In this document: positions 1-64,000 of the stretch, one piece after another
How the letters are laid out: each line of letters begins with the position of its first letter
Position numbering within the stretch: the stretch's first letter is position 1
The notes under the pieces: generated by a model
Database searches by the model: none
What the model was told of the DNA's origin: nothing
The model's input: the letters and a program-made list of their open reading frames with translations, nothing else
Assembly (NCBI GenBank): GCA_008727115.1
Contig: CP044131.1
Location: forward strand, 1,364,001 to 1,428,000
Reading direction: 5' to 3'
Length of the DNA stretch: 64,000 nt
DNA from: Comamonas testosteroni
GTDB taxonomy: Bacteria > Pseudomonadota > Gammaproteobacteria > Burkholderiales > Burkholderiaceae_C
Translations under genes and position numbers: made by a program

Positions 1-591
1 GGGCCAGTGGCCAGGTCGCAATGGCCCTCACCCGTATTCGAGGGCAGTCTGCAAGCTCCTCTGTGGAGGCGCGAGAGGATGGCGAGCTGGCAACGCATGC
101 CAGCCAAAACTCAAGAAGCATCGAGCTGGAGTCTGCCTCAGGGCGTGAAGCTCTTGCTGATTGCGCAGGAGCCAGGAAAGACTGCGGTCAGCCTGAACCT
201 GGCAGCGCAGGTATCCGCTGGAGGCCTGCAGACTCTGGGGAGCATGCCTGTGGGGACACGGTTTGAGCTGCAGCTGATCAATGCTGCTACGCAAGCTTTG
301 TACGTGCGCATTTTTCACGTTGACAGCCAGGGACGCTGGCATGCGCTGTACCCTGAGCGAGCTGCCGATGCAGCCATGCTGCCGCAGGGGCTGCCGGGGC
401 GCCCCGCCCGCTGGAAAAAGAGCTTTTTCATCAATCAGGCAGAGAGCCAGCCAGAATCGTTGGTCTGGGTGGTTGCTGAAGCAGACCCTAGAAGCTGGAT
501 CAGCGATGCCTCTGCGGTATTGCCCTCACGCTTCTGGCGAGCAGAGCTGAGCTGGCGCTCCATCAAGGAGCGCCTTGCACACAGGCCTTGA
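1..591 (+). CDS. DUF4384-like protein, C-terminal part (cut by left edge)
   Basis: The reading frame is open from the first base, so this is probably the 3' end of a longer gene; a GTG at position 7 is the first possible start inside the window. The visible part has a beta-rich block with LGSMPVGTRFELQLINA followed by YVRIFHVDSQGRWHALYP, which resembles the DUF4384 fold that often follows caspase-like or kinase domains. A basic, Trp-rich tail follows (EADPRSWISDA, SRFWRAELSW). It converges on the CHAT gene, with only 46 nt between the two stop codons, and no terminator is visible there. The family call rests on pattern only. The missing N-terminus would decide what the protein does. Confidence 0.5.
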   Translation, partial: GPVARSQWPSPVFEGSLQAPLWRRERMASWQRMPAKTQEASSWSLPQGVKLLLIAQEPGKTAVSLNLAAQVSAGGLQTLGSMPVGTRFELQLINAATQALYVRIFHVDSQGRWHALYPERAADAAMLPQGLPGRPARWKKSFFINQAESQPESLVWVVAEADPRSWISDASAVLPSRFWRAELSWRSIKERLAHRP

Positions 592-637
592 AGTGTTGTC
601 TGGTTGGGTTTCCTGGCACGGCTATCGGGTGCTGTGG

Positions 638-3349
638 TTATCGGGCGCTGGTCAACAGCACAAAGCCGCTCCAGTAATACGGGTGTGCCAGAGTGTCCGC
701 AGTCTCTGTGGCGGGCAGGCTGCTGAGCCCGCGTGCGCTGGATGGCACAACAGGTGAGGCGGAAGCAAGCAAGCCAAGTTGCGCCGTGCGCAGTGCCTGT
801 GCATGAGACTGGCCCTGTGCCATGGCGCTGTAGAAGGCCTGCATCAGTGCCTGTGTTCCTTCGTCGGCGACAGCCCACAGACTGGCCATGACGTTACGAG
901 CACCTCGCGCCTGGGCAAGCCATGCGAGGCTGTCCACTGGCAGGCCTTGCTCGGAAGGGCCGGAGGGAATGGCTGTTTCGCAGGCGGACAGAGTCAGCAA
1001 GTCCAGACCTTCAAAGCGAAAGCCTGGATCGCTCAGCTCGCCCAGGGTCAGCAATTGACCATTCCCCAGATACAGGCCTGAGCCTTTGGCGTTGCCTGGC
1101 AGCAGCTTGAAGTGACTGGCCAGATGAACCACTTGGCGAGACTGCAGTGCAGTGCGCAGACTGTCTGCGGTGAATGCTGCATCCTGATAGGCATCGTGGC
1201 CTATCCCTTGGCTGGCAGCCAGCTGCGCCAGAGCGTCAATCTCGGCGCGGACCTTGGGCAAAGGCGGTAAATCAGGAGAGGAATGAACTGCCCCTTGCAG
1301 ACTCCAGCCTTGGCGCTGGGCCGCGTGCTTCTGTGAACTGGCAGCAACTGGTTCAGAGTGAGAGCTGCGCTGTACGCCGGTGTCCTGGGGCAGTGCATAA
1401 GACTCTCCCAGCCAGTGCATGCCGTCATGCAAGGCCGCCATGGGGAGGTAGCGCATGGCCCCTTCGAGATGCACGCGAACCTCGGGTGCCTGTCCGGCGA
1501 GTGCCTTGGGCTCGGCTGAGGGAAGCCATTTTTCAAGAGGTTTCCACAGCTGCTGATAGAGCTTTTGCGCCTGTGCCTGCGGAGTGCTGCCCGGCTGCTG
1601 GAGCTGCTGGCGCAGTAGTGCGATGTCCTGGGTCAACTGCTTTTGTGCCACCGGCAGGCGCAGCCTTTGTTCAGGGTGGCCGCCACGACGTATGACTACG
1701 TAAAGGTGTTCCGGGGCGGGCAGGTAGCGCACTTCGGTTTGCCCGGCTTCAAGCTGGCCGGGTACGGCGGGCAAGGGCTGGTTCAGCGTCCGCGCAGGAA
1801 GTTCGGTCAGCAAGATTTGCGCAGCCTGTGCAATGGCCTGCTCAAGAGCCTGACCGCCATGCTCTCGCTGATGCCAGGCGCTTTGCAGCGTGCTTTGCAG
1901 CGGTTGTGTCAGTGCGTCCAGTTGATGCTCGGCAGGCGTCATCTCCAGCTTTGGCTGGGTGGATGAGTAACTGCGAACCAGGCGGTGGTAGCTTTGCTCG
2001 CGGGCCAGCGTCAGTGTTTGCTCGGCTTCGCTAAAGCGCTGCAGCTCCAGCAGCCATTGCGACAGGTCCTCATAGAGGCTGTGACTCTGACCGAGCAAGG
2101 TTTCGTACTGCTGAGGCTCAAGCTTCTTGGCGTTGCGCAGCAGTTGTTGCTGTGCATTGACGGCCTGCTTGGCGTAGTAGATGGCTTCGGGCAGCCGCTG
2201 CTGATCGGACATGATCTCGGCAACGACCTTGGCTCCTGCCCATTGCCAGTGCAGGGTCTGGCGAGCCAGGCCTATAGCCCAGGCCTTGGTGGCTGCGTGA
2301 GCGGCCTCTTCATAGCGCCTCTGAAAGCCTAAATTCTCAGCCTGCTGCAAAAAAAGATAGGCCTGCCCATCGCTGCCTGTACCGCGTTGCCGGACTTCTT
2401 GCTGGTGCAGAACCTGAAAACGTTGGTCATCGGTGTCTGGGCTGATGATGCAGTGCGCGATGGCGCGGGCAATGCCTTCTTGCGCCGAGAACTCGGGGCG
2501 CTTGCTCATGCTGTGTGCATGCTCGCACCATTGCCGGTGCTCTGCAGCAAGTTCAAGGCGCCTGCTCAGACTGATCAGGTGGTACACATTCCACGCCGCA
2601 AGAGTCGGGTACTTGTCCAGCGCAGGCATGAGCTCCTTGGAGAGTTTCAGTGCCAGAGGCAGGTCACCCATGGAGCCGGCCAGATTGGCCTGCTGGAACC
2701 GAAAGCTGCGGCAGATGTCTTCAGTGCAGAGCTCCACAGGTTGAGGTAATTGATCTTGAAGCTCTTTGGATAGCTGCAGGGCCATGGGGTAGCGGCCCGC
2801 CGAGACGGCATCGTACATGCGCAGATACAGCAGCCACTGTGTTTGCAAATGTCGGGGGCCCAAGGCTTGAAGAGCAACCTCATAGCTGTGATCGCGATTC
2901 GCATCGCGCTCTTTCATCTGGCCTTGAAGCCCATGCAGGTCGGCCTGTAGCTGCAAGGCCATGGCATAGGTGCTGCCATTTTCCTCAGAGCGGGCGGTCT
3001 CCCATAAATGCTTCAAATGCGTGAGCGTATGGCCGAGGACTGCAAAGCCTTGGAGCGGCTTTTCACTTCGGGCTAGTAAATAGGCCTTGGAGACGCCAAA
3101 GGCAGGCATGGAGGAGGTGTCGCTCTCTTGCTCAAGCTGCTGCACCAAATCTCTCAATGCCGCCATCTCTCCTTTGCGCATCAACTCGGCCAAACGTGCT
3201 TTCTGATCAGCAGTAATGGGCGGGCGAGATGAAAGAGGGGCTGCAAGGTGCTTCTGCCCGGATGCGGCGGACACCCCGCTGGCGCTCAGCAGCACTGTTG
3301 CTGCTGCTGCGCACGCTGAAAGGCGTTTGAGGCGAGCTGTCCACCGCAT
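638..3349 (-). CDS. Exported TPR-CHAT domain protein (caspase-like protease fold)
   Basis: The 903-aa protein starts with a Sec-type signal peptide (residues 1-29, a hydrophobic core ending near SGVSAASG). A long helical region with TPR-like repeats follows (about 60-480). The C-terminal third is a CHAT domain: HLASHF near residues 742-747 supplies the likely catalytic His (H746), LSACET near 787-792 the likely nucleophile C790, and the closing HPYYWSGFVLL motif is present near 889-899. Both catalytic residues are retained, so protease activity is plausible. CHAT proteins are cysteine peptidases related to caspases and separase. The start codon lies 3 nt after the stop of the upstream TonB-dependent receptor, which implies one transcript. 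A periplasmic or surface location is inferred from the signal peptide. The substrate is unknown. Confidence 0.85.
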   Translation of the reverse strand: MRWTARLKRLSACAAAATVLLSASGVSAASGQKHLAAPLSSRPPITADQKARLAELMRKGEMAALRDLVQQLEQESDTSSMPAFGVSKAYLLARSEKPLQGFAVLGHTLTHLKHLWETARSEENGSTYAMALQLQADLHGLQGQMKERDANRDHSYEVALQALGPRHLQTQWLLYLRMYDAVSAGRYPMALQLSKELQDQLPQPVELCTEDICRSFRFQQANLAGSMGDLPLALKLSKELMPALDKYPTLAAWNVYHLISLSRRLELAAEHRQWCEHAHSMSKRPEFSAQEGIARAIAHCIISPDTDDQRFQVLHQQEVRQRGTGSDGQAYLFLQQAENLGFQRRYEEAAHAATKAWAIGLARQTLHWQWAGAKVVAEIMSDQQRLPEAIYYAKQAVNAQQQLLRNAKKLEPQQYETLLGQSHSLYEDLSQWLLELQRFSEAEQTLTLAREQSYHRLVRSYSSTQPKLEMTPAEHQLDALTQPLQSTLQSAWHQREHGGQALEQAIAQAAQILLTELPARTLNQPLPAVPGQLEAGQTEVRYLPAPEHLYVVIRRGGHPEQRLRLPVAQKQLTQDIALLRQQLQQPGSTPQAQAQKLYQQLWKPLEKWLPSAEPKALAGQAPEVRVHLEGAMRYLPMAALHDGMHWLGESYALPQDTGVQRSSHSEPVAASSQKHAAQRQGWSLQGAVHSSPDLPPLPKVRAEIDALAQLAASQGIGHDAYQDAAFTADSLRTALQSRQVVHLASHFKLLPGNAKGSGLYLGNGQLLTLGELSDPGFRFEGLDLLTLSACETAIPSGPSEQGLPVDSLAWLAQARGARNVMASLWAVADEGTQALMQAFYSAMAQGQSHAQALRTAQLGLLASASPVVPSSARGLSSLPATETADTLAHPYYWSGFVLLTSAR

Positions 3350-3352
3350 GAT

Positions 3353-5537
3353 TTAGAAGTCTTTTTCAAGCATGAGGGCGGTTGACCAAAAGCGCTTTCT
3401 GCGCACCTGCATCGTATGGTCGGCGACATCGGATGCGGTGATGGTGGGGTGGAACGTTGTACGCCAGTCGTTGCCCAGACCCGAGAGTTGCGCTCGTATG
3501 CGGGTGCTGTTGTCGAGCTTCCACAGACTGTTCAGGTGCAGGGTGGCCAGTGGTTTGACCTTGCCCCACATCTCGGGATTGGCACGCGACTTGTAGCCGG
3601 CCTCCAGGCGCAGCGTGGCCCCGAAGCGGTCGGGCATCATTCCGTGTCCTTGGGTAGTGGCATCAAAGCCAAGATCCAGCACGGCGGGGCTTTGTCCCAT
3701 CAGGCGTGAAGGCGAGGACTGTCCTGCAATGCGCGACTGGGTCAGTGTCAGGTCGGCACGCAGACTCAGAGGCAGGCCCGTGGACTTGGGCAGGTCATAG
3801 CGCACGCCGGTTTCCAGGCCCCAGATACGGGTCTTGCCACGGTTGACGGTGGTCAGCATCCAGCGCTCCATCAGCTCACCATTCCAGTCTTCGACGGTAT
3901 ATGGGGTCAGCTCCTTGCTCAGACCGTTGGAGATGCTGCGTGCGAACAGATTGGCCTTGAACTGGCCGGCATTGCGCTCGCCCTGCATCAGGGTCTGGCT
4001 AAAACCCAGCTCCAGGCCGGTGGCGGTTTCATTGCGCAGGTTGGGGTTGCCACCCAGGTCTGGCTGCGTGAAGTTGCCTTCGCGTTCGCGCATATGGGCC
4101 ACAAGATCGGCAAACTTTGGGGCGCGATAGGTCTTGGCCAGCTGCACATGCCAGCGCTGCAATGCATTGGGGCTATAGCCGATATTGAGCGAGGGCAGCC
4201 ACAGATTCTGGCGGCGACGGCCCAGCTCGGCTTCTGCCGGAGGTGTGAAGGCGATGCGCTCATGCCGCAGGCCGGACTCCACACGCCACAGCGTATTGGG
4301 CGACCAGTTCAGCTGGGTGTAGGCAGCGCTGGTACTGCGCTTGAGCTTTTCATCAAAGCTTTCCTGGTCTTCGATGTAGGTGGTGTGATTGCGCTCGGTA
4401 CGCCACTGACCACCCAAGGTCAGGCGGGCTGTACTGCTCAGAGGCTGCTCCCACTTGAGGCTCGTGTGGTAGTCGCGCTGGCGATAGCGACTGTCTTCGC
4501 CCTCACCCCCCATATAGCTGCCTTCCAGCGCTTGATAGCGATAGCTCTCCTTGCCGCCGCGCTGTTGGCTGCCCAGCTCTGCCTGCAGCTGGCCGCCGCC
4601 GTGCAGCTGGCGATCCCAGCGTAGAGTGGGCATCAGCGCCCAGCTTGGAGACGCAGTGGATTGCGCTTTCGAGCGAGACCGATACTCGTACAGATAGTCG
4701 TAGTTGGGAACCTCGTAGAGGTAGAGAAACTCGCTGTGGGTGCGGCGCTTTTCGGGCGAGAGCTCGGCTGTCCACGACAGGCCGATGCGGTCCTGGCTGC
4801 TAGGTCGCACCGCCACCTCACCAGCGAGCATTGCGTTACTGGAACGCACCAGACCCTGCTGGCCGTTGTAGCTATTGATGAAGGCCTCTGCGCCCACCAG
4901 GCCCTGGTGGTCATGCGTCATCACCTGACTCTTTTTCTCAGAGTGCGCAATCGAAGCATTGAGCTGCCACTCCAGCTGTGGCGAACGGCCACCGGCGGCC
5001 AGTGAGGCGCGATGTTGAAAGGCCCCGCCAGGGGAGAATTCTGCGCGCACGCTGGCTTTGCGCTCCACTGTGCCGCCAGCCTGGCGGGTAATGATGCGGA
5101 TGGTGCCTGCAATGCCGGCGCCACTGTCGGCGGCAGATGCGCCGCGAAGTATCTCGATGCGCTCGATCGATCATGTCCATGCTGATGCCTTCGAGCATCA
5201 CATCGCCGTCCAACGCATTGACCTGCTGCCCATTGAGCAGCACCTGTGTCAGACCTGCACCCATGCCGCGCAGTGACAGATAGCCATCGGCATCCACGCT
5301 CACGCCGGGCTGGCGAGCCAGGTACTCAAGCAGCGTTGCGTCACCTTCGCTGGTCAAGGCACTGTGCTCCAGGACACTGGTCTGGGCATCGAGTACAGAC
5401 TCAGACTGCGCAAACACATTGACCTGCGGAAGCTCAACGGCTTGAGAGTAGGTGCTTATTAATAAAGTAACGGCCGTACCTAGTTTGATGTTCTTTTTCG
5501 AAAGGGCAAAAAAAGTATTGGAATACACGATGCACAA
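3353..5537 (-). pseudogene. TonB-dependent outer-membrane receptor, frameshifted
   Basis: Two overlapping frames together encode one receptor. The N-terminal frame (5537 downwards) gives a signal-like segment, a TonB-box-like stretch (VELPQVNVFAQ) and a plug domain (LRGMGAGLTQVLLNGQQV), and then goes out of frame after GISMDMIDR. The second frame resumes with IERIEILRGASAADSGAG and continues through a full barrel ending in a C-terminal Phe (MLEKDF), typical of outer-membrane proteins. The break lies at a tandem duplication of 4 bases (CGATCGAT, 5163-5172). Removing one copy restores a 726-aa reading frame. The gene precedes the CHAT gene in one operon. The ligand cannot be told. The frameshift may be genuine, variable or a sequencing error. 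Confidence 0.8.
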
Positions 5538-5548
5538 GACGGATTAAA

Positions 5549-5583
5549 AAAGTGCATCGCAAACCGTGAATGCGATGCACTTT
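5549..5583 (-). terminator. Perfect 13-bp hairpin in receptor leader, terminator/attenuator-like
   Basis: Arms AAAGTGCATCGCA (5549-5561) and TGCGATGCACTTT (5571-5583) are perfect inverted repeats around a 9-nt loop. Read on the minus strand, the hairpin is followed by a run of T residues and ends about 12 nt before the receptor start codon at 5537. A third copy of the arm core (CGATGCA, 5528-5534) covers the start codon region itself, so an alternative pairing is possible. This could be a terminator for upstream transcription or a leader attenuator. Confidence 0.55.
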
Positions 5584-6090
5584 GAAAGGGTTAGAGCAAG
5601 GGGGAGAAGAGTGCAGGGCGGAGTCTTTTCAATCAAAAGACTCTGGGAAGGTTTCTTATTGTCTTTTTAGTTGTAACTATGAGTAATAAATCAATTTTAA
5701 GATTAATTGATTGCTCTGAAATTAATCAATGAGAAAAATATTTTTCGGGTATTGAGGTTTGATTTTGATGGTGAGTACACGCATTCTTTTTTCAATGCAA
5801 TGGCATGGGAATTGATTGCGTTGTAATTTTTATTTTTCAAAAGAATGATTCTTGATTTTGCCTCCATGGAAAGTAAGTACTTTCTATTGGATTCTTATGA
5901 CTGAAGTAATGGGCCAGAGATTGCAGAGATTCAAGTCTGGATCTCAAGAAGACAGGCCTATGAGCGGTGTGCCCAGTAGCAAGGCGGTAAAGAAAAATCA
6001 GAAAAATCGAGTCCGATGTGCAGCGGGCTCGAAAAACGAATGATGTTTGGTGTGCGCAGGCTCTGGACCTTGATCCGATGCAGAAATGAA
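5584..6090. other. Low-GC intergenic stretch with inverted repeats, no gene seen
   Basis: This stretch is much more AT-rich than its surroundings and has no convincing coding frame. It contains an inverted repeat GAGTCTTTT/AAAAGACTC at 5621-5643, and AATCAATT/AATTGATT at 5689-5712 with a further ATTAATCAAT at 5721-5730. These could be operator sites or RNA structures in the leader of the receptor-CHAT operon. I cannot assign a promoter with confidence. Confidence 0.5.
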
Positions 6091-6118
6091 AAAAGGCGAG
6101 ACCGAGGGCTCGCCTTTT
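6091..6118 (-). terminator. Rho-independent terminator of the ParB-like gene
   Basis: The arms AAAAGGCGAG (6091-6100) and CTCGCCTTTT (6109-6118) pair perfectly over 10 bp with an 8-nt loop. On the minus strand the stem runs into a T tract. It lies about 50 nt after the stop codon of the ParB-like gene. Confidence 0.85.
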
Positions 6119-6170
6119 GATCATGCACAGCGCCAGTGCGGGGAAGGCGCTGTGTGGGAGGTGATGCCTC

Positions 6171-7031
6171 TCAGCCTTGCTCGGCCAGCAACTCCTGCAG
6201 GGTCTTGACCTGCATGCGCAGGCGCTCGTTTTCAGCTTCCAACTCGGTCACGCGCGCTTGCAGCTCTTCGGCGCTGGCGCTGGGCGCTGCCTCGGCAGAT
6301 TCTTCAGTCACCGGCTTTTCGGCTTTGGGCTTTTTCTTGGCATCGCGCACGCGCTTGGCGGCTTGCTTGAGCGCATCTGCGCCCTCGGCGGCCACGGCCT
6401 GCTGCTCTTCTTCGGGCAGGGTGGCGACCACGGCAGCGGCGTTCAGCGACAGCTCGCCGGCCTTGACGGCAGCGACAACCTCAGGCGCGGCTTTTTCCTG
6501 AATCGTCTCGATCATCTTGACCTGACCGGCCGATAGGCGGGCGGCGCGGGCCAGGGCTTCGCGTGTGTCCAGCGCGTCGTCGGGCACCTTGGCCACATTG
6601 GCCAGGGCCTGGGCGACGACGGGGTCGGTGTCTCCTTCCCAGGGCGCTTCTTCGGTCGCGGGCTGTGCGGCCTTGGCGGCGTTCACGGCAGCTGCGGCTG
6701 CTGCACGGCGCTCGGCAATGATTTCACGCTTGCGCAGGGCCAGCACGCCGCGCTGGAAGTCGGACACCGATCGGCGGCCCAGGTGCTGGTCGATCATCCA
6801 CAGGTGCACGTCGTCCATGTTCTTGAACTGCGTGGCCTGCACGGTATTGAAGGGCAGGCCATGCTTTTGGCAGATGCCGTAGCGGTTGTGGCCGTCGATG
6901 AGCAGGTCGCCCCAGACGACCAGAGAGTCGCGGCAGCCTTCGGCGAGGATGCTGCGCTCCAGCGCCTCATGCTCGTCGGGAGTCAGGGGGTCGATATAGG
7001 CCTTGAGGCCTTCGTCAATCTTCAGTTCCAT
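6171..7031 (-). CDS. ParB/Srx-fold protein, orphan plasmid-partition-like
   Basis: 286 aa. The N-terminal part (about 10-100) shows the ParB-type nuclease/CTPase fold signature, with LLIDGHNRYGIC near residues 43-54 and a preceding LTPDEHEALERSILAEG helix. The middle is Ala-rich and may hold a helix-turn-helix-like DNA-binding segment (ALARAARLSAGQVKMIETI). The C-terminus is a predicted coiled coil (EELQARVTELEAENERLR) that could dimerise. No parA neighbour is present, so this is an orphan and not a chromosome segregation pair. Related proteins are often called plasmid replication/partition-related. The target DNA is unknown. The gene has its own terminator and lies next to a low-GC stretch, which may hint at acquisition. 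Confidence 0.7.
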   Translation of the reverse strand: MELKIDEGLKAYIDPLTPDEHEALERSILAEGCRDSLVVWGDLLIDGHNRYGICQKHGLPFNTVQATQFKNMDDVHLWMIDQHLGRRSVSDFQRGVLALRKREIIAERRAAAAAAVNAAKAAQPATEEAPWEGDTDPVVAQALANVAKVPDDALDTREALARAARLSAGQVKMIETIQEKAAPEVVAAVKAGELSLNAAAVVATLPEEEQQAVAAEGADALKQAAKRVRDAKKKPKAEKPVTEESAEAAPSASAEELQARVTELEAENERLRMQVKTLQELLAEQG

Positions 7032-7049
7032 GGTGTGTTCTTCAAATTG

Positions 7050-7132
7050 AGGAGCTGCTTGCGCTTGCTTTTGTTGGATTTCAATATGAATTCAGTGTGA
7101 ATTTCATAAAGCACGAGCGAAAGCAGCTATAT
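7050..7132. repeat. Dispersed AGCTGCT/AGCAGCT repeat, long imperfect hairpin
   Basis: AGCTGCTTGCGCTTGCTTT near 7051-7072 pairs imperfectly with AAAGCACGAGCGAAAGCAGCT near 7109-7130. The element has the same AGCTGCT/GCGCTTG core as copies at 29009, 40699, 52200 and inside scpB. It lies between trhP and the ParB-like gene, just upstream of the latter's start. Confidence 0.55.
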
Positions 7133-7142
7133 AAAAAAGAGC

Positions 7143-7165
7143 AACGCCCCAGCGTATGGGGCGTT
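7143..7165 (-). terminator. Rho-independent terminator after trhP
   Basis: AACGCCCC (7143-7150) pairs with GGGGCGTT (7158-7165). On the minus strand the stem is followed after 4 nt by a T-rich run. It lies 22 nt after the trhP stop codon. Confidence 0.8.
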
Positions 7166-7187
7166 GGAAAAGCAAAGCTGACCGAGC

Positions 7188-8555
7188 TTACAGCAGGCGC
7201 GAAATCAGCGCACCTTCGACCGGGCCTTCGAGCGGAATACGCACGCGCACGGGGTTGCCTTGGGCGACTTCCACGGGCTGGCCTTCGAGGTTGAACATCT
7301 TCTCCAGCTTGACCTGGCGATTGCCAGTGGGATGGATCACTTCGATGGTGTCGCCCACGGCAAAACGGTTCATGGTCTCGATCTCGGCCATGCCGTCGGC
7401 ATAACCGCGCACCGCGCCCACGAAGTGGCTGCGCTGCAGCACACTGTGGCCGGTTTCGTAGTTCTGGTAGTCGTTGGCGGGGCGGCGCTCCAGCAGACCG
7501 CCGGTGTAACCACGGTTGGCCAGACCTTCCAGCTCGGTGATGAGGTGGGGGTTGAAGGGGCGACCGGCCACGGCGTCGTCGATGGCGCGGCGGTAGGTCT
7601 GGGCCGTGCGGGCCACGTAGTACAGGCTCTTGGTGCGGCCTTCGATCTTGAGCGAGTCCACGCCGATCTTGGTCAGGCGCTCCACATGCTCCACGGCGCG
7701 CAGGTCCTTGGAGTTCATGATGTAGGTGCCATGCTCATCTTCCATGATGGGCATCATCTCGCCGGGGCGGCCTTTTTCCTCGAGCAGGTAGATGGCGTCG
7801 GCGGCAGGGTGGCGCTTCTGGTCGCCGCAGGTGCTGGTGAACTGGTTGTCCAGATCGTTCTTGGCGTCTTCGAAGTTGAAGCCGTTTTCCATGGTCTGGC
7901 CCAGCGCCTCGCCGGTGTTGGGGTCCACGGCCGCGTCATGCGTCTTGTAGTCCCAGCGGCAGGCATTGGTGCAGGTGCCCTGGTTGGGGTCGCGGCGGTT
8001 GAAGTAGCCCGACAGCAGGCAGCGGCCCGAGTAGGCAATGCACAGCGCGCCGTGCACGAACACTTCCAGCTCCATGTCGGGGCATTCCTGGCGGATTTTT
8101 TCGATCTCGTCCAGGCTCAGCTCGCGCGACAGGATGATGCGCTCCACGCCCATCTTCTGCCAGAACTTCACGGTGGCGTAGTTGGTGGTGTTGGCCTGTA
8201 CGGACAGGTGAATGACCTGCTCGGGCCACTTTTCCTTGACCATCATGATGAGGCCGGGGTCGGCCATGATCATGGCGTCTGGCTTCATCGCAATGATGGG
8301 CTCGATGTCGCGCAGATAGGTGCGGATCTTGTCGTTGTGCGCAATCAGGTTGCTGGTCAGAAAGAACTTCTTGCCGCGCGCATGCGCCTCGGCAATGCCC
8401 TGGCCGATCTGCTCCAGGCGGAATTCGTTGTTGCGCGCGCGCAGCGAGTAGCGTGGCTGGCCGGCGTAGACGGCGTCGGCACCAAAGTCATAGGCGGCAC
8501 GCATCTTGTCGAGCGAGCCGGCAGGCAGCAGCAGTTCGGGGGCTTTGAGGGTCAT
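7188..8555 (-). CDS. trhP: Peptidase U32-family tRNA hydroxylase TrhP (YegQ)
   Basis: This protein closely matches what I remember of E. coli YegQ/TrhP, which makes 5-hydroxyuridine at position 34 of certain tRNAs using prephenate as the source of the hydroxyl group. Diagnostic segments are ELLLPAGSLDKMRAAYDFGA at the N-terminus, SVQANTTNYATVKFWQ, the Cys-rich GRCLLSGYFNRRDPNQGTC with NACRW (probable iron-sulfur ligands), and DEHGTYIMNSKDLR. I chose the ATG at 8555 (MTLKAPELLLPAG) because it matches the family start and has a GGGG stretch upstream; an in-frame ATG at 8588 would add 11 residues. Its own terminator follows. Confidence 0.92.
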   Translation of the reverse strand: MTLKAPELLLPAGSLDKMRAAYDFGADAVYAGQPRYSLRARNNEFRLEQIGQGIAEAHARGKKFFLTSNLIAHNDKIRTYLRDIEPIIAMKPDAMIMADPGLIMMVKEKWPEQVIHLSVQANTTNYATVKFWQKMGVERIILSRELSLDEIEKIRQECPDMELEVFVHGALCIAYSGRCLLSGYFNRRDPNQGTCTNACRWDYKTHDAAVDPNTGEALGQTMENGFNFEDAKNDLDNQFTSTCGDQKRHPAADAIYLLEEKGRPGEMMPIMEDEHGTYIMNSKDLRAVEHVERLTKIGVDSLKIEGRTKSLYYVARTAQTYRRAIDDAVAGRPFNPHLITELEGLANRGYTGGLLERRPANDYQNYETGHSVLQRSHFVGAVRGYADGMAEIETMNRFAVGDTIEVIHPTGNRQVKLEKMFNLEGQPVEVAQGNPVRVRIPLEGPVEGALISRLL

Positions 8556-8603
8556 GATCCCCGTATTGTCCTGCAACATGCTTTTCACTGCGAGTTGCTA
8601 AGG

Positions 8604-9509
8604 CTACGCAGCCTGCAGCAATTGCGCATGCAGCTGTTGTGCAGGCAAGGACAGTGACGAGGCGTCACCGCGCGTGCACAGCAGCAACTGGCGCTGCGCC
8701 CAGTCATCGGACAGCGGCACGGCCACCACGCCGGTGGCGGCGGCGTGGCGCTGTACGGCGACCAGCGGTAGCACGGCGATGCCCACGCCCTGGCCCACCA
8801 GCTGGCACAGCCCCTCGAAATGCTGCAGCTGGACCTGGGTGCGCAGCAGCCTGTCGTTGATTTGCAAGGCCTGCTTTTGCAGCAATTGCTGCAGAGCCGA
8901 CTCGCGCGGCAGGCCGACCCAGTTCTCGTGCAGCAGCTCGGCCAGTTTCAGCCGCTGGCGTCCGGCCAGCGCATGGCCCAGCGGCAATGCGGCGGCCAGC
9001 GGATCTGATCGCCAGGGCCGGCTTTGCAGCCCAGCCAGCAAAGCAGCGTTGTCGGCATCCCAGGCGGCCACACCGATATCACACAGGCCCTGGCGCAGTC
9101 CGGCCAGCACTTCGCTGCTGGAGAACTCCTGCAGCTCCAGCGCAATCTGCGGGTGCCGGCGCAGAAAGCCGCTGACGGCCAGTGGCAGGTGCTCACGCAT
9201 GGACGAGGTATTGCCGCGCAGGCGTATCTGCCCGGCCAGACCGGCGCCGAACTCGCCCATGGCACCGCGCAATTGCTGCATCTGCGCCAGCACTTGGCGC
9301 GCATGTTGACCCAGGGTGTGGCCCGCCGCTGTGGGCTGCACGCCGCGTGCCTGGCGAATCAGCAGCGCTGTGCCCAGCAGCGCCTCCATACCGCGCACAC
9401 GCTCGCTGGCCGATGCCAGTGTGAGATGGCTGCGTTGTGCCGCCGCGGTCAGCGTGCCGCAGTCCAGGACATGGACAAACAGCTGAAGGTCGGTCAGATC
9501 AAAGCGCAT
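8604..9509 (-). CDS. LysR-family transcriptional regulator
   Basis: 301 aa with the standard layout: an N-terminal winged helix-turn-helix (about residues 5-65, FVHVLDCGTLTAAAQRSHLT) and a periplasmic-binding-like effector domain (about 90-295). The start MRFDLTDLQLF at 9509 fits the family length; longer in-frame starts would run through the divergent promoter and into the neighbouring gene. It is divergent from a TauE/SafE-type exporter with 139 nt between starts, an arrangement in which LysR proteins commonly control the neighbour. The effector is unknown; a sulfonate or organic acid related to the exporter would be a guess. Confidence 0.88.
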   Translation of the reverse strand: MRFDLTDLQLFVHVLDCGTLTAAAQRSHLTLASASERVRGMEALLGTALLIRQARGVQPTAAGHTLGQHARQVLAQMQQLRGAMGEFGAGLAGQIRLRGNTSSMREHLPLAVSGFLRRHPQIALELQEFSSSEVLAGLRQGLCDIGVAAWDADNAALLAGLQSRPWRSDPLAAALPLGHALAGRQRLKLAELLHENWVGLPRESALQQLLQKQALQINDRLLRTQVQLQHFEGLCQLVGQGVGIAVLPLVAVQRHAAATGVVAVPLSDDWAQRQLLLCTRGDASSLSLPAQQLHAQLLQAA

Positions 9510-9528
9510 GGGTTCAAGCCTCAGTTTT

Positions 9529-9539
9529 ATACGAAGTAT
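9529..9539. promoter_or_regulatory. Candidate LysR-type operator palindrome
   Basis: ATAC-GAA-GTAT is a short perfect palindrome with a 3-nt centre, 19 nt upstream of the LysR start and within the LysR/exporter divergent region. LysR proteins often bind short interrupted dyads of this type. Position and symmetry are the only evidence. Confidence 0.3.
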
Positions 9540-9651
9540 GACCTTGGTAAGTCCAGCTGGTAAATCATCTTTTGCTGCCGGATTATCTGCCTTGTGAAAG
9601 AAATTGCTAACTCGTTTCTTTATTTGATGGTTCGGATTTGTCGAAGGGTTG

Positions 9652-10413
9652 ATGATGTGGAGTGAAGCCTGGATGGTGACGGCTGCCATTGCCGTGTTCG
9701 GACTGGCGGGGTGTATCAAGGGTGTGGTGGGCCTGGGCTTGCCCACGGTTTCCATGGCCTTGCTGGCGGTGTTCATGCCGCCCACTCAGGCCGCCGCCTT
9801 GCTGCTGTTGCCATCGCTGGTGACCAATCTGGTGCAGATGCGGCCAGCGAGCAGCTTGCGGCCCTTGCTGCAGCGACTGGGCTGGATGCAGCTGGGCATT
9901 GTGCTGGGCACGCTGGGAGGTGTCGCCCTCTGGGGCGGCGTCGGTAGCCTGCCTGCCGCCCGGGCAGGGCTGGGCCTGGCACTGGTGATCTATGCCCTGT
10001 GGGGGCTGTCGGGCCTGCGCTGGCAGATTCCGGCGGCGCATCAGACCTGGCTGGGGGCGGTGTGCGGCTTGCTGACCGGAGCCATCGCAGCGGTGACCGG
10101 TGTTTTTGTCGTGCCTGCCGTGGCCTTTTTGCAGTCGCTGGGCCTGGCTCGGCCAGTGCTCATGCAGGCCATGGGCCTGTGCTTTACCACTTCCACGCTG
10201 GCTCTGGGGGCTGGCTTGTTGTGGCAGGGCGCAGGCAAGGGGGCTCCGGTGCGGGCGATGGGGCTGGGATTGCTGGCTTCGGCCCTGATGCTGATTCCCG
10301 CACTTGTCGGCATGCGCTGGGGTGAGCGGCTGCGTGAAAAACTCTCGCCCGAGCGCTTCAGGAAGCTGCTGATGCTCAGCCTTTTGCTGCTGGGTGTTTA
10401 CCTGTGTTTCTGA
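9652..10413 (+). CDS. TauE/SafE-family membrane exporter
   Basis: About 253 aa, strongly hydrophobic with seven to eight predicted membrane helices. The duplicated pattern characteristic of TauE/SafE proteins is visible: an N-terminal GCIKGVVGLGLPTVSMALL and an internal GLLTGAIAAVTGVFVVPAV. The family exports sulfite, sulfoacetate and other organosulfur or organic anions across the inner membrane. The start is uncertain, as three consecutive ATG codons lie at 9649-9657. Regulation by the divergent LysR gene is likely from position. The substrate cannot be told from the sequence. Confidence 0.85.
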   Translation: MMWSEAWMVTAAIAVFGLAGCIKGVVGLGLPTVSMALLAVFMPPTQAAALLLLPSLVTNLVQMRPASSLRPLLQRLGWMQLGIVLGTLGGVALWGGVGSLPAARAGLGLALVIYALWGLSGLRWQIPAAHQTWLGAVCGLLTGAIAAVTGVFVVPAVAFLQSLGLARPVLMQAMGLCFTTSTLALGAGLLWQGAGKGAPVRAMGLGLLASALMLIPALVGMRWGERLREKLSPERFRKLLMLSLLLLGVYLCF

Positions 10414-10635
10414 CCTTTTAGGTGGGCTGAAACCTTGATGAACAAAGGCTTGGGGGAATGCGCCTAGTTCATTCAGACGATGGGGTGGCCTCTCTCGAAT
10501 CCAAGAATGAATTGACTGTCATCAGGGCGCAGACAACGGCCTGCCCGGTGACAGCTGGCTGCTGCTACGCCGCAGCACATTTCATCGACAGGGTTCAAAT
10601 GTCTCAGCGCAGGCTGGGCAAAGGAGACAGGCAAG

Positions 10636-12015
10636 ATGGGGATGCAGAAAATCGTGATTCCTGTGATGGCGGGCCTGATGAGTGGTCTGATGGCGGGTGC
10701 TGCCACAGCCAAGGCAACGCCGGAGGAGCTGGAGAAACTGGGCAAGTCCTTGACCTGCGTGGGGGCCGAGAAGGCCGGCACTGCCAGCGGCGTGCCCGAG
10801 TTCACGGGGAAGTGGTTGGGCACACCGCCGGGCATCAACTACCCGCCGCATGAGGGCAAGCATCCGGTAGACCCTTATGCCAGCGAGAAGCCGCTGTTCA
10901 CCATCACGGCCGAGAACATGGCTCAGTATGCAGACAAGCTGACCGAGGGACAAAAAGGCCTGTTCAAGGCCTATCCCAAGACTTTTCGCATTCCGGTCTA
11001 CCCTGGACATCGAGACTTCCGCTACCCCGATCATGTTTGCGAATCGGCCCGCAAAAATGCGCAGACAGCGGTGATGAACGAGGATGGGTTGGGCGTTACG
11101 GCGGTCAAGGGAGCCATGCCGTTTCCGTTTCCCAAGACCGGCCTGGAGCTGGCGTTCAACAACCTCTTTCCCTATCGCACCTATACCGAGCACACACTGC
11201 GCGACAACGCCAATGTGCTGGCCGACGGAACGCCTATTTGGGCGCGGGCGGACAACTATGCCTTTTCCGCGATGAATCACCCCTCCGATGCGGGCAAGCC
11301 GATGGAGGGCCTGATGTCGCAGGGCATGAACCGCACCTTGCTGCCGGAGCGGGACAAGGGTGCGGTGAATGTGAATGCCGAACCCGTGAATTTCGGCAAG
11401 GACAAGCGTCTGGCCTGGAATTACGACCCCGGCACGCGCCGCGTTCGGCAGGTGCCGGAATTCGGCTTTGACCAGCCCATGATTGGCACCAGTGGCAAGA
11501 TGACGATCGACTCTGACCGTCTCTTCAACGGTTCACCCATCCGCTACAACTGGAAGAACCTGGGCAAGAAGGAAATCTTCATTCCGGCCAATGCCTACAA
11601 GATTCACGGCAGCAATGTGAAATATGCCGACCTGCTCAAGCCCGGTCATGAAAATCCGGACCTCACGCGCTACGAACTGCGACGTGTCTGGGTGCTGGAG
11701 GCGACGCTCAAGGATGGCTACCGCCACCTCTACGGCAAGCGCGTGTTGTTCCTCGATGAGGACACGGGCCAGGCGGTGATGAGTGACTACTACGACACAC
11801 GAGGCCAGCTGTGGCAGCAGGCGGTCATTCATCACTACTATGCTTTTGACGGACAGGTGTGGCATGCGGGCAGCAGCTTCTACCATGACCTGCTCTCGGG
11901 TACTTATGTGGCCTACAACCTGTTCCAGGAGCGCCCACAGGGACCCATTCTCAACAAGGGAGACTTGAATGCATCCATGTTCACGCCTGCGGCAGCGCGC
12001 AACGCGGGTAACTGA
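10636..12015 (+). CDS. DUF1329 exported protein
   Basis: 459 aa with a signal peptide (MQKIVIPVMAGLMSGLMAGA then cleavage near AATAKA). The body has DUF1329 hallmarks: TPEELEKLGKSLTCVGAEKA near the N-terminus, a GKWLGTPPGINYPP segment, an internal FPFPKTGLELAFNNLF, and a C-terminal YVAYNLFQERP. The fold is related to LolB/LolA-like outer-membrane lipoprotein carriers. In Pseudomonas and Comamonas relatives, DUF1329 genes often accompany hydrophobic-compound catabolism and RND transporters, but no such gene is adjacent here. The function remains unknown. It stands alone and ends at a strong terminator shared with the convergent tolA. Confidence 0.8.
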   Translation: MGMQKIVIPVMAGLMSGLMAGAATAKATPEELEKLGKSLTCVGAEKAGTASGVPEFTGKWLGTPPGINYPPHEGKHPVDPYASEKPLFTITAENMAQYADKLTEGQKGLFKAYPKTFRIPVYPGHRDFRYPDHVCESARKNAQTAVMNEDGLGVTAVKGAMPFPFPKTGLELAFNNLFPYRTYTEHTLRDNANVLADGTPIWARADNYAFSAMNHPSDAGKPMEGLMSQGMNRTLLPERDKGAVNVNAEPVNFGKDKRLAWNYDPGTRRVRQVPEFGFDQPMIGTSGKMTIDSDRLFNGSPIRYNWKNLGKKEIFIPANAYKIHGSNVKYADLLKPGHENPDLTRYELRRVWVLEATLKDGYRHLYGKRVLFLDEDTGQAVMSDYYDTRGQLWQQAVIHHYYAFDGQVWHAGSSFYHDLLSGTYVAYNLFQERPQGPILNKGDLNASMFTPAAARNAGN

Positions 12016-12032
12016 GTCCCTCGCATCAAAAC

Positions 12033-12069
12033 AAAGGGCTTGAAGGTTTTTGGCCTTCAAGCCCTTTTC
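12033..12069. terminator. Strong bidirectional terminator between DUF1329 gene and tolA
   Basis: AAAGGGCTTGAAGG (12033-12046) and CCTTCAAGCCCTTT (12054-12067) form a 14-bp stem with a T tract on the plus strand and A-rich flank on the other. A second hairpin, GTAAGCAGCTATG...CATAGTTGCTTAC, follows at about 12077-12108 and resembles the dispersed AGCAGCTAT repeat. Confidence 0.85.
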
Positions 12070-12133
12070 TGTATTGCGTAAGCAGCTATGTTTTTCATAG
12101 TTGCTTACCCGGAGGGGAGTCCCTGTCAGTCCC

Positions 12134-13282
12134 TTAGTCCTGGGGTCTGAAGCCGATGACCAGGTCGGATGGCACCTTGCCGTCGATATCTCGCGGCAAC
12201 TTGTCGGTCTTGTGCAGAGCGCGCACCACGGCTTCATCCCAGGCCGCGTTGCCGCTGGACTTGGAGATCGTGGCGCTGGTGATGGTGCCGTCCGGCGCCG
12301 TGCGCACACGCACTTCGGCATGCGGGTTGCCGCTGAGCGCATCGGGGTAGACGATGTTGGGCTTGACGCGTGCCGCCACCTTAGCGGCATAGCCGGCCGA
12401 TGGACCACCGCTGGCGCTGCTGCCGGCGCCGCCGGTTCTGCTGCCCCCGGCACCACTGCGATCGCTGCCACCTGAGCCGCCCGCGCTACCTGCCAGCCCT
12501 TGCAGGCGTGCCAGCTCAGCCTTGCGACGGTCATCGGCCGCTTTGGCGTCCTTAGCGGCTTTTTCCTTGGCAGCCTTTTCTTTGGCCTCCTTGGCGGCTT
12601 TGTCTTTCTCGGCCTTCTCTTTGGCTGCCTTTTCCTTAGCGGCTTTTTCTTTTTCCGCCTTTTCTTTTTCAAGCTTGTCGGCTTTTTCCTTGGCAGCCTT
12701 CTCGGCCTTTTCCTGCTTCTCGCGCTCCAGCTTTTCCTTGCGGTCCTTTTCTGCTTTTTCCGCCTTTTGCTTGTCCAGCTTGTCTTGGTGCGCCTTTTCA
12801 GCCTTCTCCTTTTCGGCCTTGTCCTTGCGTTCCTTTTCCTTGCGCTCTTTTTCGCGCTCCTTCTCTCGTTGCTCCCGGGCCTCTTGCTCCGCCTTTTCCT
12901 TCTTCAATTGCTCTTGTTTTTTCTTTTTGGCAAGGGCGATCTCAGCCTCGTGATCATCGTCATGGGCTTGAGTCTTGGGGGCAGGTGTAGGCACCGGTGC
13001 CACCACGGGCTCTGGCGGAGGAGGTGGTGGAGGCTCAGGAGTCGGCTCTGGTGTGGGCTCGGGATCGGGAGGTGGAGGAGGTGTCACGGCTGCGGCCGCC
13101 GGAGCAGAGCTGCTCCAGACCTCGGCTTCGACCATGGCTTCATCGGCTTCTTTAGGGGGGCGCACTGTCCACAGCAGGGCCGCAATCAGCAGCCCGTGCG
13201 CGGCCAGGGCGAGCGACCAGGAACGCGCCCGGCCTTTGGGGCGGGGCGGTGCAAACTGATCGCGATCTTGCTGGTTAGGCAT
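12134..13282 (-). CDS. tolA: TolA, energy-transducing envelope protein
   Basis: 382 aa with the TolA architecture: a single inner-membrane helix near residues 21-42 (SLALAAHGLLIAALLW), a Pro-rich linker (about 65-100), a very long Lys/Glu/Ala-rich helical domain built from degenerate KEKAEKEKAAK units (about 105-260), a Gly/Ser hinge, and a globular C-terminal domain (about 300-382, GNPHAEVRVRTAPDGTITSA) of the TonB/TolA C-terminal type. It links TolQR proton flow to the outer membrane during division. It follows tolR by 78 nt. tolB and pal, which usually come next, are absent here. Confidence 0.92.
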   Translation of the reverse strand: MPNQQDRDQFAPPRPKGRARSWSLALAAHGLLIAALLWTVRPPKEADEAMVEAEVWSSSAPAAAAVTPPPPPDPEPTPEPTPEPPPPPPPEPVVAPVPTPAPKTQAHDDDHEAEIALAKKKKQEQLKKEKAEQEAREQREKEREKERKEKERKDKAEKEKAEKAHQDKLDKQKAEKAEKDRKEKLEREKQEKAEKAAKEKADKLEKEKAEKEKAAKEKAAKEKAEKDKAAKEAKEKAAKEKAAKDAKAADDRRKAELARLQGLAGSAGGSGGSDRSGAGGSRTGGAGSSASGGPSAGYAAKVAARVKPNIVYPDALSGNPHAEVRVRTAPDGTITSATISKSSGNAAWDEAVVRALHKTDKLPRDIDGKVPSDLVIGFRPQD

Positions 13283-13360
13283 GGTGTGTGGTGGTCTGTG
13301 CGGGCTGAGCCTTCAGCGCTTCAAAAAGGCAGCGTGCGGCAGAGCGTCCTGAAAATGAGG

Positions 13361-13795
13361 TCAATGATTGGAAGATGAGACAACGCCAAAGGCAATGCGT
13401 TTGACGCCGGCCTGGGACAAGGTGCTGTGCGCCTTCATGACGTCATCAAAGGGCAGGCCCTTGTCTGCGAGGATCTGGATGGCACTGTCTTCGCCTTGAC
13501 CTTCTTGCCAGGATTGGGCCAGGCCCTTGAGATCATCGAGCTTGATGGTCTGGGTGTTGGGGCCGTTTCGGAACTGGATGCTGCCATCCTTGTCCAGCAT
13601 CACGTAGGCAATGTTCTTGGTGGGTGGGCGCGAGGACTTGCCTGCGCTTGGCACATTGATGGAGCCGGGCGTGAGCATGGGCGCTGTCACCATGAAGATG
13701 ATGAGCAGCACCAGCATCACGTCGATGAAGGGCACCATATTGATTTCGTTGACGGTGCGGCGATTGCGACCACCGCGTGAACTCATGGCTGGCAT
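13361..13795 (-). CDS. tolR: TolR, inner-membrane component of Tol-Pal
   Basis: 144 aa, ExbD/TolR family. The membrane helix carries the essential Asp in the typical context EINMVPFIDVMLVLLIIFMV (about residues 17-36), and the periplasmic domain follows with DKDGSIQFRNG and a C-terminal amphipathic region. TolR couples proton entry through TolQ to TolA. The ATG at 13795 has an AGGAG ribosome-binding site 8 nt upstream; a second ATG three codons later is too far from it. It lies between tolQ and tolA in the operon. Confidence 0.94.
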   Translation of the reverse strand: MPAMSSRGGRNRRTVNEINMVPFIDVMLVLLIIFMVTAPMLTPGSINVPSAGKSSRPPTKNIAYVMLDKDGSIQFRNGPNTQTIKLDDLKGLAQSWQEGQGEDSAIQILADKGLPFDDVMKAHSTLSQAGVKRIAFGVVSSSNH

Positions 13796-13860
13796 GGATC
13801 ACTCTCCTTACAGATAGTTTGCTCAGTGCGCAGCAGATGCGGTTGGGCAAGGCTCGAGTC

Positions 13861-13900
13861 GGAGACACCAAGCAAGAGTCGCGCCGTAGCGAGGGCGTCA
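13861..13900 (-). repeat. Family C dispersed repeat between tolQ and tolR
   Basis: Read on the minus strand it contains GACGCCCTCGCTACGGCG followed by CGACTCTTGCTTGGTGTC. This matches the right half of the larger element in the ybgC 5' region (15062-15150), which has GACGCAGCCTTCGCTGCG and CGGCTCTTGCTTGGCATC. It occupies part of the 153-nt tolQ-tolR gap. Confidence 0.55.
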
Positions 13901-13948
13901 TTCAGCTTCGAGGTGGATGGCGCGAAGCGACTCTGCGGGTGCTTCATT

Positions 13949-14653
13949 TCAGTGACCGGAGGCAGAGCCACTGGCTGTTGCGCCGACATTGCGCTGCAAG
14001 ATGTTGGAGAACTCTTCGATGAAGGTCTCTTCCTGGCTGGCAATGCGGTCGATGTGGTGGGCGTAGCGGTTATAGGCCGTCACGGCGGGGATGGCGGCAA
14101 ACAGGCCCATGGCGGTGGCCACCAGCGCTTCTGCAATGCCGGGGGCCACGGTAGCCAGTGTGATCTGCTCCATGTTGGCAAAACCGGTGAAGGCGTGCAT
14201 CACGCCCCAGACGGTGCCGAACAGGCCCACATAGGGGGAGACCGAAGCCACGGTGCCCAGGAAGGACAGGCCGGATTCGATCTCGTCGAGTTCACGCTGG
14301 AAGCTGGCGCGCATGGCACGGCGCGTGCCGTCCATCAGCGTGGCGACATCGCCGATGCGGCGCTCGCGCAGCTTCTGGTATTCGCGCATGCCGCTGGCAA
14401 AAATGCGCTCCATGGGGCCGCCGTTCTTGGCGTTCTGTGCCGCCGAGGCATAGAGGTCGTTGAGGCTGGTGCCCGACCAGAAATCCTGCTCGAAGTTGTC
14501 GTTGAGCGCGCGCACGCGCTTGAGCGTCTGCGCCTTGCGGAAAATGGTGGCCCAGCTGGCAATCGATGCGACCACCAGGATCAGCATGACCAGTTGCACC
14601 ACCCAGCTGGCCTGCATGATGAGGCTGAGGATGGACATGTCTTGGGAGTTCAT
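13949..14653 (-). CDS. tolQ: TolQ, inner-membrane proton-channel subunit
   Basis: 234 aa, ExbB/TolQ family. It shows an N-terminal membrane helix (ASWVVQLVMLILVVASIASW), a cytoplasmic loop, and two closely spaced C-terminal helices with GLFGTVWGVMHAFTG and APGIAEALVATAMGLFAAIP, which carry the conserved residues of the family. The start ATG at 14653 overlaps the ybgC stop (ATGA), so the genes are translationally coupled. Longer upstream starts would lie inside ybgC. With TolR it forms the motor that energises TolA. Confidence 0.94.
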   Translation of the reverse strand: MNSQDMSILSLIMQASWVVQLVMLILVVASIASWATIFRKAQTLKRVRALNDNFEQDFWSGTSLNDLYASAAQNAKNGGPMERIFASGMREYQKLRERRIGDVATLMDGTRRAMRASFQRELDEIESGLSFLGTVASVSPYVGLFGTVWGVMHAFTGFANMEQITLATVAPGIAEALVATAMGLFAAIPAVTAYNRYAHHIDRIASQEETFIEEFSNILQRNVGATASGSASGH

Positions 14654-15207
14654 GAAAGTTGCTCCAGGATATGGTTTGGAATTCTCGTGGGGCGCATGGT
14701 CTGTCCATCCACCCATCCAATGCGAATGCTGCCTTCGCACAAAAGCGTAGGTCCATTGGCTTGAGGGTCAGCATTGACCAGCAGTGCCTGCTGCGCAATT
14801 GTGAGCGAAGCTCGGCCAGAACTTTGCAGCTTTGCAGTAACAATCAGTTGATCATCCAGCCGGGCCGGGCGCTGATATTCAAGTTGCGCAGACGTTACGA
14901 CAAAGATACCGCCGGTTTGTTCCCGCAGCTTTTGCTGGGCGATACCCAGCGAACGCAACCACTCGGTGCGGGCACGTTCGAAGAACTTGAGGTAGTTGGC
15001 GTAGAAGACGACGCCGCCGGCGTCGGTGTCTTCCCAGTAAATTCGCAGAGGGAAGGTGAACACCCCCTGAGCGACTGCGTCGCTTCCCCCTCTCTCGCGT
15101 TGCGGGAGGGGGACGCAGCCTTCGCTGCGAGACGGCTCTTGCTTGGCATCACTGGCTTGGGCGGCGCCAGTTTCTAGTGCCACGGGCTCATTCTTGCTGT
15201 ATGTCAT
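14650..15207 (-). CDS. ybgC: Tol-Pal-associated acyl-CoA thioesterase YbgC
   Basis: A hot-dog-fold thioesterase. The active-site segment YWEDTDAGGVVFYANYLKFF with its Asp is present at about residues 58-77, followed by ERARTEWLRSLG. YbgC hydrolyses acyl-CoA or acyl-ACP and is the standard first gene of the tol operon. As annotated (185 aa) it has about 45 extra N-terminal residues, and much of this extension is encoded by a dispersed intergenic repeat. A GTG at about 15057-15059 (giving MFTFPLRIYWEDTD) would yield a protein of normal family length. The true start is therefore unsure. The stop overlaps tolQ. Confidence 0.9.
   Translation of the reverse strand: MTYSKNEPVALETGAAQASDAKQEPSRSEGCVPLPQRERGGSDAVAQGVFTFPLRIYWEDTDAGGVVFYANYLKFFERARTEWLRSLGIAQQKLREQTGGIFVVTSAQLEYQRPARLDDQLIVTAKLQSSGRASLTIAQQALLVNADPQANGPTLLCEGSIRIGWVDGQTMRPTRIPNHILEQLS
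15062..15150 (-). repeat. Family C dispersed repeat, largest copy, inside ybgC 5' end
   Basis: On the plus strand it begins CCCCCTGAGCGACTGCGTCG, continues through a C/T-rich and G-rich hairpin (CTCCCGCAACGCGAGAG on the other strand) and ends with CGGCTCTTGCTTGGCATC. Related partial copies lie at 13861-13900 and 19070-19101. I recall similar elements between genes in Comamonadaceae. Here it is read in frame as the N-terminal extension of YbgC, or forms its leader if the later GTG start is used. Confidence 0.65.
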
Positions 15208-15213
15208 CGGGTA

Positions 15214-16407
15214 TCAAGCAAGCAGCTTTTTCAAGCGTGCAATGGCTTCTTGCAACTGCTCCATGGAGTTGGCTGTCGAGAAGCGCACGTAGTTGGCTGT
15301 CTCGGCCTGACCAAAGTCACGCCCGGGGGTGATGGCCAGGTGAGCTTGATCGACCAGCGCATAGGCAAAGTCCCAACTTCCCTTGACGCCCAGCTTTTCA
15401 GCAGCAGCGCGGCAGTCGGCCCAGGCGTAGAAAGCGCCATCGGGTTTGACGGGCACGGGCAGGCCCACGGATTCCAGCGCAGGAATGAAGTAGTCGCGAC
15501 GGGCCTTGAACTCGGCGCGGCGGCGCTCGTACTCGGCAATGCTCTCGGGCTCGAAGCAGGCCAGGGCCGCATATTGCGACACGGTGCTGGCGCAGATGAA
15601 CAGGTGCTGGGCCAGCATCTCGATGGGGGCAACCAGCGACTCCGGCACCACCATCCAGCCCAGACGCCAGCCTGTCATATTGAAGTACTTGCTGAAGCTG
15701 TTGATAGAGATGATGTCGTCGCCCAACTCCAGTGCTGATTTGCCAAAGGTCTCGTCATGCGACAGGCCCAGATAGATTTCATCGACGATGGTCAGCCCCC
15801 CCTTGGTGCGCACGACGTCGTGGATGCGGCGCAGCTCATCGGGCGCAATCGAGGTGCCTGTGGGGTTGGAGGGCGAGGCCAGCATCACGCCGCGCGTGCG
15901 CTCTCCCCAGGCGGCTTCGACCTTGGCTGCGCTGAGCTGAAAGCGCTCGGCTGCCGACGAAGGAATCAACACCGGCTTGCCTTCGGCGGCCGAGACAAAG
16001 TGGCGGTTGCAGGGGTAGCTGGGGTTGGGCATCAGCACCTCGTCACCCTCGTCAATCAGCGCCAGGCAGGCCAGCTGCAAAGCGGCGGAGGCACCGGCGG
16101 TAATGATGATGCGCCGCGCCGGCACATTCACGCCAAAGCGGCTCGCGTACCAGGCACTGATGCGCTCGCGCAGCTCGGGCAGGCCCGGAGCCTGGGTGTA
16201 TTGGGTGCGTCCGTCGCGAATGGCGCGCTCTGCGGCTTGCTGCACCAGAGGCGGTGCGCTGAAGTCGGGCTCACCAATGTTCAGATAGATCATGGGCGAG
16301 CCGCTGGCGCTGGATTGACGGGCGACTTCCTGTGCATGCTTGGCCATTTCCATGACGTAGAAAGGCTCGATACGCTGGGCGCGGCGGGAAAGCTCAATGA
16401 CGGACAT
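15214..16407 (-). CDS. PLP-dependent class I aminotransferase
   Basis: 397 aa, fold type I aminotransferase of the aspartate/aromatic aminotransferase superfamily. Visible motifs are MIYLNIGEPDFSAPP near the N-terminus, SPSNPTGTSI (substrate/PLP contacts), IVDEIYLGL with the pyridine-N-binding Asp, and SINSFSKYFNMTGWRLGW containing the Schiff-base lysine. The exact donor and acceptor cannot be told. The start MSVIELSRRAQRIEPF at 16407 matches the family; an upstream in-frame start at 16431 would add eight residues. The stop lies 6 nt before ybgC, so it is probably transcribed with the tol genes. Confidence 0.88.
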   Translation of the reverse strand: MSVIELSRRAQRIEPFYVMEMAKHAQEVARQSSASGSPMIYLNIGEPDFSAPPLVQQAAERAIRDGRTQYTQAPGLPELRERISAWYASRFGVNVPARRIIITAGASAALQLACLALIDEGDEVLMPNPSYPCNRHFVSAAEGKPVLIPSSAAERFQLSAAKVEAAWGERTRGVMLASPSNPTGTSIAPDELRRIHDVVRTKGGLTIVDEIYLGLSHDETFGKSALELGDDIISINSFSKYFNMTGWRLGWMVVPESLVAPIEMLAQHLFICASTVSQYAALACFEPESIAEYERRRAEFKARRDYFIPALESVGLPVPVKPDGAFYAWADCRAAAEKLGVKGSWDFAYALVDQAHLAITPGRDFGQAETANYVRFSTANSMEQLQEAIARLKKLLA

Positions 16408-16509
16408 GGGTGGACAAAATCTTTCAATCAATCAGCGGTGCGCGTGAATGCAACAGGTGCGACACCTATAAAAAAACTGCAACCAGCCAGCGGGTGCACG
16501 ATAGCACCT

Positions 16510-16563
16510 GCGGCCCTGTTGCAGTGTTTGCATTGAGTATGCATGTGGCAGCAACAGGGCCGC
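16510..16563. repeat. 13-bp inverted repeat between nusB and aminotransferase gene
   Basis: GCGGCCCTGTTGC (16510-16522) and GCAACAGGGCCGC (16551-16563) are perfectly complementary around a 28-nt loop. There is no adjacent T run on either strand, so it is not a canonical terminator. It may slow or end transcription after nusB, or be a protein-binding site. Confidence 0.5.
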
Positions 16564-16591
16564 GCATGCGCGGCTGTGCTACTCAAGAGCT

Positions 16592-17131
16592 TTAGCTGTC
16601 AGACTTGCTGGCGCGGTCATGCGCCACTTCGGTGGCGCGCAGATCAGGAGCCAGGCCGTTGAGCACGGCGTTCACATACTTGTGGCCGTCGGTGCCGCCA
16701 AATTCCTTGGCCAGCTCGATGCACTCATTGAGCACCACGCGCCATGGCACGTCGGGGCAGTTCTGGAACTCATACACACCAATCCACATGCAAGCATGTT
16801 CGATGGGCGAGATTTCGGCCAAGCCGCGATCCAGCTTGGGCGTGATCAGCGCGTCCAGTGCGGCTTCGTTTTCCACACAGCCGCGCAGCAATGCGTCGTA
16901 ATGCACCACGTCGGCCTTGTGAAAACCGGCCAGATCGCGCGTGAAGCGGTCGATTTCCAGGACTTCGTTGCGTCCCACGATGTGCTGATACAGGCCTTGC
17001 AGTGCGAACTCACGCGCGCGGCTGCGGTTGGACTTGGAGCCTGCCTTGCGTGCGCCGGTGCTGGTCAGACCGGTGCGGCTTTGGCGAGGGGGTCGGCTTG
17101 AAGCCGACGAGCTGGATTGTTCGTCACTCAT
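16592..17131 (-). CDS. nusB: Transcription antitermination factor NusB
   Basis: 179 aa. The NusB fold starts at about residue 32 with [18 protein letters not shown] and ends with [22 protein letters not shown], both characteristic. NusB with NusE (S10) binds boxA RNA and supports rRNA transcription antitermination. A Ser/Arg-rich N-terminal extension of about 30 residues precedes the domain. The ATG at 17131 overlaps the 3' end of ribH by 8 nt. The ribBA-ribH-nusB order is common in proteobacteria. Confidence 0.94.
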
Positions 17132-17597
17132 GATCGTCGTAGGAGTTGAGCAGATTGGCCATTTCCACGGCGACCTGAGCGGCATCGCGCCCCTTCTCGA
17201 CCTGGCGGGCAATGGCTTGCTCCATGTTTTCTGTGGTGATGATCGCATTGGCGATCGGCAGGCGGTAGTCCAGGGACAGACGTGTCACGCCTGCGCCCGA
17301 TTCGTTGGCTACCAGCTCGAAGTGGTATGTCTCCCCACGGATGATGCAGCCCAGCGCCACCAGGGCGTCGTACTGATCGGTGTCGGCCAGTGTCTGCAGG
17401 GCCACGGGCACTTCCAGTGCGCCGGGGACCGTGACATGGTCGATGTTCTCGTTCTTCACACCCAGCGCCAGCAGCTCGTCGCGGCAGGAGACAAACAGGG
17501 TGTTGGTAATGCTTTCATTGAAGCGTGCCTGCACGATGCCGATCTTCAGGTCGGCGCCGTTCATGTTCTGGCCTTGGCCTTTTTCTGCGTTTTGCAT
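17124..17597 (-). CDS. ribH: 6,7-dimethyl-8-ribityllumazine synthase
   Basis: 157 aa, normal for lumazine synthase, which condenses 5-amino-6-ribitylaminouracil with 3,4-dihydroxy-2-butanone 4-phosphate. Typical segments are [48 protein letters not shown] with the catalytic His region, and [19 protein letters not shown]. It sits between ribBA (18 nt upstream) and nusB (overlapping), consistent with one operon. Confidence 0.96.
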
Positions 17598-17615
17598 GCT
17601 TGGTATTCCGTCTCT

Positions 17616-18737
17616 TTATTGTTTGGGGATGTAGCCCGTGATCTCCAGGCCATAACCGGCCATGCTGGGCATGCGGCGGGGCTGGCCCATGAGCTGCATT
17701 TTGCCCACACCCAGCTCGCGCAGAATCTGTGCGCCCACACCGTAGGTGCGCAGATCCATGCGGCCACGCTCGGGGGCCTGGGCCGAACGGGCCTTGCCTT
17801 CGAACTGGGCCAGCAATTGATCACCCGATTCGCTGCAGTTGAGCAGCACGGCCACGCCCTGGCCGTTGTCGGCGATGTACTTGAGGCTCTCGTCCAGGCA
17901 CCAGGAGTGCTGGTTGCGGCCCACTTCCAGTACATCCAGCACCGACAGGGGCTCATGCACACGCACGGGCACATTGGTGCCGGCCTGCCATTCACCCTTG
18001 ACCAGTGCCAGGTGCACGGAGCCGCTGGGCACGTCACGGAAGGCGTGGGCGATGAACTCGCCATGGGCTGTCTGCATGGGGCGGCTGCCGGCTTTTTGCA
18101 GCAGCGACTCATTGCGGCTGCGGTATTCGATCAAGTCGGCAATCGTGCCGATCTTGATGCCGTGTTCGGCGCAGAACAGCTGCAGATCGGGTAGGCGAGC
18201 CATGGTGCCGTCGTCCTTCATGATCTCGCAGATCACGGCTGAAGGCGTGCAGCCAGCCAGCGCAGCCAGATCGCAGCCAGCTTCGGTATGGCCGGCGCGC
18301 ATCAGCACACCGCCGTCCACCGCCTGCAGCGGGAACACGTGGCCGGGCTGCACCAGATCGGTGGGCTGGCTGTCCTTGTTCACGGCCACTTGAATGGTGC
18401 GGGCGCGGTCAGCAGCGGAGATACCGGTGGTCACGCCCTCGGCAGCTTCGATGGAGATGGTGAACGCTGTGCTGTACACCGTGCCGTTGCGAGCAGCCAT
18501 GGGCGGGAGCTTGAGGAACTCGCAGCGCTCGCGTGTCAGCGTCAGGCAGATCAGGCCGCGGCCGAACTTGGCCATGAAGTTGATGGCTTCGGGCGTGACA
18601 TGGTCGGATGCCAGAACCAGATCACCTTCGTTTTCGCGGTCCTCTTCATCAACGAGAACGACCATGCGGCCGGCGCGCATTTCCGCCACGATGTCTTCGA
18701 CGGGGGAGATGGGCACGGGTTGGAGGGAGCTGTTCAT
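17616..18737 (-). CDS. ribBA: 3,4-DHBP synthase with degenerate GTP cyclohydrolase II domain
   Basis: 373 aa. The N-terminal half (about 10-205) is a full 3,4-dihydroxy-2-butanone 4-phosphate synthase: [20 protein letters not shown] and [16 protein letters not shown] contain the metal and substrate residues. The C-terminal half resembles GTP cyclohydrolase II but lacks the Cys-rich zinc site and the usual GDxFGSxRCDC signature; the segment [20 protein letters not shown] stands in that place. It is thus probably a RibBX-like protein with only the RibB activity, and the cell would need a separate ribA. The ATG at 18737 fits the family start. I see no FMN riboswitch upstream. Confidence 0.88.
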
Positions 18738-19069
18738 GGATTGCCTTCTTGGACGTGATCTTGATGCGATGCAAGCAGTCAGGGCTGGCGCACGACACGC
18801 ACCAGTAAGGCATTGCCAGCGCCCAAGAAGAGGCAATGGCAGGACTTCCAAAGAACGTGTGACGCGGTGAGCCGCTGTCTGCAGGGCAAGGCCTTGCGGA
18901 AAGCGCTCATTCTATTGCAGAGCGAGCTTTCAGCGCGGCAGTTAGCCCTGAAACCATGATCCAGTGCAAGCTGCCCTTGAAATGCAAGACCCAACTCAGA
19001 GGCGGCCGACAAGAGCCAGTGCGGCTCCACTGCCTCGCGGTGGAACTGCCGTCCCCTTGTTTCCTGACT
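18738..19069. other. Intergenic region upstream of ribBA
   Basis: About 330 nt without a convincing gene. I looked for the conserved FMN (RFN) riboswitch blocks on the minus strand and did not find them. It presumably contains the ribBA promoter. Confidence 0.4.
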
Positions 19070-19101
19070 TCAGGGGAAGCGGCGCAGCCGCTCAGGGGGC
19101 A
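19070..19101 (-). repeat. Family C dispersed repeat at ferredoxin 3' end
   Basis: On the minus strand GCCCCCTGAGCGGCTGCG followed by CCGCTTCCCCTGAAG matches the left half of the ybgC repeat (CCCCCTGAGCGACTGCG, TCGCTTCCCCC). The ferredoxin stop codon TGA (19092-19094) lies inside it, so the last residues DAP are encoded by the repeat. Confidence 0.5.
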
Positions 19102-19391
19102 TCCTTTAGCACCACGTCGCTATCCGGATAAGCGCAGCAGGGCAGCACATAGCCCTCGGCCTTTTCTTCGGCAGTCAGGCCCGGCCAATCAATCTCATAG
19201 TGCACGTTGCCCGAAACCAGCTGGCCCAGGCAGGTGCGGCAAGTGCCGTTGCGGCAGGAGCTGGGCCAGTCCACGCCGCCGCTTTCCAGCGAGTCCAGCA
19301 GTGGCTGATCGGCCCAAGCATCGACCTGGTGGCCGCTGGGCTCGCACTTGGCAATGAAAAACGGAGGGGCGAAAGCAGAGTCGTTGGACAT
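19092..19391 (-). CDS. Plant-type [2Fe-2S] ferredoxin
   Basis: 99 aa. The iron-sulfur ligands appear as SCRNGTCRTCLGQLVSG (three Cys in CxxxxCxxC spacing, near residues 45-53) and a fourth Cys in VLPCCAYPDSDVVL near residue 84. The protein starts with FFIAKCEPSGHQVDA, a beta-grasp start. It carries electrons to an oxygenase, reductase or other redox partner, but none is encoded beside it. It stands alone between ribBA and the siderophore operon. The C-terminus ends within a dispersed repeat. Confidence 0.88.
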   Translation of the reverse strand: MSNDSAFAPPFFIAKCEPSGHQVDAWADQPLLDSLESGGVDWPSSCRNGTCRTCLGQLVSGNVHYEIDWPGLTAEEKAEGYVLPCCAYPDSDVVLKDAP

Positions 19392-19789
19392 GGATCAGAC
19401 AAGGCAAGCATGCAAAACCCGTGTTTGTAGCCGGTTTGCCAAGGCCGTGGTTTCCTCAAGGATTGCCTGAAATTTCAGCAGCAATGTCAAAGTTGTTTGA
19501 AATCAATGACTTGATTGACTTATCCAGCAGGCAGTGGAAGTTGTACACAAGGATGTGCAGCTCAATGCGGGATAAGTGCAGCGCAGTGTGGGTAGATGTG
19601 CGTCAAAAATATGCGATTGAAGAAATATCTTTGATATCAATTGCTTGAGAGGTTTTGGGGAAGGCTATTTGGGCTTTTTTACAGGCTTGTTGAGAAAAAT
19701 GGAAAAAGCTGCGAAGCCAACAATGATTCATTGCGGCTGAAGCACTGCACATGGGCAAGCAGTGCGTCAACCGCAATGCGCGGGCTGCC
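19392..19789. other. Intergenic region between siderophore operon and ferredoxin gene
   Basis: About 400 nt, more AT-rich than the neighbours, with no convincing gene. A short dyad GATATC-TTT-GATATC is at about 19625-19641. It must hold the ferredoxin promoter and the end of the siderophore operon transcript. I see no clear rho-independent terminator. Confidence 0.4.
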
Positions 19790-20239
19790 TCAGTCGCGCA
19801 AAAAGCCCAGAGCCTTCTCTGCAGCTTCGCTTCGGTCGGTAACGACGACCATTGGAAAGCCATACATCTTGCGCACTTGTTTCAAACGCCCTTCCAGCAG
19901 CTCTCGCAAGTCTGCGTCTTGCGTGACATAGAGATAGCCTTTGCAGTAGGCGCGCAGGTCCGATTTGCGCTCCTTGATCCAGACTACCGAGCGCTTTTCG
20001 TCTTCATGCGGCTCGTCATCGTGGTCGTGGCTTGGTGGAATCCAGGCCATCACAAAAGGTTGCTTGAGCGCAAGAATGGCATCCAGCGAATCGAGGATGC
20101 GTGAGACACGGTCGCTCTCGCTGAGCTCTGGAAAGCGCCCAAAAATCAACGGCCACTGGCTGGCATCGAAAAGAGCGGGGTCTAGTCCGGGGATAGTCAT
20201 TTCAGCTTGAGTCATAGAGTGTTGGTTCTTTGGATTCAT
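19790..20239 (-). CDS. Unknown 149-aa protein, last gene of siderophore operon
   Basis: I do not recognise this family. It is soluble-looking, without signal peptide or membrane helix. Notable features are a Trp/Phe-containing N-terminal segment (LFDASQWPLIFGRFPEL), a His/Asp/Glu-rich loop (PPSHDHDDEPHEDE, about 69-82) that could bind metal, and a C-terminal alpha/beta-looking part (MYGFPMVVVTDRSEAAEKAL). Its ATG overlaps the MFS stop codon (ATGA), so translation is coupled to the permease. A cytoplasmic role in iron release, siderophore modification or regulation is an inference from context only. Confidence 0.7.
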   Translation of the reverse strand: MNPKNQHSMTQAEMTIPGLDPALFDASQWPLIFGRFPELSESDRVSRILDSLDAILALKQPFVMAWIPPSHDHDDEPHEDEKRSVVWIKERKSDLRAYCKGYLYVTQDADLRELLEGRLKQVRKMYGFPMVVVTDRSEAAEKALGFLRD

Positions 20240-21474
20240 GCGAGTGATGCTGCTTCACGCTCGCTTTGCAGGCGCTTGAGCATCCAGAGGCTGGAGAGAA
20301 TGAGTGCCGTCATGCCTGCGCCGTAGAACACGGGCCAGGACATGGCGGCGACGAGCTTGCCCGCAAGCACGGACATCACAATGCCGGACAGGCGTGTGCC
20401 GCAGAACAGCACGGCGTAGTTGGTGGCAGCCTGCGGCCCTTCGGACCAGCGCATAATCAGCGCCGAATACACCACCATCAGCCCGCCCACCACGGCTGAC
20501 ATGCCCACCGTACCGACGATGGCGACGGTTTGCCAGCCTTGCAGATAGCCGGCAATCAGCAACCCAGTACACAAGACGCCCGCGAGCGTCAGCAGCGCCA
20601 ACGCAGCGCGGTGGCCCAAGCTGCGAATCAAGGGCGTTGCCAGCAGTGCGATCACCATCAGTCCGATCGGTTGCAAGCTTCCTACCAGCCATGCGATGTG
20701 CTCCATCGGCACTTGGATATCTACCAGCATCACGCGGTTGAGCGCACTGAGCGGAAAGATTACACCCGCACACACGACCAGCAACAGCAGGTAGCGGCGC
20801 ATATGCGCCTGGCGCAGGCAGGCAAACCAGTGCTTTTCTTGCGATTGCGATCCCGCGCTATGGTGACCCTCCTGTTTCACAAGCCCGAGCACCGGCACCA
20901 GCGACAGCAGCATGAGCGCGGCCACGCACAGAAAGGTGAACTGCCAGCCCATGCGTCCCAGCACCGCCACAAAGACACCGCCGCCAATCATCGAACCCAG
21001 GGCCAGTGCCGCCAGCTTGAGTGACGCGGCCATGGGTTTGCGCTGTGCGTTCGTCAGCTCCACCGCGAGTGCATCGAGCGCCAGGTCCATGGTGGCTGCG
21101 GCCACCGCCACCAGCAGGCCCAGGCCAAACAGCAGCGCCATCGGCGCGTGCTCCAGCATGGCCACTGCGATCAGCCCGGCCACAGCTGCCAACTGAGCGA
21201 GCACGATCCAGCTGATGCGCGGTGACAGGAAGGGCAGTCGAATGCGATCAACCAAAGGGGCCCAAAGAAAGGACAGGCCAATCGGCAAATACAGCGCAAA
21301 AGTCCAGCCGATTTGCGCCACCGACAGCCCGCGCGCACGCAGCACGGGCGGCAGCCCCCCTTGCAGTAGCGCGGCCAGTACACCAAAGCCGACGTAGAGC
21401 ACGCCCATCGCCAGCATCACGCAGCGACTGCTGGAATGGTTAGCTCCATCCATCGTTGCCATCTCACCAGCCAT
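20236..21474 (-). CDS. MFS permease, probable inner-membrane siderophore importer
   Basis: 412 aa with about 12 membrane helices and a long cytoplasmic loop after helix 6 (KQEGHHSAGSQSQEKHW). The first loop has LPPVLRARGLSVAQIGW, an AmpG/RhtX-like pattern. Single-polypeptide MFS importers of the RhtX/FptX type carry ferri-siderophores across the inner membrane and sit next to the cognate receptor, as here. Its start overlaps the receptor stop by 11 nt, and its stop overlaps the next gene. The siderophore specificity is inferred from context, not from residues. Confidence 0.78.
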   Translation of the reverse strand: MAGEMATMDGANHSSSRCVMLAMGVLYVGFGVLAALLQGGLPPVLRARGLSVAQIGWTFALYLPIGLSFLWAPLVDRIRLPFLSPRISWIVLAQLAAVAGLIAVAMLEHAPMALLFGLGLLVAVAAATMDLALDALAVELTNAQRKPMAASLKLAALALGSMIGGGVFVAVLGRMGWQFTFLCVAALMLLSLVPVLGLVKQEGHHSAGSQSQEKHWFACLRQAHMRRYLLLLVVCAGVIFPLSALNRVMLVDIQVPMEHIAWLVGSLQPIGLMVIALLATPLIRSLGHRAALALLTLAGVLCTGLLIAGYLQGWQTVAIVGTVGMSAVVGGLMVVYSALIMRWSEGPQAATNYAVLFCGTRLSGIVMSVLAGKLVAAMSWPVFYGAGMTALILSSLWMLKRLQSEREAASLA

Positions 21475-23896
21475 ATTTCAGCGTCGCCAGGAAGGTTCGG
21501 CCAGGGCCGTAATTGCAGAAGTTCACGCCATTGCAGGTAAAGAAGGTCTTGTTGGCGAGGTTGGTGACATTGAGTGCCAGCGTGGCTCCCTTGAGGGAGG
21601 GATCCAGGTAGCGCAATTCATAGCGCAGCATGGCGTCCATCACGGTATAGGCAGGAATCTTCTGTTGATTGGCGCCATCGGCAAACGCCGAGCCCACATG
21701 GCGAACACCGCCGCCAAACGTAAGCCCTGCCAGCGGGCCTTCACCCAGACGGTAGTCGGCCCAGATGGATGCGGTTTGCTTGGCTACGGTGATGGGGCGC
21801 TTGCCCAGGTCCGCTCCATTGCTGCGCGTTACCTCCGGGTCAATCCAGCTCAGACCACCGATGATGTTGAGGTTCTTCAGCGGTTTGAAGCGGGCTTCGA
21901 ATTCCACACCTCTGGAATTGACTTCACCTGTCTGCACCTTGGCATTGGGCAGGCTGGAGAGCGGATCCTGCGTCAACACGTTCTGCTGCGTCAGATCAAA
22001 TGCAGAGAGTGTGAACAGTGCGTCCTGCCCCGGCGGCTGGTACTTGACGCCAACCTCGTACTGCTGCCCGGTAGTGGGTTTGAAAGGGGCGCCGTAGGGA
22101 TTGGCCGTGACCGATGGGTCGTACGAGGTGGCATAGCTCACATACGGCGCAACACCGTTGTCAAAGTTGTGCATCAGGCCCGCGCGCCAGGTGAACTTGT
22201 GCAGCTTCTGATCGGAATAAGTCTTGGCCAGGCGGTTGTCGTTCTTGGCACGCGCATTGTCGAAGCGGCCACCCAAGGTCAAGCCCCAGCCTCCCCATTT
22301 CATCTGGTCCTGAACATACAGCCCCACCAGGTTCTGCCTGCGATCCGGGCTGGTATAGGCTGCCGGCATGGTGATGGCTTGCCCGTAGTTGGGGCTCAGA
22401 TAGTCCAGCCCCGGGGCACCGCCAAAGCCCTGTGTCTGCTGCCAGCGGTCGTGCTGCAAGTCCAGCCCCAGCAACACCTGATGCGCCACCTCTCCCGTTT
22501 TCAGCTTGCCCTGCAAATGGGTGTCGATGTTGACGGCGTTGAGCTTTTCAGTGGACCACTGGGCGTAGCGTGCAATGGTGTGTTTATCAGCCCCCAAGCC
22601 CGAGGTGCCGACCTGGTTTTGCTCCAGATCCATGCGCCAGTAGCGCATGTTTTGCGACAGGCTCCACTGGTCATTGACGCGATGGTTGAGCGAGTAGCCA
22701 ATGCTGGCCTGGGTGCGATCGAACTTGTTGTAGTCGGGCGAGCCATCAAAGAAATCGCGCGGAATTTGCCCGTTCGGATTCGGCAGGATGGAGCCCTCCG
22801 ACGGCAGCACGCCATAAAAGCCGCCTTTGGGGTCGTGCTGATAGAGCGCGAGCAAGGTGAGTTGTGTGTCGGCATTGGGCTTCCAGGTCAGCGAAGGTGC
22901 CACATAGATGCGTTCTTCCTTGCTGAACTGAACGGAGGTATCCGACTTGCGCGCCAGCGCCGTCAAGCGGTACTGCAAGCTGCCGTCTTCGCTCAGTGTG
23001 CCGCCGCTGTCCCACGCCAGCTGCCGGCGATTGTGGCTGCCGATTGAAAGCGATACATCCTTGAAACTCTCTTCTGTAGGGCGCTTGGTGACCATGCTGA
23101 CAATGCCGCCCAAAGGCGCCTGCCCGTACATCACCGAAGCAGGCCCTTTGATCACTTCAACGCGCTCCAGGCTGTGCGTGTCAACCTGCGGAACGAGGTA
23201 GGACGCTCCACGCGGCAGACGCAGGCCATCGAGATACAGAAAAGTGTCCGACACACCGCCGATGCCGCGAAAAGCCATCATGTCGAAGCGCGAGGTATCG
23301 CCGCGAATTTCTGCGGACAGGCCCGGGGTGTAGCGCAGGGTTTGGGTGAGCTGCTGCGCGCCCTGGTTTTCGATCTGCTCCTTGGAGACGACATGAATCG
23401 TCATCGGCGTTTCCATCAAAGCCGTGTCGGTCTTCGTTGCCGATTTGCTGCGCTTGGCGACATAGCCCAGCACGGGGCCGTTGGCCACTTCCTGCTCTGC
23501 GTGATCGGTCACTTGTACCGTGGGCAAAGTGGCTTCGCCTAGCGGCGTTACGGAGCCAGGCTCAATGGTGACGAGATTGCCGTCAAAACGCGCGCGCAGC
23601 CCGCTTCCAGCCAGCAGCTGCGCCAGTGCTTCACGCGGACTCAGCGTGCCCACAACAGCAGGTGCCTGCTTGCCCACCACCAGGTTCTGCTGCACCAGCA
23701 ACTGCATGCGTGTTTGCCGTGCCCAGTGGTTCAGCGCCTCGGCCAATGGCTGCGCCCGCAGCTGAAACGACTGTGCCGTGCCCGATGCGCTAGCGTCGGC
23801 CGCTGTTGTCGCTGTTTGCGCCTGCAGTGCCGTGGCGCTCCATGCCAGACTCAAGGCCAATACGAGTGGCAGGGGCCGAAAGGGTCGGCTGCTCAT
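21464..23896 (-). CDS. TonB-dependent siderophore receptor with STN signalling domain
   Basis: 810 aa. After a signal peptide (about 1-27) comes an STN domain (about 42-115, QPLAEALNHWARQTRMQLLV), which talks to FecR-type regulators. The plug domain follows (about 155-270, RYTPGLSAEIRGD, VEVIKGPASVMYGQ), then a FhuA/FoxA-like 22-strand barrel ending in Trp (TLKYGW). The ATG at 23896 has GGAGAA 7 nt upstream; an in-frame ATG at 23917 has not. It imports a ferric siderophore, probably of hydroxamate type by resemblance. It follows the putative ECF promoter motif at 23929-23965. Confidence 0.92.
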   Translation of the reverse strand: MSSRPFRPLPLVLALSLAWSATALQAQTATTAADASASGTAQSFQLRAQPLAEALNHWARQTRMQLLVQQNLVVGKQAPAVVGTLSPREALAQLLAGSGLRARFDGNLVTIEPGSVTPLGEATLPTVQVTDHAEQEVANGPVLGYVAKRSKSATKTDTALMETPMTIHVVSKEQIENQGAQQLTQTLRYTPGLSAEIRGDTSRFDMMAFRGIGGVSDTFLYLDGLRLPRGASYLVPQVDTHSLERVEVIKGPASVMYGQAPLGGIVSMVTKRPTEESFKDVSLSIGSHNRRQLAWDSGGTLSEDGSLQYRLTALARKSDTSVQFSKEERIYVAPSLTWKPNADTQLTLLALYQHDPKGGFYGVLPSEGSILPNPNGQIPRDFFDGSPDYNKFDRTQASIGYSLNHRVNDQWSLSQNMRYWRMDLEQNQVGTSGLGADKHTIARYAQWSTEKLNAVNIDTHLQGKLKTGEVAHQVLLGLDLQHDRWQQTQGFGGAPGLDYLSPNYGQAITMPAAYTSPDRRQNLVGLYVQDQMKWGGWGLTLGGRFDNARAKNDNRLAKTYSDQKLHKFTWRAGLMHNFDNGVAPYVSYATSYDPSVTANPYGAPFKPTTGQQYEVGVKYQPPGQDALFTLSAFDLTQQNVLTQDPLSSLPNAKVQTGEVNSRGVEFEARFKPLKNLNIIGGLSWIDPEVTRSNGADLGKRPITVAKQTASIWADYRLGEGPLAGLTFGGGVRHVGSAFADGANQQKIPAYTVMDAMLRYELRYLDPSLKGATLALNVTNLANKTFFTCNGVNFCNYGPGRTFLATLKYGW

Positions 23897-23928
23897 AGAT
23901 TCTTCTCCCAAAAACAAAGTCCTATGAG

Positions 23929-23965
23929 AGAAGACGCAGCGCTTTCAACAAACCCTGTAATGAAT
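23929..23965 (-). promoter_or_regulatory. Putative ECF-sigma promoter upstream of siderophore receptor
   Basis: Minus-strand block ATTCATTACAGGGTT (23951-23965), 13 nt, then GCGTCTTCT (23929-23937). The same two blocks with the same 13-nt spacing occur upstream of the fecR-like gene (25083-25119). The second block ends 32 nt before the receptor ATG. The spacing and positions fit -35 and -10 elements of an iron-starvation ECF sigma factor. Confidence 0.7.
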
Positions 23966-23982
23966 ACGAAAAATTCTTATTT

Positions 23983-25062
23983 TTATTTGATGGGCAGCAC
24001 TTCGGTGACTCCATGCCGAGTCTCCAGACGCACCGGCAACACACGCGGCAAGGCCTTGTGCAGCGCGCCCACCATCATCGGATCGAAGGTGCCGGACAAC
24101 CGCAACGCCGCCACCTTCGCATCGCGCACCACCAAGCCGGTAGGTTGGTAACGCTCCAGCTCCGCGAGCGCCTGCGACAACGGCACATCCACAAAGCTCA
24201 CACGCTGCTCGCGCCAAGGCGCAATGCCATCGGCAGGCACGTTGACGATGTCGCCAGCACCGCCGAGCCCATCAGTCCGTAATTGCTCGCCTGCCGTGAG
24301 CAACTGGCCGGCTTGCAGGTCATAAGTGCCAGCATCCAACTCCGTGCCATGCAGCGCCGCCACGCGCACCTTGCCTTCTTCGACCGCCACCTGCACGCCA
24401 TCGTTGCCCGGAATGTCCGGCGTGTAGCGCACCGAAAACCGCGTGCCGACCACGGTCACCCGGTGGCCTGCTGCCAGCACATGGAAGGGGCGACCGTCAT
24501 GCAGCACCTCGAACATGGCTTGCCCATCCAGTAAGCGCACTTCACGGCGCTGGCGGAACATGCGCACCTCAAGCCGCGTGGCGGTGTCCAGGCGCACGCG
24601 CGATCCGTCCTCCAGCACAATGCTTTGCTGCTGGCCGCGACCGGTGTGATAGGCCTGTACTGACAGCGGCTGGGCCTGTAGATGTTGCCAAGCCATATAG
24701 CCCACCCCACCCATTGCCGCCATCGTGAGTGCAGAGGTTGCAGGCCAGAACAAAAAGTGTCTGCGTGATGCCTGCGCGCGATGAGGTTGGGTGTGCACCT
24801 CGCGAGCCTGCTGCGCCTTGTCGGTCTCCAGCTTGCGGCGCAGGCCCGCCACCAGATCGGCAGGCATGGCGTCCAGTTGCGCCCAGCGGCCATCGCACTG
24901 GGCGTAGATCTGCGCATGGCGCGGATCGGCACTCAACCAGTGCTGAAAAAGCGCTTCGTCCTGGGCCGTCCAGCCCGCATCATTTCTGCGCACCATCCAG
25001 CCCAGCGCCTGTTGGCGCAGTTGCGGCGGGTCGCTGGAGGAAAAAGATGGGGCGGTCGTCAT
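23983..25062 (-). CDS. fecR: FecR-family anti-sigma/signal-transduction protein
   Basis: 359 aa. The N-terminal cytoplasmic part has a DUF4880-type region (about 15-60, QALGWMVRRNDAGWTAQDEA) that binds the sigma factor. One membrane helix lies near residues 105-125 (SALTMAAMGGVGYMAW), followed by a periplasmic FecR domain (VRLLDGQAMFEVLHDGRPF, TVVGTRFSVRY) and a C-terminal STN-interacting part. It relays substrate occupancy of the receptor's STN domain to the ECF sigma factor. The ATG at 25062 is chosen because it lies 20 nt after the putative ECF promoter; longer frames would run into the sigma gene. Confidence 0.9.
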   Translation of the reverse strand: MTTAPSFSSSDPPQLRQQALGWMVRRNDAGWTAQDEALFQHWLSADPRHAQIYAQCDGRWAQLDAMPADLVAGLRRKLETDKAQQAREVHTQPHRAQASRRHFLFWPATSALTMAAMGGVGYMAWQHLQAQPLSVQAYHTGRGQQQSIVLEDGSRVRLDTATRLEVRMFRQRREVRLLDGQAMFEVLHDGRPFHVLAAGHRVTVVGTRFSVRYTPDIPGNDGVQVAVEEGKVRVAALHGTELDAGTYDLQAGQLLTAGEQLRTDGLGGAGDIVNVPADGIAPWREQRVSFVDVPLSQALAELERYQPTGLVVRDAKVAALRLSGTFDPMMVGALHKALPRVLPVRLETRHGVTEVLPIK

Positions 25063-25082
25063 ACGGGCAGTCGGTTCATAAA

Positions 25083-25119
25083 AGAAGACGCGCAGACCGC
25101 TCGCAACCCTGTAATGAAT
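25083..25119 (-). promoter_or_regulatory. Putative ECF-sigma promoter upstream of fecR
   Basis: Minus-strand block ATTCATTACAGGGTT (25105-25119), 13 nt, then GCGTCTTCT (25083-25091), identical in both blocks and spacing to the copy before the receptor. It lies in the gap between the sigma gene stop (25169) and the fecR start (25062), so fecR could be activated by its own partner sigma factor. Confidence 0.7.
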
Positions 25120-25168
25120 GTGGCACAGGAAAGTCGGGACGAAATCGTGGGATGGAAAAGCACGGCAA

Positions 25169-25726
25169 TCATGTTCGGGAGCGCGTTGAAGAACGCTTTT
25201 TGGGCGCACGCAAGTCTGCAGTGTTTCCATCCCTGGCATCCAGATGGCTCCAGCAAGCCTCCAGTGCGATCTGAATCTGCATCTCCACGGTTTTAACAGC
25301 AATGCCCATGCGCGCCGCCGTTTCGGCATGGGTCAATCCATCAAATTTGACCAATATAAAGGCTTCGCGGCAGCGCGGCGGCAGGCTATCCACGACGGTG
25401 GCAATCATTTCAAAGCGCTGGCGGGAAGCCAAGACATGCTCTGGCTCGAGCTGCTGCGGCCCGGCGAAATTGTCCAGCTCTAGGGTGTCATCACCTGCGT
25501 CCGCCGCCACGCTCTGGGTGCCCGCTTGCCCGCGCCGAAACTGATCGGTGAGCAAATTGCGCGCCGTGGTGTAGAGCAAGGCCCGAGGATCGCGGACCAC
25601 CGTGCCTGAGCGCTTGGCGGCATAGACACGCGCAAAGCTCTCTTGCGCCAGATCGGACGCGACATCGCGATCCCGCACCTTGTTGGCGAGAAATCCCAGC
25701 AGTTCTCGGTAGTAGCGCTCAAACAC
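25169..25726 (-). CDS. fecI: ECF RNA polymerase sigma factor, FecI/iron-starvation type
   Basis: 185 aa. Region 2 lies at about 5-70 (YYRELLGFLANKVRDRDVAS, DLAQESFARVYA) and region 4 at about 115-165 (SLPPRCREAFILVKFDGLTH followed by a helix-turn-helix GIAVKTVEMQIQIALEACW). The order sigma-FecR-receptor and the STN domain in the receptor define a cell-surface signalling system. A strong Fur-box-like palindrome lies 74 nt upstream of the start. The basic C-terminal tail (RAPKKRSSTRSRT) is unusual but short. Confidence 0.92.
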   Translation of the reverse strand: MFERYYRELLGFLANKVRDRDVASDLAQESFARVYAAKRSGTVVRDPRALLYTTARNLLTDQFRRGQAGTQSVAADAGDDTLELDNFAGPQQLEPEHVLASRQRFEMIATVVDSLPPRCREAFILVKFDGLTHAETAARMGIAVKTVEMQIQIALEACWSHLDARDGNTADLRAPKKRSSTRSRT

Positions 25727-25799
25727 AGGACATCGTCAACGAGAGGAGGGCAGTGGCGCGCGCGTGGGCAAGAGCAGCACGCGGCAGTTGACTGACAAT

Positions 25800-25823
25800 A
25801 ATGAGAATCGTTCTCATTGTATA
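25800..25823 (-). promoter_or_regulatory. Fur box overlapping a -10-like element
   Basis: AATGAGAA-TCG-TTCTCATT (25800-25818) is a palindrome with 8-bp arms that matches the well-known Fur box style. On the minus strand a -10-like TATACAAT (25816-25823) overlaps it, so Fur binding would block RNA polymerase at the sigma factor gene. This predicts repression of the operon under iron-replete conditions. Confidence 0.85.
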
Positions 25824-26235
25824 TCAGGCTGAAACACCAAAGGCGTTCTTGCCCGAGTCAGAGACACAGAGCTGGGGGGACCGTGGCTCTTTCTGAACGG
25901 GATCAGCGAGGGTGCAAAAGCGTCTTCACTTTTTGAAGGAGGTGCTCAGAGCGCCATGGATGCCCCGGAGCTAGCTGCCCGGCGAGGGTAATGGCGGTTT
26001 GCTATGAATATAGAAGCTTGTTGCGATCTCTCATACTTGATTTCAGGTCGATTTGAATCTGAAATTCATAGAAGAAAAGCGCTATGCGCTTCTGAATCAA
26101 GAGCAAATTACGGACTTACCCGCAGGCAGTCACCCATGCTACGTTGCACTGCAGCATGCTCTCTTACATTGGAGCGACAGGAAATACGGTCGGTCAATTG
26201 AGATCAGAACATCACAACAGCAGGAGCAAGACAGC
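25824..26235. other. Intergenic region between siderophore operon and SDR gene
   Basis: About 410 nt. A short open frame (26004-26201, plus strand) has no recognisable content and I do not call it. The stretch close to the SDR start is AT-richer and probably holds its promoter. Confidence 0.35.
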
Positions 26236-27150
26236 ATGGCAATCGACTTTCAAGGCCGCGTGGCCATCGTGACAGGAGCAGGCGGCGGACTGGGGCGCTT
26301 GCATGCGCTGGCGCTGGCGCAGCGCGGAGCCAAGGTGGTGGTCAACGATCTGGGCGGCGCGGTCGATGGCTCGGGCGGCTCGGCCTCGGCGGCGCAGAAG
26401 GTGGTCGATGAAATCCGCGCAGCCGGTGGCGAGGCAATTGCCAATGCCGCTTCGGTGACGGACTTCGAGGCCGTGCAGGCCATGGTGCAGCAGACCATTG
26501 ATACCTGGGGACGGGTGGACATTTTGGTCAACAACGCCGGCATTCTGCGCGACAAGAGCTTTGCCAAGATGGACATGGCGGACTTTCGCCTCGTCGTCGA
26601 TGTGCACCTGATGGGCGCGGCCAACTGCTGCAAGGCCGTGTGGCCGCATATGCAGACGCAGAACTATGGTCGCATCGTGATGACGACCTCGTCCACAGGC
26701 TTGTACGGCAACTTTGGCCAAGCCAACTATGGCGCAGCCAAGCTGGCGCAGGTGGGCCTGATGCAGACGCTGGCGATTGAAGGTGCCAAGCACGATATCC
26801 GCGTCAACGCCCAGGCCCCCACGGCGGCCACGCGCATGACGGCAGGCCTGTTGCCCGAGCCTGTGCTTGAAGCCCTGAAGCCCGAGGCCGTGGTGCCCGC
26901 CATGCTGGTGCTGGCCCATGAAAGCGCACCGACCCGCACCATCCTCTGTGCCGGTGCGGGTGGTTTTGAGGCCGCGCATATCACCATGACTGAAGGCCTG
27001 TATCTGGGCATGGGCGATGCGGTGCCCGAAGAGCTGGCTGCACGACTGGCGGAAGTCACGGCCCGCGAAGGCGATCAGGTGCCGGGCAGTGGTTCGGTAC
27101 AAGGTCAGGTGGAGGTAGGCAAGGCGATGAAGGCCCATGGCCATGGATGA
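26236..27150 (+). CDS. SDR oxidoreductase, 3-hydroxyacyl-CoA dehydrogenase-like
   Basis: 304 aa short-chain dehydrogenase. The nucleotide-binding TGAGGGLGRLHALALAQRGA lies near residues 12-31, VNDLGG follows, and the catalytic triad appears as TSSTGLYG with Ser and ANYGAAK with Tyr and Lys. The long first loop (DLGGAVDGSGGSASAAQKVV) and the extended C-terminus resemble the dehydrogenase domain of peroxisomal MFE-2/HSD17B4, which acts on 3-hydroxyacyl-CoA in beta-oxidation. The ATG at 26236 begins MAIDFQGRVAIVTGAG; longer frames lack similarity. It stands alone with its own terminator. The substrate could be a fatty acyl- or steroid side-chain CoA. Confidence 0.85.
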   Translation: MAIDFQGRVAIVTGAGGGLGRLHALALAQRGAKVVVNDLGGAVDGSGGSASAAQKVVDEIRAAGGEAIANAASVTDFEAVQAMVQQTIDTWGRVDILVNNAGILRDKSFAKMDMADFRLVVDVHLMGAANCCKAVWPHMQTQNYGRIVMTTSSTGLYGNFGQANYGAAKLAQVGLMQTLAIEGAKHDIRVNAQAPTAATRMTAGLLPEPVLEALKPEAVVPAMLVLAHESAPTRTILCAGAGGFEAAHITMTEGLYLGMGDAVPEELAARLAEVTAREGDQVPGSGSVQGQVEVGKAMKAHGHG

Positions 27151-27214
27151 AAGTGCATCAATTGGAGGCGGCTGCAAGCCATCAACAGGATGCAAATCAC
27201 GAATAGCACAGCTG

Positions 27215-27241
27215 AAAAAAGCCCTCTGGAGAGGGCTTTTT
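27215..27241 (+). terminator. Rho-independent terminator after SDR gene
   Basis: GCCCTC (27221-27226) and GAGGGC (27231-27236) form the GC stem around a TGGA loop, flanked by A and T tracts that extend the pairing. It lies 70 nt after the SDR stop codon. The remaining sequence up to gshA shows nothing else recognisable. Confidence 0.85.
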
Positions 27242-27456
27242 CTGTGTTGGAGTGAGCGTGCGCTTGGCGTGTTTTGCGCATCAAGCTGACAGTTTTCTGG
27301 CAAAGCGCGCAGCTTGCCGTTGCTCAACAGGTCGAAAAACGTGGTTAAGCGGCCAGCTCACATCGCGTCTGGCCTTGTTTCTCTATGATTCGCCGTCTGG
27401 GCGCGATCGGGCAGACGAAGTTTGTCGTCAGCGTCTTCACCAAGAAGGTAAGAACA

Positions 27457-28983
27457 ATGAAGACATCGCAGGCCGCCATCCACATGCCCACAGCCGACAG
27501 GCTGCTGGGTATTCGCCGCGGCATCGAGAAAGAGGGGCTGCGCGCGCTGGCAACAGGCTCGCTGGCCTTGACGCCGCATCCGGCCGAGCTGGGCTCGGCC
27601 CTCACGCATCCGCACATCACCACCGACTACAGCGAGTCTCAGCTCGAACTCATCACCGGCGCACGTCTGGGCGTGCAGGAGTGCCTGGACGAGCTGACCG
27701 AAGTTCACCAGTTTGTGCTGCGCAACCTCAGCGAAAGCGGCGAGCTGATGTGGAACTCCAGCATGCCCTGCCGTCTGCCCACGGATGAAACCATTCCGCT
27801 GGGGCGCTATGGCAGCTCGCACTCGGGCCGCTCCAAGAGCGTGTATCGCATGGGCCTGGGCCACCGCTATGGCCGCCGCATGCAGACCATCTCGGGCATC
27901 CACTACAACTGGTCGCTGCCCGGCGTGAGCAGCGACGAATACTTCGCGCTGATCCGCAACTTCCGCCGCAACGCCTTTGTGCTGCTCTATCTGTATGGGG
28001 CATCGCCCGCGCTGTGTCCCTGCTTTGTCGAGGGGCGTGAGCACCGCCTGCAGGCGCTGGGCGATGGCAAGCGTGCGCTGTACCTGCCTTATGCCACCTC
28101 GCTGCGCATGGGCCGCCTGGGTTATCAGAGCGATGCCCAGTCCAGCATCAACGTCAGCTACAACGGGCTGGATGGCTATGCCGATTCGCTGCATGAGGCG
28201 CTGACGCGTCCCTATCCTGCCTACGAGCAGCTGGGCGTGCGCAACCCCGGTGGTGATTACAACCAGCTGGGCACGGGGCTGCTGCAGATCGAGAACGAGT
28301 TCTACGGCACCATCCGCCCCAAGCGCACCGTGAAAAGCGGTGAGCGTCCGTTGCATGCATTGCGCGAGCGCGGGGTGGAGTATGTGGAGGTGCGGTTGAT
28401 GGACATTGATCCGTATGAAACCGTGGGCATTGCGCCGGCCACCATGCGCATGATTGACGTTTTCCTGCTGCACTGCCTGCACACGGACAGCCCTGACGAC
28501 ACGCCGCAGGAAATTGCAGACCTCAAGCACAACCAGCACCTGACGGCAGAGCAAGGTCGTGAGCCGGGCCTGAAGCTGGTGCGCAATGGCCAGCAAGTGC
28601 TGCTGACAGACTGGGCGCAGGAAGTGCTGGAGCAGTGCCGCCCCTACGCCCAGGCGCTGGATGCCGCGCATAACAGCAGCGATTACACCGCTGCGCTGGA
28701 GCAGGCCCTGGCCCGCGTGCAGAACCCGCAGACCACGCCCTCGGCCCATGTGCTGCAGGAGCTGACCGGCGACTATGACAACCACTTCATCAACTTCATG
28801 ACCACGCAGTCCGCCAAGGCCCGCGATACTTTGCTGTCCATGCCCTGGACGGCCGAGCAGCAGGCGCGCTTCGAGAAAATGAGCCAGGAATCCATTGCCG
28901 AGCAGCAGCGCATTGAGGCTGCGGACACGCTGAGCTTTGAAGAGTGGCGCCAGCGTTACATGGATCCTGTGGCGTTGCGGTAG
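27457..28983 (+). CDS. gshA: Glutamate-cysteine ligase (gamma-proteobacterial GshA type)
   Basis: 508 aa, close to the length of E. coli GshA. It catalyses the ATP-dependent joining of glutamate and cysteine, the first step of glutathione synthesis. Matching segments are RRGIEKEGLRALATGSL, LGSALTHPHITTDYSESQLE, LMWNSSMPCRLP, MQTISGIHYNWSLP and EYVEVRLMDIDPYE. I take ATG 27457 (MKTSQAAIH) with AAGGTAAG upstream; a longer in-frame start at 27385 lacks a ribosome-binding site. A dispersed repeat that may act as terminator follows the stop. gshB is not in the window. Confidence 0.93.
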   Translation: MKTSQAAIHMPTADRLLGIRRGIEKEGLRALATGSLALTPHPAELGSALTHPHITTDYSESQLELITGARLGVQECLDELTEVHQFVLRNLSESGELMWNSSMPCRLPTDETIPLGRYGSSHSGRSKSVYRMGLGHRYGRRMQTISGIHYNWSLPGVSSDEYFALIRNFRRNAFVLLYLYGASPALCPCFVEGREHRLQALGDGKRALYLPYATSLRMGRLGYQSDAQSSINVSYNGLDGYADSLHEALTRPYPAYEQLGVRNPGGDYNQLGTGLLQIENEFYGTIRPKRTVKSGERPLHALRERGVEYVEVRLMDIDPYETVGIAPATMRMIDVFLLHCLHTDSPDDTPQEIADLKHNQHLTAEQGREPGLKLVRNGQQVLLTDWAQEVLEQCRPYAQALDAAHNSSDYTAALEQALARVQNPQTTPSAHVLQELTGDYDNHFINFMTTQSAKARDTLLSMPWTAEQQARFEKMSQESIAEQQRIEAADTLSFEEWRQRYMDPVALR

Positions 28984-29008
28984 GCCACAGGTCTTTTGGG
29001 AAGACTGT

Positions 29009-29059
29009 AAAAATTGATAGCTGAAAGCGCTTGCTGCCTCTGGGTTGCAGGCGCTTTTT
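29009..29059 (-). repeat. Family A dispersed repeat after gshA
   Basis: Plus-strand AAAATTGATAGCTGAAAGCG, then CTTGCTGCC, and GGTTGCAGGCGCTTTTT at the end. The reverse complement reads ...AGCAAGCGCTTTCAGCTATCAATTTT, the same core as copies at 40699-40745 and 52200-52247. The GCGCTTTTT end can form a terminator-like hairpin with AAAGCGC. Confidence 0.6.
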
Positions 29060-29156
29060 GTTGAAGGGCAGGGCGCTGTCACATCGATGTCATCTGTGTT
29101 TCATATCGTAACGGTCAGCGAGGCGCTGCGCTTCGTGCTTGATCGGCGGTGTGTTC

Positions 29157-30824
29157 ATGTTGTTGAAGAAATTCCAGAACCTTTCGGTTGCCCGCAAGAT
29201 GTGGGTCTTGTTCCTGGGGCTGTTGCTGTGCAATGTGCTGGTGGCAGGAGGCTTGTTCAGCTATTTGCAGAATGTGGAGCAGCGCGTCAGCACGGCGGTG
29301 CAGGCGACGGACAAGCGCATCAATTTTGCGCTGCGCTGGCAGGCGCTGACCTTGCAGAGTGTGGAGGCGGCGCTGGCCAGCGTGCTTTCGTCCGAAGAGC
29401 ACTTGATTGCCCAGCTCTCGCAAAAGGCACGTGCCCTGATGCAACAGGCTGCCAGCCTGCAGCAGCAGGTGCAGGCCGAGGCGGGTACGGAGACTGATCG
29501 CAACGGCTTGGCGCAGGTCGAGGCAGAGCGCAAAGCCGTGCTCGGTATCTACGAGCAGGCTTATCAGGCGCGTGATCTGGGTAAGGCCTGGGAGGCGCAA
29601 AAGCTGGTGGACGAGCAACTGCTCCCCGCAGCCCAGCGTTATGTGCAGGCACAGGACGCGTTGATTGATGCTCAGCAAAGGCAGCGCCTGGACGCCGAGC
29701 AGCAGGGGCGCGAGCAGACCAGCATTGCCAAGCGCATGGCATTGGCGGTTGGCCTGTTCATGGCGCTGGCGGGCGCCTTGCTGTCATTGGCCACGATTCG
29801 CTCCATCATCACCCCTTTGAATCAGGCCGTGCAACTGGCGCAGACCATTGCCGCGGGCAATCTCAGCGAGGCTCCGCCGGCAGAGCAGCAGGCTCGCAGC
29901 GATGAGCTGGGCCTGCTCATGCAGTCGCTGGCGTTGATGACCCAGCAGCTGCGCACCCTGGTGGGAGAGGTGCAGGGCGGCGTGGAGGCGGTGGCCGCCA
30001 CATCCAGCCAGATGGCGCAGGACAATAACGAGCTGTCAGAGCGCACGGCCCAGGCCACGGCGCAGCTCAAGGCCACCGTGAGCAGCATTGAAAGCATGGT
30101 CACGCTGGTTACCCACTCGGCAGACAGCGCCAGCCATGCCGATCAAAGTGCGCGCAGCGCTGCCGAAGCGGCGGCCAGTGGCGGCAGCGTGGTGCAGGAG
30201 GTGGTGCGCAATATGGAGCAGATGGCGCAAAGCAGCCAGCAGGTGGCGGCCATTGTGGGAGTGATCGACGGGATTGCCTTTCAGACCAATATCCTGGCGC
30301 TCAATGCGGCGGTGGAGGCGGCCCGGGCGGGGGCGCAGGGCCGAGGCTTTGCCGTGGTGGCCGCAGAAGTACGCGAACTGGCCCAGCGCAGTGCCGAGGC
30401 GGCCAAGCAGATTCGCCAGCTCATGGAGCATTCCAGCCAGCAGATGAAGTCGGGCCAGGCGCTGGCGCTGCAAGCGGGTCAGCGCATGGATCACATCGTG
30501 CGTGATGTGCGCACGGTCAGCGGCTTGATCGCCTCGATCACCGAGGCGGCACAGGCGCAGAACCAGGGCATTGCCCAGATCAGCGAGGCGGTGCAGGCGC
30601 TTGATCACATGACCAGCCAGAACGCAGGTCTGGTGGCAGAGTCCAGTGCGGCGGCGCACGATCTGTTTCAGCAGGCGCAAAGGCTGGAGTCGGGGGTGGG
30701 GCGCTTTCGCCTCAGCGCGTCACACAGTGGACCTTTCATGTCCGTGCCCATGGCCATGGGAAATGCTATGGAAAAAGAAGTCCTCTCGCTTGCTGTACCT
30801 AGGCTACAGGCCGAAATGGCATAA
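29157..30824 (+). CDS. Methyl-accepting chemotaxis protein
   Basis: 555 aa. Two membrane helices (about 15-37, [20 protein letters not shown], and about 195-218, [20 protein letters not shown]) flank a helical periplasmic domain of about 150 residues. A HAMP linker follows (about 220-270), then a methyl-accepting signalling domain with the hairpin tip [20 protein letters not shown] and [20 protein letters not shown]. It reports ligand binding to CheA/CheW. The ligand is unknown; a four-helix-bundle sensor is likely. I chose the ATG at 29157 ([14 protein letters not shown]); GTG 29151 is an alternative. No C-terminal CheR/CheB pentapeptide is seen. Confidence 0.9.
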
Positions 30825-30851
30825 ATTTCAGGGTGAGGTGCCAGCCTGCAC

Positions 30852-31070
30852 TCAGGTAGGAAGAAATGCCAGCGCGGCATCTTCCAGCCAGAAGGCCAGT
30901 GCGTCGTAATAGCCTTCCCAGACACAGCCGTTGCAGCCGCGTCCGCAGCAGCTGCTGGGCTCTGGCGGAGGTTTACGCAGATGGATGCCGGCATCAGCAG
31001 CGCGGCCCTGCCATAGCGCAATCTGGCTGCGCGCCTGCGTCAGCGGCTGCAGCAATGCGGCATCGCTCAT
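30852..31070 (-). CDS. Small Cys-rich oxidoreductase-like domain protein
   Basis: 72 aa. The centre, KPPPEPSSCCGRGCNGCVWE, carries four Cys and matches the oxidoreductase-like N-terminal domain (PF09791), a small family of unknown function whose Cys cluster may bind metal or an iron-sulfur centre. The ATG at 31070 overlaps the stop of the upstream membrane-protein gene (ATGA), which fixes the start as MSDAALLQPL rather than a longer form. Coupling to that gene suggests a joint function at the membrane. No catalytic role is known to me. Confidence 0.75.
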   Translation of the reverse strand: MSDAALLQPLTQARSQIALWQGRAADAGIHLRKPPPEPSSCCGRGCNGCVWEGYYDALAFWLEDAALAFLPT

Positions 31071-31291
31071 TTCTTCAAGCGCAGCCACAGGTGCTGCCCA
31101 ATAAATGCCAGGCCCAGCACCAGCGCAAACCAGCCCACGATATGGGACTGGGCAAACAGCTGGGCAATGCCGCTGTCGGGCTTGAACACGGGGGCCAGCA
31201 AGATGATCAGGCCTATGAGTGCAATCGTCAGCCCCTTGATCAGAACTTCATTGCGGGCTTTGGACTTTGGAGGGGTGGAAGGCAGGGGCAT
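31067..31291 (-). CDS. Small two-helix membrane protein
   Basis: About 74 aa with two predicted membrane helices (IKGLTIALIGLIILLAPVF and IVGWFALVLGLAFIGQHLWL) and a basic end. No family recognised with confidence. The ATG at 31291 and a GTG at 31303 are both possible starts, neither with a strong ribosome-binding site. It is translationally coupled to the Cys-rich gene downstream and divergent from ylqF. Confidence 0.65.
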   Translation of the reverse strand: MPLPSTPPKSKARNEVLIKGLTIALIGLIILLAPVFKPDSGIAQLFAQSHIVGWFALVLGLAFIGQHLWLRLKK

Positions 31292-31483
31292 AACAGGGCG
31301 CACAGGTCAGAAAATCAGAGGACGATTATCCTCGGGTTGCTTCGCCAAGGGGGTGGGAGTCGCGCATTCAACCCGGCAGCGCTGCTGCAGGCTCAGGCCG
31401 AGCAGAAGCCGCAAAAGTCGCAAAAGCCCATGCCCCACATTCCCGGCGCTACCGATTTCACCCAATAAGAAAGAAAACTCGTT

Positions 31484-32485
31484 ATGGCCATCCAATGGTT
31501 CCCCGGTCACATGCACCTGACACGTCAGGCCATCATGGAGCGCATCAAGGAAATCGATGTGGTCATCGAGGTCCTGGACGCGCGCCTGCCCGGCTCCAGT
31601 GCCAATCCGCTGCTGCAGGAGATGACGGGCCACAAGCCACGCCTGAAGATTCTCAACAAGCAGGATATGGCCGATCCTGCACGGACCAAGGACTGGATGG
31701 ACTGGTACAACGCCCAGAGCGAGACACGCGCGATTGCGCTGGATGCCTCTGAAGCGGCTCCTACCAAACGCCTGATCGAGCAGTGCAAGCTGCTGGCGCC
31801 TAATCGCGGAGGCATGGCCAAGCCCATGCGCGTGCTGATCTGTGGCGTGCCCAACGTGGGTAAATCGACGCTGATCAACTCCATGAGCAGCAAGACCCAG
31901 GCCAAGACCGGCAATGAGGCGGGCGTGACCAAGCTGGAGCAGCGCATTGTGCTGGCGGACGACTTCTACCTTTGGGATACGCCCGGCATGCTGTGGCCGC
32001 GCATCATCGTTGAAAAAAGTGGTTACAACCTGGCGGCCAGCGGTGCCGTGGGTCGCAATGCTTACGACGAAGAGCTGGTGGCTCTGGAGCTGCTGCTGTA
32101 TCTGCAAAAGAACTATGCACCCATGCTGGAGGCGCGTTACAAGCTGGGCATCGATGCGCAGGAAATTGCCGCTTTGCACGACGATGAGCTGCTGACGCTG
32201 ATCGGAAAAAAACGCGGTGCCGTCATGAGCGGTGGTCGCGTGAATCTGCAAAAGGCGGCCGAGCTGGTGCTGACGGACTTTCGCGACGTCAGCATTGGCC
32301 GCATCACGCTGGAGACCCCGGCCGAGTTCGAAGTCTGGCTGGCCGAGGGGGAGCAAAAAGATGCCGAACGCCAAGTCAGGAAAGATGCCCAGGCCAAGGC
32401 CCGAAAGAGCGCACGCCGCCAGCAGCCTCAAAGCGGCGCAGGGGTGGATGCCAAGCCTGGCAAGGCGGCCAAGCCACGAGCCTGA
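31484..32485 (+). CDS. rbgA: Ribosome biogenesis GTPase YlqF/RbgA
   Basis: 333 aa circularly permuted GTPase. The G4 motif (NKQD, in LKILNKQDMAD) comes before G1 (GVPNVGKSTLIN) and G3 (DTPGMLWPR), the hallmark of the YlqF/YawG group. The start MAIQWFPGHMHLTRQAI is the typical N-terminus. The protein helps late maturation of the 50S subunit. A Lys/Ala/Gln-rich tail of about 45 residues is likely disordered. It is transcribed alone. Confidence 0.93.
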   Translation: MAIQWFPGHMHLTRQAIMERIKEIDVVIEVLDARLPGSSANPLLQEMTGHKPRLKILNKQDMADPARTKDWMDWYNAQSETRAIALDASEAAPTKRLIEQCKLLAPNRGGMAKPMRVLICGVPNVGKSTLINSMSSKTQAKTGNEAGVTKLEQRIVLADDFYLWDTPGMLWPRIIVEKSGYNLAASGAVGRNAYDEELVALELLLYLQKNYAPMLEARYKLGIDAQEIAALHDDELLTLIGKKRGAVMSGGRVNLQKAAELVLTDFRDVSIGRITLETPAEFEVWLAEGEQKDAERQVRKDAQAKARKSARRQQPQSGAGVDAKPGKAAKPRA

Positions 32486-32619
32486 GGCGGGTGCTTGGCC
32501 GCTGCGAGAGTAGCTGCTTTTATGCAGCGGATGGAAGCCTTGGCCTTGCATGTCTGGCTTGAAGTAAAGCCCTCAAACCCCTAGCATTCATTACTTCCAT
32601 TGAATGCCAGAGGGCTTGC

Positions 32620-34911
32620 ATGCAGCGTCATTTCGTCGAGGCCAGATACCGACTGCCCATGCGGCGCATGGTGTGGCTGGGCTGCCTTTGGATGCTGGGG
32701 CTGGCTCTCTTGATGCTGCTGGCAGCCATACTGGGCCCTGTCATTGACACCCCAGGCCTGATCCTCACAGCCACCATGGCGCTGCTTCAACTGGGATGCA
32801 TGGCGCTGGCCCGCTGTGGCCTGTGGGGCTGGATGTTGCGCAGCTTTGTCTGGGGCAACTGGCTGCTGGCGGTTTTGTTTGTGGGCCATGCCGGAGGTCT
32901 CTACACACCAGCGGTGATTGCCTTGCCGGTTTGGCTGGTAGTGGCCATCTGGGCTCAGGGGACGCGGGCTGCCTTGTTGATGCTGGGGGCATCGCTCGCT
33001 GCATTGGCTCTGTCTTGGTGGCAGTTGGGCATCATGCCCATTCCTGCGGAACTGCAGGCTACGGCCTCTCTCATGGCCATGATCTATGTGCCGGGCATGA
33101 TGGTGCTGGGGCTTCTGGTTAGCCTGCAGGCTCGCCTGAGTCTGGGGCGGCGCGTGCAGAAAGGGCAGGAGATGCTGGCTTCTCTGGAAGTCAGCCAGAA
33201 CGAGCTGCGCAAGTTCTACCGTGCCGTGGAGCAAAACCCGGTAAGCATTGTCATTACCAACCCAGAGCTGAAGATCGAATACGTCAACGAGGCTTTTCTC
33301 GCTCGCACGGGCTATGTGCGCGAGCAGGTGCTGGGCCAGTCCACGGAGCTGGTATCGACCATGGGGCTTGATCGTGCCCATAGGCAGAGGGCGCTGACAC
33401 AACTGGCTGCAGGTGGGTTGTGGCGTGGTGAGATGACCAACCGGGCGCGCAATGGCGAGCCGCTGCGCGAGGCGGTGCTGGTGGCACCGATTCGCACGCC
33501 CCAGGGGGAGGTGGTCAACTATGTGGAGCTCAAGCGCGACCTGTCCGAGCAGGTACTGGCCGAGCGGCGCATTCACGACCTGGTCTATCTCGATGCTTTG
33601 ACGGGCCTGCCCAACCGCCACTCCCTGACCTTGCATTTGCGTGAGCTGGCACTGACTCAAAAGGATGCCCACCACGGGCTGCTGCTGCTGGATGTGGATC
33701 GGTTTTCTGTTTTCAATGACGTTCACGGCGTCAAGCACAGCGATGAACTGGTGCAGGCACTGAGTGCCCGCCTGGTTGAAAAGCTGCCCGATGATGTCTG
33801 GATTGCCCGGATTGCAGCAGCGGAATTTGCGATTGTTTTTGATTGCTTGAGTCACAGCCGAGAAGGTGTCGAGCAGCAGCTGCTGCTGTATGCACAGAGC
33901 TTGAAGAAGGCGGTGCAAAAGCCTTTCAGCCTTAACAGCTGGGAGCAAACCGAGCTGGTCAGCTGCTGCATGGGGGGCGTGGTGCTGGAGCCTGCCTCCT
34001 GCGGCGGTGATGGCTCTGAGGTGCTGCGCTTTGCCAGCGTGGCCTTGCATGAGGCCAAACAGCAGGGGCCCGGCAGTGTGTGTTTGTTTGAGCCCCGAAT
34101 GGCCGAGGATCTGGACCGCCGGCTGCGCATTGCCAGGGACTTGCACAATGGCATTCCGCTGGGAGAGCTGCGTCTGTATCTGCAGACCCAGACCGATGTT
34201 CGTGGGCGCTGTGTGGGCGCGGAGGTATTGGTGCGCTGGCAGCATCCGCGCTGGGGGCTGGTCAGTCCTGCCGAATTCATTCCTGTCGCGGAAGAGTCCG
34301 AGCTGATTGTCCGGCTGGGTGACTGGGTGCTGCGCCAGGCTTGTCAGTTGCTGGCCATGCCAGAGATGGTCGAGCGCGGCCTCAGGCTGTCGGTGAACGT
34401 CAGCGCCCTGCAGCTAGGGCATGAGGACTTCATGGCCACGCTGGAGCAGGTGCTGCGGGAAACGGGTGCTCGCCCGAATCAGCTGACGTTGGAGATCACC
34501 GAGGGAACGGCGGTAAGAGACCTGGATCTTGCGCGCCAGCGTATAGAGCAATTGGGCCGTATGGGGATGGAGACTTCACTGGATGACTTCGGTACCGGCT
34601 ACTCCAGCATGTACAGCTTGCAGCATTTGCCGATTCATGAGCTCAAGATCGATCAGAGCTTTGTGCGCTCCAGCCATCATTCCGGCAAGACGGCGGCCTT
34701 GGTGGAGGCCATGCTGCTGATGGCGCGGCGCCTTCAGCTGCGTGTCGTGGCGGAAGGAGTGGAGTTTCCCGAGCAGGTGTCGCAGCTGGCGCAATGGAAC
34801 CCCGACATTGTCCTGCAGGGCATGTTGCTGGGAAAACCCGTGCCGCAGCAGCAGTGGATGGCCGAGGTGCTGGGCATGACCGCAGAAGATGGCTATTCGG
34901 GGGAAGACTAA
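32620..34911 (+). CDS. Membrane PAS-GGDEF-EAL protein, probable c-di-GMP phosphodiesterase
   Basis: 763 aa. The N-terminus has five to six membrane helices (about 12-180), then a PAS domain (about 200-310, QNPVSIVITNPELKIEYVNE), a GGDEF domain (about 325-480) and an EAL domain (about 500-755). The diguanylate cyclase motif is lost: AAAEF at 399-403 replaces GGDEF. The EAL domain reads EVL at 535-537 but keeps VRWQHP, NVSALQL, EITEG and DDFGTGYSS (about 655-663) and a final KP motif, so phosphodiesterase activity is plausible, with the GGDEF part regulatory. The stop codon lies in an inverted repeat shared with the convergent amidohydrolase gene. Confidence 0.9.
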   Translation: MQRHFVEARYRLPMRRMVWLGCLWMLGLALLMLLAAILGPVIDTPGLILTATMALLQLGCMALARCGLWGWMLRSFVWGNWLLAVLFVGHAGGLYTPAVIALPVWLVVAIWAQGTRAALLMLGASLAALALSWWQLGIMPIPAELQATASLMAMIYVPGMMVLGLLVSLQARLSLGRRVQKGQEMLASLEVSQNELRKFYRAVEQNPVSIVITNPELKIEYVNEAFLARTGYVREQVLGQSTELVSTMGLDRAHRQRALTQLAAGGLWRGEMTNRARNGEPLREAVLVAPIRTPQGEVVNYVELKRDLSEQVLAERRIHDLVYLDALTGLPNRHSLTLHLRELALTQKDAHHGLLLLDVDRFSVFNDVHGVKHSDELVQALSARLVEKLPDDVWIARIAAAEFAIVFDCLSHSREGVEQQLLLYAQSLKKAVQKPFSLNSWEQTELVSCCMGGVVLEPASCGGDGSEVLRFASVALHEAKQQGPGSVCLFEPRMAEDLDRRLRIARDLHNGIPLGELRLYLQTQTDVRGRCVGAEVLVRWQHPRWGLVSPAEFIPVAEESELIVRLGDWVLRQACQLLAMPEMVERGLRLSVNVSALQLGHEDFMATLEQVLRETGARPNQLTLEITEGTAVRDLDLARQRIEQLGRMGMETSLDDFGTGYSSMYSLQHLPIHELKIDQSFVRSSHHSGKTAALVEAMLLMARRLQLRVVAEGVEFPEQVSQLAQWNPDIVLQGMLLGKPVPQQQWMAEVLGMTAEDGYSGED

Positions 34912-34921
34912 GCATCAAAAA

Positions 34922-34949
34922 AGCCCATGACCATTGCTGGTCATGGGCT
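34922..34949 (-). terminator. Rho-independent terminator of the M20 amidohydrolase gene
   Basis: AGCCCATGACCA (34922-34933) and TGGTCATGGGCT (34938-34949) pair over 12 bp with a 4-nt TTGC loop, followed on the minus strand by a T run. It lies between convergent genes. An outer inverted repeat (AAGCATCAA near 34909-34917, TTGATGCTT near 34973-34981) encloses it and contains both stop codons. Confidence 0.85.
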
Positions 34950-34979
34950 GGTAGCTATGAATAGCGTAATTCTTGATGC

Positions 34980-36179
34980 TTAAGCGGCAGGCTGCTCGAA
35001 GTAGCGACGTGCCAGCAGATCCCAGAACTTGGAGCCGCGGCCGATGTTGTCGTCGTTGAAGTCGTAGGCCGGGTTGTGCAGGCTCACACCGGGCTGGCCG
35101 TTGGCAGGGCCGTTGCCAATCCAGCCATAGGCACCGGGCACGGCCTCCAGCATGAAGCCGAAGTCCTCGGCCGTCATGGCGGGCAGCACGTCGTCATGGG
35201 CATTGGCGTCGCCCACCACTTCGCGCATCACGGCAGCCATGAACTTGGCTTCCTTGGCATGGTTGGTGGTGTTGGGGTAGGCACCGGGGCGCAGCGTGAA
35301 CTCGGCCTGGCACAAGTGGGCAGCAGCGACATGGCTGCTGATGCGCTTGATGCCTTCGACAAACATCTCGCGCGTTTCCTTCTTCAGGGTGCGTACGGTG
35401 CCGGCGATGATGGCTTCATCGGGAATGATGTTCTCCACCGTGCCGCTGGTGATCTTGCCCACGGTGAGCACGGCCGAATCCAGCGGGTCGGTGCTGCGCG
35501 AGACCAGGGTCTGCAGCTGGCTGACGATGGCGCAGGCCACGGGAATCGGGTCCAGCGTGGTGTGGGGCATGGCCGCGTGGCCGCCCTTGCCGATGACCTT
35601 GATCTGAAAGCGCAGGGTGGAGGCCATGATGGGGCCCACACGCACGGCCATCTGGCCAGCGGGCAGCGAAGGCCAGTTGTGCAGGGCAAACACGGCTTCG
35701 CAGGGGAATTGCTCGAACAGGCCGTCATCCATCATGGCCTTGGCACCAGCGCCGCCTTCTTCACCGGGCTGGAAGATCAGGTGCACCGTACCGTCAAAGT
35801 CATTGTGCTGCGCCAGTGTGGTGGCCGCGCCCAGCAGCATGGTGGTGTGGCCGTCATGGCCGCAGGCGTGCATGCGGCCCTTGTTCTGGCTGATGTGCTC
35901 GAAGGTGTTGATTTCCGTGACGGGCAGAGCATCCATGTCGGCGCGGATGCCGATGCTGCGGCCGGGGTTGTCCTTGCTGCGGCCCTTGCCGTAAATGCTG
36001 GCGACAACGCCAGTCTGGCCCAGGCCGCGATGCACCTTGAGGCCCAAGGCGGTGAGATATGCGGCGACCTTGTCGCCAGTGCGGTGCTCTTCGTACTTGA
36101 GCTCAGGATTGGCGTGCAGATCGCGACGGAAGCTGAGCAGGGTGCCGAGGTGAGGAGTGATGTCGGGTGTAGATCGCAT
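34980..36179 (-). CDS. M20-family amidohydrolase (hippurate hydrolase-like)
   Basis: 399 aa, M20D subgroup. Metal and catalytic features are visible: MHACGHDGHTTMLLGAA, FQPGEEGGAGAKAMMDDGLF, ALHNWPSLPAG and the dimerisation-lid segment GKGGHAAMPHTTLDPI; a late MTAEDFGFML carries the last metal ligand region. Relatives hydrolyse N-acyl amino acids such as hippurate or indole-acetyl conjugates. The start MRSTPDITPHLGTLLSFRRD at 36179 matches the family; the longer open frame upstream is not conserved in character. The gene stands alone with its own terminator. Confidence 0.9.
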   Translation of the reverse strand: MRSTPDITPHLGTLLSFRRDLHANPELKYEEHRTGDKVAAYLTALGLKVHRGLGQTGVVASIYGKGRSKDNPGRSIGIRADMDALPVTEINTFEHISQNKGRMHACGHDGHTTMLLGAATTLAQHNDFDGTVHLIFQPGEEGGAGAKAMMDDGLFEQFPCEAVFALHNWPSLPAGQMAVRVGPIMASTLRFQIKVIGKGGHAAMPHTTLDPIPVACAIVSQLQTLVSRSTDPLDSAVLTVGKITSGTVENIIPDEAIIAGTVRTLKKETREMFVEGIKRISSHVAAAHLCQAEFTLRPGAYPNTTNHAKEAKFMAAVMREVVGDANAHDDVLPAMTAEDFGFMLEAVPGAYGWIGNGPANGQPGVSLHNPAYDFNDDNIGRGSKFWDLLARRYFEQPAA

Positions 36180-36505
36180 ACAGGGGCCGCGGAGCACCCA
36201 GCGCTTTAACTGTCGTGGCAGGCAAGCCTTGCGGACCTGCCGGTGACCGCAGCATTTCAATAGCAAGACCCCCATCATAGGCGTATGCGAAGGCTGGGGA
36301 CTTAGGTAGATACCGAAATCAGAGATTTCAACGCTTGTGCTAACTGAGCAAAAAGCAAGCAGTGACTCACAAGCGGTGGCGTATGGGGGTGCCAGGTGAC
36401 AGGCGAAGCCGCCAAGACGCCTGAGCAGGTGAGCGCAGAGGGCCTTTGGACCAGACAATGCCCCGGCTGCGCCGTGATGCCGGGCAAACGGCGAAAATGA
36501 GTCCT
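36180..36505. other. Divergent promoter region, amidohydrolase / DHH gene
   Basis: About 325 nt separating divergent genes. It should hold both promoters. I see no clear operator, terminator or repeat. Confidence 0.35.
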
Positions 36506-37525
36506 ATGACCGCACAGAACGCCAAAATTTCCCTGTTCCAGCAGTTGCTGGTGCGTCCCGATCGCAACGATCCCAATCCCCTCATCCTCTATCACGGTCG
36601 CCGCTGCCCCGATGGCTTTGGCGCAGCGCTTGCTGCCTGGTTGTTCTATGAAGGCCAGGCCGAGTTTCGCGGTCTGGATCACGGCGAGATCCAGACGGCC
36701 GACGACCTGGGTGATCTGACCGGTCGCGCGGTCTATGTGCTGGACTTCGCCTTCGAGCCCGTGCTGATGGCCGAAATTGAGTCGCGTGTCTCCAAGCTGG
36801 TGGTGCTGGATCACCACAAGAGCGCCGCCGAAAAGCTCAGTGGCTACCAGTGCCAGTGCGGCGTGGTGCACTTCGATATGAACAAATCCGGCGCGCGCCT
36901 GGCATGGGAGTTCTTCCAGGCCGACAAGCCCGTTCCCGGTCTGATTCGCTACATCGAAGATCGCGATATCTGGAAATGGGAGTTCCCCGAAAGCGCAGCT
37001 TTTCTGGCTGCGCTGGACATGGAGCCGGTGCGCACGTTCGAGCGCTGGGCCGAAATTGCCGCCTTCACGCCGGAGCAGGAGACGGTGTACATGGCCCGTG
37101 GCGGAGCCATGGACGAGAAGTTCCAGAAGCTCTGCGCCGACATCGCCGACGGCGCGCAGGTGCTGGTCTTCAACGGCAAGCAGGGCCTGATGGTCAACTG
37201 CCCCGGCATGTTCCACAGCCAGGTCGGTGACCTGCTGGCACGCCAGAGCGGCAGCTTTGCGCTGATGTGGCATGCCAATCACAAGGGAGTCAAGGTGGGC
37301 CTGCGCTCGCGCTCGGAATTCAACTGCATTCCGCTGGCCGAGAGCTTTGGCGGCGGTGGCCATGCTCAGGCCTGCGGCTTCAAGATGCCCAACGAGCGAC
37401 TGGTCGAGCTGCTGCAGGGCGAGCTCAAGGCCGATCCCGAAGCTCAGTATGAATTCGTCGCAGCGCCTACACTGACGTTTGACGAAGAAGGCAAGTGGGT
37501 TCGCGAGACACCCAAGTCGGCATAA
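36506..37525 (+). CDS. DHH-family phosphoesterase
   Basis: 339 aa. Motif I appears as YHGRRCPDGFGAALAAW (about 29-45), and the naming motif as VVLDHHKSAA (about 102-111). The C-terminal DHHA1 part ends with the substrate-binding FGGGGHAQACGF. DHH/DHHA1 proteins cleave short oligonucleotides or cyclic dinucleotides, or dephosphorylate nucleotides, with manganese. The spacing is that of a stand-alone DHH protein and not RecJ. ATG 36506 is preferred; ATG 36497 is three codons earlier and also possible. It converges on truC through a family B repeat that may be the terminator. Confidence 0.82.
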   Translation: MTAQNAKISLFQQLLVRPDRNDPNPLILYHGRRCPDGFGAALAAWLFYEGQAEFRGLDHGEIQTADDLGDLTGRAVYVLDFAFEPVLMAEIESRVSKLVVLDHHKSAAEKLSGYQCQCGVVHFDMNKSGARLAWEFFQADKPVPGLIRYIEDRDIWKWEFPESAAFLAALDMEPVRTFERWAEIAAFTPEQETVYMARGGAMDEKFQKLCADIADGAQVLVFNGKQGLMVNCPGMFHSQVGDLLARQSGSFALMWHANHKGVKVGLRSRSEFNCIPLAESFGGGGHAQACGFKMPNERLVELLQGELKADPEAQYEFVAAPTLTFDEEGKWVRETPKSA

Positions 37526-37568
37526 GCGCTTGCTTGAGGCTTCGAGTTAGCTCGGATGCTGGCAATAA

Positions 37569-37655
37569 AAGGAGCAGATAGCGCTCTGTAGTCTTGAGTT
37601 TCAGATGGTTTTGTATCTGAAATCAAGGATTGACAGGCGCTCGTAGCTCCTTTTT
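37569..37655 (+). repeat. Family B long hairpin repeat, copy 1
   Basis: Outer arms AAGGAGC (37569-37575) and GCTCCTT near 37646-37652 enclose inner arms CTTGAGTTTCAGAT and ATCTGAAATCAAG around a GGTTTTGT loop, with a T tract at the end. It matches a second copy at 52038-52128. It probably terminates the DHH gene transcript. Confidence 0.7.
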
Positions 37656-37656
37656 T

Positions 37657-38415
37657 TTATGCCAAAGCCTGCCAGCCGGGGAGCGCCAGCAATCTTTGCC
37701 AGTCCTGGGCTTCCTGCAGCTCGGGAAGGGCCGCCCAGTCCGCCTCAAAGCGCAGTGGTGTGCGACTCACGGGGTGGGCAATCTCCAGCGATTGGGCATG
37801 CAGCCACAGGCGCTGCAGGCCCAGGCGCTCGGCCCACCAGCGATTCAGCGGCCCTTTGCCGTGCGTCGCATCGCCAATGATGGGATGGGCGACATGCTTC
37901 AAATGGCGGCGAATCTGGTGCCGGCGGCCTGTGGTGGGCAGGGCCTGAACCAAGCTGATGCGGGTTTCGGGGTGGCGACCGTCATAGCTCTCAGGCCATG
38001 ACAGGCGTGCCAGGCAGCGCAGGCGGGTGTGTGCTTCCTGCACCGGTGCGTCTTCGGGTGCATCGTCGGGTTTGAGGGCGTGATCCACCTCGACCGCGTC
38101 AGGCAGCCAGCCGCGTACCAGAGCCCGATATTCCTTGCGCGTTTCATGCGCGGCAAAGCTGGCCGCCAGTGCGTGAGCCGCTTCCTTGTGCAGGGCCATC
38201 ACCAGCACGCCGCAAGTGCCTTTGTCCAGCCGGTGCACGGGCCAGACATGCTGGCCCAGTTGATCGCGCAGCGCCTGCATCACAAACCGGGTTTCATGGG
38301 CGTCCAGCCCTGTGCGATGCACCAGCCAGCCGGCAGGTTTGTAGACCGCCACCAGATGTTCGTCCTGCCAGAGAATGTGCAGCGGAGGATGGGCAGGCGC
38401 AGGGGCTTCGGTCAT
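37657..38415 (-). CDS. truC: tRNA pseudouridine(65) synthase TruC
   Basis: 252 aa, RluA-family fold without S4 domain. The catalytic segment is VWPVHRLDKGTCGVLVMAL with the essential Asp. The start LHILWQDEHLVAVYKPAGWL, the middle TGRRHQIRRHLKHVAHPIIG and GLQRLWLHA match what I remember of E. coli TruC, which modifies U65 of some tRNAs. Its stop codon lies at the edge of the family B repeat. It is divergent from rarD with about 270 nt between. Confidence 0.88.
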   Translation of the reverse strand: MTEAPAPAHPPLHILWQDEHLVAVYKPAGWLVHRTGLDAHETRFVMQALRDQLGQHVWPVHRLDKGTCGVLVMALHKEAAHALAASFAAHETRKEYRALVRGWLPDAVEVDHALKPDDAPEDAPVQEAHTRLRCLARLSWPESYDGRHPETRISLVQALPTTGRRHQIRRHLKHVAHPIIGDATHGKGPLNRWWAERLGLQRLWLHAQSLEIAHPVSRTPLRFEADWAALPELQEAQDWQRLLALPGWQALA

Positions 38416-38689
38416 GGTCGAGGAGGTGACAAGGGGCTAGGCCCGGAGGGGGTACAGGCAGGGCGAGCCGCACTCTACCCCAGCACTGGCTCTTGTGTGC
38501 ACCGGTTTGAACATACCTGGGCGCGGGGGCTGGCATGGGTGGGCGGGCACACGCCATGCAGAGCCTTCGCAGACAATAAGGCCTCTGGTTTACAGCGGTG
38601 CTCAATGGCTGTATTGCTTCTTTATTCATAGCTTCTTGCGCTTTCTGGTTAAGCGTTTGAGGCTGTTTTTTATTGGTTTTTCTGTTGTG

Positions 38690-39580
38690 ATGTTCAAGGG
38701 CGTTATCGTCTCGGTTCTGGCGTCCTTTTTGTTCGCTTGCCTCTATTACCTCTCCCCCTTTCTCGCCCCTCTCGACGGTGAGCAGATCTTTGGCTGGCGC
38801 GTGCTGGTGACGCTGCCTTTCACCACGGTTTTGCTGTTTGCGCGCAAGGAAACTGCCGCCGTTTATGGATTGGTGTTGCGAGCCCTGAAGCAGCCCCGGT
38901 TTGGCGGCTTGCTTTTGCTGAGCGCGGCGCTGCTGGGTGTGCAGCTGTGGATTTTTATGTGGGCTCCCATGAATGGGGCGGCGCTGCCGGTGTCACTGGG
39001 TTACTTTTTGCTGCCCCTGGTGATGGTGGTCGCCGGGCGGCTGCTGTTTGCCGAGCGGCTGACCAAGGGGCAGGCCCTGGCCACCCTGGTGGCGGCAGCG
39101 GGCGTGGCTCACGAGTTCTGGCAGGCCGGCGGAATGTCCTGGGAGACCTGGGTGGTGGCGCTGGGCTATACGGCGTATTTTTCGCTGCGCCGTGGCTTGA
39201 GGACCGATACTCTGGCCGGCCACTGGATCGATATGGCCCTGCTGGTGCCCGCCGCTATTTACTTCACGCTGCGCGCTCCCAATAGCTGGCTTCTGGTGGC
39301 GCAGCACTCCGAGCTGTGGGTGCTGCTGGCGGTGCTGGGCATTGTCAGTGCCGTGGCGCTGGCGCTGTACATGGTTGCCAGTCGCTGGCTGCCTTTGGGG
39401 CTGTTCGGGCTGCTGTCCTATGTGGAGCCCGCACTGCTGGTGGTGGTGGCCTGGCTGCTGGGCGAGAGCATTGCACCGCAGCAGGTGATGACGTATGTGC
39501 TGATTTTTGTGGCCGTAGGCCTGCTAATCGTCGATGGCATCTGGCATTTATGGCGCATGCGTTCGCACAGAGTGCACTGA
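38690..39580 (+). CDS. rarD: RarD-like EamA-family membrane transporter
   Basis: 296 aa with ten predicted membrane helices. The start MFKGVIVSVLASFLFACLYY and the following FLAPLDGEQIFGWRVLVTLP are typical of RarD. The family belongs to the drug/metabolite transporter superfamily and has no firmly assigned substrate (chloramphenicol sensitivity is linked to the name). The ATG at 38690 fits the family; the open frame extends much further upstream with non-membrane sequence that I do not believe is translated. It may be cotranscribed with ddh 70 nt downstream. Confidence 0.86.
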   Translation: MFKGVIVSVLASFLFACLYYLSPFLAPLDGEQIFGWRVLVTLPFTTVLLFARKETAAVYGLVLRALKQPRFGGLLLLSAALLGVQLWIFMWAPMNGAALPVSLGYFLLPLVMVVAGRLLFAERLTKGQALATLVAAAGVAHEFWQAGGMSWETWVVALGYTAYFSLRRGLRTDTLAGHWIDMALLVPAAIYFTLRAPNSWLLVAQHSELWVLLAVLGIVSAVALALYMVASRWLPLGLFGLLSYVEPALLVVVAWLLGESIAPQQVMTYVLIFVAVGLLIVDGIWHLWRMRSHRVH

Positions 39581-39650
39581 GGGCGATTAAGGATGCGTGC
39601 TCTAACAAGGCAATAATTGCTGCTTTGTCTCTTTGAAGGAATTGCTCGTC

Positions 39651-40646
39651 ATGGCATCGACCCCATCCCCTATCCGCGTTGGCATTGTCGGTTACGGCAA
39701 TCTGGGGCGCGGCGTGGAAGCCGCAGTCGCCAAGAACCCCGATATGCAACTGACGGGTATTTACACTCGCCGCGATCCCTCTCAGCTCAAGCCTTTGCAT
39801 GCGGGCACGCCCGTGCATGCCATGGACAGCCTGCTCTCGCACAAGGGCCAGGTCGATGTGCTGGTCCTGTGCGGCGGCTCCAAGGACGATCTGCCCAAGC
39901 AGGCCCCCGAGCTGGCAGCCCACTTCAATCTGGTGGACAGCTTTGACACCCATGCCCGCATCCCCGAGCACTTTGCCAATGTGGACAAGGCCGCCCAGGG
40001 CGGCCAGTGCACGGCCCTGATCTCGGCCGGCTGGGACCCCGGCATGTTCTCCATCAACCGCGTGATGGGCGAAGCCCTGCTGCCCGACGGCGCGACCTAC
40101 ACCTTCTGGGGCAAGGGCCTGAGCCAGGGTCACTCCGACGCGATTCGCCGCGTCGAAGGCGTGGCGGGCGGCGTGCAGTACACCATTCCCGTGGAAGAAG
40201 CCGTCAACAAGGTGCGCTCCGGCGTGCGCCCCGAGCTGAGCACGCGCGAAAAGCACAAGCGTGACTGCTATGTGGTGCTCAAGGAAGGTGCTGATGCAGA
40301 AGCCGTGCGCAAGACTATCGTGGAAATGCCCCACTACTTTGACCAGTACGACACCACGGTGAACTTCATCACGGCCGAAGAACTGGCCCGCGACCACGCT
40401 GCCATGCCTCACGGCGGCTTTGTGATTCGTAGCGGCAACACCAGCGCTGAGAACAAGCAGGTCATCGAATACCGCCTGCAGCTGGACAGCAATCCTGAGT
40501 TCACCTCCAGCGTGCTGGTGGCCTATGCCCGTGCCGTGCACCGCATGGCCCAGAGCGGCCAGCACGGTTGCAAGACCGTGTTTGATGTGGCCCCCGGCCT
40601 GCTCTCGCCCAAGAGCGCTGCCGATCTGCGCGCCGAGCTGCTGTAA
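39651..40646 (+). CDS. ddh: meso-Diaminopimelate D-dehydrogenase
   Basis: 331 aa. The Rossmann motif VGIVGYGNLGRGVEAAV is near residues 10-26, and the diagnostic segments SAGWDPGMFSINRVMGEALL, TYTFWGKGLSQGHSDAIRR and MPHGGFVIRSG are those of Ddh. The enzyme makes meso-diaminopimelate in one NADPH-dependent step from tetrahydrodipicolinate, by-passing the succinylase branch, and supplies peptidoglycan and lysine synthesis. ATG 39651 has GAAGGA upstream at about 10 nt. A strong terminator follows. Confidence 0.92.
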   Translation: MASTPSPIRVGIVGYGNLGRGVEAAVAKNPDMQLTGIYTRRDPSQLKPLHAGTPVHAMDSLLSHKGQVDVLVLCGGSKDDLPKQAPELAAHFNLVDSFDTHARIPEHFANVDKAAQGGQCTALISAGWDPGMFSINRVMGEALLPDGATYTFWGKGLSQGHSDAIRRVEGVAGGVQYTIPVEEAVNKVRSGVRPELSTREKHKRDCYVVLKEGADAEAVRKTIVEMPHYFDQYDTTVNFITAEELARDHAAMPHGGFVIRSGNTSAENKQVIEYRLQLDSNPEFTSSVLVAYARAVHRMAQSGQHGCKTVFDVAPGLLSPKSAADLRAELL

Positions 40647-40664
40647 ACCTTCAGCGCCTCATGC

Positions 40665-40696
40665 AAAAAGCCTCATCAGTTTGATGAGGCTTTTTT
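40665..40696 (+). terminator. Rho-independent terminator after ddh
   Basis: AAAAAGCCTCATCA (40665-40678) pairs with TGATGAGGCTTTTT (40682-40695) around a 3-nt loop, followed by T. It lies 19 nt after the ddh stop. Confidence 0.92.
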
Positions 40697-40698
40697 GT

Positions 40699-40745
40699 AT
40701 CAAATATGCCTGAAGTGCTTAACTATCAAGCGCTGTTAGCTATCA
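40699..40745 (+). repeat. Family A dispersed repeat between ddh and MFS gene
   Basis: ATCAAATATGCCTGAAGTGC at the left end and CAAGCGCTGTTAGCTATCA at the right. This is the most canonical copy of the family in the window. It sits directly after the ddh terminator, between convergent genes. Confidence 0.65.
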
Positions 40746-40747
40746 CA

Positions 40748-42058
40748 TCAGGAATTGTAGGGAGTGCCTTTGCCCGTGCCCACACGCGCAGCGTCTTCTA
40801 GGCGATCCACATCGCGCAGCGGCTTGAACAACGACATCCAGCCGCCCACCACACCCAGCGTGCACAAGCTACCCACAATGGCGGCGGGCACCGCGCCCAG
40901 CCAGGCGGCGCTGCTGCCCGCGCGGAACTCGCCCAGTTCGTTGGATGAGCCAATGAACAGCATGTTTACGGCATTCACGCGGCCACGCATATGGTCTGGC
41001 GTGGAGAACTGCACCAGAGCGCTGCGAATGTAGACGCTGACCATATCGGCGGCACCTGCCATGGCCAGCATCAGCATGGACAGCACAAACCAGTGCGACA
41101 GTGCAAACACCAGATTGGCCAGGCCGAACACAGCGACGGCCGCAAACATCACCTTGCCCACGCGGCGCTTGATGGGGCGCGATGCCAGCCACAGACCCAT
41201 GCAGACCTCGCCCACAGCCATGGACGAGCGCAGCAGGCCCAGGCCCTCGGGGCCGACCTTGAGGACTTCATGTGCATAGACAGGGAGCAGAGCCACCACG
41301 CCGCCCAGCAGCACGGCAAACAGGTCGAGCGAGATAGTGCCCAGAATAATGGGTTGAGTGCGCATGAAGTGCAGACCCTCGCCAAAGCGCTGCCACATGG
41401 TGGTGTGCTCGTCGGCAGTGATTTTGGGGCTGGCAAAAGACACAGGTACCTGGCTCAGCAGGGCTGAGCCCAGGATCAAGGCGATGCCGCAAACTGCATA
41501 GGTCAGCACGCCCCCGCCGAGTGCATAGAGCAGGCCGCCCAGCACGGGAGCGGCAATGGCCGAGATACGCATCAACATGCTGTTGGTGGCAAGGGCCTTG
41601 GCCAGTTGCTCACGGGCCACGATCTGCGGCAGCAGGCTTTGCAGGGCTGGCCCGCTGAAGGCGCGGCTGCAACCAAACAGCACCACCACGGCATAAATCC
41701 CGTGCACATTGTGTGCGCCGCTCTGGGCCATCAACCAGAGCAGGCCCGAGCACACTGCAGCCACCAGCCAACTCATGCCGAGCAGGCGTTTGCGGCTCAT
41801 GCGATCGCTCAGATCGCCTGCGGGAATCAACAGGCCCGCCATGGGCAGAAACTGTGCCAGCCCCACATAGGCCAAAGACAGCGGATCGCGCGTGATCTCA
41901 TATACCTGCCAGGCGACGACCACCGCCTGCATCTGCTGCGCAAACATGGCCAGCATGCGTGCCAGTACAAAGTGAATGAACGCCGGGTCTTTCAGAGGAG
42001 GACGAGTCGGTGGCTGAGTGTTTGGGCTTGCAGAGCAAGAGGAAGCGAGCTGAGACAA
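40748..42058 (-). CDS. MFS transporter, EntS/MFS_3-like
   Basis: About 436 aa with 11-12 membrane helices. The first loop contains LIPAGDLSDRMSRKRLLG, the MFS motif A, and helix 1 AMFAQQMQAVVVAWQVYEIT is typical of the MFS_3 group that includes the enterobactin exporter EntS. The start is uncertain: TTG at 42058 (MSQLASSCSASPNTQPP) has a GGA-containing site upstream and gives a family-like N-terminus, while an ATG at 42235 would add 59 non-conserved residues. The substrate is unknown. It stands alone. Confidence 0.78.
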   Translation of the reverse strand: MSQLASSCSASPNTQPPTRPPLKDPAFIHFVLARMLAMFAQQMQAVVVAWQVYEITRDPLSLAYVGLAQFLPMAGLLIPAGDLSDRMSRKRLLGMSWLVAAVCSGLLWLMAQSGAHNVHGIYAVVVLFGCSRAFSGPALQSLLPQIVAREQLAKALATNSMLMRISAIAAPVLGGLLYALGGGVLTYAVCGIALILGSALLSQVPVSFASPKITADEHTTMWQRFGEGLHFMRTQPIILGTISLDLFAVLLGGVVALLPVYAHEVLKVGPEGLGLLRSSMAVGEVCMGLWLASRPIKRRVGKVMFAAVAVFGLANLVFALSHWFVLSMLMLAMAGAADMVSVYIRSALVQFSTPDHMRGRVNAVNMLFIGSSNELGEFRAGSSAAWLGAVPAAIVGSLCTLGVVGGWMSLFKPLRDVDRLEDAARVGTGKGTPYNS

Positions 42059-42387
42059 GATAAGTTCCGTGAAGCAGCAGTGGAGCTTGCATGCCGGGAT
42101 GGATTGCACGCGGATCCAGCTAAGAGTCTGGCTGCCGAGTATGAGCGATGGGGCTGAATGCCGGGCGACTGCTTTGCGATAGTGCGGCTGCCGTGCGTGA
42201 TATGCGAAGCCGGCAAAGAAAGAGCCGCGAAACACCGCAGTAAACGCGCTGGTTTTGTCAAAAAATGTTCACCGACGATGGCATGCGCTTCTTTCCCACA
42301 AGGAAAGGGCAGGCGTCGATTCACCATAGCTCCATGCAAATAGTTTGGCGTTGTGCATAGCGACGCTTTCACCCAAGGAGCCACATC
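42059..42387. other. Intergenic region between divergent MFS gene and 115-aa gene
   Basis: About 330 nt without a convincing gene if the TTG start of the MFS gene is right. It should hold both promoters. Nothing else recognised. Confidence 0.35.
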
Positions 42388-42735
42388 ATGTCCATGCTTT
42401 CGATGCAATACGCAGGAACCCTTTTGGGGCGGGATGCAGTCATTGAATTTCCGGACAGCAAGGCAGAAGTGCGCTACACGGCCAAAGGGCAGATGCGCTG
42501 GCGTGTCGTGGACTCACAGGGCCATGTCTCGGAGGGCTGCGAAAAACTCAGCTATCTGCAACTTAGCGATCATCTGCATTTTCTGAACTGGATCGAGAAA
42601 ACCGGCTTCACGGTCAGCCAAGTGATCGATTCGGCCAAAGGTACGGTGCAGGCGTTCTGGTCATATGCAGATGATCAGTGCGAGACAGGGCATCGCTCCT
42701 CCATGTTTGTGGAAGGGCGCTTTCAACTGCGCTGA
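42388..42735 (+). CDS. Small conserved-looking protein, possibly MoaF-like fold
   Basis: 115 aa, soluble, no signal peptide. The alternating beta pattern (GRDAVIEFPDSKAEVRYTA, LHFLNWIEKTGFTVSQVID, GTVQAFWSYA) suggests a small barrel like the MoaF/lipocalin-like group, but this is a weak guess. The ATG at 42388 is preceded by AAGGAG about 8 nt upstream, a good ribosome-binding site. It has its own terminator. The function is unknown. Confidence 0.65.
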   Translation: MSMLSMQYAGTLLGRDAVIEFPDSKAEVRYTAKGQMRWRVVDSQGHVSEGCEKLSYLQLSDHLHFLNWIEKTGFTVSQVIDSAKGTVQAFWSYADDQCETGHRSSMFVEGRFQLR

Positions 42736-42772
42736 ATGGTTTCGTGTGTGAGGTCTGTGTCTCTCCTCTCTT

Positions 42773-42801
42773 GCCGGCATCCCAAAGGTGCCGGCTTTTT
42801 T
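42773..42801 (+). terminator. Rho-independent terminator after 115-aa gene
   Basis: GCCGGCA (42773-42779) and TGCCGGC (42789-42795) pair, followed by a T run. It lies 38 nt after the stop codon. Confidence 0.85.
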
Positions 42802-43077
42802 ATCTGTGAAACATCAATGAGACAGGCAGTCATTGCATATTTTTTGATCGCTTTGCCTGAATCCAGTGCCTGTGCGGGTTTGCAGCGTTTCCCTGTGGGT
42901 TGTCCACAGGCAGCTCCACAGTTGATGGGCATAAAGCAGCGGCTGCAGTGGTCACAAGCATGTCTGTGAAAATGCTTTCTAACTGTTTGTTGTAGAAGAC
43001 ATTTTCGAGAGAAGCAAGCTGCAGTTGTCTGCTGATAAGCCGTGAAACATTCCTGATGTCCCAAGACTTGAGACAAG
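42802..43077. other. Intergenic stretch between two terminators
   Basis: About 275 nt between the plus- and minus-strand terminators of convergent genes. No gene seen. A single DnaA-box-like TTGTCCACA occurs near 42900 but without others around it. Confidence 0.35.
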
Positions 43078-43106
43078 AAAAAAGCCGGCTTGAGGCCGGC
43101 TTTTTT
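43078..43106 (-). terminator. Rho-independent terminator of META/DUF4377 lipoprotein gene
   Basis: AAAAAAGCCGGC (43078-43089) pairs with GCCGGCTTTTTT (43095-43106) around TTGAG. It lies 15 nt after the stop of the minus-strand gene. Confidence 0.88.
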
Positions 43107-43120
43107 CTCAGAGGGCAAAT

Positions 43121-43942
43121 TTACTTGCGCTTGTCGACGATGGCAGAGGACACCACCATGTCCAGTACATAGGCATAGCTCGATGCGTCGGCAGGCACGT
43201 TCTTGCGCTTGAAGCGGTTGATGCGAAGAATATTGCTCACGCCGGCTTCATGCTTGTAGCCTTCAATTTCGCTGTAGAAGTGCTCCCACTCGCCTGTAGA
43301 CGTTTTGAGTCCGTTATCGTCGTAACGGATTTCACGCACTTGCAGGCATTGGTAATTCTTCATGACGCCATGGTGGCAGGCTTTGCGCTCGGGGCCGACT
43401 TCCAGGAATATTCGCTCGGGTGCGCTGCCGTACTGTGTCTGGGCTGTAGGCTTGCCGTTGAGCTGCCAGCGCGTTCCATCAATGAATTGCAGAGTCAGTT
43501 GTGGCTGCTCTTCAGCCGAGCTTCCCAGTTGCACATTCCACTGCTTGGCTGTGGGCAGAATGCGTGCGACCTTTTGCTCCAGCATCATCAACTGGTTGTC
43601 ATTGCATGCGCGCAGGGTGCTCATGCCGCGTTGCAGGTTCAGGCGCTGACCTTCGACGCTGTAGCCGGAGGAGATGACGTTGCACAGGTTCTTGACGACA
43701 ACGCGTTGCTCCACGAAGTCCAGTTCGATAGGCGCATGATTGGAGCTGAGAAACCAAGTCTGGTCGTCATTGCCTGTCGGGTTGAATGCCTTTTGCAGCT
43801 TCCAGTGATAAGCCGTCAGGGACGCGGCATCGCCGACAGGGCCGCTAGGGCCGGGCTTGGCAGCTCCTCCACCAGTAGTGGTGCAGGCAGCCAGGGTCAT
43901 GGATGCAACGAGAGGAAGGCACCAGGTCCAACGAAAAGTCAT
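43121..43942 (-). CDS. META and DUF4377 domain lipoprotein
   Basis: 273 aa lipoprotein: lipobox LAAC with C20 after a short signal peptide. The first half (about 45-150) resembles a META domain (ASLTAYHWKLQKAFNP, VVVKNLCNVISSGYSVEG, LRACNDNQLMMLEQKVARIL). The second half (about 175-265) resembles DUF4377 (IFLEVGPERKACHHGVMKNY, CLQVREIRYDDNG, WEHFYSEIEGYKHEAGVSNI). HslJ-type META proteins relate to heat-shock and novobiocin resistance in E. coli, but the role here is unknown. The ATG at 43942 has AAGGAAA upstream. Its own terminator follows. Confidence 0.85.
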   Translation of the reverse strand: MTFRWTWCLPLVASMTLAACTTTGGGAAKPGPSGPVGDAASLTAYHWKLQKAFNPTGNDDQTWFLSSNHAPIELDFVEQRVVVKNLCNVISSGYSVEGQRLNLQRGMSTLRACNDNQLMMLEQKVARILPTAKQWNVQLGSSAEEQPQLTLQFIDGTRWQLNGKPTAQTQYGSAPERIFLEVGPERKACHHGVMKNYQCLQVREIRYDDNGLKTSTGEWEHFYSEIEGYKHEAGVSNILRINRFKRKNVPADASSYAYVLDMVVSSAIVDKRK

Positions 43943-44291
43943 AGAGTTTCCTTGAAAATTTGAGCAAGGTTTGAAAAATGGCGACAGCGAACGATGTTCG
44001 TGCTGTCTGTACCCTGTTGACCATATCAGCTTCTGGCATCGCTTCCCGACCTTTCTCAAACGGCGCAAGCCATAGTCAGAGCCAAAGTGTCAGCAGGTGA
44101 AGCGCAGCGAAAGCAGAAAAATGGTTTCATCACGCGGACTTGCACGTCCATGCAAGATGCCACGTGAAGTCTCTGTAAAACTGGAAAAAATCCGTGTAGG
44201 CGGTATGCTGATTTGTGGGTGGTGAGTTTGTCGGGTGCTACCCTAGCGCAGGCGGCTTGTGAGTGAAGTAGCTAGGTATCAAGGAGATTAT
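43943..44291. other. Divergent promoter region between two lipoprotein genes
   Basis: About 350 nt between divergent lipoprotein genes. It should hold both promoters. No repeat, operator or gene recognised. Confidence 0.35.
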
Positions 44292-44858
44292 GTGCGTTCA
44301 GGGGATGATGTTTTGTTGGCAAAAAGTGCGGTGAGACTGATGTGGGGTGGGCTGCTGGTTGGTGCTCTGAGCGCCTGCTCCGTGTCCACCGCTTCACATA
44401 CTCCTCTTGAGGAAACGTTTGACTCCAGCGCCACATTTTCTCGGGGGTTTGACGCCACTCCTGCGCAGACCTGTGAGGCGGCGCGCCGCGCTTTGCTGAG
44501 CCAGGGATATATCGCGACTGCCAGAACGCAGGAGCTGATCGAAGGGCGCAAGAACTTCCAGCCTAATATCGAAACCAATCTGGAAATCAATTTCCGCGTG
44601 GTCTGTGTGCCGCAAAGCTCTGATGGACAGGTCAGCCTGGGCTTTGTGACTGCGCTGCAGGACCGCTATACGATCAAGAAGAGTGCCAACTCTGCCAGTG
44701 TCGGCGTGAGTGCATTGGGATCCTTGTCCTTGCCGTTTTCCTCGAGCAGCGAGTCTTTGGTCAAAGTGGGCAGTGAAACAATCTCCAAACGCAGCTTTTA
44801 TGACAGCTTCTTCGAGTTACTCGAAAATTACTTGCAGCAGGACAAGGAAGCTCCATAG
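44292..44858 (+). CDS. DUF2242 lipoprotein
   Basis: 188 aa with the GTG start at 44292, which has a perfect AAGGAG 5 nt upstream; a GTG at 44259 in the same frame lacks one. A lipoprotein signal ends in LSAC (C29). The rest shows the DUF2242 pattern I remember from betaproteobacteria: EETFDSSATFSRGF, TCEAARRALLSQGY, FVTALQDRYTIKKSANSAS, GSLSLPFSSSSESLVKVGSE and YDSFFELLENYL. It is probably anchored in the outer membrane. The function is unknown. A bidirectional terminator follows. Confidence 0.85.
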   Translation: MRSGDDVLLAKSAVRLMWGGLLVGALSACSVSTASHTPLEETFDSSATFSRGFDATPAQTCEAARRALLSQGYIATARTQELIEGRKNFQPNIETNLEINFRVVCVPQSSDGQVSLGFVTALQDRYTIKKSANSASVGVSALGSLSLPFSSSSESLVKVGSETISKRSFYDSFFELLENYLQQDKEAP

Positions 44859-44883
44859 TGAGACCATTGTTCCGAAAAACATG

Positions 44884-44911
44884 AAAAAAGCGGCTTGGGT
44901 AGCCGCTTTTT
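44884..44911. terminator. Bidirectional rho-independent terminator
   Basis: AAAAGCGGCT (44886-44895) pairs with AGCCGCTTTT (44901-44910) around TGGGT, with A and T tracts on both sides. It serves the DUF2242 gene and the convergent M23 peptidase gene. Confidence 0.88.
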
Positions 44912-44930
44912 GCTATCTGCATGCCGGCCC

Positions 44931-45791
44931 CTAGAGGAAAAGAGCGGGATCTACCATGGTGCGGTTGAGCATTACGCCCCAATGCAGATGTGGGCCGGTC
45001 ACGCGTCCGGTGGCTCCTACCTTGCAAAAGGCATCTCCTGTCTGCAGCAGGTCACCAAGCTTGCAGTTCACCTGACTGAGGTGGCAATACATGGAAAGCA
45101 GCCCCGCGCCATGATCCAGCCAAACAGTTCCGCCGTTGAAGAAATAGTCTCCCACATCAATGACCTTGCCTGGCAGGGGCGCGCGCACTGGTGTGCCAGT
45201 TGGGGCGGCAATGTCCATGCCGCTGTGAGGGTTGCGAGGTTGTCCGTTGAAGATGCGGCGCAGGCCGAAGGAGCTGGAGCGGCGCCCAGGCACGGGAACG
45301 CGCATTTGCAGGCTGCTCCCGGCGGGAGGCTCGCTGAAGGTCGCCATCACGGTTTTTTGATGGGCTGCCTCACGCTCATAGCGTGCATTGTCTTCGGGGG
45401 AGAGGTCAACGGTCTTGGGTGAGACCTTGAGGCGCTGCTCTACATACTTCTTGGAATGAACGGTAAAGCGCTTTTCTTGTCGTTGGCCGTCGATTTCGAC
45501 CTGCAGGCCGTACTCACCAGGAGCCGTGGCAAGAGGGAGCCCGATCAAGGCGCTCCATTCAATCATGTCTCCAGTGACAAGAACCGGGGCTTCGTTAAAG
45601 CGCAGCTGCGGGCGGTTGGAAGCCGGACCCAGGGAAAGCCGGGCAATGCCTCCAGGCACTCGGCTGTCTTGTGGCCAGACATGGCGGTCGGCCTCTGCAG
45701 ACGCGGCCCAGGCGGGTACGCTGACAAGGCCTGCAGTCGCGCCCAGAGATTGCAGCAGCCTGCGTCTGTCAAGAGTAGTGGAGGAAGTCAT
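44931..45791 (-). CDS. M23-family peptidoglycan metallopeptidase
   Basis: 286 aa. The N-terminus has a twin-arginine-like motif (DRRRLLQSLGATAGL) ahead of a hydrophobic core and a cleavage site near AWAASA, so Tat export is possible. The M23 domain occupies about 185-286: NPHSGMDIAAPTGTPVRAPL gives the HxxxD zinc ligands, and GPHLHWGVMLN gives HxH. MYCHLSQ supplies the other conserved His. All catalytic positions are kept, so it is likely an active endopeptidase acting on cell wall cross-links. It is a single gene. Confidence 0.9.
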   Translation of the reverse strand: MTSSTTLDRRRLLQSLGATAGLVSVPAWAASAEADRHVWPQDSRVPGGIARLSLGPASNRPQLRFNEAPVLVTGDMIEWSALIGLPLATAPGEYGLQVEIDGQRQEKRFTVHSKKYVEQRLKVSPKTVDLSPEDNARYEREAAHQKTVMATFSEPPAGSSLQMRVPVPGRRSSSFGLRRIFNGQPRNPHSGMDIAAPTGTPVRAPLPGKVIDVGDYFFNGGTVWLDHGAGLLSMYCHLSQVNCKLGDLLQTGDAFCKVGATGRVTGPHLHWGVMLNRTMVDPALFL

Positions 45792-45948
45792 GTTTTTTAT
45801 ATAAAAAGGGCTCTAGGCTATATGTAAAAAGCGCTTCTAGCTATAAGAGAAATAGCTTTGATGCACCTCCATGAGTCCTGCCACTTCAAGTCCTGGGTCG
45901 GCTGGCTCATGCTGCTCACGCTCTGCAAGCGTATGCAGCATGGTGCAG

Positions 45949-46011
45949 CTAGCGCATGATCAAAAAGATGATGATCAGCACCAGAGTCAGTATGGCGAGA
46001 ATGGTCAGCAT
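45949..46011 (-). CDS. Candidate 20-aa hydrophobic peptide
   Basis: A 20-codon frame starts at ATG 46011 with an AGAGG ribosome-binding site 5 nt upstream and encodes MLTILAILTLVLIIIFLIMR, a single predicted membrane helix with one basic end. It lies 22 nt after the end of the ydgA-like gene and may share its transcript. Its length, strong ribosome-binding site and pure transmembrane character resemble known small membrane proteins, but there is no further support. Confidence 0.4.
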   Translation of the reverse strand: MLTILAILTLVLIIIFLIMR

Positions 46012-46033
46012 CAAGGCCTCTGAGTCAATGGAC

Positions 46034-47439
46034 TTATTCCAAGGCCTCACCCATCAGCACGGCGGACCCTTCGGGGTTGAGAGGTTTTCCGTTGACTTGG
46101 AATTCGCCCTTGGCATACACAATTTCGGTGCGCATCTTGCCGTCCTGGTCGTTGAAAATACCCTGCTCCTTGAGGATTTCCATGCTTGCCTGGGCTTGCA
46201 GCTTGGCGGTCTCTGCGAGATCTTCGGGACTGTAGTCGCTCTCGCCTTCAAAGACTGCTTCTAGGCTGGATCGCTTGCGTGAAACCAGCATGCTTTCCAT
46301 GAGGGCTTGGGCATATCGGCCTTGAGACTTAGCTTCAGGTCCTGCATCAGGTTACCCATGGTTTCGCCATCTCCCAGATATTGAATGGCTGCCGCAAACT
46401 CGCTGACGCCATCGGGAGTGCGCATGGACAGGCGCTTGAGCTCCAGCTCGGGGTGACGTGCCAGAGCCTGGGTCAGTGACTTGAGCATGTTGGCGCGCAG
46501 GTCGCTGCCGGAGGTCTCATCGGACTCTTCTTCGGACATGCCAAGCAGCGGGTTCTTATGCTTGCTCATTTCCATGACTTGATTGATCCAGTTGGCATCC
46601 ACATTATTGAAAGCCATGTCCAGCACCAGATCATCGGCCTGCTTGTCTTCCAGCTTTGCTGTCTTGATGCCGGTTTTCAGCGTCATCTGTACGACGTCGC
46701 CCTGGAGGGTGGTGTCCGAGTCCAGGGTGATGTTTTCAAACTGACTGGAAGAAGCTTGTCCTTCATCGTCCTGCTTCGAGGCCGCAATCTTTGCAATCGT
46801 CATCGCAAACGGGCCGGTCCAGAATTTCTGTCCCTGGGGCTGCTTGATGTCAAAGCGCATCTCGGCCTTGTCCATGTTCACACTGCCTTCTTCATCTTTG
46901 AATTGCAGGCCGCTGAAGCTGGCAGCTCCCTTGGCTGCCTTCATGTCGGCCGGCATGTCCCAGACAATCTTCATTCCGCCCCAGTTCATTGCACTGTCAT
47001 TGAGCTGGGTACTGACGGCGGGCGAGGTCATCACGCTGGAGCTGGAGCGACTCCAGCCAACCTTGGTCGCCACTTCCAGAGGTGAGCGGCCATTGAGAGC
47101 CGTCTTCAGCGCAGGGTCTGTATCGTCGGGCAGCTGGAAGAGAGTATGGATTTCTGCTGCATGGCCCATGGGCAAAGGGCCGTGGCTGATCTTGTGCTCA
47201 GCAGTGAACTGAATGGGGTCGCTGCTGTTGTTCAAGGTCCAGACCGTCTTGGCTGTGGAAGAGAAGGCGCCGCGCTCATAACTGGAGACTTGGATTTTTA
47301 TTCCGTGCTCTTCCATTTTGGACAGGCCTTCGGTGAAGCTGTGTTGTAGCTTCCCTCCCATGTAGTAACTGGTGCCCAATGAGCCAGCCACGATGAGGGC
47401 AATGGCTGCCGCAACTCCTGCACCTGCTTTTTTATTCAT
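46034..47439 (-). pseudogene. ydgA: YdgA-like DUF945 protein, frameshifted
   Basis: The first frame (47439-46261) encodes a membrane anchor (about 5-28, AGVAAAIALIVAGSLGTSYY) and most of a DUF945/YdgA-like periplasmic protein. After LKADMPKP it goes out of frame. The second frame continues with LMESMLVSRKRSSLEAVFEG to VLMGEALE. Adding one C in the CCC run at about 46302-46305 joins them into one 468-aa protein, close to the family size. The role of the family is poorly known; E. coli YdgA is an envelope protein. The gene may be truly inactive, or the break may be an error in a homopolymer. Confidence 0.78.
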
Positions 47440-47642
47440 TACGTTCCTTGGATGGTTGAAATTCGCTGGTCGCTATCAATAATTTTTATTGATGGTTTGG
47501 CGAGGATTCTAAAAAGAAAGAAGCGAGGTTAACGGGCTGTGTCATGGATGAGAGGGTGCAGGCTCCCTCGGTACTGGCTCAAAGTACTGACGGTATTGAA
47601 TCACTTGCTCTGAGTTGCCGAAGCAAGGTGAGGACTGCGAAT
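47440..47642. other. Intergenic region upstream of ydgA-like gene
   Basis: About 200 nt between the end of the glnS unit and the ydgA-like start, with a short dyad (ATCAATAA-TTTTT-ATTGAT) near 47478-47493. It should contain the ydgA promoter. Confidence 0.35.
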
Positions 47643-47646
47643 AAAA

Positions 47647-47672
47647 AAGGCTGCCGAAAAATCGGCAGCCTT
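47647..47672 (-). terminator. Rho-independent terminator of glnS
   Basis: AAGGCTGCCGA (47647-47657) pairs with TCGGCAGCCTT (47662-47672) around AAAA, with a T run on the minus strand. It lies 24 nt after the glnS stop. Confidence 0.9.
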
Positions 47673-47695
47673 GCATGACCCAGGATCAGGGGGAA

Positions 47696-49513
47696 TTACT
47701 TGCCCCAGCTGTCTTTGAGGCCCGTGATCTTGTTGAACACTGGCTTGTCTGTCGTGTGGTCGTGACGGTCGGCCACGAAGTAACCGAAGCGCTCGAACTG
47801 AAACTTGTCATCTGCTTGGGCTGCTTTGAGAGAAGGCTCCACATAGGCAGTCACGACTTTCAGGCTGTCGGGGTTCAGCAGGGACAGGAAGTCCTTGCCA
47901 CCGGCATCAGGCTGGGGATCGGTGAACAGGCGGTCATACATGCGCACTTCCGCTTGCACACCATCGGCCACACCCACCCAGGTGATGGCGGCCTTGACCT
48001 TGACGCTGTCGGCACCAGGAGTGCCGCTCTTGGTGTCGGGCACCACAGTGGCAAGGACTTTGCTCACATTGCCGTCTGCATCCTTTTCGGCGCCCGTGCA
48101 TTCAATCACATAGCCGCCTTTGAGGCGCACCTTGTTGCCGGGGAAGAGGCGCTTATAGCCCTTGGGCGGCACTTCTGCAAAGTCTTCGCGCTCGATCCAG
48201 ACCTCGCGACCCAGAGTGAAGTGACGCTCGGGCACTGCTTCACCTTCCGCTGCGTGAGGCAGGGCAGGCAGAGAGCATTGTTCCAGGTGATCGGCATTGC
48301 CAAAAACTTCGGCCCAGTTGGTGAGCTCAAGTTTGACCGGGTCCAGCACCACCATGGCGCGGTGTGCCTTGCTTTCCAGGTCTTCGCGCAGGCAGCCGTC
48401 CAGTGTGCCGTAGTCGATCCAGGCATAGTCCTTGGTCACACCAATGCGTTCGCAGAAGTTACGGATGGATGCCGGTGTGTAGCCGCGTCGGCGCAGGCCG
48501 ACCACGGTAGGCATGCGGGGGTCATCCCAGCCGGTGACAAAGTTGTTGTCCACCAGATGCTTGAGCTTGCGCTTGCTGGTGATGACATAGGTCAGGTTCA
48601 AGCGCGAGAACTCGTACTGACGAGGCTGAGGTGCATCGATCAGGCCGCCTTCGCGCAGGTGATTCAGCAGCCAGTCGTAGAAGGGGCGCTGATCTTCGAA
48701 TTCCAGCGTACAGATGGAGTGGGTGATGTGCTCGTAGGCGTCCTCAATGGGGTGCGCAAAGGTATACATCGGGTAGATGCACCACTGGTTGCCCGTGTTG
48801 TGGTGCTCGGCATGGCGCACGCGGTAGATGGCTGGGTCGCGCAGATTGATATTGGGCGCGGCCATGTCGATCTTGGCGCGCAGCACGGCGGCGCCATCGG
48901 GCAGCTTGCCATCCTTCATGTCGGCAAAGCGCTGCAGGTTTTCGGCCACGGAGCGGTCGCGGAAGGGGCTGTTCACGCCGGGACGGGTGAAGTCGCCGCG
49001 ATTGGCTTTCATGTCCTCGGCAGACTGCTCGTCCACATAGGCCAGACCTTGCTCGATCAGGTAGACCGCGCAGCGGTGCATGAATTCGAAGTAGTTGCTG
49101 GCGAAGTAGAGATTCTCGTGACCATCTGCATCCTTCCAGTCAAAGCCCAGCCACTTGACGGCATCGATGATGCTGTCCACATATTCCTGATCTTCTTTTT
49201 CAGGGTTGGTGTCGTCAAAGCGCAGGTGGCAGACGCCGCCAAAGTCGCGTGCCAGTCCGAAGTTCAGACAGATGGACTTGGCATGACCGACGTGCAGGTA
49301 GCCATTGGGCTCCGGCGGAAAGCGGGTGCGAATCTTGGCTTCATCCACCTGGCCGCTCTGGTGATGCTGGGCATCGCCGGGCGTGCCGCCCCAGTGACGG
49401 GAGGCATAAGTGCCCTTGTCCAGATCCGATTCAATAATCTGGCGCAGGAAGTTGGTGGGCTTGACCGCTTCGGGAGCGGCGTTGTGGGATTTGGAGGCGT
49501 CAGCAGAGCTCAT
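47696..49513 (-). CDS. glnS: Glutaminyl-tRNA synthetase
   Basis: 605 aa class I synthetase. The HIGH-type motif is PPEPNGYLHVGHAKSI (near residues 66-81), and the KMSKS-type site is VITSKRKLKHLV. RFDDTNPEKEDQEYVDSI and HRCAVYLIEQGLAYV are family segments. The C-terminal anticodon-binding beta-barrels are complete. It charges tRNA-Gln directly. The N-terminal extension of about 40 residues ahead of the catalytic core is longer than in E. coli. A strong terminator follows. Confidence 0.95.
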   Translation of the reverse strand: MSSADASKSHNAAPEAVKPTNFLRQIIESDLDKGTYASRHWGGTPGDAQHHQSGQVDEAKIRTRFPPEPNGYLHVGHAKSICLNFGLARDFGGVCHLRFDDTNPEKEDQEYVDSIIDAVKWLGFDWKDADGHENLYFASNYFEFMHRCAVYLIEQGLAYVDEQSAEDMKANRGDFTRPGVNSPFRDRSVAENLQRFADMKDGKLPDGAAVLRAKIDMAAPNINLRDPAIYRVRHAEHHNTGNQWCIYPMYTFAHPIEDAYEHITHSICTLEFEDQRPFYDWLLNHLREGGLIDAPQPRQYEFSRLNLTYVITSKRKLKHLVDNNFVTGWDDPRMPTVVGLRRRGYTPASIRNFCERIGVTKDYAWIDYGTLDGCLREDLESKAHRAMVVLDPVKLELTNWAEVFGNADHLEQCSLPALPHAAEGEAVPERHFTLGREVWIEREDFAEVPPKGYKRLFPGNKVRLKGGYVIECTGAEKDADGNVSKVLATVVPDTKSGTPGADSVKVKAAITWVGVADGVQAEVRMYDRLFTDPQPDAGGKDFLSLLNPDSLKVVTAYVEPSLKAAQADDKFQFERFGYFVADRHDHTTDKPVFNKITGLKDSWGK

Positions 49514-49713
49514 CGCAGCATTTTAGGCTGGCTGCCATGACCTCATATTGTCCTGCGGACACTGCTGTTTTGCAGGGTGTGCATTTGGACACAATCTTTT
49601 TGAGGAACTATGCCATCCTGACAGTAGTCTGAAACGTTGTGAAGCCAAGGCGGCTTGAGCGTATGTGCTCGTTGGCTCGCTCAATGAGTTTCATCCATAG
49701 AGGAGAGATTGTG

Positions 49714-50082
49714 ATGTACGGAAGCACTTCCCCCCGCGTAGCCCGCTGGCTGGCCATGGGTTCATTGGCTGTTGCAGGCCTGATGGCAGCAGCGGGTGCA
49801 CATGCCCATGGCGGCGTCAGCTTCTCCGTTGGTATTGGTGTGCCAGGTGTGGCTGTGGGTGTTGGTGCTCCTGTCTATGCCACACCATATATGGCTCCGG
49901 CTCCGGTCTATGTGCCCCCGCGTCCTGTTTACTATGCGCCGCCTGCGCCTGTGTATTACGCTCCGCCGCCTCCGGTGTACCGGCCCGCTCCTGTAATGGT
50001 GGTGCCGGGACCAGGCTATTACCGAGGAGGGCCGCGCTGGCATGGGCATCGACACCATCACCGCCACCACCATCGTCGGTAA
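49714..50082 (+). CDS. Secreted Pro/Tyr-repeat protein with His-rich tail
   Basis: 122 aa. The signal peptide (about 1-32, ARWLAMGSLAVAGLMAAAGA with cleavage near AHA) is followed by a Gly/Val segment, repeated PVYYAPPAPVYYAPP units and a tail WHGHRHHHRHHHRR. The tail could bind metal ions; the low-complexity middle suggests a surface or periplasmic structural role. The ATG at 49714 is used because AGGAGAG lies 6 nt upstream; longer starts lack a site. Similar small proteins are common in betaproteobacteria and have no assigned function. Confidence 0.75.
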   Translation: MYGSTSPRVARWLAMGSLAVAGLMAAAGAHAHGGVSFSVGIGVPGVAVGVGAPVYATPYMAPAPVYVPPRPVYYAPPAPVYYAPPPPVYRPAPVMVVPGPGYYRGGPRWHGHRHHHRHHHRR

Positions 50083-50107
50083 TGCGCGTGAAGAGTCATG
50101 CTCCGCT

Positions 50108-50136
50108 AAACGGCTGCTCTTGCAGCCGTTTTTTTA
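50108..50136 (+). terminator. Rho-independent terminator after His-rich protein gene
   Basis: AAACGGCTGC (50108-50117) pairs with GCAGCCGTTT (50122-50131) around TCTT, followed by T residues. Confidence 0.92.
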
Positions 50137-50201
50137 TGCCTGCATGCACGGCTCTGCAATCGCATAATCCGGAGCAGTCATAAAAACAGGAGTGCTTTCC
50201 C

Positions 50202-50645
50202 GTGAAAACCGTTTATGTCCTCAATGGTCCCAATCTCAATTTGCTGGGGATGCGTGAGCCGGCTATTTACGGCTCTGCGACGTTGGCAGATGTGCAGAAG
50301 CTTTGTGAAGATGCTTGCACGCGCCACGGCCTCAGGCTGGAGTTCCGACAAAGCAACCATGAAGGGCAACTGGTGGACTGGATTCACGAAGCCGGCCGCC
50401 TGCACGCACAAGGGCAATTGCAGGCATTGGTCCTCAATGCTGCTGCTTACACCCATACCAGTGTGGCTATTCTCGATGCCGTCAAGGGAACGGCTGTGCC
50501 GTTGGTGGAGCTGCATATCAGCAATGTTCATGCGCGTGAAAGCTTTCGGCACCACTCCTACCTGTCGGCCACGGCGCGGGCTGTGATGTGTGGTTTTGGC
50601 GTGGCTGGTTACGGCTTGGCCATTGATGCGGTGGCCCAGTGGTGA
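50202..50645 (+). CDS. aroQ: Type II 3-dehydroquinate dehydratase
   Basis: 147 aa, normal for the dodecameric type II enzyme, which dehydrates 3-dehydroquinate in the shikimate pathway. Catalytic segments are [19 protein letters not shown] with the active Tyr, [32 protein letters not shown] and [18 protein letters not shown]. Its end overlaps the next gene (GTGGTGA), so the alpha/beta hydrolase is translated in its wake. In many relatives accB follows aroQ; here it does not. Confidence 0.94.
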
Positions 50646-51577
50646 GAGTGGCTGCGGAACAGGCCTGTTCGCTAGAGCAGGTATCGCATGAGCTGGGGAT
50701 TGCCGTGCCGCCTGCGATTGCCCGCTTGCAAGCGCAGGCGCAGCGTGTGCAGACCCGCCTCGGCTCAGCAGCCGGCAGCGGAGCCATGGTCTGGCATGGC
50801 TGGCAGCCTCCTGAAGGTGTTGCGCGCAAGGGTTTGCCACTGGTAATGCTGCATGGTGGCAGCGGAAGCTGGACGCATTGGCTGCGTGTGATTGAGCCTT
50901 TGACCGAGGCTGGATATACCCTGTGGCTGGCCGACTTGCCCGGTTTCGGCGAGTCCGATCGTGTGCCTGGCGGCATGGATGTGGATACGTTGCTGCGGCC
51001 TCTGGCTTATGGCATTGAGCAGCTGCTGGGTGATGCGAGTGCCGGGCCCGTCTGTGACTTGGTGGGCTTTTCTTTTGGCGGCATGGCGGCTGGTCTGCTG
51101 GCTGCGGAGTTTCCAGAACTGGTGCAGCGTCTGCTTGTGGTGGGCGCTCCCGGCATGGGGATGACCGAGGGTCGAACCGTGCGCTTGCTGGGATGGCGAC
51201 ACTTGGAGGACCAGCAGGCGCAGATACGTGCCCATCATCACAATATTGCGGCTCTCATGCTGCATGACGAGAGCTTGATTGATGAAGAGACGCTGGCGCT
51301 GCATGCACTCAATGTCGCTCGCGATCGCTTGCCGCGCAGAAGGCTGTCACGCACCGATGTGCTGAGCCAAGCTTTGGCCCAGATCAAACTACCAGTTGCA
51401 GCTATTTACGGCGAGCACGACCCGCTGTATGAGGGGCGTTTGCCTAAGTTGCAGGCGTTGATGCAGCGTCAGTATTCGGGCGCGTTGCACTGGCAGGTCA
51501 TGGCTGGTGCAGGGCACTGGGCGCAGCATGAAGATCCTGAGGGTTTTTGTGCCGCACTACAGCAGGCCCTGTCATGA
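50639..51577 (+). CDS. Alpha/beta hydrolase
   Basis: 312 aa. An N-terminal helical segment of about 65 residues precedes a classic alpha/beta hydrolase core: oxyanion [10 protein letters not shown], nucleophile S145 in [10 protein letters not shown], acid Asp in [11 protein letters not shown], and His in [11 protein letters not shown]. The triad is complete. The substrate is unknown. The start is GTG at 50639 or 50642, both overlapping the aroQ stop. Its own stop overlaps the arfB start (ATGA), so three genes are translationally coupled. Confidence 0.85.
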
Positions 51578-51984
51578 GTCATCCCTGTGTCTTTGAATTG
51601 ACCGAGGCGGATGTGCAGTGGAGTGCTGTGCGCTCGCAGGGGCCGGGAGGGCAGAACGTCAACAAAGTCGCCAGTGCCGTGCATTTGCGCTTTGATGTTC
51701 GAGCCTCACGCTTGCCGCCTGATGTGCAAGAGCGCTTGCTGGCCTTGGGCGATTCGCGCATTACCACCGACGGTGTGCTTGTCATCAAGGCGCAGAAATA
51801 CCGCACGCAGGAACACAATCTGTGGGATGGCCTGCAGCGGTTGAATGCGCTGGTGGCAACTGTGGCCAGACCACCCAAGCCACGCAAAGCTACCAAGCCA
51901 ACCTGGGGCTCGCAGCAAAGACGCTTGCAAAGCAAGAGTCTGCGCTCGGGCGTCAAGGCTCTGAGGGCAAGAGTGCTCGATTGA
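51574..51984 (+). CDS. arfB: Peptidyl-tRNA hydrolase ArfB (YaeJ)
   Basis: 136 aa. The GGQ catalytic motif of release factors lies at residues 25-27 in SQGPGGQNVNKVASAV. A basic C-terminal tail (KPRKATKPTWGSQQRR, SKSLRSGVKALRAR) would enter the empty mRNA channel of stalled ribosomes. ArfB frees nascent chains on non-stop ribosomes independently of tmRNA. The ATG at 51574 overlaps the hydrolase stop, which fixes the start as [14 protein letters not shown] family B repeat follows. Confidence 0.92.
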   Translation: MSHPCVFELTEADVQWSAVRSQGPGGQNVNKVASAVHLRFDVRASRLPPDVQERLLALGDSRITTDGVLVIKAQKYRTQEHNLWDGLQRLNALVATVARPPKPRKATKPTWGSQQRRLQSKSLRSGVKALRARVLD

Positions 51985-52037
51985 GCGCGGGCGTGCGATC
52001 TCGAAACAGTGTCCTAAAAATCATCAAAGCTTAAATA

Positions 52038-52128
52038 ACAGGAGCACATGGTGCTTGTTAATACTTGTTTTCAGATGGTTTTTGATCTGAAAGCAAGAGA
52101 TGGCTAGCGCTAAATGCTCTTTTTTTGA
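52038..52128 (+). repeat. Family B long hairpin repeat, copy 2
   Basis: CAGGAGCACATGGTGC at the left; the inner arms are ACTTGTTTTCAGAT and ATCTGAAAGCAAG around GGTTTTTG, and the right end AATGCTCTTTTTTT closes the structure. It aligns with copy 1 at 37569-37655 in the inner hairpin and in the GGAGC/GCTC outer arms. It probably ends the aroQ-hydrolase-arfB transcript. Confidence 0.7.
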
Positions 52129-52199
52129 TGATTTTGCGAATTTTCGGTTGTTGTAACAAGCGCTGTATGAGGTGTGCCTGCGGGTCTGCGCTATATTGT

Positions 52200-52247
52200 T
52201 TTGATAGCTGTAAGCGCAGAATACAAAAGCGCTACAGCCTTTTTTTG
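52200..52247 (-). repeat. Family A dispersed repeat upstream of esterase gene
   Basis: Plus-strand TTTGATAGCTGTAAGCGCAG, then AAAAGCGCTACAGCC and a T tract. The reverse complement reads AAAGGCTGTAGCGCTTTTG, then CTGCGCTTACAGCTATCAAA, the family A layout. It lies 30 nt upstream of the esterase start. Confidence 0.65.
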
Positions 52248-52276
52248 TTCAATATCAAGCTGCCTCGGAGTGTGTC

Positions 52277-52969
52277 ATGAACACCTTGCCTTTGACTTAT
52301 CTGGAGCGCTCGGCACAGCCGGTGGGCGGTCAGCCAGCCTGGCTGCTGGTGCTGATGCATGGCGTGGGAAGCAATGAGCAGGACCTGTTTGGACTGGCTC
52401 CCTATATCCCGCCTCAGTTCCATGTACTCAGTCTGCGTGCACCTTTTGCCATGGGCATGGGTGCCTATGCCTGGTTCCAGTTCACGGTAGATGCTGATGG
52501 CACGCGCCATATCAATGTGCCTCAGGAGCAGCAGGCAAGAATCCTGGTGCAGCAGACGGTGGAGGCCGCCGCCTCGCAACTGGGCATTCCGCCGGAACGC
52601 ATCGTGCTGGGCGGTTTCAGTCAGGGCGGCATCATGGCACTGAGCCAGTTGCTGACCCAGCCGCAGACCTTGCGTGGCGTGCTGGTCTGGCATAGCCGTT
52701 TGCTGCCCGAGATTGCATCACTGCATGCGCCTGCTGCCGCTTTTGCAGGCAAGTCGGCTTGGGTCAGTCACGGCAGTTATGACAATGTGATCCCTTTGAC
52801 CAGTGCGCATGCTGTGCGTGACCGCCTTGCAGCACTGCCTCTGCAACTGAGCTATCACGAGTATCCAGGTGCTCATGAAATCCGCCCCGAGGAACTGCGA
52901 GCGAGCATGCAGTGGTTGCAGGACTTGACGGTATCTGCGAATGACTTTGGTGACGCATCCGATCAGTGA
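52277..52969 (+). CDS. Phospholipase/carboxylesterase-family hydrolase (YpfH-like)
   Basis: 230 aa. The nucleophile elbow is LGGFSQGGIM with S115, the acid is D169 in HGSYDNVIP and the base is H200 in EYPGAHEIRPEE. LMHGVGSNEQDLFGLAP gives the oxyanion region. This fits the small cytoplasmic serine esterases like E. coli YpfH. The substrate is unknown. Its stop codon overlaps the 3' end of the convergent emrE-type gene by 7 nt. Confidence 0.88.
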   Translation: MNTLPLTYLERSAQPVGGQPAWLLVLMHGVGSNEQDLFGLAPYIPPQFHVLSLRAPFAMGMGAYAWFQFTVDADGTRHINVPQEQQARILVQQTVEAAASQLGIPPERIVLGGFSQGGIMALSQLLTQPQTLRGVLVWHSRLLPEIASLHAPAAAFAGKSAWVSHGSYDNVIPLTSAHAVRDRLAALPLQLSYHEYPGAHEIRPEELRASMQWLQDLTVSANDFGDASDQ

Positions 52970-53295
52970 CCGGCAGTGCTCGAGAACAGATTGATCACAA
53001 GGACGCCGCCCACAATCATGGCCATGCCGGCCAGAGCCGGTGCATCGAGCTTTTGGCCCTGCCAGAAATAGGCAACTGCAGCCACCAACACGATGCCGAC
53101 ACCGGACCAGATGGCATAGGCCACGCCAGTCGGTACGGTTCGCAGCGTCAATGACAGCAGATAAAAGGAAATGGAATAGCCGGTGAGAGCGATGGCGGTA
53201 GGGGGGAGTTTGGTGAAGCCGTCCGAGCGAGCCAGAAACGACGTGGCAATCACTTCGCAGATGATGGCCAGCCCCAGGTACAGGTAATTTGTCAT
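52963..53295 (-). CDS. emrE: SMR-family multidrug efflux protein, EmrE-like
   Basis: 110 aa with four membrane helices. The essential Glu is in helix 1 (YLGLAIICEVIATSFLARSD, E13), and the signature PTGVAYAIWSGVGIVLVA and GMAMIVGGVLVINL are typical of EmrE/QacE. These proteins exchange protons for cationic compounds as antiparallel dimers. The ATG at 53295 is the family start. The gene converges on the esterase gene, with overlapping 3' ends, and lies downstream of map on the same strand. Confidence 0.92.
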   Translation of the reverse strand: MTNYLYLGLAIICEVIATSFLARSDGFTKLPPTAIALTGYSISFYLLSLTLRTVPTGVAYAIWSGVGIVLVAAVAYFWQGQKLDAPALAGMAMIVGGVLVINLFSSTAGH

Positions 53296-53446
53296 GGTGG
53301 CGACTGTAGAACCAGTTGGGGCAGCCGCAGCCTGATCGATATACAAAGCCCTATGCGCATTTGGCGCAGCCTTGTCAAAGGTTGCAGGCTGTGCGCACAG
53401 GTGATGCGCGCAAAATGGCCGGCACACAGCCTGCAGTGTCGGGCGC

Positions 53447-54253
53447 TCAGATAGCCGGGTAGTCGCCAGTGCCTTCTGGCCAGGTGGTCAATACATCAAA
53501 GCCGGTTTCGGTGACCACGACCATATGCTCCCACTGTGCAGAAAGCGCCTTGTCATTGGTGATGACCGTCCAGCCATCGGACAGCTCGCGTGTGGCAGCC
53601 TTGCCTGCGTTGAGCATGGGCTCAATGGTAAAGATCATGCCGGGCTGCAGTACCAGCCCCTGGCCGGGGGTGCCGTAGTGCAGCACCTGTGGCTCGTCGT
53701 GGTAGACCTTGCCAATACCGTGACCGCAATAGTCGCGCACGATGGAAAAGCGCTCGCGCTGCGCTACTGACTGAATGGCGTGCCCTACATCACCCAGTGT
53801 GGCGCCTGGTTTGACAGCATGAATGCCAGCGACCAGCGCCTCATAAGTCGTATTGACCAGACGCTTGGCCAGATTGCTGGGCTGGCCGACGTAGTACATG
53901 CGGCTCGTGTCCCCTATCCAGCCTTCGGGTGTTGTCACAGCAACGTCTACGTTGACGATGTCTCCCTCCTTGAGGATTTGCCCTGCGTCCGGTATGCCGT
54001 GGCAGACCACATGATTGACCGAAGTGCACACCGTTTTGGGAAAGCCGTAGTAGCCCACGTTGGTCGGTACGCATTTCAGCTCGTTGACGATGTAGTCGTG
54101 GCAGAGCTTGTCCAGGTGCTCAGTGCTGACGCCGGGCTGGACATGAGGTGTCAGCATGGCCAGCACTTTGGCAGCCAGTCCCCCGGCCTTGCGCGAGAGG
54201 TAGATGTCGGACGCGTCGTTGATGGGGACGACTTTTTGCTTGCTGCGCTTCAT
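53447..54253 (-). CDS. map: Type I methionine aminopeptidase paired with ParD-like protein
   Basis: 268 aa, complete. The metal site is intact: NVDVAVTTPEGWIGDTSRM gives two Asp, YCGHGIGKVYHDEP the His, FTIEPMLN a Glu and WEHMVVVTE the last Glu. It removes N-terminal Met from nascent proteins. The usual map neighbours rpsB and tsf are absent. Instead its ATG overlaps the stop of a ParD-like gene (ATGA, 54250-54253), so the pair is one translational unit. It is most likely an accessory MetAP, with the main map elsewhere. Whether it acts as a toxin-like partner is an open question. Confidence 0.93.
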   Translation of the reverse strand: MKRSKQKVVPINDASDIYLSRKAGGLAAKVLAMLTPHVQPGVSTEHLDKLCHDYIVNELKCVPTNVGYYGFPKTVCTSVNHVVCHGIPDAGQILKEGDIVNVDVAVTTPEGWIGDTSRMYYVGQPSNLAKRLVNTTYEALVAGIHAVKPGATLGDVGHAIQSVAQRERFSIVRDYCGHGIGKVYHDEPQVLHYGTPGQGLVLQPGMIFTIEPMLNAGKAATRELSDGWTVITNDKALSAQWEHMVVVTETGFDVLTTWPEGTGDYPAI

Positions 54254-54516
54254 TGCAGGCCTCCTGCCAAACGTACGGTGCGAGGGCGACGAGTGCTGCG
54301 ATCGACTTCAAAACCGGGTTCAGTCTGGGCAACCAGACTCTGGGCCTCTTGCAAAAGCAGGGCACAAATGCCCTCGTAATTGAGCTGAGGGTGATGCTCT
54401 GCCAGTTGGCCTACACGCAGCCAATGCTCGGCTTGGGCGTTAATGGAGCGACCCAGGGCCGCACTGGAAACACGAATCTGGTCGTGCAAGTGATCTGAAA
54501 TTTTGACGATTCCCAT
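54250..54516 (-). CDS. ParD-like antitoxin-family protein upstream of map
   Basis: 88 aa. The first half, MGIVKISDHLHDQIRVSSAA followed by LGRSINAQAEHWLRVGQLAE, looks like a ribbon-helix-helix DNA-binding domain of the ParD-like family (PF11903). The C-terminal part has ALLLQEAQSLVAQTEPGF and a basic end. ParD-type antitoxins bind their partner protein and repress their own operon. A perfect palindrome lies 20 nt upstream (54536-54554), a good operator candidate. No ParE-type toxin is present; the partner position is taken by map. Confidence 0.75.
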   Translation of the reverse strand: MGIVKISDHLHDQIRVSSAALGRSINAQAEHWLRVGQLAEHHPQLNYEGICALLLQEAQSLVAQTEPGFEVDRSTRRPRTVRLAGGLQ

Positions 54517-54535
54517 GCGGAGGGATCATAGGGGG

Positions 54536-54554
54536 AATATATGTTTCATATATT
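54536..54554. promoter_or_regulatory. Palindromic operator candidate upstream of ParD-like-map operon
   Basis: AATATATG-TTT-CATATATT is a perfect palindrome with 8-bp arms, 20 nt before the ParD-like start. A -35-like TTGTCA (minus strand) adjoins it. Size, symmetry and place fit autoregulation by a ribbon-helix-helix protein. Confidence 0.6.
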
Positions 54555-54900
54555 GACAAAAGAAAAATTCATGGTTGCTGCAGCGGTTTTGTAATGCGTT
54601 GGCAAGCGTCTCTTGCTCAAGTACTTTTCGAGCCTTTTAAAAATGCAAGGTGGTGAATAAATTGATAGCTAACCAGCAATGTGTAGCAATGGCATTGGCC
54701 TCTTCTTGTAAGACCAAGGCAATACATGGGTGCTCAGACTTGCGTTCGTATGGCACAAGTCTTATAAAAGATATATTTCAGCTGTTTAGTCCTTAACCCT
54801 ATTGGTTTTCTTGCTATAAAAATTGAAGAACAATCAATGCGTGCCAGACAAGCAAAGTGATCTGGCATTTCGTCAATTCAGGCGTATGGCAGGGGCGTTC
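54555..54900. other. AT-rich divergent region between ParD-like gene and ndh
   Basis: About 345 nt, AT-rich. Contains ATTGATAGCTAACCAGC, a possible remnant of the family A repeat, near 54660, and -10-like TATAAA sequences near 54765 and 54814 on the plus strand that may drive ndh. No gene recognised. Confidence 0.4.
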
Positions 54901-56277
54901 ATGGAAATTACAGGCAATCAAGCACAACGGAGCGAGCAGCTCTTACCGCAGGAGCAAGAAAAGGGGCATGCGCTGCCTCGTCAGGCTCGAGACGGGGGCG
55001 CGCGGATTGTGGTGGTGGGGGGCGGCGTTGCCGGGCTGGAAGTGGCGACTGCATTTGGCAAGCTCAAAAGCACATGCGTGGATACCGTGACGCTGGTGGA
55101 CAGTGACTCTGCCCATGTCTGGAAGCCTATGCTGCACACCATAGCGGCTGGTACTAGGGATCTGGCACAGCAGCAGACTACCTATCTGGCCCAAGCTGCA
55201 GACGCCAAATTTGCCTATCAGCCTGGCGAGATGTGTGGCTTGGATCGCGAAGCGCACGAGATATTGCTGGCTCCCATTCACGCTCCCGATGGTCGTGTCC
55301 TTGTGGCTGGCAGGCGCTTGCCTTATGACAAGCTGGTCATCGCGGTGGGCAGTGGAGCCAATGACTTTGGAACGCCGGGAGTGAATGAGCATTGCTTCAT
55401 GATCGATTCCCGCCGCAAGGCAGATGCCTTCAATCAGGAAATCCGCTTGCGCATGCTGCGGTGCATGACTAGCGGTGAGCAACTCCAGGTTGCCATTGTG
55501 GGTGGTGGCGCAACAGGGGTGGAGCTGGCCGCTGAGCTTGTGCAGTTGGCAGAAAGTGCTCGGGCTTATGGCGTGCTGGGGGCGGCAGCGAAGTTTCGCA
55601 TTGTGCTGATTGAGGCGGGATCGCGTTTGCTGCCCAGCTTTCCGGAAGAGATATCGGAAGCCACTCGCGTGCGCCTGCAGGCGCTCGGTGTCTCGGTTGT
55701 GCTGGGAGGGCGTGTCAGTCGGGCAACGACTGAAGGCTTTGAGCTGGCCAATGGTGAGCTCATCCTGGCAGGCTTGAGAGTCTGGGCAGCAGGTGTGAAG
55801 GCTCCTGAATTCCTGACGCAGCTGGGCTTGCAGACCACGCGCAGTAATCAACTCCTGGTCAATGACGAGATGCAGACCAGTGATCCTGATATTTATGCGC
55901 TGGGCGATTGCGCAAGCTACACCTTGCCAGGTCATGAGGTGCCTTTGCCTCCTACGGCTCAGGTGGCACATCAGCAGGCCCGTTATTTGATTGAGACCTT
56001 GCCCCATGTGCTGGAGCGTCCGGGGGCCAAGTCTGTGGGGTTTGCCTACAGAGACTTCGGTGCGCTGGTGTCGCTTGCGCATTACGACGCCTATGGTTCT
56101 CTGGGCAAGTTCGGCCTTTTCAATGGTGGTGTGATCCGGGGGCGGTTGGCCATGCTCAGTCACATCATGCTGTACCGATCACACCAGGCACGCATTTACG
56201 GCTTTTGGCGCGGCGGTCTGCTATGGCTGATTGATCTGATGAATGCACGATTGAGGCCGTCGATTCGATTGGACTGA
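54901..56277 (+). CDS. ndh: Type II NADH dehydrogenase (NDH-2)
   Basis: 458 aa. Two dinucleotide-binding folds: IVVVGGGVAGLEVATAFG near the N-terminus (FAD) and VAIVGGGATGVELAAELVQL in the middle (NADH). Further NDH-2 features are WKPMLHTIAAG, DIYALGDCA and a C-terminal membrane-contacting stretch (YRSHQARIYGFWRGGLLW). It passes electrons from NADH to quinone without pumping protons. ATG 54901 (MEITGNQ) is preferred, with AGGGG upstream; in-frame ATGs at 54886 and 54823 would extend a poorly conserved N-terminus. Confidence 0.9.
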   Translation: MEITGNQAQRSEQLLPQEQEKGHALPRQARDGGARIVVVGGGVAGLEVATAFGKLKSTCVDTVTLVDSDSAHVWKPMLHTIAAGTRDLAQQQTTYLAQAADAKFAYQPGEMCGLDREAHEILLAPIHAPDGRVLVAGRRLPYDKLVIAVGSGANDFGTPGVNEHCFMIDSRRKADAFNQEIRLRMLRCMTSGEQLQVAIVGGGATGVELAAELVQLAESARAYGVLGAAAKFRIVLIEAGSRLLPSFPEEISEATRVRLQALGVSVVLGGRVSRATTEGFELANGELILAGLRVWAAGVKAPEFLTQLGLQTTRSNQLLVNDEMQTSDPDIYALGDCASYTLPGHEVPLPPTAQVAHQQARYLIETLPHVLERPGAKSVGFAYRDFGALVSLAHYDAYGSLGKFGLFNGGVIRGRLAMLSHIMLYRSHQARIYGFWRGGLLWLIDLMNARLRPSIRLD

Positions 56278-56335
56278 AGTGTGAACTCAAGAAGGCTGCG
56301 GGCGTCACAGCCTTCTGTCCATCGAGTATGGGCTG

Positions 56336-58000
56336 TCAGAGCAGACCTTCGATGGGGAGCCAGCTCATGATGCGAACCATCAATCGTTTGAACCAACTTG
56401 TGCCAGGGTCTGTGTCAAAGCGCTGGATTTCATGGGGGGCTTGCGGGTTCTGACCAGTCCAGGTCAGTCTGTTGCTTTCATCAAGCTCGACCTTATAGGC
56501 CATTTGCGGCAGGTGCTTGTCCAGGTTTTGAGAGATCTGCTGGCTCAGCTCGGGGTCTTTGATGACCACGCCCATTTCGGTATTGATGACGGCCGAGCGG
56601 GGATCGAAATTGAATGAGCCGACAAAAAGGCGCTGGCCATCAATGGCAAAAGTCTTGGCGTGCAGGCTGGCACCTGAGCTGCCGGGGGTGGAGTTGGCAC
56701 CGCTGCCGCTCAGCGCTGCTGGCGAAGGTGTATTGCGACGGGGCTGCTGGGGATTCGAGGTGGACGGGGCTGCCTTGGGGCGCAGTTCAATCTGGCTGCG
56801 CATTTCATAAAGCTCTACGCCAGTTTTCAGCAAGGGCTTGCGGTACTTTTCATAGCCTGCATGGACTGCGGCGACATCGGTAGCTTCAAGGCTGTTGGTC
56901 AGAATGCGTACGCGTATGCCTTGCTGACGCAGTTTGCCAAAAGCATCGACCCCTGCTTGTGTGGGTACGAAATAAGGGGAAACCACCTCCAAAAGCTGGT
57001 GCGGCTCACCGATGACCGGGGTCAGCTGGGAGAGCATCAGGTCTTTGGGGGCAGCCTCGCGCAGTACCTTGGCAGGGTCGTCGCTGACCAGTGAGGTCTC
57101 AGCCCATTGCATGGGCAGGTTTCCTGCCAGCAGGTCGGTACTGAAGCGGCTGTTGTGCACGGCTTCGGCATAAGCCTGGGATTCGGGGCGCTGAACATCC
57201 GTGCGAAGGCCCTCATAGACTTTGTCCGTGGCCTGCTGGGGCATGGAGGGCAGCAGGCTGGCAGTCGAATATGCCGACGGACTGTTCCAGTAGCGGTCGA
57301 AATCGGCAGCGATATCTTTGACGACACTTCCTGCGGCCACCACGTCCAAGTCGGCAAACAGTACGCCGTCGGTGGCGGCAAAGTACTCATCGCCAATATT
57401 GCGCCCGCCAACGATAGAGATCGTGGAATCGGCGGTATAGCTTTTGTTGTGCATGCGCCGCTGAGTTCGCGCGAAGTCGGTCAGGTAGCCAATGGCTTTG
57501 GGCGTGCGCACCACAAAGGGGTTGAATAAACGTACTTCAATCTTGGGGTGCTGATCCAGAGCAGACAAGATGGCGTCCATACCACTGGTGCCGCCATCGT
57601 CCAGAAGCAGGCGTACACGCACGTCGCGGTCGGCTGCGTGCAGCAACTCGTTGAGCAGAAGATGGCCCGTGGTGTCGTTGCGCCAGATGTAGTACTGAAC
57701 GTCCAGTGTGCGTTCCGCTGTGCGGGCCAGCAGGGCGCGAGCGGCATAGGCATCATGGGCATCTGCCAGCATGTGAATACCACTTTTTCCTGGATGCTGT
57801 TGTTGCAGAGGCTCCAGGGACTGTCCCAGGCGGGTTTGCAGAGCCTCTTCGCTGCTCAAGGCTTGCGATGAAGGGCGATCCGTTTGAGGGGGAAGGCTGC
57901 AGGCGCTCAGCGCCAGGCTCAGCAGGGCAGCCCACAGCAAGCGCTTTGCTGATGGCTGCTGCTGTGAGGGTGCGGAGCGGGAGGCCAGTATCTGTTGCAT
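56336..58000 (-). CDS. Phospholipase D-family lipoprotein (cardiolipin synthase C-like)
   Basis: 554 aa. A lipoprotein signal ends in LSAC (C34). Two HKD motifs are seen: RRMHNKSYTADSTISIVGGR with NIGDEYF, and LHAKTFAIDGQRLFVGSFNF with DPRSAV. Two HKD motifs fold into one active site, as in cardiolipin synthases; the arrangement is most like ClsC, which uses phosphatidylethanolamine. A Pro/Ser-rich insertion (SNPQQPRRNTPSPAALSG, about 425-450) just before the second motif is unusual. The lipid anchor would put it in the periplasm, unlike ClsA. It is a single gene, convergent to ndh. Confidence 0.88.
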   Translation of the reverse strand: MQQILASRSAPSQQQPSAKRLLWAALLSLALSACSLPPQTDRPSSQALSSEEALQTRLGQSLEPLQQQHPGKSGIHMLADAHDAYAARALLARTAERTLDVQYYIWRNDTTGHLLLNELLHAADRDVRVRLLLDDGGTSGMDAILSALDQHPKIEVRLFNPFVVRTPKAIGYLTDFARTQRRMHNKSYTADSTISIVGGRNIGDEYFAATDGVLFADLDVVAAGSVVKDIAADFDRYWNSPSAYSTASLLPSMPQQATDKVYEGLRTDVQRPESQAYAEAVHNSRFSTDLLAGNLPMQWAETSLVSDDPAKVLREAAPKDLMLSQLTPVIGEPHQLLEVVSPYFVPTQAGVDAFGKLRQQGIRVRILTNSLEATDVAAVHAGYEKYRKPLLKTGVELYEMRSQIELRPKAAPSTSNPQQPRRNTPSPAALSGSGANSTPGSSGASLHAKTFAIDGQRLFVGSFNFDPRSAVINTEMGVVIKDPELSQQISQNLDKHLPQMAYKVELDESNRLTWTGQNPQAPHEIQRFDTDPGTSWFKRLMVRIMSWLPIEGLL

Positions 58001-58118
58001 GGCAGGAGTATGCCGCAGTGTTTTGGCGAACTGAGGGCGCGCTCCATTGCGTTGAGCGGCTTGCTTTGCCCTGAGTTGACGGGTGTGTAGAGGCGCTTGT
58101 CAGCCCGTCATGAGGTCT

Positions 58119-59096
58119 TTAAGTGTTGACCAGTACCAGCTTGCCCTGCACCTGGCGTGAGCCCATGCGCTCATAGGCTGCGAACAGCTCGCTCATGGGC
58201 AGGGTGCGGTCGATCACGGGCTTGATCTTGCCCTGTGCGTACCATTGGGTCAGTTCCTGCATCATGGCCGCGTTGTTCTGTGGCTCGCGCTTGGCAAAGT
58301 CGCCCCAGAACACGCCTACCAGTGAGGCGCCCTTGAGCAGCGGCAGATTCAGCGGCAGCGAGGGAATGGGGCCGGAGGCAAAGCCGATCACCAGATAGCG
58401 GCCGCGCCAGGCGATCGAACGAAACGCGGGCTCGGCAAAGTCGCCGCCTACGGGGTCGTAAATCACATCGGGGCCTTTGCCATCTGTGGCGGCCTTGATG
58501 GCTTCGCGCAGATCGCCCTGGCTGTAGTTGATAGTGGCGTCGGCCCCTTGATCCTTGCACAGCGCGCATTTTTCGTCGGTCGATGCGGCGGCAATCACGC
58601 GCGCACCGGCGGCCTTGGCAATCTGTATGGCAGCCGTGCCTACACCGCCTGCTGCGCCCAGCACCAGTACAGTCTCGCCTGCTTTGAGCTGGCCGCGGTC
58701 GATCAGCGCATGGTGACTGGTGGCATAGGTCATGATGAAGGCGGCGGCATCTAAAAACGGAAAATTGCCTGGAAGCGGCATGCACATTGCGGCAGGTGCT
58801 AGCGTATGAGTAGCAAAACCGCCTGTGCCCGAAAGACAGGCCACAGGCTGGCCCACCTTGAGATGCTTGACCCCTTCGCCCACGGCCTGTACTACACCCG
58901 CATATTCCGAGCCGGGCACAAAGGGCAGAGGGGGCTTGATCTGGTATTTGTTCTGCACGATCAGCAGGTCGGGAAAGTTCAGGCTGGCGGCCTTGACCTC
59001 CAGCAGTACCTGGCCGGGGCCTGGCTGGGGTGTGGGCTGCTCGGTCCATTTCAGGGTCTCGACCCCGGTTGGGGTGGTGCAAAGCCATGCATGCAT
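58119..59096 (-). CDS. NADPH:quinone oxidoreductase, zinc-independent MDR family
   Basis: 325 aa. The N-terminal GroES-like domain has SLNFPDLLIVQNKYQIKPPL and PFVPGSEYAGVVQAVGEGV, without zinc-binding Cys. The Rossmann motif is VLVLGAAGGVGTAAIQIAK (about residues 145-163). The end KPVIDRTLPMSELFAAYERM is typical. It reduces quinones or enones with NADPH; the physiological substrate is unknown. The start MHAWLCTTPTG at 59096 fits the family. It is divergent from surE with 125 nt between. Confidence 0.9.
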   Translation of the reverse strand: MHAWLCTTPTGVETLKWTEQPTPQPGPGQVLLEVKAASLNFPDLLIVQNKYQIKPPLPFVPGSEYAGVVQAVGEGVKHLKVGQPVACLSGTGGFATHTLAPAAMCMPLPGNFPFLDAAAFIMTYATSHHALIDRGQLKAGETVLVLGAAGGVGTAAIQIAKAAGARVIAAASTDEKCALCKDQGADATINYSQGDLREAIKAATDGKGPDVIYDPVGGDFAEPAFRSIAWRGRYLVIGFASGPIPSLPLNLPLLKGASLVGVFWGDFAKREPQNNAAMMQELTQWYAQGKIKPVIDRTLPMSELFAAYERMGSRQVQGKLVLVNT

Positions 59097-59221
59097 ATCG
59101 TGTCTCCGGATCTTCTGAGTGTGAGATGAGGGATGGAATTGGCCAGCCGATGATAGAAGTGTGGTGCGAATGCAGCGTGTCTCTGTCGTGACCTTGGAGC
59201 CGCCTACAATCCGCCTCATCC

Positions 59222-60007
59222 ATGAAGATTCTTATTTGCAATGACGACGGCTTTCAGGCCCCCGGTATCGTGGCTTTGCACGATGCGCTGCGCACCGTGG
59301 CAGACGTAGAGGTGGTGGCGCCCGAGCACAACAACAGTGCCAAGTCGAACGCTTTGACGCTCAATGCGCCGCTGTATGTGCACAAGGCCTATAACGGCTT
59401 TCGCTATGTGAACGGCACGCCTGCCGACTGCGTACATATTGCGCTGACGGGCTTGCTGGGCTACCGGCCTGATCTGGTGGTCTCGGGTATCAATAACGGC
59501 GCCAATATGGGGGACGACACGATTTACTCGGGCACCGTGGGCGCTGCCATGGAAGGCTATCTGTTCGGCATTCCGTCAATTGCCTTTTCGCAGGTCGACA
59601 AAGGCTGGGCCGAGCTGGAGGCTGCAGCGGCCACCGCGCGCCAGATGGTGCAGGACATGCAAAACCAGCAGTTGATCGGTGCTTTGCCCTGGCTGTTGAA
59701 TGTGAATATTCCCAATATGCCGCTGGATGCGCTCAAGAGCGTCAAGCTGTGCCGTCTGGGACGTCGCCACTCGGCTGAGCAGGCAGTGGTGCAGCAAAGC
59801 CCGCGTGGTGAGACCATGTACTGGATCGGCAGCGCGGGGGCGGCCAAGGATGATTCCGAAGGCACGGACTTTCATGCCACGGCCCATGGTCATGTGGCCA
59901 TGACGCCGCTGAAGGTCGATCTGACCGATCATGAAAACCTCGGTTACTGGGCTCAGACTGCCAGCAAGCTGGTGGGGCAGGTTGAAAAGCAGGCGGCAGC
60001 ATCGTGA
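59222..60007 (+). CDS. surE: 5'/3'-nucleotidase SurE
   Basis: 261 aa. The N-terminus MKILICNDDGFQAPGI carries the metal-binding Asp pair; APEHNNSAKSNALTLN, VNGTPADCVHIAL and VVSGINNGANMGDDTIYSGT are strongly conserved SurE blocks. It removes phosphate from nucleoside monophosphates and is linked to stress survival. The TGA overlaps the GTG start of pcm. The surE-pcm-nlpD order is the classic stationary-phase cluster. Confidence 0.96.
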   Translation: MKILICNDDGFQAPGIVALHDALRTVADVEVVAPEHNNSAKSNALTLNAPLYVHKAYNGFRYVNGTPADCVHIALTGLLGYRPDLVVSGINNGANMGDDTIYSGTVGAAMEGYLFGIPSIAFSQVDKGWAELEAAAATARQMVQDMQNQQLIGALPWLLNVNIPNMPLDALKSVKLCRLGRRHSAEQAVVQQSPRGETMYWIGSAGAAKDDSEGTDFHATAHGHVAMTPLKVDLTDHENLGYWAQTASKLVGQVEKQAAAS

Positions 60008-60789
60008 GTGAGCGTCGTCCACCCCAGGTGCCTGGCTGGATTGCGCGCTCCGTTCAGACGGGAGCGAGCGCTGCTCGTTCGCCTCAGGCCCCTCGGCCCA
60101 TCAATCCGCTTCGCGTGGCTGCTGCGCCAGCGGGTGTCGGGCTGGACTCTTCCACCGTGAGAGTCCGCATGGCTCAGCGCATTGGTGTTTCAGGCGTGAA
60201 AAATGCTGCGGTGCTGCAAGCCATGGCTACGGTGGAGCGCCACCGCTTCGTCGATAGTGCCCTGGTCAATCAGGCGTATGAAGACACGAGTTTGCCCATT
60301 GGCCTGGGGCAGACCATCTCCAAGCCCAGTGTGGTGGCTCGCATGATCGAGCTGCTGCTGGACAGTGATGCTGCCCGTGGCGGGCAGGGACGTGTTCTGG
60401 AGGTTGGCACGGGCTGCGGCTATCAGGCGGCTGTCTTGTCCATGGTGACCAAAGAGGTTTATTCGATAGAACGTTTGCGTGGATTGCATGAAAAGGCGCG
60501 CGCCAATCTGCGTCCCATGCGCCTGTCCAATGTGCACTTGATCCTTGGGGATGGTATGGCGGGATTCGCGACCGGAGCTCCCTACGCTGGCATTATTTCT
60601 GCAGCTGGCGGTGACGCCGTTCCGCAAGAGTGGTGTGAACAACTTGCTGTGGGAGGGCGACTGGTCGCACCGGTGGTGGTGGGAGCAGGCAAGCAGGCTC
60701 TGCTGGTGATTGACAAGAGTTCACACGGGTTTACGCAGACAGTTTTGGAAGCAGTCAACTTTGTCCCTCTAAAATCGGGGATCGCCTAG
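60004..60789 (+). CDS. pcm: Protein-L-isoaspartate O-methyltransferase
   Basis: 261 aa with GTG start overlapping surE. An Ala/Pro/Arg-rich extension of about 50 residues precedes the methyltransferase. The SAM motif is VLEVGTGCGYQAAVLSMV. Substrate motifs are AYEDTSLPIGLGQTISKPSV and ISAAGGDAVPQEW. The enzyme methylates isoaspartate residues to start repair of aged proteins. The ending QTVLEAVNFVPLKSGIA is normal. nlpD starts 14 nt downstream. Confidence 0.94.
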   Translation: MSERRPPQVPGWIARSVQTGASAARSPQAPRPINPLRVAAAPAGVGLDSSTVRVRMAQRIGVSGVKNAAVLQAMATVERHRFVDSALVNQAYEDTSLPIGLGQTISKPSVVARMIELLLDSDAARGGQGRVLEVGTGCGYQAAVLSMVTKEVYSIERLRGLHEKARANLRPMRLSNVHLILGDGMAGFATGAPYAGIISAAGGDAVPQEWCEQLAVGGRLVAPVVVGAGKQALLVIDKSSHGFTQTVLEAVNFVPLKSGIA

Positions 60790-60802
60790 AAGGGAATAGC
60801 TT

Positions 60803-61648
60803 ATGTTGGTATCGCGAAGTCTTGGTGCATTGGGAACGGCTGTGCTGGCGGGTGTCATCCTGGCCGGTTGCTCTACCCAGGCAAACAGGGCTCCTGTGGA
60901 GGATCGCGGACAGTCGGCCTCCTCATCGTCCACTGTGGACGTCAAATCGCTGCCTGGTGCAGAAAACGCAGGCAAGCCCGGTTACTACACCATCAAGCCC
61001 GGTGACACGCTGATCAGGGTCGGCCTGGAGCATGGTCAGAGCTGGAAAGACATTGCTCGCTGGAGCAATCTGGACAATCCGAATGTGATCGAAGTCGGGC
61101 AGGTGGTGCGCGTAGTGCCACCAGGTCGTGATGCATCTGTTGCCTCGAGCGGCTCTGGACGCGGCGTGGCTCCTGTGGTGGTGGGCAGTGGGAGTACTGC
61201 GGCGACGACAGCGCCGGCGGCTACTGTAACGCCTGTGCCATCGACACCGGCAACCACTACGCCTGTGGCCAAGGGCGCAGACGATGTGAACTTCATCTGG
61301 CCAGCCAGCGGTTCGCTGATTGCTGGTTTTGACGAAGCGCGCAACAAGGGCTACGACATCGCAGGAAAGGCCGGTGACCCCGTGGTTGCAGCGGCTGATG
61401 GTCGCGTTGTGTATGCAGGTGCAGGCCTGCGTGGCTACGGCAACCTGATCATCCTCAAGCACAACAATACCTATCTGACGGCCTATGCCCACAACCAGTC
61501 GCTGCTGGTCAAGGAAGATCAATCGGTGAAAAAGGGCCAGAAGATTGCCGAGATGGGCAGCACCGACGCCGACCGCGTCAAGCTACACTTTGAAGTGCGT
61601 CGCCAGGGCAAGCCTGTCGACCCATCGCGTTACCTGCCTTCTCGCTGA
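60803..61648 (+). CDS. nlpD: NlpD-type lipoprotein, LysM plus degenerate M23 domain
   Basis: 281 aa. Lipobox LAGCS with C23. A LysM domain (about 54-100, GYYTIKPGDTLIRVGLEHGQ) binds peptidoglycan; a Thr/Ala/Pro linker follows; the LytM/M23 domain lies at about 155-281. The first zinc ligand is lost (NKGYDIAGKAGDPVVAAADG with Asn in place of His), as in E. coli NlpD, so it is probably an amidase activator (AmiC partner) and not an enzyme. rpoS, which often follows nlpD, is not here. A hairpin at 61675-61703 ends the transcript. Confidence 0.92.
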   Translation: MLVSRSLGALGTAVLAGVILAGCSTQANRAPVEDRGQSASSSSTVDVKSLPGAENAGKPGYYTIKPGDTLIRVGLEHGQSWKDIARWSNLDNPNVIEVGQVVRVVPPGRDASVASSGSGRGVAPVVVGSGSTAATTAPAATVTPVPSTPATTTPVAKGADDVNFIWPASGSLIAGFDEARNKGYDIAGKAGDPVVAAADGRVVYAGAGLRGYGNLIILKHNNTYLTAYAHNQSLLVKEDQSVKKGQKIAEMGSTDADRVKLHFEVRRQGKPVDPSRYLPSR

Positions 61649-61674
61649 GCATGGCTGGACAACGCAAACAAGCC

Positions 61675-61703
61675 TCACAAGCCCCTGCCCCGCAGGGGCT
61701 TGT
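61675..61703 (+). terminator. GC-rich hairpin between nlpD and rluD
   Basis: ACAAGCCCCTGC and GCAGGGGCTTGT form a perfect 12-bp stem around a 3-4 nt loop about 30 nt after the nlpD stop. The T-rich flank (GTCTTCT) is weak, but the form and place are those of a terminator. It also shows that the apparent open frame extending rluD back to 61651 is not its true N-terminus. Confidence 0.7.
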
Positions 61704-61722
61704 GTCTTCTGAGGCACAGGAT

Positions 61723-62727
61723 ATGACGGATACCGCAGATCAAAACTGGGACGAATCGTCCGAGGACGCCGTTGGCGGTCCCGAGGTCGAGCAGCGCGAA
61801 CTGGTCGCCACGGCAGAACACCACGGCCAGCGCGTCGACAAGGTGCTGGCGCTGGGTGTGTCCGAGTTTTCGCGCAGCTATCTGCAGCAACTGCTGGCCG
61901 ATGGTGCGGTCACGCTCAATGGCAAGGTGCTGGCCAAGCCTTCGGCCAAGGTGGCGGTGGGCGACAAGCTGTGCGTGGAAATGCGGCCCACCCAGCAATC
62001 CATGGCCTTCCAGCCCGAAGCCATGGATTTGCAGGTGGTCTACGAAGACGACGATCTGCTGGTCATCAACAAGCCTGCGGGCCTGGTGGTGCACCCCGCG
62101 CCCGGCAACTGGACGGGTACGCTGCTCAACGGCCTGCTGGCGCGCGACGAAAAAGCGCGCCAGGTGCCGCGCGCAGGCATTGTTCACAGGCTGGACAAGG
62201 ACACCAGCGGCCTGATGGTGGTGGCGCGCAACCGCAGCACCATGGATGCGCTCATCAAGATGATTGCTGCGCGTGATGTGAGCCGCCAGTACCTGGCCAT
62301 TGCCCACAAGGACTGGGGCGCGCGCAAGCACCGCGAAGTCAGCGCGCCGATTGGTCGCGACCCGCGCAACCGCTTGCGCATGGCGGTAGTGGACTTGAAT
62401 CTGCACCCTGGCAAGCAGGCACGAACGGATTTCGATCTGCTCGATGGCGATGCCACGCACAGTCTCGTGCGCTGTACGCTGCATACCGGGCGCACGCACC
62501 AGATTCGCGTGCACATGGCATCGCTGGGGCACCCGCTGGTGGCTGACGCACTGTATGGCGGTCATCCCGAAGGTGGGCTGGAACGTCAGGCGCTGCATGC
62601 ATTCAGGCTGGCCTTTGAGCATCCTGTGACAAAAAAGCCGCTGGTGCACTACGCGCCACCGCCGCAAGACATGGCGGCAGCGCTGGATTTATGGGGTCTG
62701 CGTTACAATCCCCCCGAAAGCCTCTGA
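61723..62727 (+). CDS. rluD: 23S rRNA pseudouridine(1911/1915/1917) synthase RluD
   Basis: 334 aa. An S4 RNA-binding domain (about 35-95, QRVDKVLALGVSEFSRSYLQ) precedes the pseudouridine synthase domain with the catalytic AGIVHRLDKDTSGLMVVARN. LLVINKPAGLVVHPAPGNWT and RCTLHTGRTHQIRVHMASLG are RluD-like. It modifies helix 69 of 23S rRNA. I use ATG 61723 (MTDTADQNWDE), since the frame before it is the nlpD terminator hairpin. scpB follows after about 100 nt. Confidence 0.92.
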   Translation: MTDTADQNWDESSEDAVGGPEVEQRELVATAEHHGQRVDKVLALGVSEFSRSYLQQLLADGAVTLNGKVLAKPSAKVAVGDKLCVEMRPTQQSMAFQPEAMDLQVVYEDDDLLVINKPAGLVVHPAPGNWTGTLLNGLLARDEKARQVPRAGIVHRLDKDTSGLMVVARNRSTMDALIKMIAARDVSRQYLAIAHKDWGARKHREVSAPIGRDPRNRLRMAVVDLNLHPGKQARTDFDLLDGDATHSLVRCTLHTGRTHQIRVHMASLGHPLVADALYGGHPEGGLERQALHAFRLAFEHPVTKKPLVHYAPPPQDMAAALDLWGLRYNPPESL

Positions 62728-62826
62728 CCATCACTCGCATGGCACCTCTGGGGCGCTTCCCTCACTTCTTAGAATCTGGCGTCCCACCACACCTGGTGCG
62801 ACAGCCACTCCCGAAACGCTGCGCCC

Positions 62827-64000
62827 ATGAATACGGTAGATGCCAAGCGGGTTCTTGAAACAGCATTGATTTGTGCCCCGCAGCCTGCGACGCTGCGGGA
62901 ATTGCGCTCACTTTTTGATGATGTGCTGGGCTCGGACACGATCAAGGATTTGCTGCTGGACTTGCAAAAGGACTGGGCCCTCAAGGGCGTGGAACTGGTG
63001 CAGGTGGCTTCGGGCTGGCGTTTTCAAAGTCGCCCCGAAATGCGGGTGTATCTGGATAAGCTGCACCCCGAAAAGCCGCCTAAATACACGCGTGCGACGC
63101 TGGAGACGCTGGCCATCATTGCCTACCGTCAACCCGTCACGCGTGGTGATATTGAAGATATTCGCGGCGTGACCGTGAACAGCCTCATCATCAAGCAGCT
63201 TGAAGATCGTGGCTGGATTGAAGTCATTGGCCACCGGGAAACTGTGGGCCGTCCGGCCTTGTTTGCCACCACGCGTCAGTTTCTCGATGATCTGGGCTTG
63301 CAGTCGCTGGATCAACTGCCCATGCTGGAAGAAACCCAGGCCCAGCAAAGCCTGTTCAAGGCGCTGGATGGAGAAGAGGGCGAAGCGGCTGCGGCTGAAG
63401 GTGCAGAGGCAGGCGAGGATGTGCAGGCAGATGCCGAGGCGCAAGCTGGCGAAGCATCTGCCGACGAGCAAGCTGCCGAGGCTGCTGAAGTTGTGCAGAC
63501 TGAAGCTGAATCTGTACAGTCTGTTGTTGCAGAAGCAGCGGCAGAACAAGTGGCTGAATCAGAGCCGTCTGAACTTGAAGCGAGCGCTGCAGATTTGCTG
63601 ACGCAGCCAGAGCTGATTGCAGCATCTGAAGAGCTTGAGCCTGCGCTGGATGCGGCGCGAGAACTTGCTGAAGAATTTGAGTCAAATACGGCTCAAACGC
63701 AGGATGAGCAAGCGCAAGCAGCTATCGAAAGCATAGAGCTGAAGCCACAGGAAGCGAAGGTGGAAGTGGAGCCAGAGCCAGCTGCCAAGCCGGTCAGCAA
63801 GCCCGAACCTGCCAAGCCCAGGCCCCTCAAGCCTGCCGGGGTGGCTAAAGCCAAAGAGGCAGAGCCAAAGCCCGCAGCCAAGAAAACAGGCCGCGCTGAA
63901 TGGGTGGGGCTCAAGGCGTTTCTCGAAGACGACTACGGCGTTGAAGAAGACGAGGCCGTACAGGACAAGAACAATTCGCTGGCAGTCGATGACGACGTGC
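62827..64000 (+). CDS. scpB: Segregation and condensation protein ScpB (cut by right edge)
   Basis: At least 391 aa; the frame is open to the end of the window. The winged-helix ScpB core is residues 1-180: [20 protein letters not shown] and [20 protein letters not shown] are diagnostic. ScpB with ScpA forms the kleisin part of the SMC condensin. After residue 185 comes a very long Ala/Glu-rich acidic tail and then a Lys/Pro-rich part ([20 protein letters not shown]). Many ScpB proteins end soon after the core, so the extension of at least 200 residues is unusual. Part of it (63681-63730) is encoded by a family A repeat. Confidence 0.92.
63681..63730 (+). repeat. Family A repeat copy inside scpB coding sequence
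   Basis: GTCAAATACGGCTCAAACGC at the left and GAGCAAGCGCAAGCAGCTAT plus CGAAA at the right follow the layout of the intergenic copy at 40699-40745 (ATCAAATATGCC...CAAGCGCTGTTAGCTATCA). It is in frame and encodes [17 protein letters not shown]. Confidence 0.55.

What the first reader, a model, noticed from the sequence alone, without database searches (positions are those of the whole stretch)
54250..54554. ParD-like antitoxin homologue fused by translation to a methionine aminopeptidase, with its own palindrome
Seen: an 88-aa ribbon-helix-helix-like protein whose stop overlaps the map start (ATGA), and a perfect 8-3-8 palindrome 20 nt upstream. The MetAP keeps all metal ligands and lacks its usual neighbours rpsB/tsf. 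Known: ParD-type antitoxins repress their own operon and bind a toxin partner. Inference: the operon is built like a toxin-antitoxin module in which the toxin slot is taken by an N-terminal-processing enzyme, perhaps titrated or controlled by the ParD-like protein. This is my best candidate for an undescribed system.
Basis: partly seen in the sequence, partly recalled or inferred. Interest (0 to 1): 0.72.

Follow-up and report, generated by a model that had tools for sequence, protein, structure and literature searches.

The report
Self-regulated spare methionine-trimming enzyme operon
A small DNA-binding protein and a spare copy of the enzyme that trims the first amino acid off proteins form a widespread two-gene unit with its own conserved control site, which looks like a regulated back-up enzyme rather than a toxin and its antidote.

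Summary
A PF11903 ("ParD-like") ribbon-helix-helix (RHH) gene overlaps the start of an intact type I methionine aminopeptidase (MetAP), with a perfect palindrome just upstream. The pair is a conserved operon: MetAP follows in 80 of 80 best relatives and in 30 of 30 high-scoring PF11903 genes of a family sample. The palindrome is a conserved operator (strict form in 61 of 80 upstream regions, shuffle maximum 1); in 32 pair-bearing genomes 22 of 24 strict sites lie at these operons. The MetAP is accessory: 33 of 33 pair genomes have at least two MetAPs, against 8 of 46 without. It keeps catalytic residues, but its methionine (P1) pocket differs from the resident enzyme's in 22 of 22 genomes. Toxin-antitoxin logic is weakly supported: the RHH tail is poorly conserved and related MetAPs occur without an RHH gene beside them. 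Best reading: a self-repressed, inducible, pocket-altered MetAP. Boldest open reading: the repressor, a Met-Gly substrate, senses MetAP capacity through its own N-terminus. My searches found no description.

The parts
54250..54516 (-). RHH (PF11903, 'ParD-like') gene, 88 aa, MGIVKIS...RSINAQAEHW; inferred autorepressor
   Evidence: PF11903 103.4 bits; homologues directly upstream of MetAP in 80 of 80 loci
53447..54253 (-). accessory type I methionine aminopeptidase, 268 aa, P1 pocket N59/Y62/F65/C70/Y177/W221 (E. coli numbers)
   Evidence: TIGR00500 297.3 bits; ligands and pocket
54250..54253 (-). ATGA overlap of RHH stop and map start (translational coupling, inferred)
   Evidence: sequence; an overlapping start also available in 76 of 80 relatives, taking the start codon nearest the RHH stop
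54536..54554 (.). operator palindrome AATATATG-TTT-CATATATT
   Evidence: related palindromes in relatives; its 15-nt core form TATAYGNNNCRTATA occurs once in this 4.1-Mb genome
54525..54530 (-). putative -10 box TATGAT, 8 nt before the RHH start codon, next to the operator (inferred; would give a leaderless or near-leaderless mRNA)
   Evidence: sequence and the same box in L034-L037; not listed by the simple promoter scan

Best explanation
It is an autoregulated operon for an accessory MetAP. The RHH protein binds one or more palindromic units (TATAYG-NNN-CRTATA, often two units 11 bp apart) over its own promoter and represses both itself and the translationally coupled MetAP. When repression is lifted, the cell gains a second, catalytically competent MetAP whose methionine pocket differs from that of the resident enzyme, so it can do N-terminal methionine excision when the resident enzyme cannot, either on a different substrate form or in the presence of something that disables the resident enzyme. 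Shown by sequence: gene pair, overlap, conservation, operator, accessory status, intact catalytic motifs, altered P1 pocket. Inferred: repression, its lifting by an unidentified signal, and the benefit of the altered pocket.
For: Linkage: 80 of 80 nearest loci; 30 of 30 PF11903 genes above 85 bits, 3 of 10 at 65-85 and 0 of 40 below 65 in a family sample of 200 genomes. Operator: ATAYGNNNCRTAT in 61 of 80 upstream regions, shuffle mean 0.14 and maximum 1; half-sites recur 11 bp apart. In 32 pair-bearing genomes the 15-nt form has 24 sites in 19 genomes; by coordinates 22 lie at pair promoters and 1 before a second MetAP. That MetAP, in Massilia (L216), has the operator and an ATGGGA start in front of it although no RHH coding part lies between. 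Accessory status: 33 of 33 genomes with the pair have at least 2 MetAPs. Pocket: differs from the resident enzyme in 22 of 22 genomes compared, by 2 to 5 of 6 positions, while M206, Q233 and the metal ligands are kept. P1 and P1' residue lists: PMC10724148 Table 2, passage seen.
Against: No experiment shows repression or activity. 19 of 80 upstream regions lack the strict palindrome and 12 the relaxed form; 13 of 32 pair-bearing genomes have no exact 15-nt site anywhere. Three resident MetAPs (L117, L123, L127) already have the clade A pocket NYFCYW, so that pocket may reflect ancestry and not a special substrate. No inducing signal and no third conserved neighbour of 90 aa or more was found. 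The simple promoter scan found no minus-strand promoter there.
Confidence: 0.8

Rival explanations
1. Feedback sensor: the RHH repressor is itself a MetAP substrate. With enough MetAP activity its Met1 is removed and it binds the operator; when MetAP is limiting (metal starvation, inhibitor, oxidised methionine) newly made repressor keeps Met1 at the DNA-contacting ribbon, binds poorly, and the accessory MetAP is induced. This refines the best explanation; it is not an alternative to it.
For: Residue 2 is Gly in 80 of 80 paired RHH proteins (76 ATG and 4 GTG starts) and in 20 of 20 family-sample pairs found with the PF11903 model. In the 61 distinct cores of the 80 loci K5 and S7 are invariant too. 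Four residues precede K5, against six in the FitA-like RHH profile (residue 5 on profile position 7) and five or more in 17 of 19 unpaired PF11903 proteins, aligned by eye. The hhalign register puts residue 1 where CopG has R4, but with probability 0.4% only; that CopG R4 faces DNA is recalled.
Against: One of the two patterns that fetched the 80 loci contained MGI, so Gly2 there is partly by selection. K5 and S7 are replaced (N or R; D or N) in some clade B members. 18 of 19 unpaired PF11903 proteins also have a small second residue, Gly in 5, so cleavability is not special. Gly2 may be structural. The direction of any effect of Met1 is unknown.
Confidence: 0.22
2. Type II toxin-antitoxin module with MetAP as toxin: the RHH protein neutralises the MetAP by binding it and represses the operon with it.
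For: Gene order, overlap, size, autoregulatory operator, Pfam family name, and presence on plasmids. A GGLDL-like stretch at residues 61-65 recurs in about half of the 61 distinct RHH sequences and could bind a partner.
Against: Beyond that stretch the RHH tail varies in sequence and length, whereas unpaired PF11903 proteins end in recurring tails such as AEPFxF or PFVPRSR. Related MetAPs occur without an RHH in cis: L148 (the only PF11903 gene reported in that genome scores 48.6 bits and lies elsewhere), and L216, L217, L219, though these last three genomes have a pair elsewhere. No PADLOC match. Active-site residues as in resident enzymes.
Confidence: 0.07
3. Bypass enzyme: the accessory MetAP is insensitive to natural MetAP inhibitors met in soil and plant habitats and is induced when the resident enzyme is blocked.
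For: P1 pocket differs from the resident in 22 of 22 genomes; many hosts are soil or plant bacteria by their record titles; a two-gene unit in varied neighbourhoods and on plasmids. Resistant target duplicates are a known strategy (recalled; papers on it seen only in a search listing).
Against: No inhibitor acting on these bacteria was identified; pocket differences also fit ancestry.
Confidence: 0.2
4. Altered substrate form: the more polar pocket of the accessory enzyme accepts an N-terminal methionine variant such as methionine sulfoxide.
For: Clade B has S59/Q62/N70/M177 in 11 of 11 and clade A N59 and Y177 in 76 of 77, against P59 in 18, Y62 in 21, C70 in 23 and F177 in 20 of 23 residents.
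Against: Substrate inference from six residues is weak; the clade A pocket also occurs in three residents.
Confidence: 0.12

Closest known systems
Type II toxin-antitoxin operons of the ParDE / FitAB kind (RHH antitoxin first)
   Same: RHH gene first, overlapping second gene, palindromic operator; weak similarity to the FitA-like RHH profile (8 of 58 members, best E 0.0011, below the curated cut-off for the window protein).
   Different: Second gene is an intact MetAP, the RHH tail is poorly conserved, and related MetAPs are found without the RHH beside them.
PF11903 'ParD_like' family as annotated (ParD-like family protein)
   Same: Member by score.
   Different: The family sample splits into a high-scoring MetAP-linked kind and lower-scoring unlinked genes with recurring tails; the antitoxin name fits the linked kind badly.
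Bacillus subtilis map / yflG (two active MetAPs, differentially expressed; PMC1266368, abstract and passages seen)
   Same: Second, differently regulated type I MetAP in one genome.
   Different: yflG shares an operon with yflH and is about two-fold affected by the GntR-type YvoA; no RHH partner is mentioned in the passages seen.
Resident proteobacterial MetAP
   Same: Metal ligands and P1' gate.
   Different: P1 pocket residues 59 and 177, in clade B also 62 and 70, and in clade A residues 99 and 237.
RHH repressors of the CopG / MetJ / Arc kind
   Same: Short N-terminal ribbon and tandem palindromic operator about one helical turn apart (comparison recalled).
   Different: Their operons do not encode MetAP (recalled, not tested); similarity to CopG not significant.

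Membership tests
PF11903 ParD_like | score above the curated cut-off | tested here: met
   103.4 bits, cut-off 23
Type I methionine aminopeptidase (TIGR00500) | score above the curated cut-off | tested here: met
   297.3 bits, cut-off 171.35
Type I methionine aminopeptidase (TIGR00500) | five metal ligands and two catalytic histidines | tested here: met
   all present in the window protein; among 88 paired enzymes one has Q171 and one a gap at 178
Type I methionine aminopeptidase (TIGR00500) | aminopeptidase activity | not testable with these tools
   needs an enzyme assay
Type II toxin-antitoxin system | small gene first, overlapping second gene, palindromic operator upstream | tested here: met
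   that the operator is autoregulatory is inferred
Type II toxin-antitoxin system | second gene encodes a known toxin family | tested here: not met
   MetAP by Pfam and NCBIfam, no PADLOC match
Type II toxin-antitoxin system | antitoxin carries a conserved toxin-binding tail | tested here: inconclusive
   tail mostly unconserved in 61 distinct sequences, but a GGLDL-like stretch recurs in about half
Type II toxin-antitoxin system | second gene not kept without the first | tested here: not met
   MetAP without RHH in cis in L148, L216, L217, L219; three of these four genomes carry a pair elsewhere
Type II toxin-antitoxin system | toxicity and neutralisation | not testable with these tools
   needs expression tests
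Ribbon-helix-helix repressor | RHH fold | tested here: inconclusive
   weak FitA-like RHH match (E 0.0059, 17 bits against a cut-off of 27); structure prediction off; CopG comparison not significant

The most novel reading that the evidence does not exclude
A bacterial N-terminal-processing sensor: the RHH autorepressor is a dedicated MetAP substrate whose processed or unprocessed N-terminus at the DNA-binding ribbon reports the cell's methionine-excision capacity, and it switches on a pocket-altered back-up MetAP when the resident enzyme is blocked, metal-starved or faced with modified methionine.
Probability: 0.2. Interest if true: 0.88.

Novelty: new variant of a known kind. Interest (0 to 1): 0.62.

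Why it matters
MetAP is generally essential in bacteria (recalled, not tested here), yet how its activity is sensed and regulated is little known (recalled). The pair is on Pantoea plasmids and a conjugative Klebsiella plasmid, and public records name it only 'ParD-like family protein' plus 'map'. It offers a compact, testable case of regulated N-terminal methionine excision and of a MetAP isozyme with a changed methionine pocket, which also bears on MetAP as a drug target. It suggests that 'ParD-like antitoxin' misdescribes the MetAP-linked branch of PF11903.

Tried and rejected
Toxin-antitoxin reading: considered first, lowered by the tail, the MetAP copies without RHH and the family results. 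Third partner: clustering ORFs of at least 90 aa around the 80 loci gave, apart from reading frames overlapping the pair itself, clusters of at most 16 loci, mostly one Pseudomonas group; smaller proteins were not covered. Regulon: few other sites (the looser 13-nt form has one more site in the window genome, at 3798431). Two independent origins of the MetAP partner: the tree puts paired MetAPs in two groups (77 and 11 rows), but one clade is not rejected (p-AU 0.425), and the bootstrap had not settled. Pocket change as proof of a new substrate: weakened by three residents with the clade A pocket. Peptide deformylase: the genome has two; not followed. E. coli genomes: no near-mode match to the Klebsiella-plasmid pair. 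PHROGs gave one significant family for each protein, both of unknown function. PMC3948609 (passages) only co-mentions a MetAP and unrelated toxin-antitoxin genes.

Rows dropped or weak: the 80 loci were chosen by similarity and pattern. In one search the map start was taken as the start codon nearest the RHH stop; L070 runs off its contig and L056 matches over 193 aa only. In the class survey 29 non-own loci were read for adjacency, not all listed PF11903 matches (7 adjacent, L005 with a MetAP remnant, 21 without). In one search one MetAP fragment row (G463) was left out. In some searches duplicates (L003, L145, L146, identical rows) and rows under 200 aa were dropped. In one search three of 20 sole-MetAP rows were evidently read on the wrong strand; the other 17 have F177. 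One search missed some pairs because of overlapping ends (for example L008); groups for searches were set by hand.

Full report
What is there. The minus strand of 53447-54516 holds two overlapping genes: an 88-aa PF11903 protein and a 268-aa type I MetAP. The stop of the first and the start of the second share ATGA. A perfect palindrome lies at 54536-54554, beginning 20 nt before the first start codon; it is not a chance product (0 of 100 shuffles). The genome has one PF11903 match and two MetAPs above the family cut-off.

The pair is conserved. In 80 of 80 a MetAP lies directly downstream on the same strand, and in 76 a start codon overlaps the RHH stop (exceptions L056, L057, L070, L091). 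These 80 were chosen by similarity to the MetAP-linked kind, so I also took an unselected sample. Of 200 genomes of the family, 70 carry 80 PF11903 genes. MetAPs were located in all 70 and in 9 genomes without PF11903. All 30 PF11903 genes above 85 bits have MetAP directly downstream, 3 of 10 at 65-85 bits, 0 of 40 below 65. PF11903 thus holds at least two kinds of gene, and only one is MetAP-linked. In the class-wide sample 67 of 369 genomes have PF11903; of the 29 non-own loci read, 7 are adjacent to MetAP and one (L005) is followed by a MetAP remnant. The pair is also on plasmids: Pantoea leads the counts, with 95 records in each of the two plasmid searches (not matched record by record, but in NZ_CP082342.1 the two hits are neighbours), on a Polaromonas plasmid, and on a conjugative Klebsiella plasmid where it lies between two IS26 transposase genes.

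The operator. Upstream regions of the 80 loci carry ATAYG-NNN-CRTAT in 61 cases (shuffles of the same sequences: mean 0.14, maximum 1) and a relaxed form in 68; half-sites recur 11 bp apart. In 32 pair-bearing genomes the 15-nt form has 24 sites in 19 genomes and none in 13; comparing coordinates, 22 sites are at pair promoters, one is before a second MetAP of Massilia, and one (G375 C1:516749) is unrelated. In the window genome the 15-nt form occurs only at this promoter; the looser 13-nt form has one further site. In the Massilia case (L216) operator and ATGGGA start stand directly before the MetAP reading frame, without the RHH coding part; that genome has a full pair elsewhere (L042). I read this as one repressor acting on two MetAPs, by inference.

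The MetAP is accessory. 33 of 33 pair genomes have at least two MetAPs; 38 of 46 without the pair have one. In a second, partly overlapping set of 33 genomes, 30 have at least two above the cut-off; the exceptions are L005's genome, with a truncated partner, and two metagenome assemblies. The tree shows two paired groups, 77 and 11 rows, though a single clade is not rejected.

A changed pocket. Metal ligands and H79 and H178 are kept with one substitution and one gap among 88 paired rows, and M206 and Q233 in all. The P1 subsite of E. coli MetAP is C59, Y62, Y65, C70, F177, W221 (PMC10724148 Table 2, passage seen). Residents mostly have P59, Y62, C70, F177. Clade A has N59 and Y177 in 76 of 77; clade B has S59, Q62, N70 and M177 in 11 of 11. 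Of 20 family-sample pairs, 17 are of the first type and 3 of the second; 17 readable sole MetAPs of 20 all have F177. In 22 of 22 genomes compared the accessory pocket differs from the resident's by 2 to 5 of 6 residues. Against a simple reading, three residents (L117, L123, L127) have the clade A pocket and are the nearest residents to clade A in the tree, so clade A may have inherited it.

The small protein. Among the 61 distinct RHH cores of the 80 loci, G2, K5, S7, H11, R15, R23 to E30, W32, G36, E40, P43 and L45 are invariant; with clade B members added, K5, S7, E30 and L45 are only nearly so. After residue 58 conservation falls away, apart from a GGLDL-like stretch in about half; many relatives are only 66-70 aa. 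Unlinked PF11903 proteins instead end in recurring tails. This leans towards a DNA-binding protein without a dedicated partner-binding tail. Position 2 is Gly in 80 of 80 (partly by selection, since one search pattern held MGI) and in 20 of 20 family-sample pairs: an expected MetAP substrate, with almost no sequence before the ribbon. 18 of 19 unlinked proteins also have a small second residue, so this is suggestive only.

Mechanism. I favour self-repression by the RHH protein through the operator, with induction of a back-up MetAP. The inducer is unknown. The most interesting version makes the repressor's own N-terminus the sensor of MetAP capacity; nothing here excludes it and it is easy to test. 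A toxin-antitoxin system is unlikely for the reasons given, but not excluded without expression data.

Literature. Searches for ParD-like with methionine aminopeptidase (none), ribbon-helix-helix with it (one, not relevant by its passages), ParD-like/DUF3423/PF11903 (eight, none on MetAP by title and abstract start), antitoxin and operon (16 papers, 15 listed), autorepressor (one, on an ectoine regulator) and methionyl aminopeptidase with ParD (none) gave no description. Two further searches on second MetAPs and on methionine excision with repressors listed nothing on this pair either. The library lacks most subscription papers, so absence from print is not shown.

Noticed in passing
window 54516-54530; L034-L037: In the Comamonas/Delftia group a TATGAT box lies 8-9 nt before the RHH start codon, suggesting a leaderless mRNA; only 25 of 80 RHH starts have a Shine-Dalgarno-like word, against 6.8% of random windows.
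   Followed up: partly
L216 (G375 C31): A second Massilia MetAP stands directly behind operator and ATGGGA start, without the RHH coding part.
   Followed up: yes
L114 (NZ_CP028479.1 13550-21738): A stretch between two IS26 transposase genes on a conjugative Klebsiella plasmid carries LysR, NTF2-like protein, the RHH-MetAP pair, alpha/beta hydrolase and LysR.
   Followed up: partly
L149, L153-L156: Another kind of second MetAP without an RHH gene, with L177 and a varied residue 62, in five genomes of this family.
   Followed up: partly
G000:C1:4056769-4057218 and 1549499-1549969: The genome has two peptide deformylase genes as well as two MetAPs.
   Followed up: no
L112:4001-4405: Achromobacter RHH protein is 135 aa long, with a long Ala/Lys/Ser-rich tail.
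   Followed up: no
window 52963-53427 (-): Small multidrug resistance (SMR) transporter gene directly downstream of map; no such cluster stood out among the neighbour clusters printed.
   Followed up: partly
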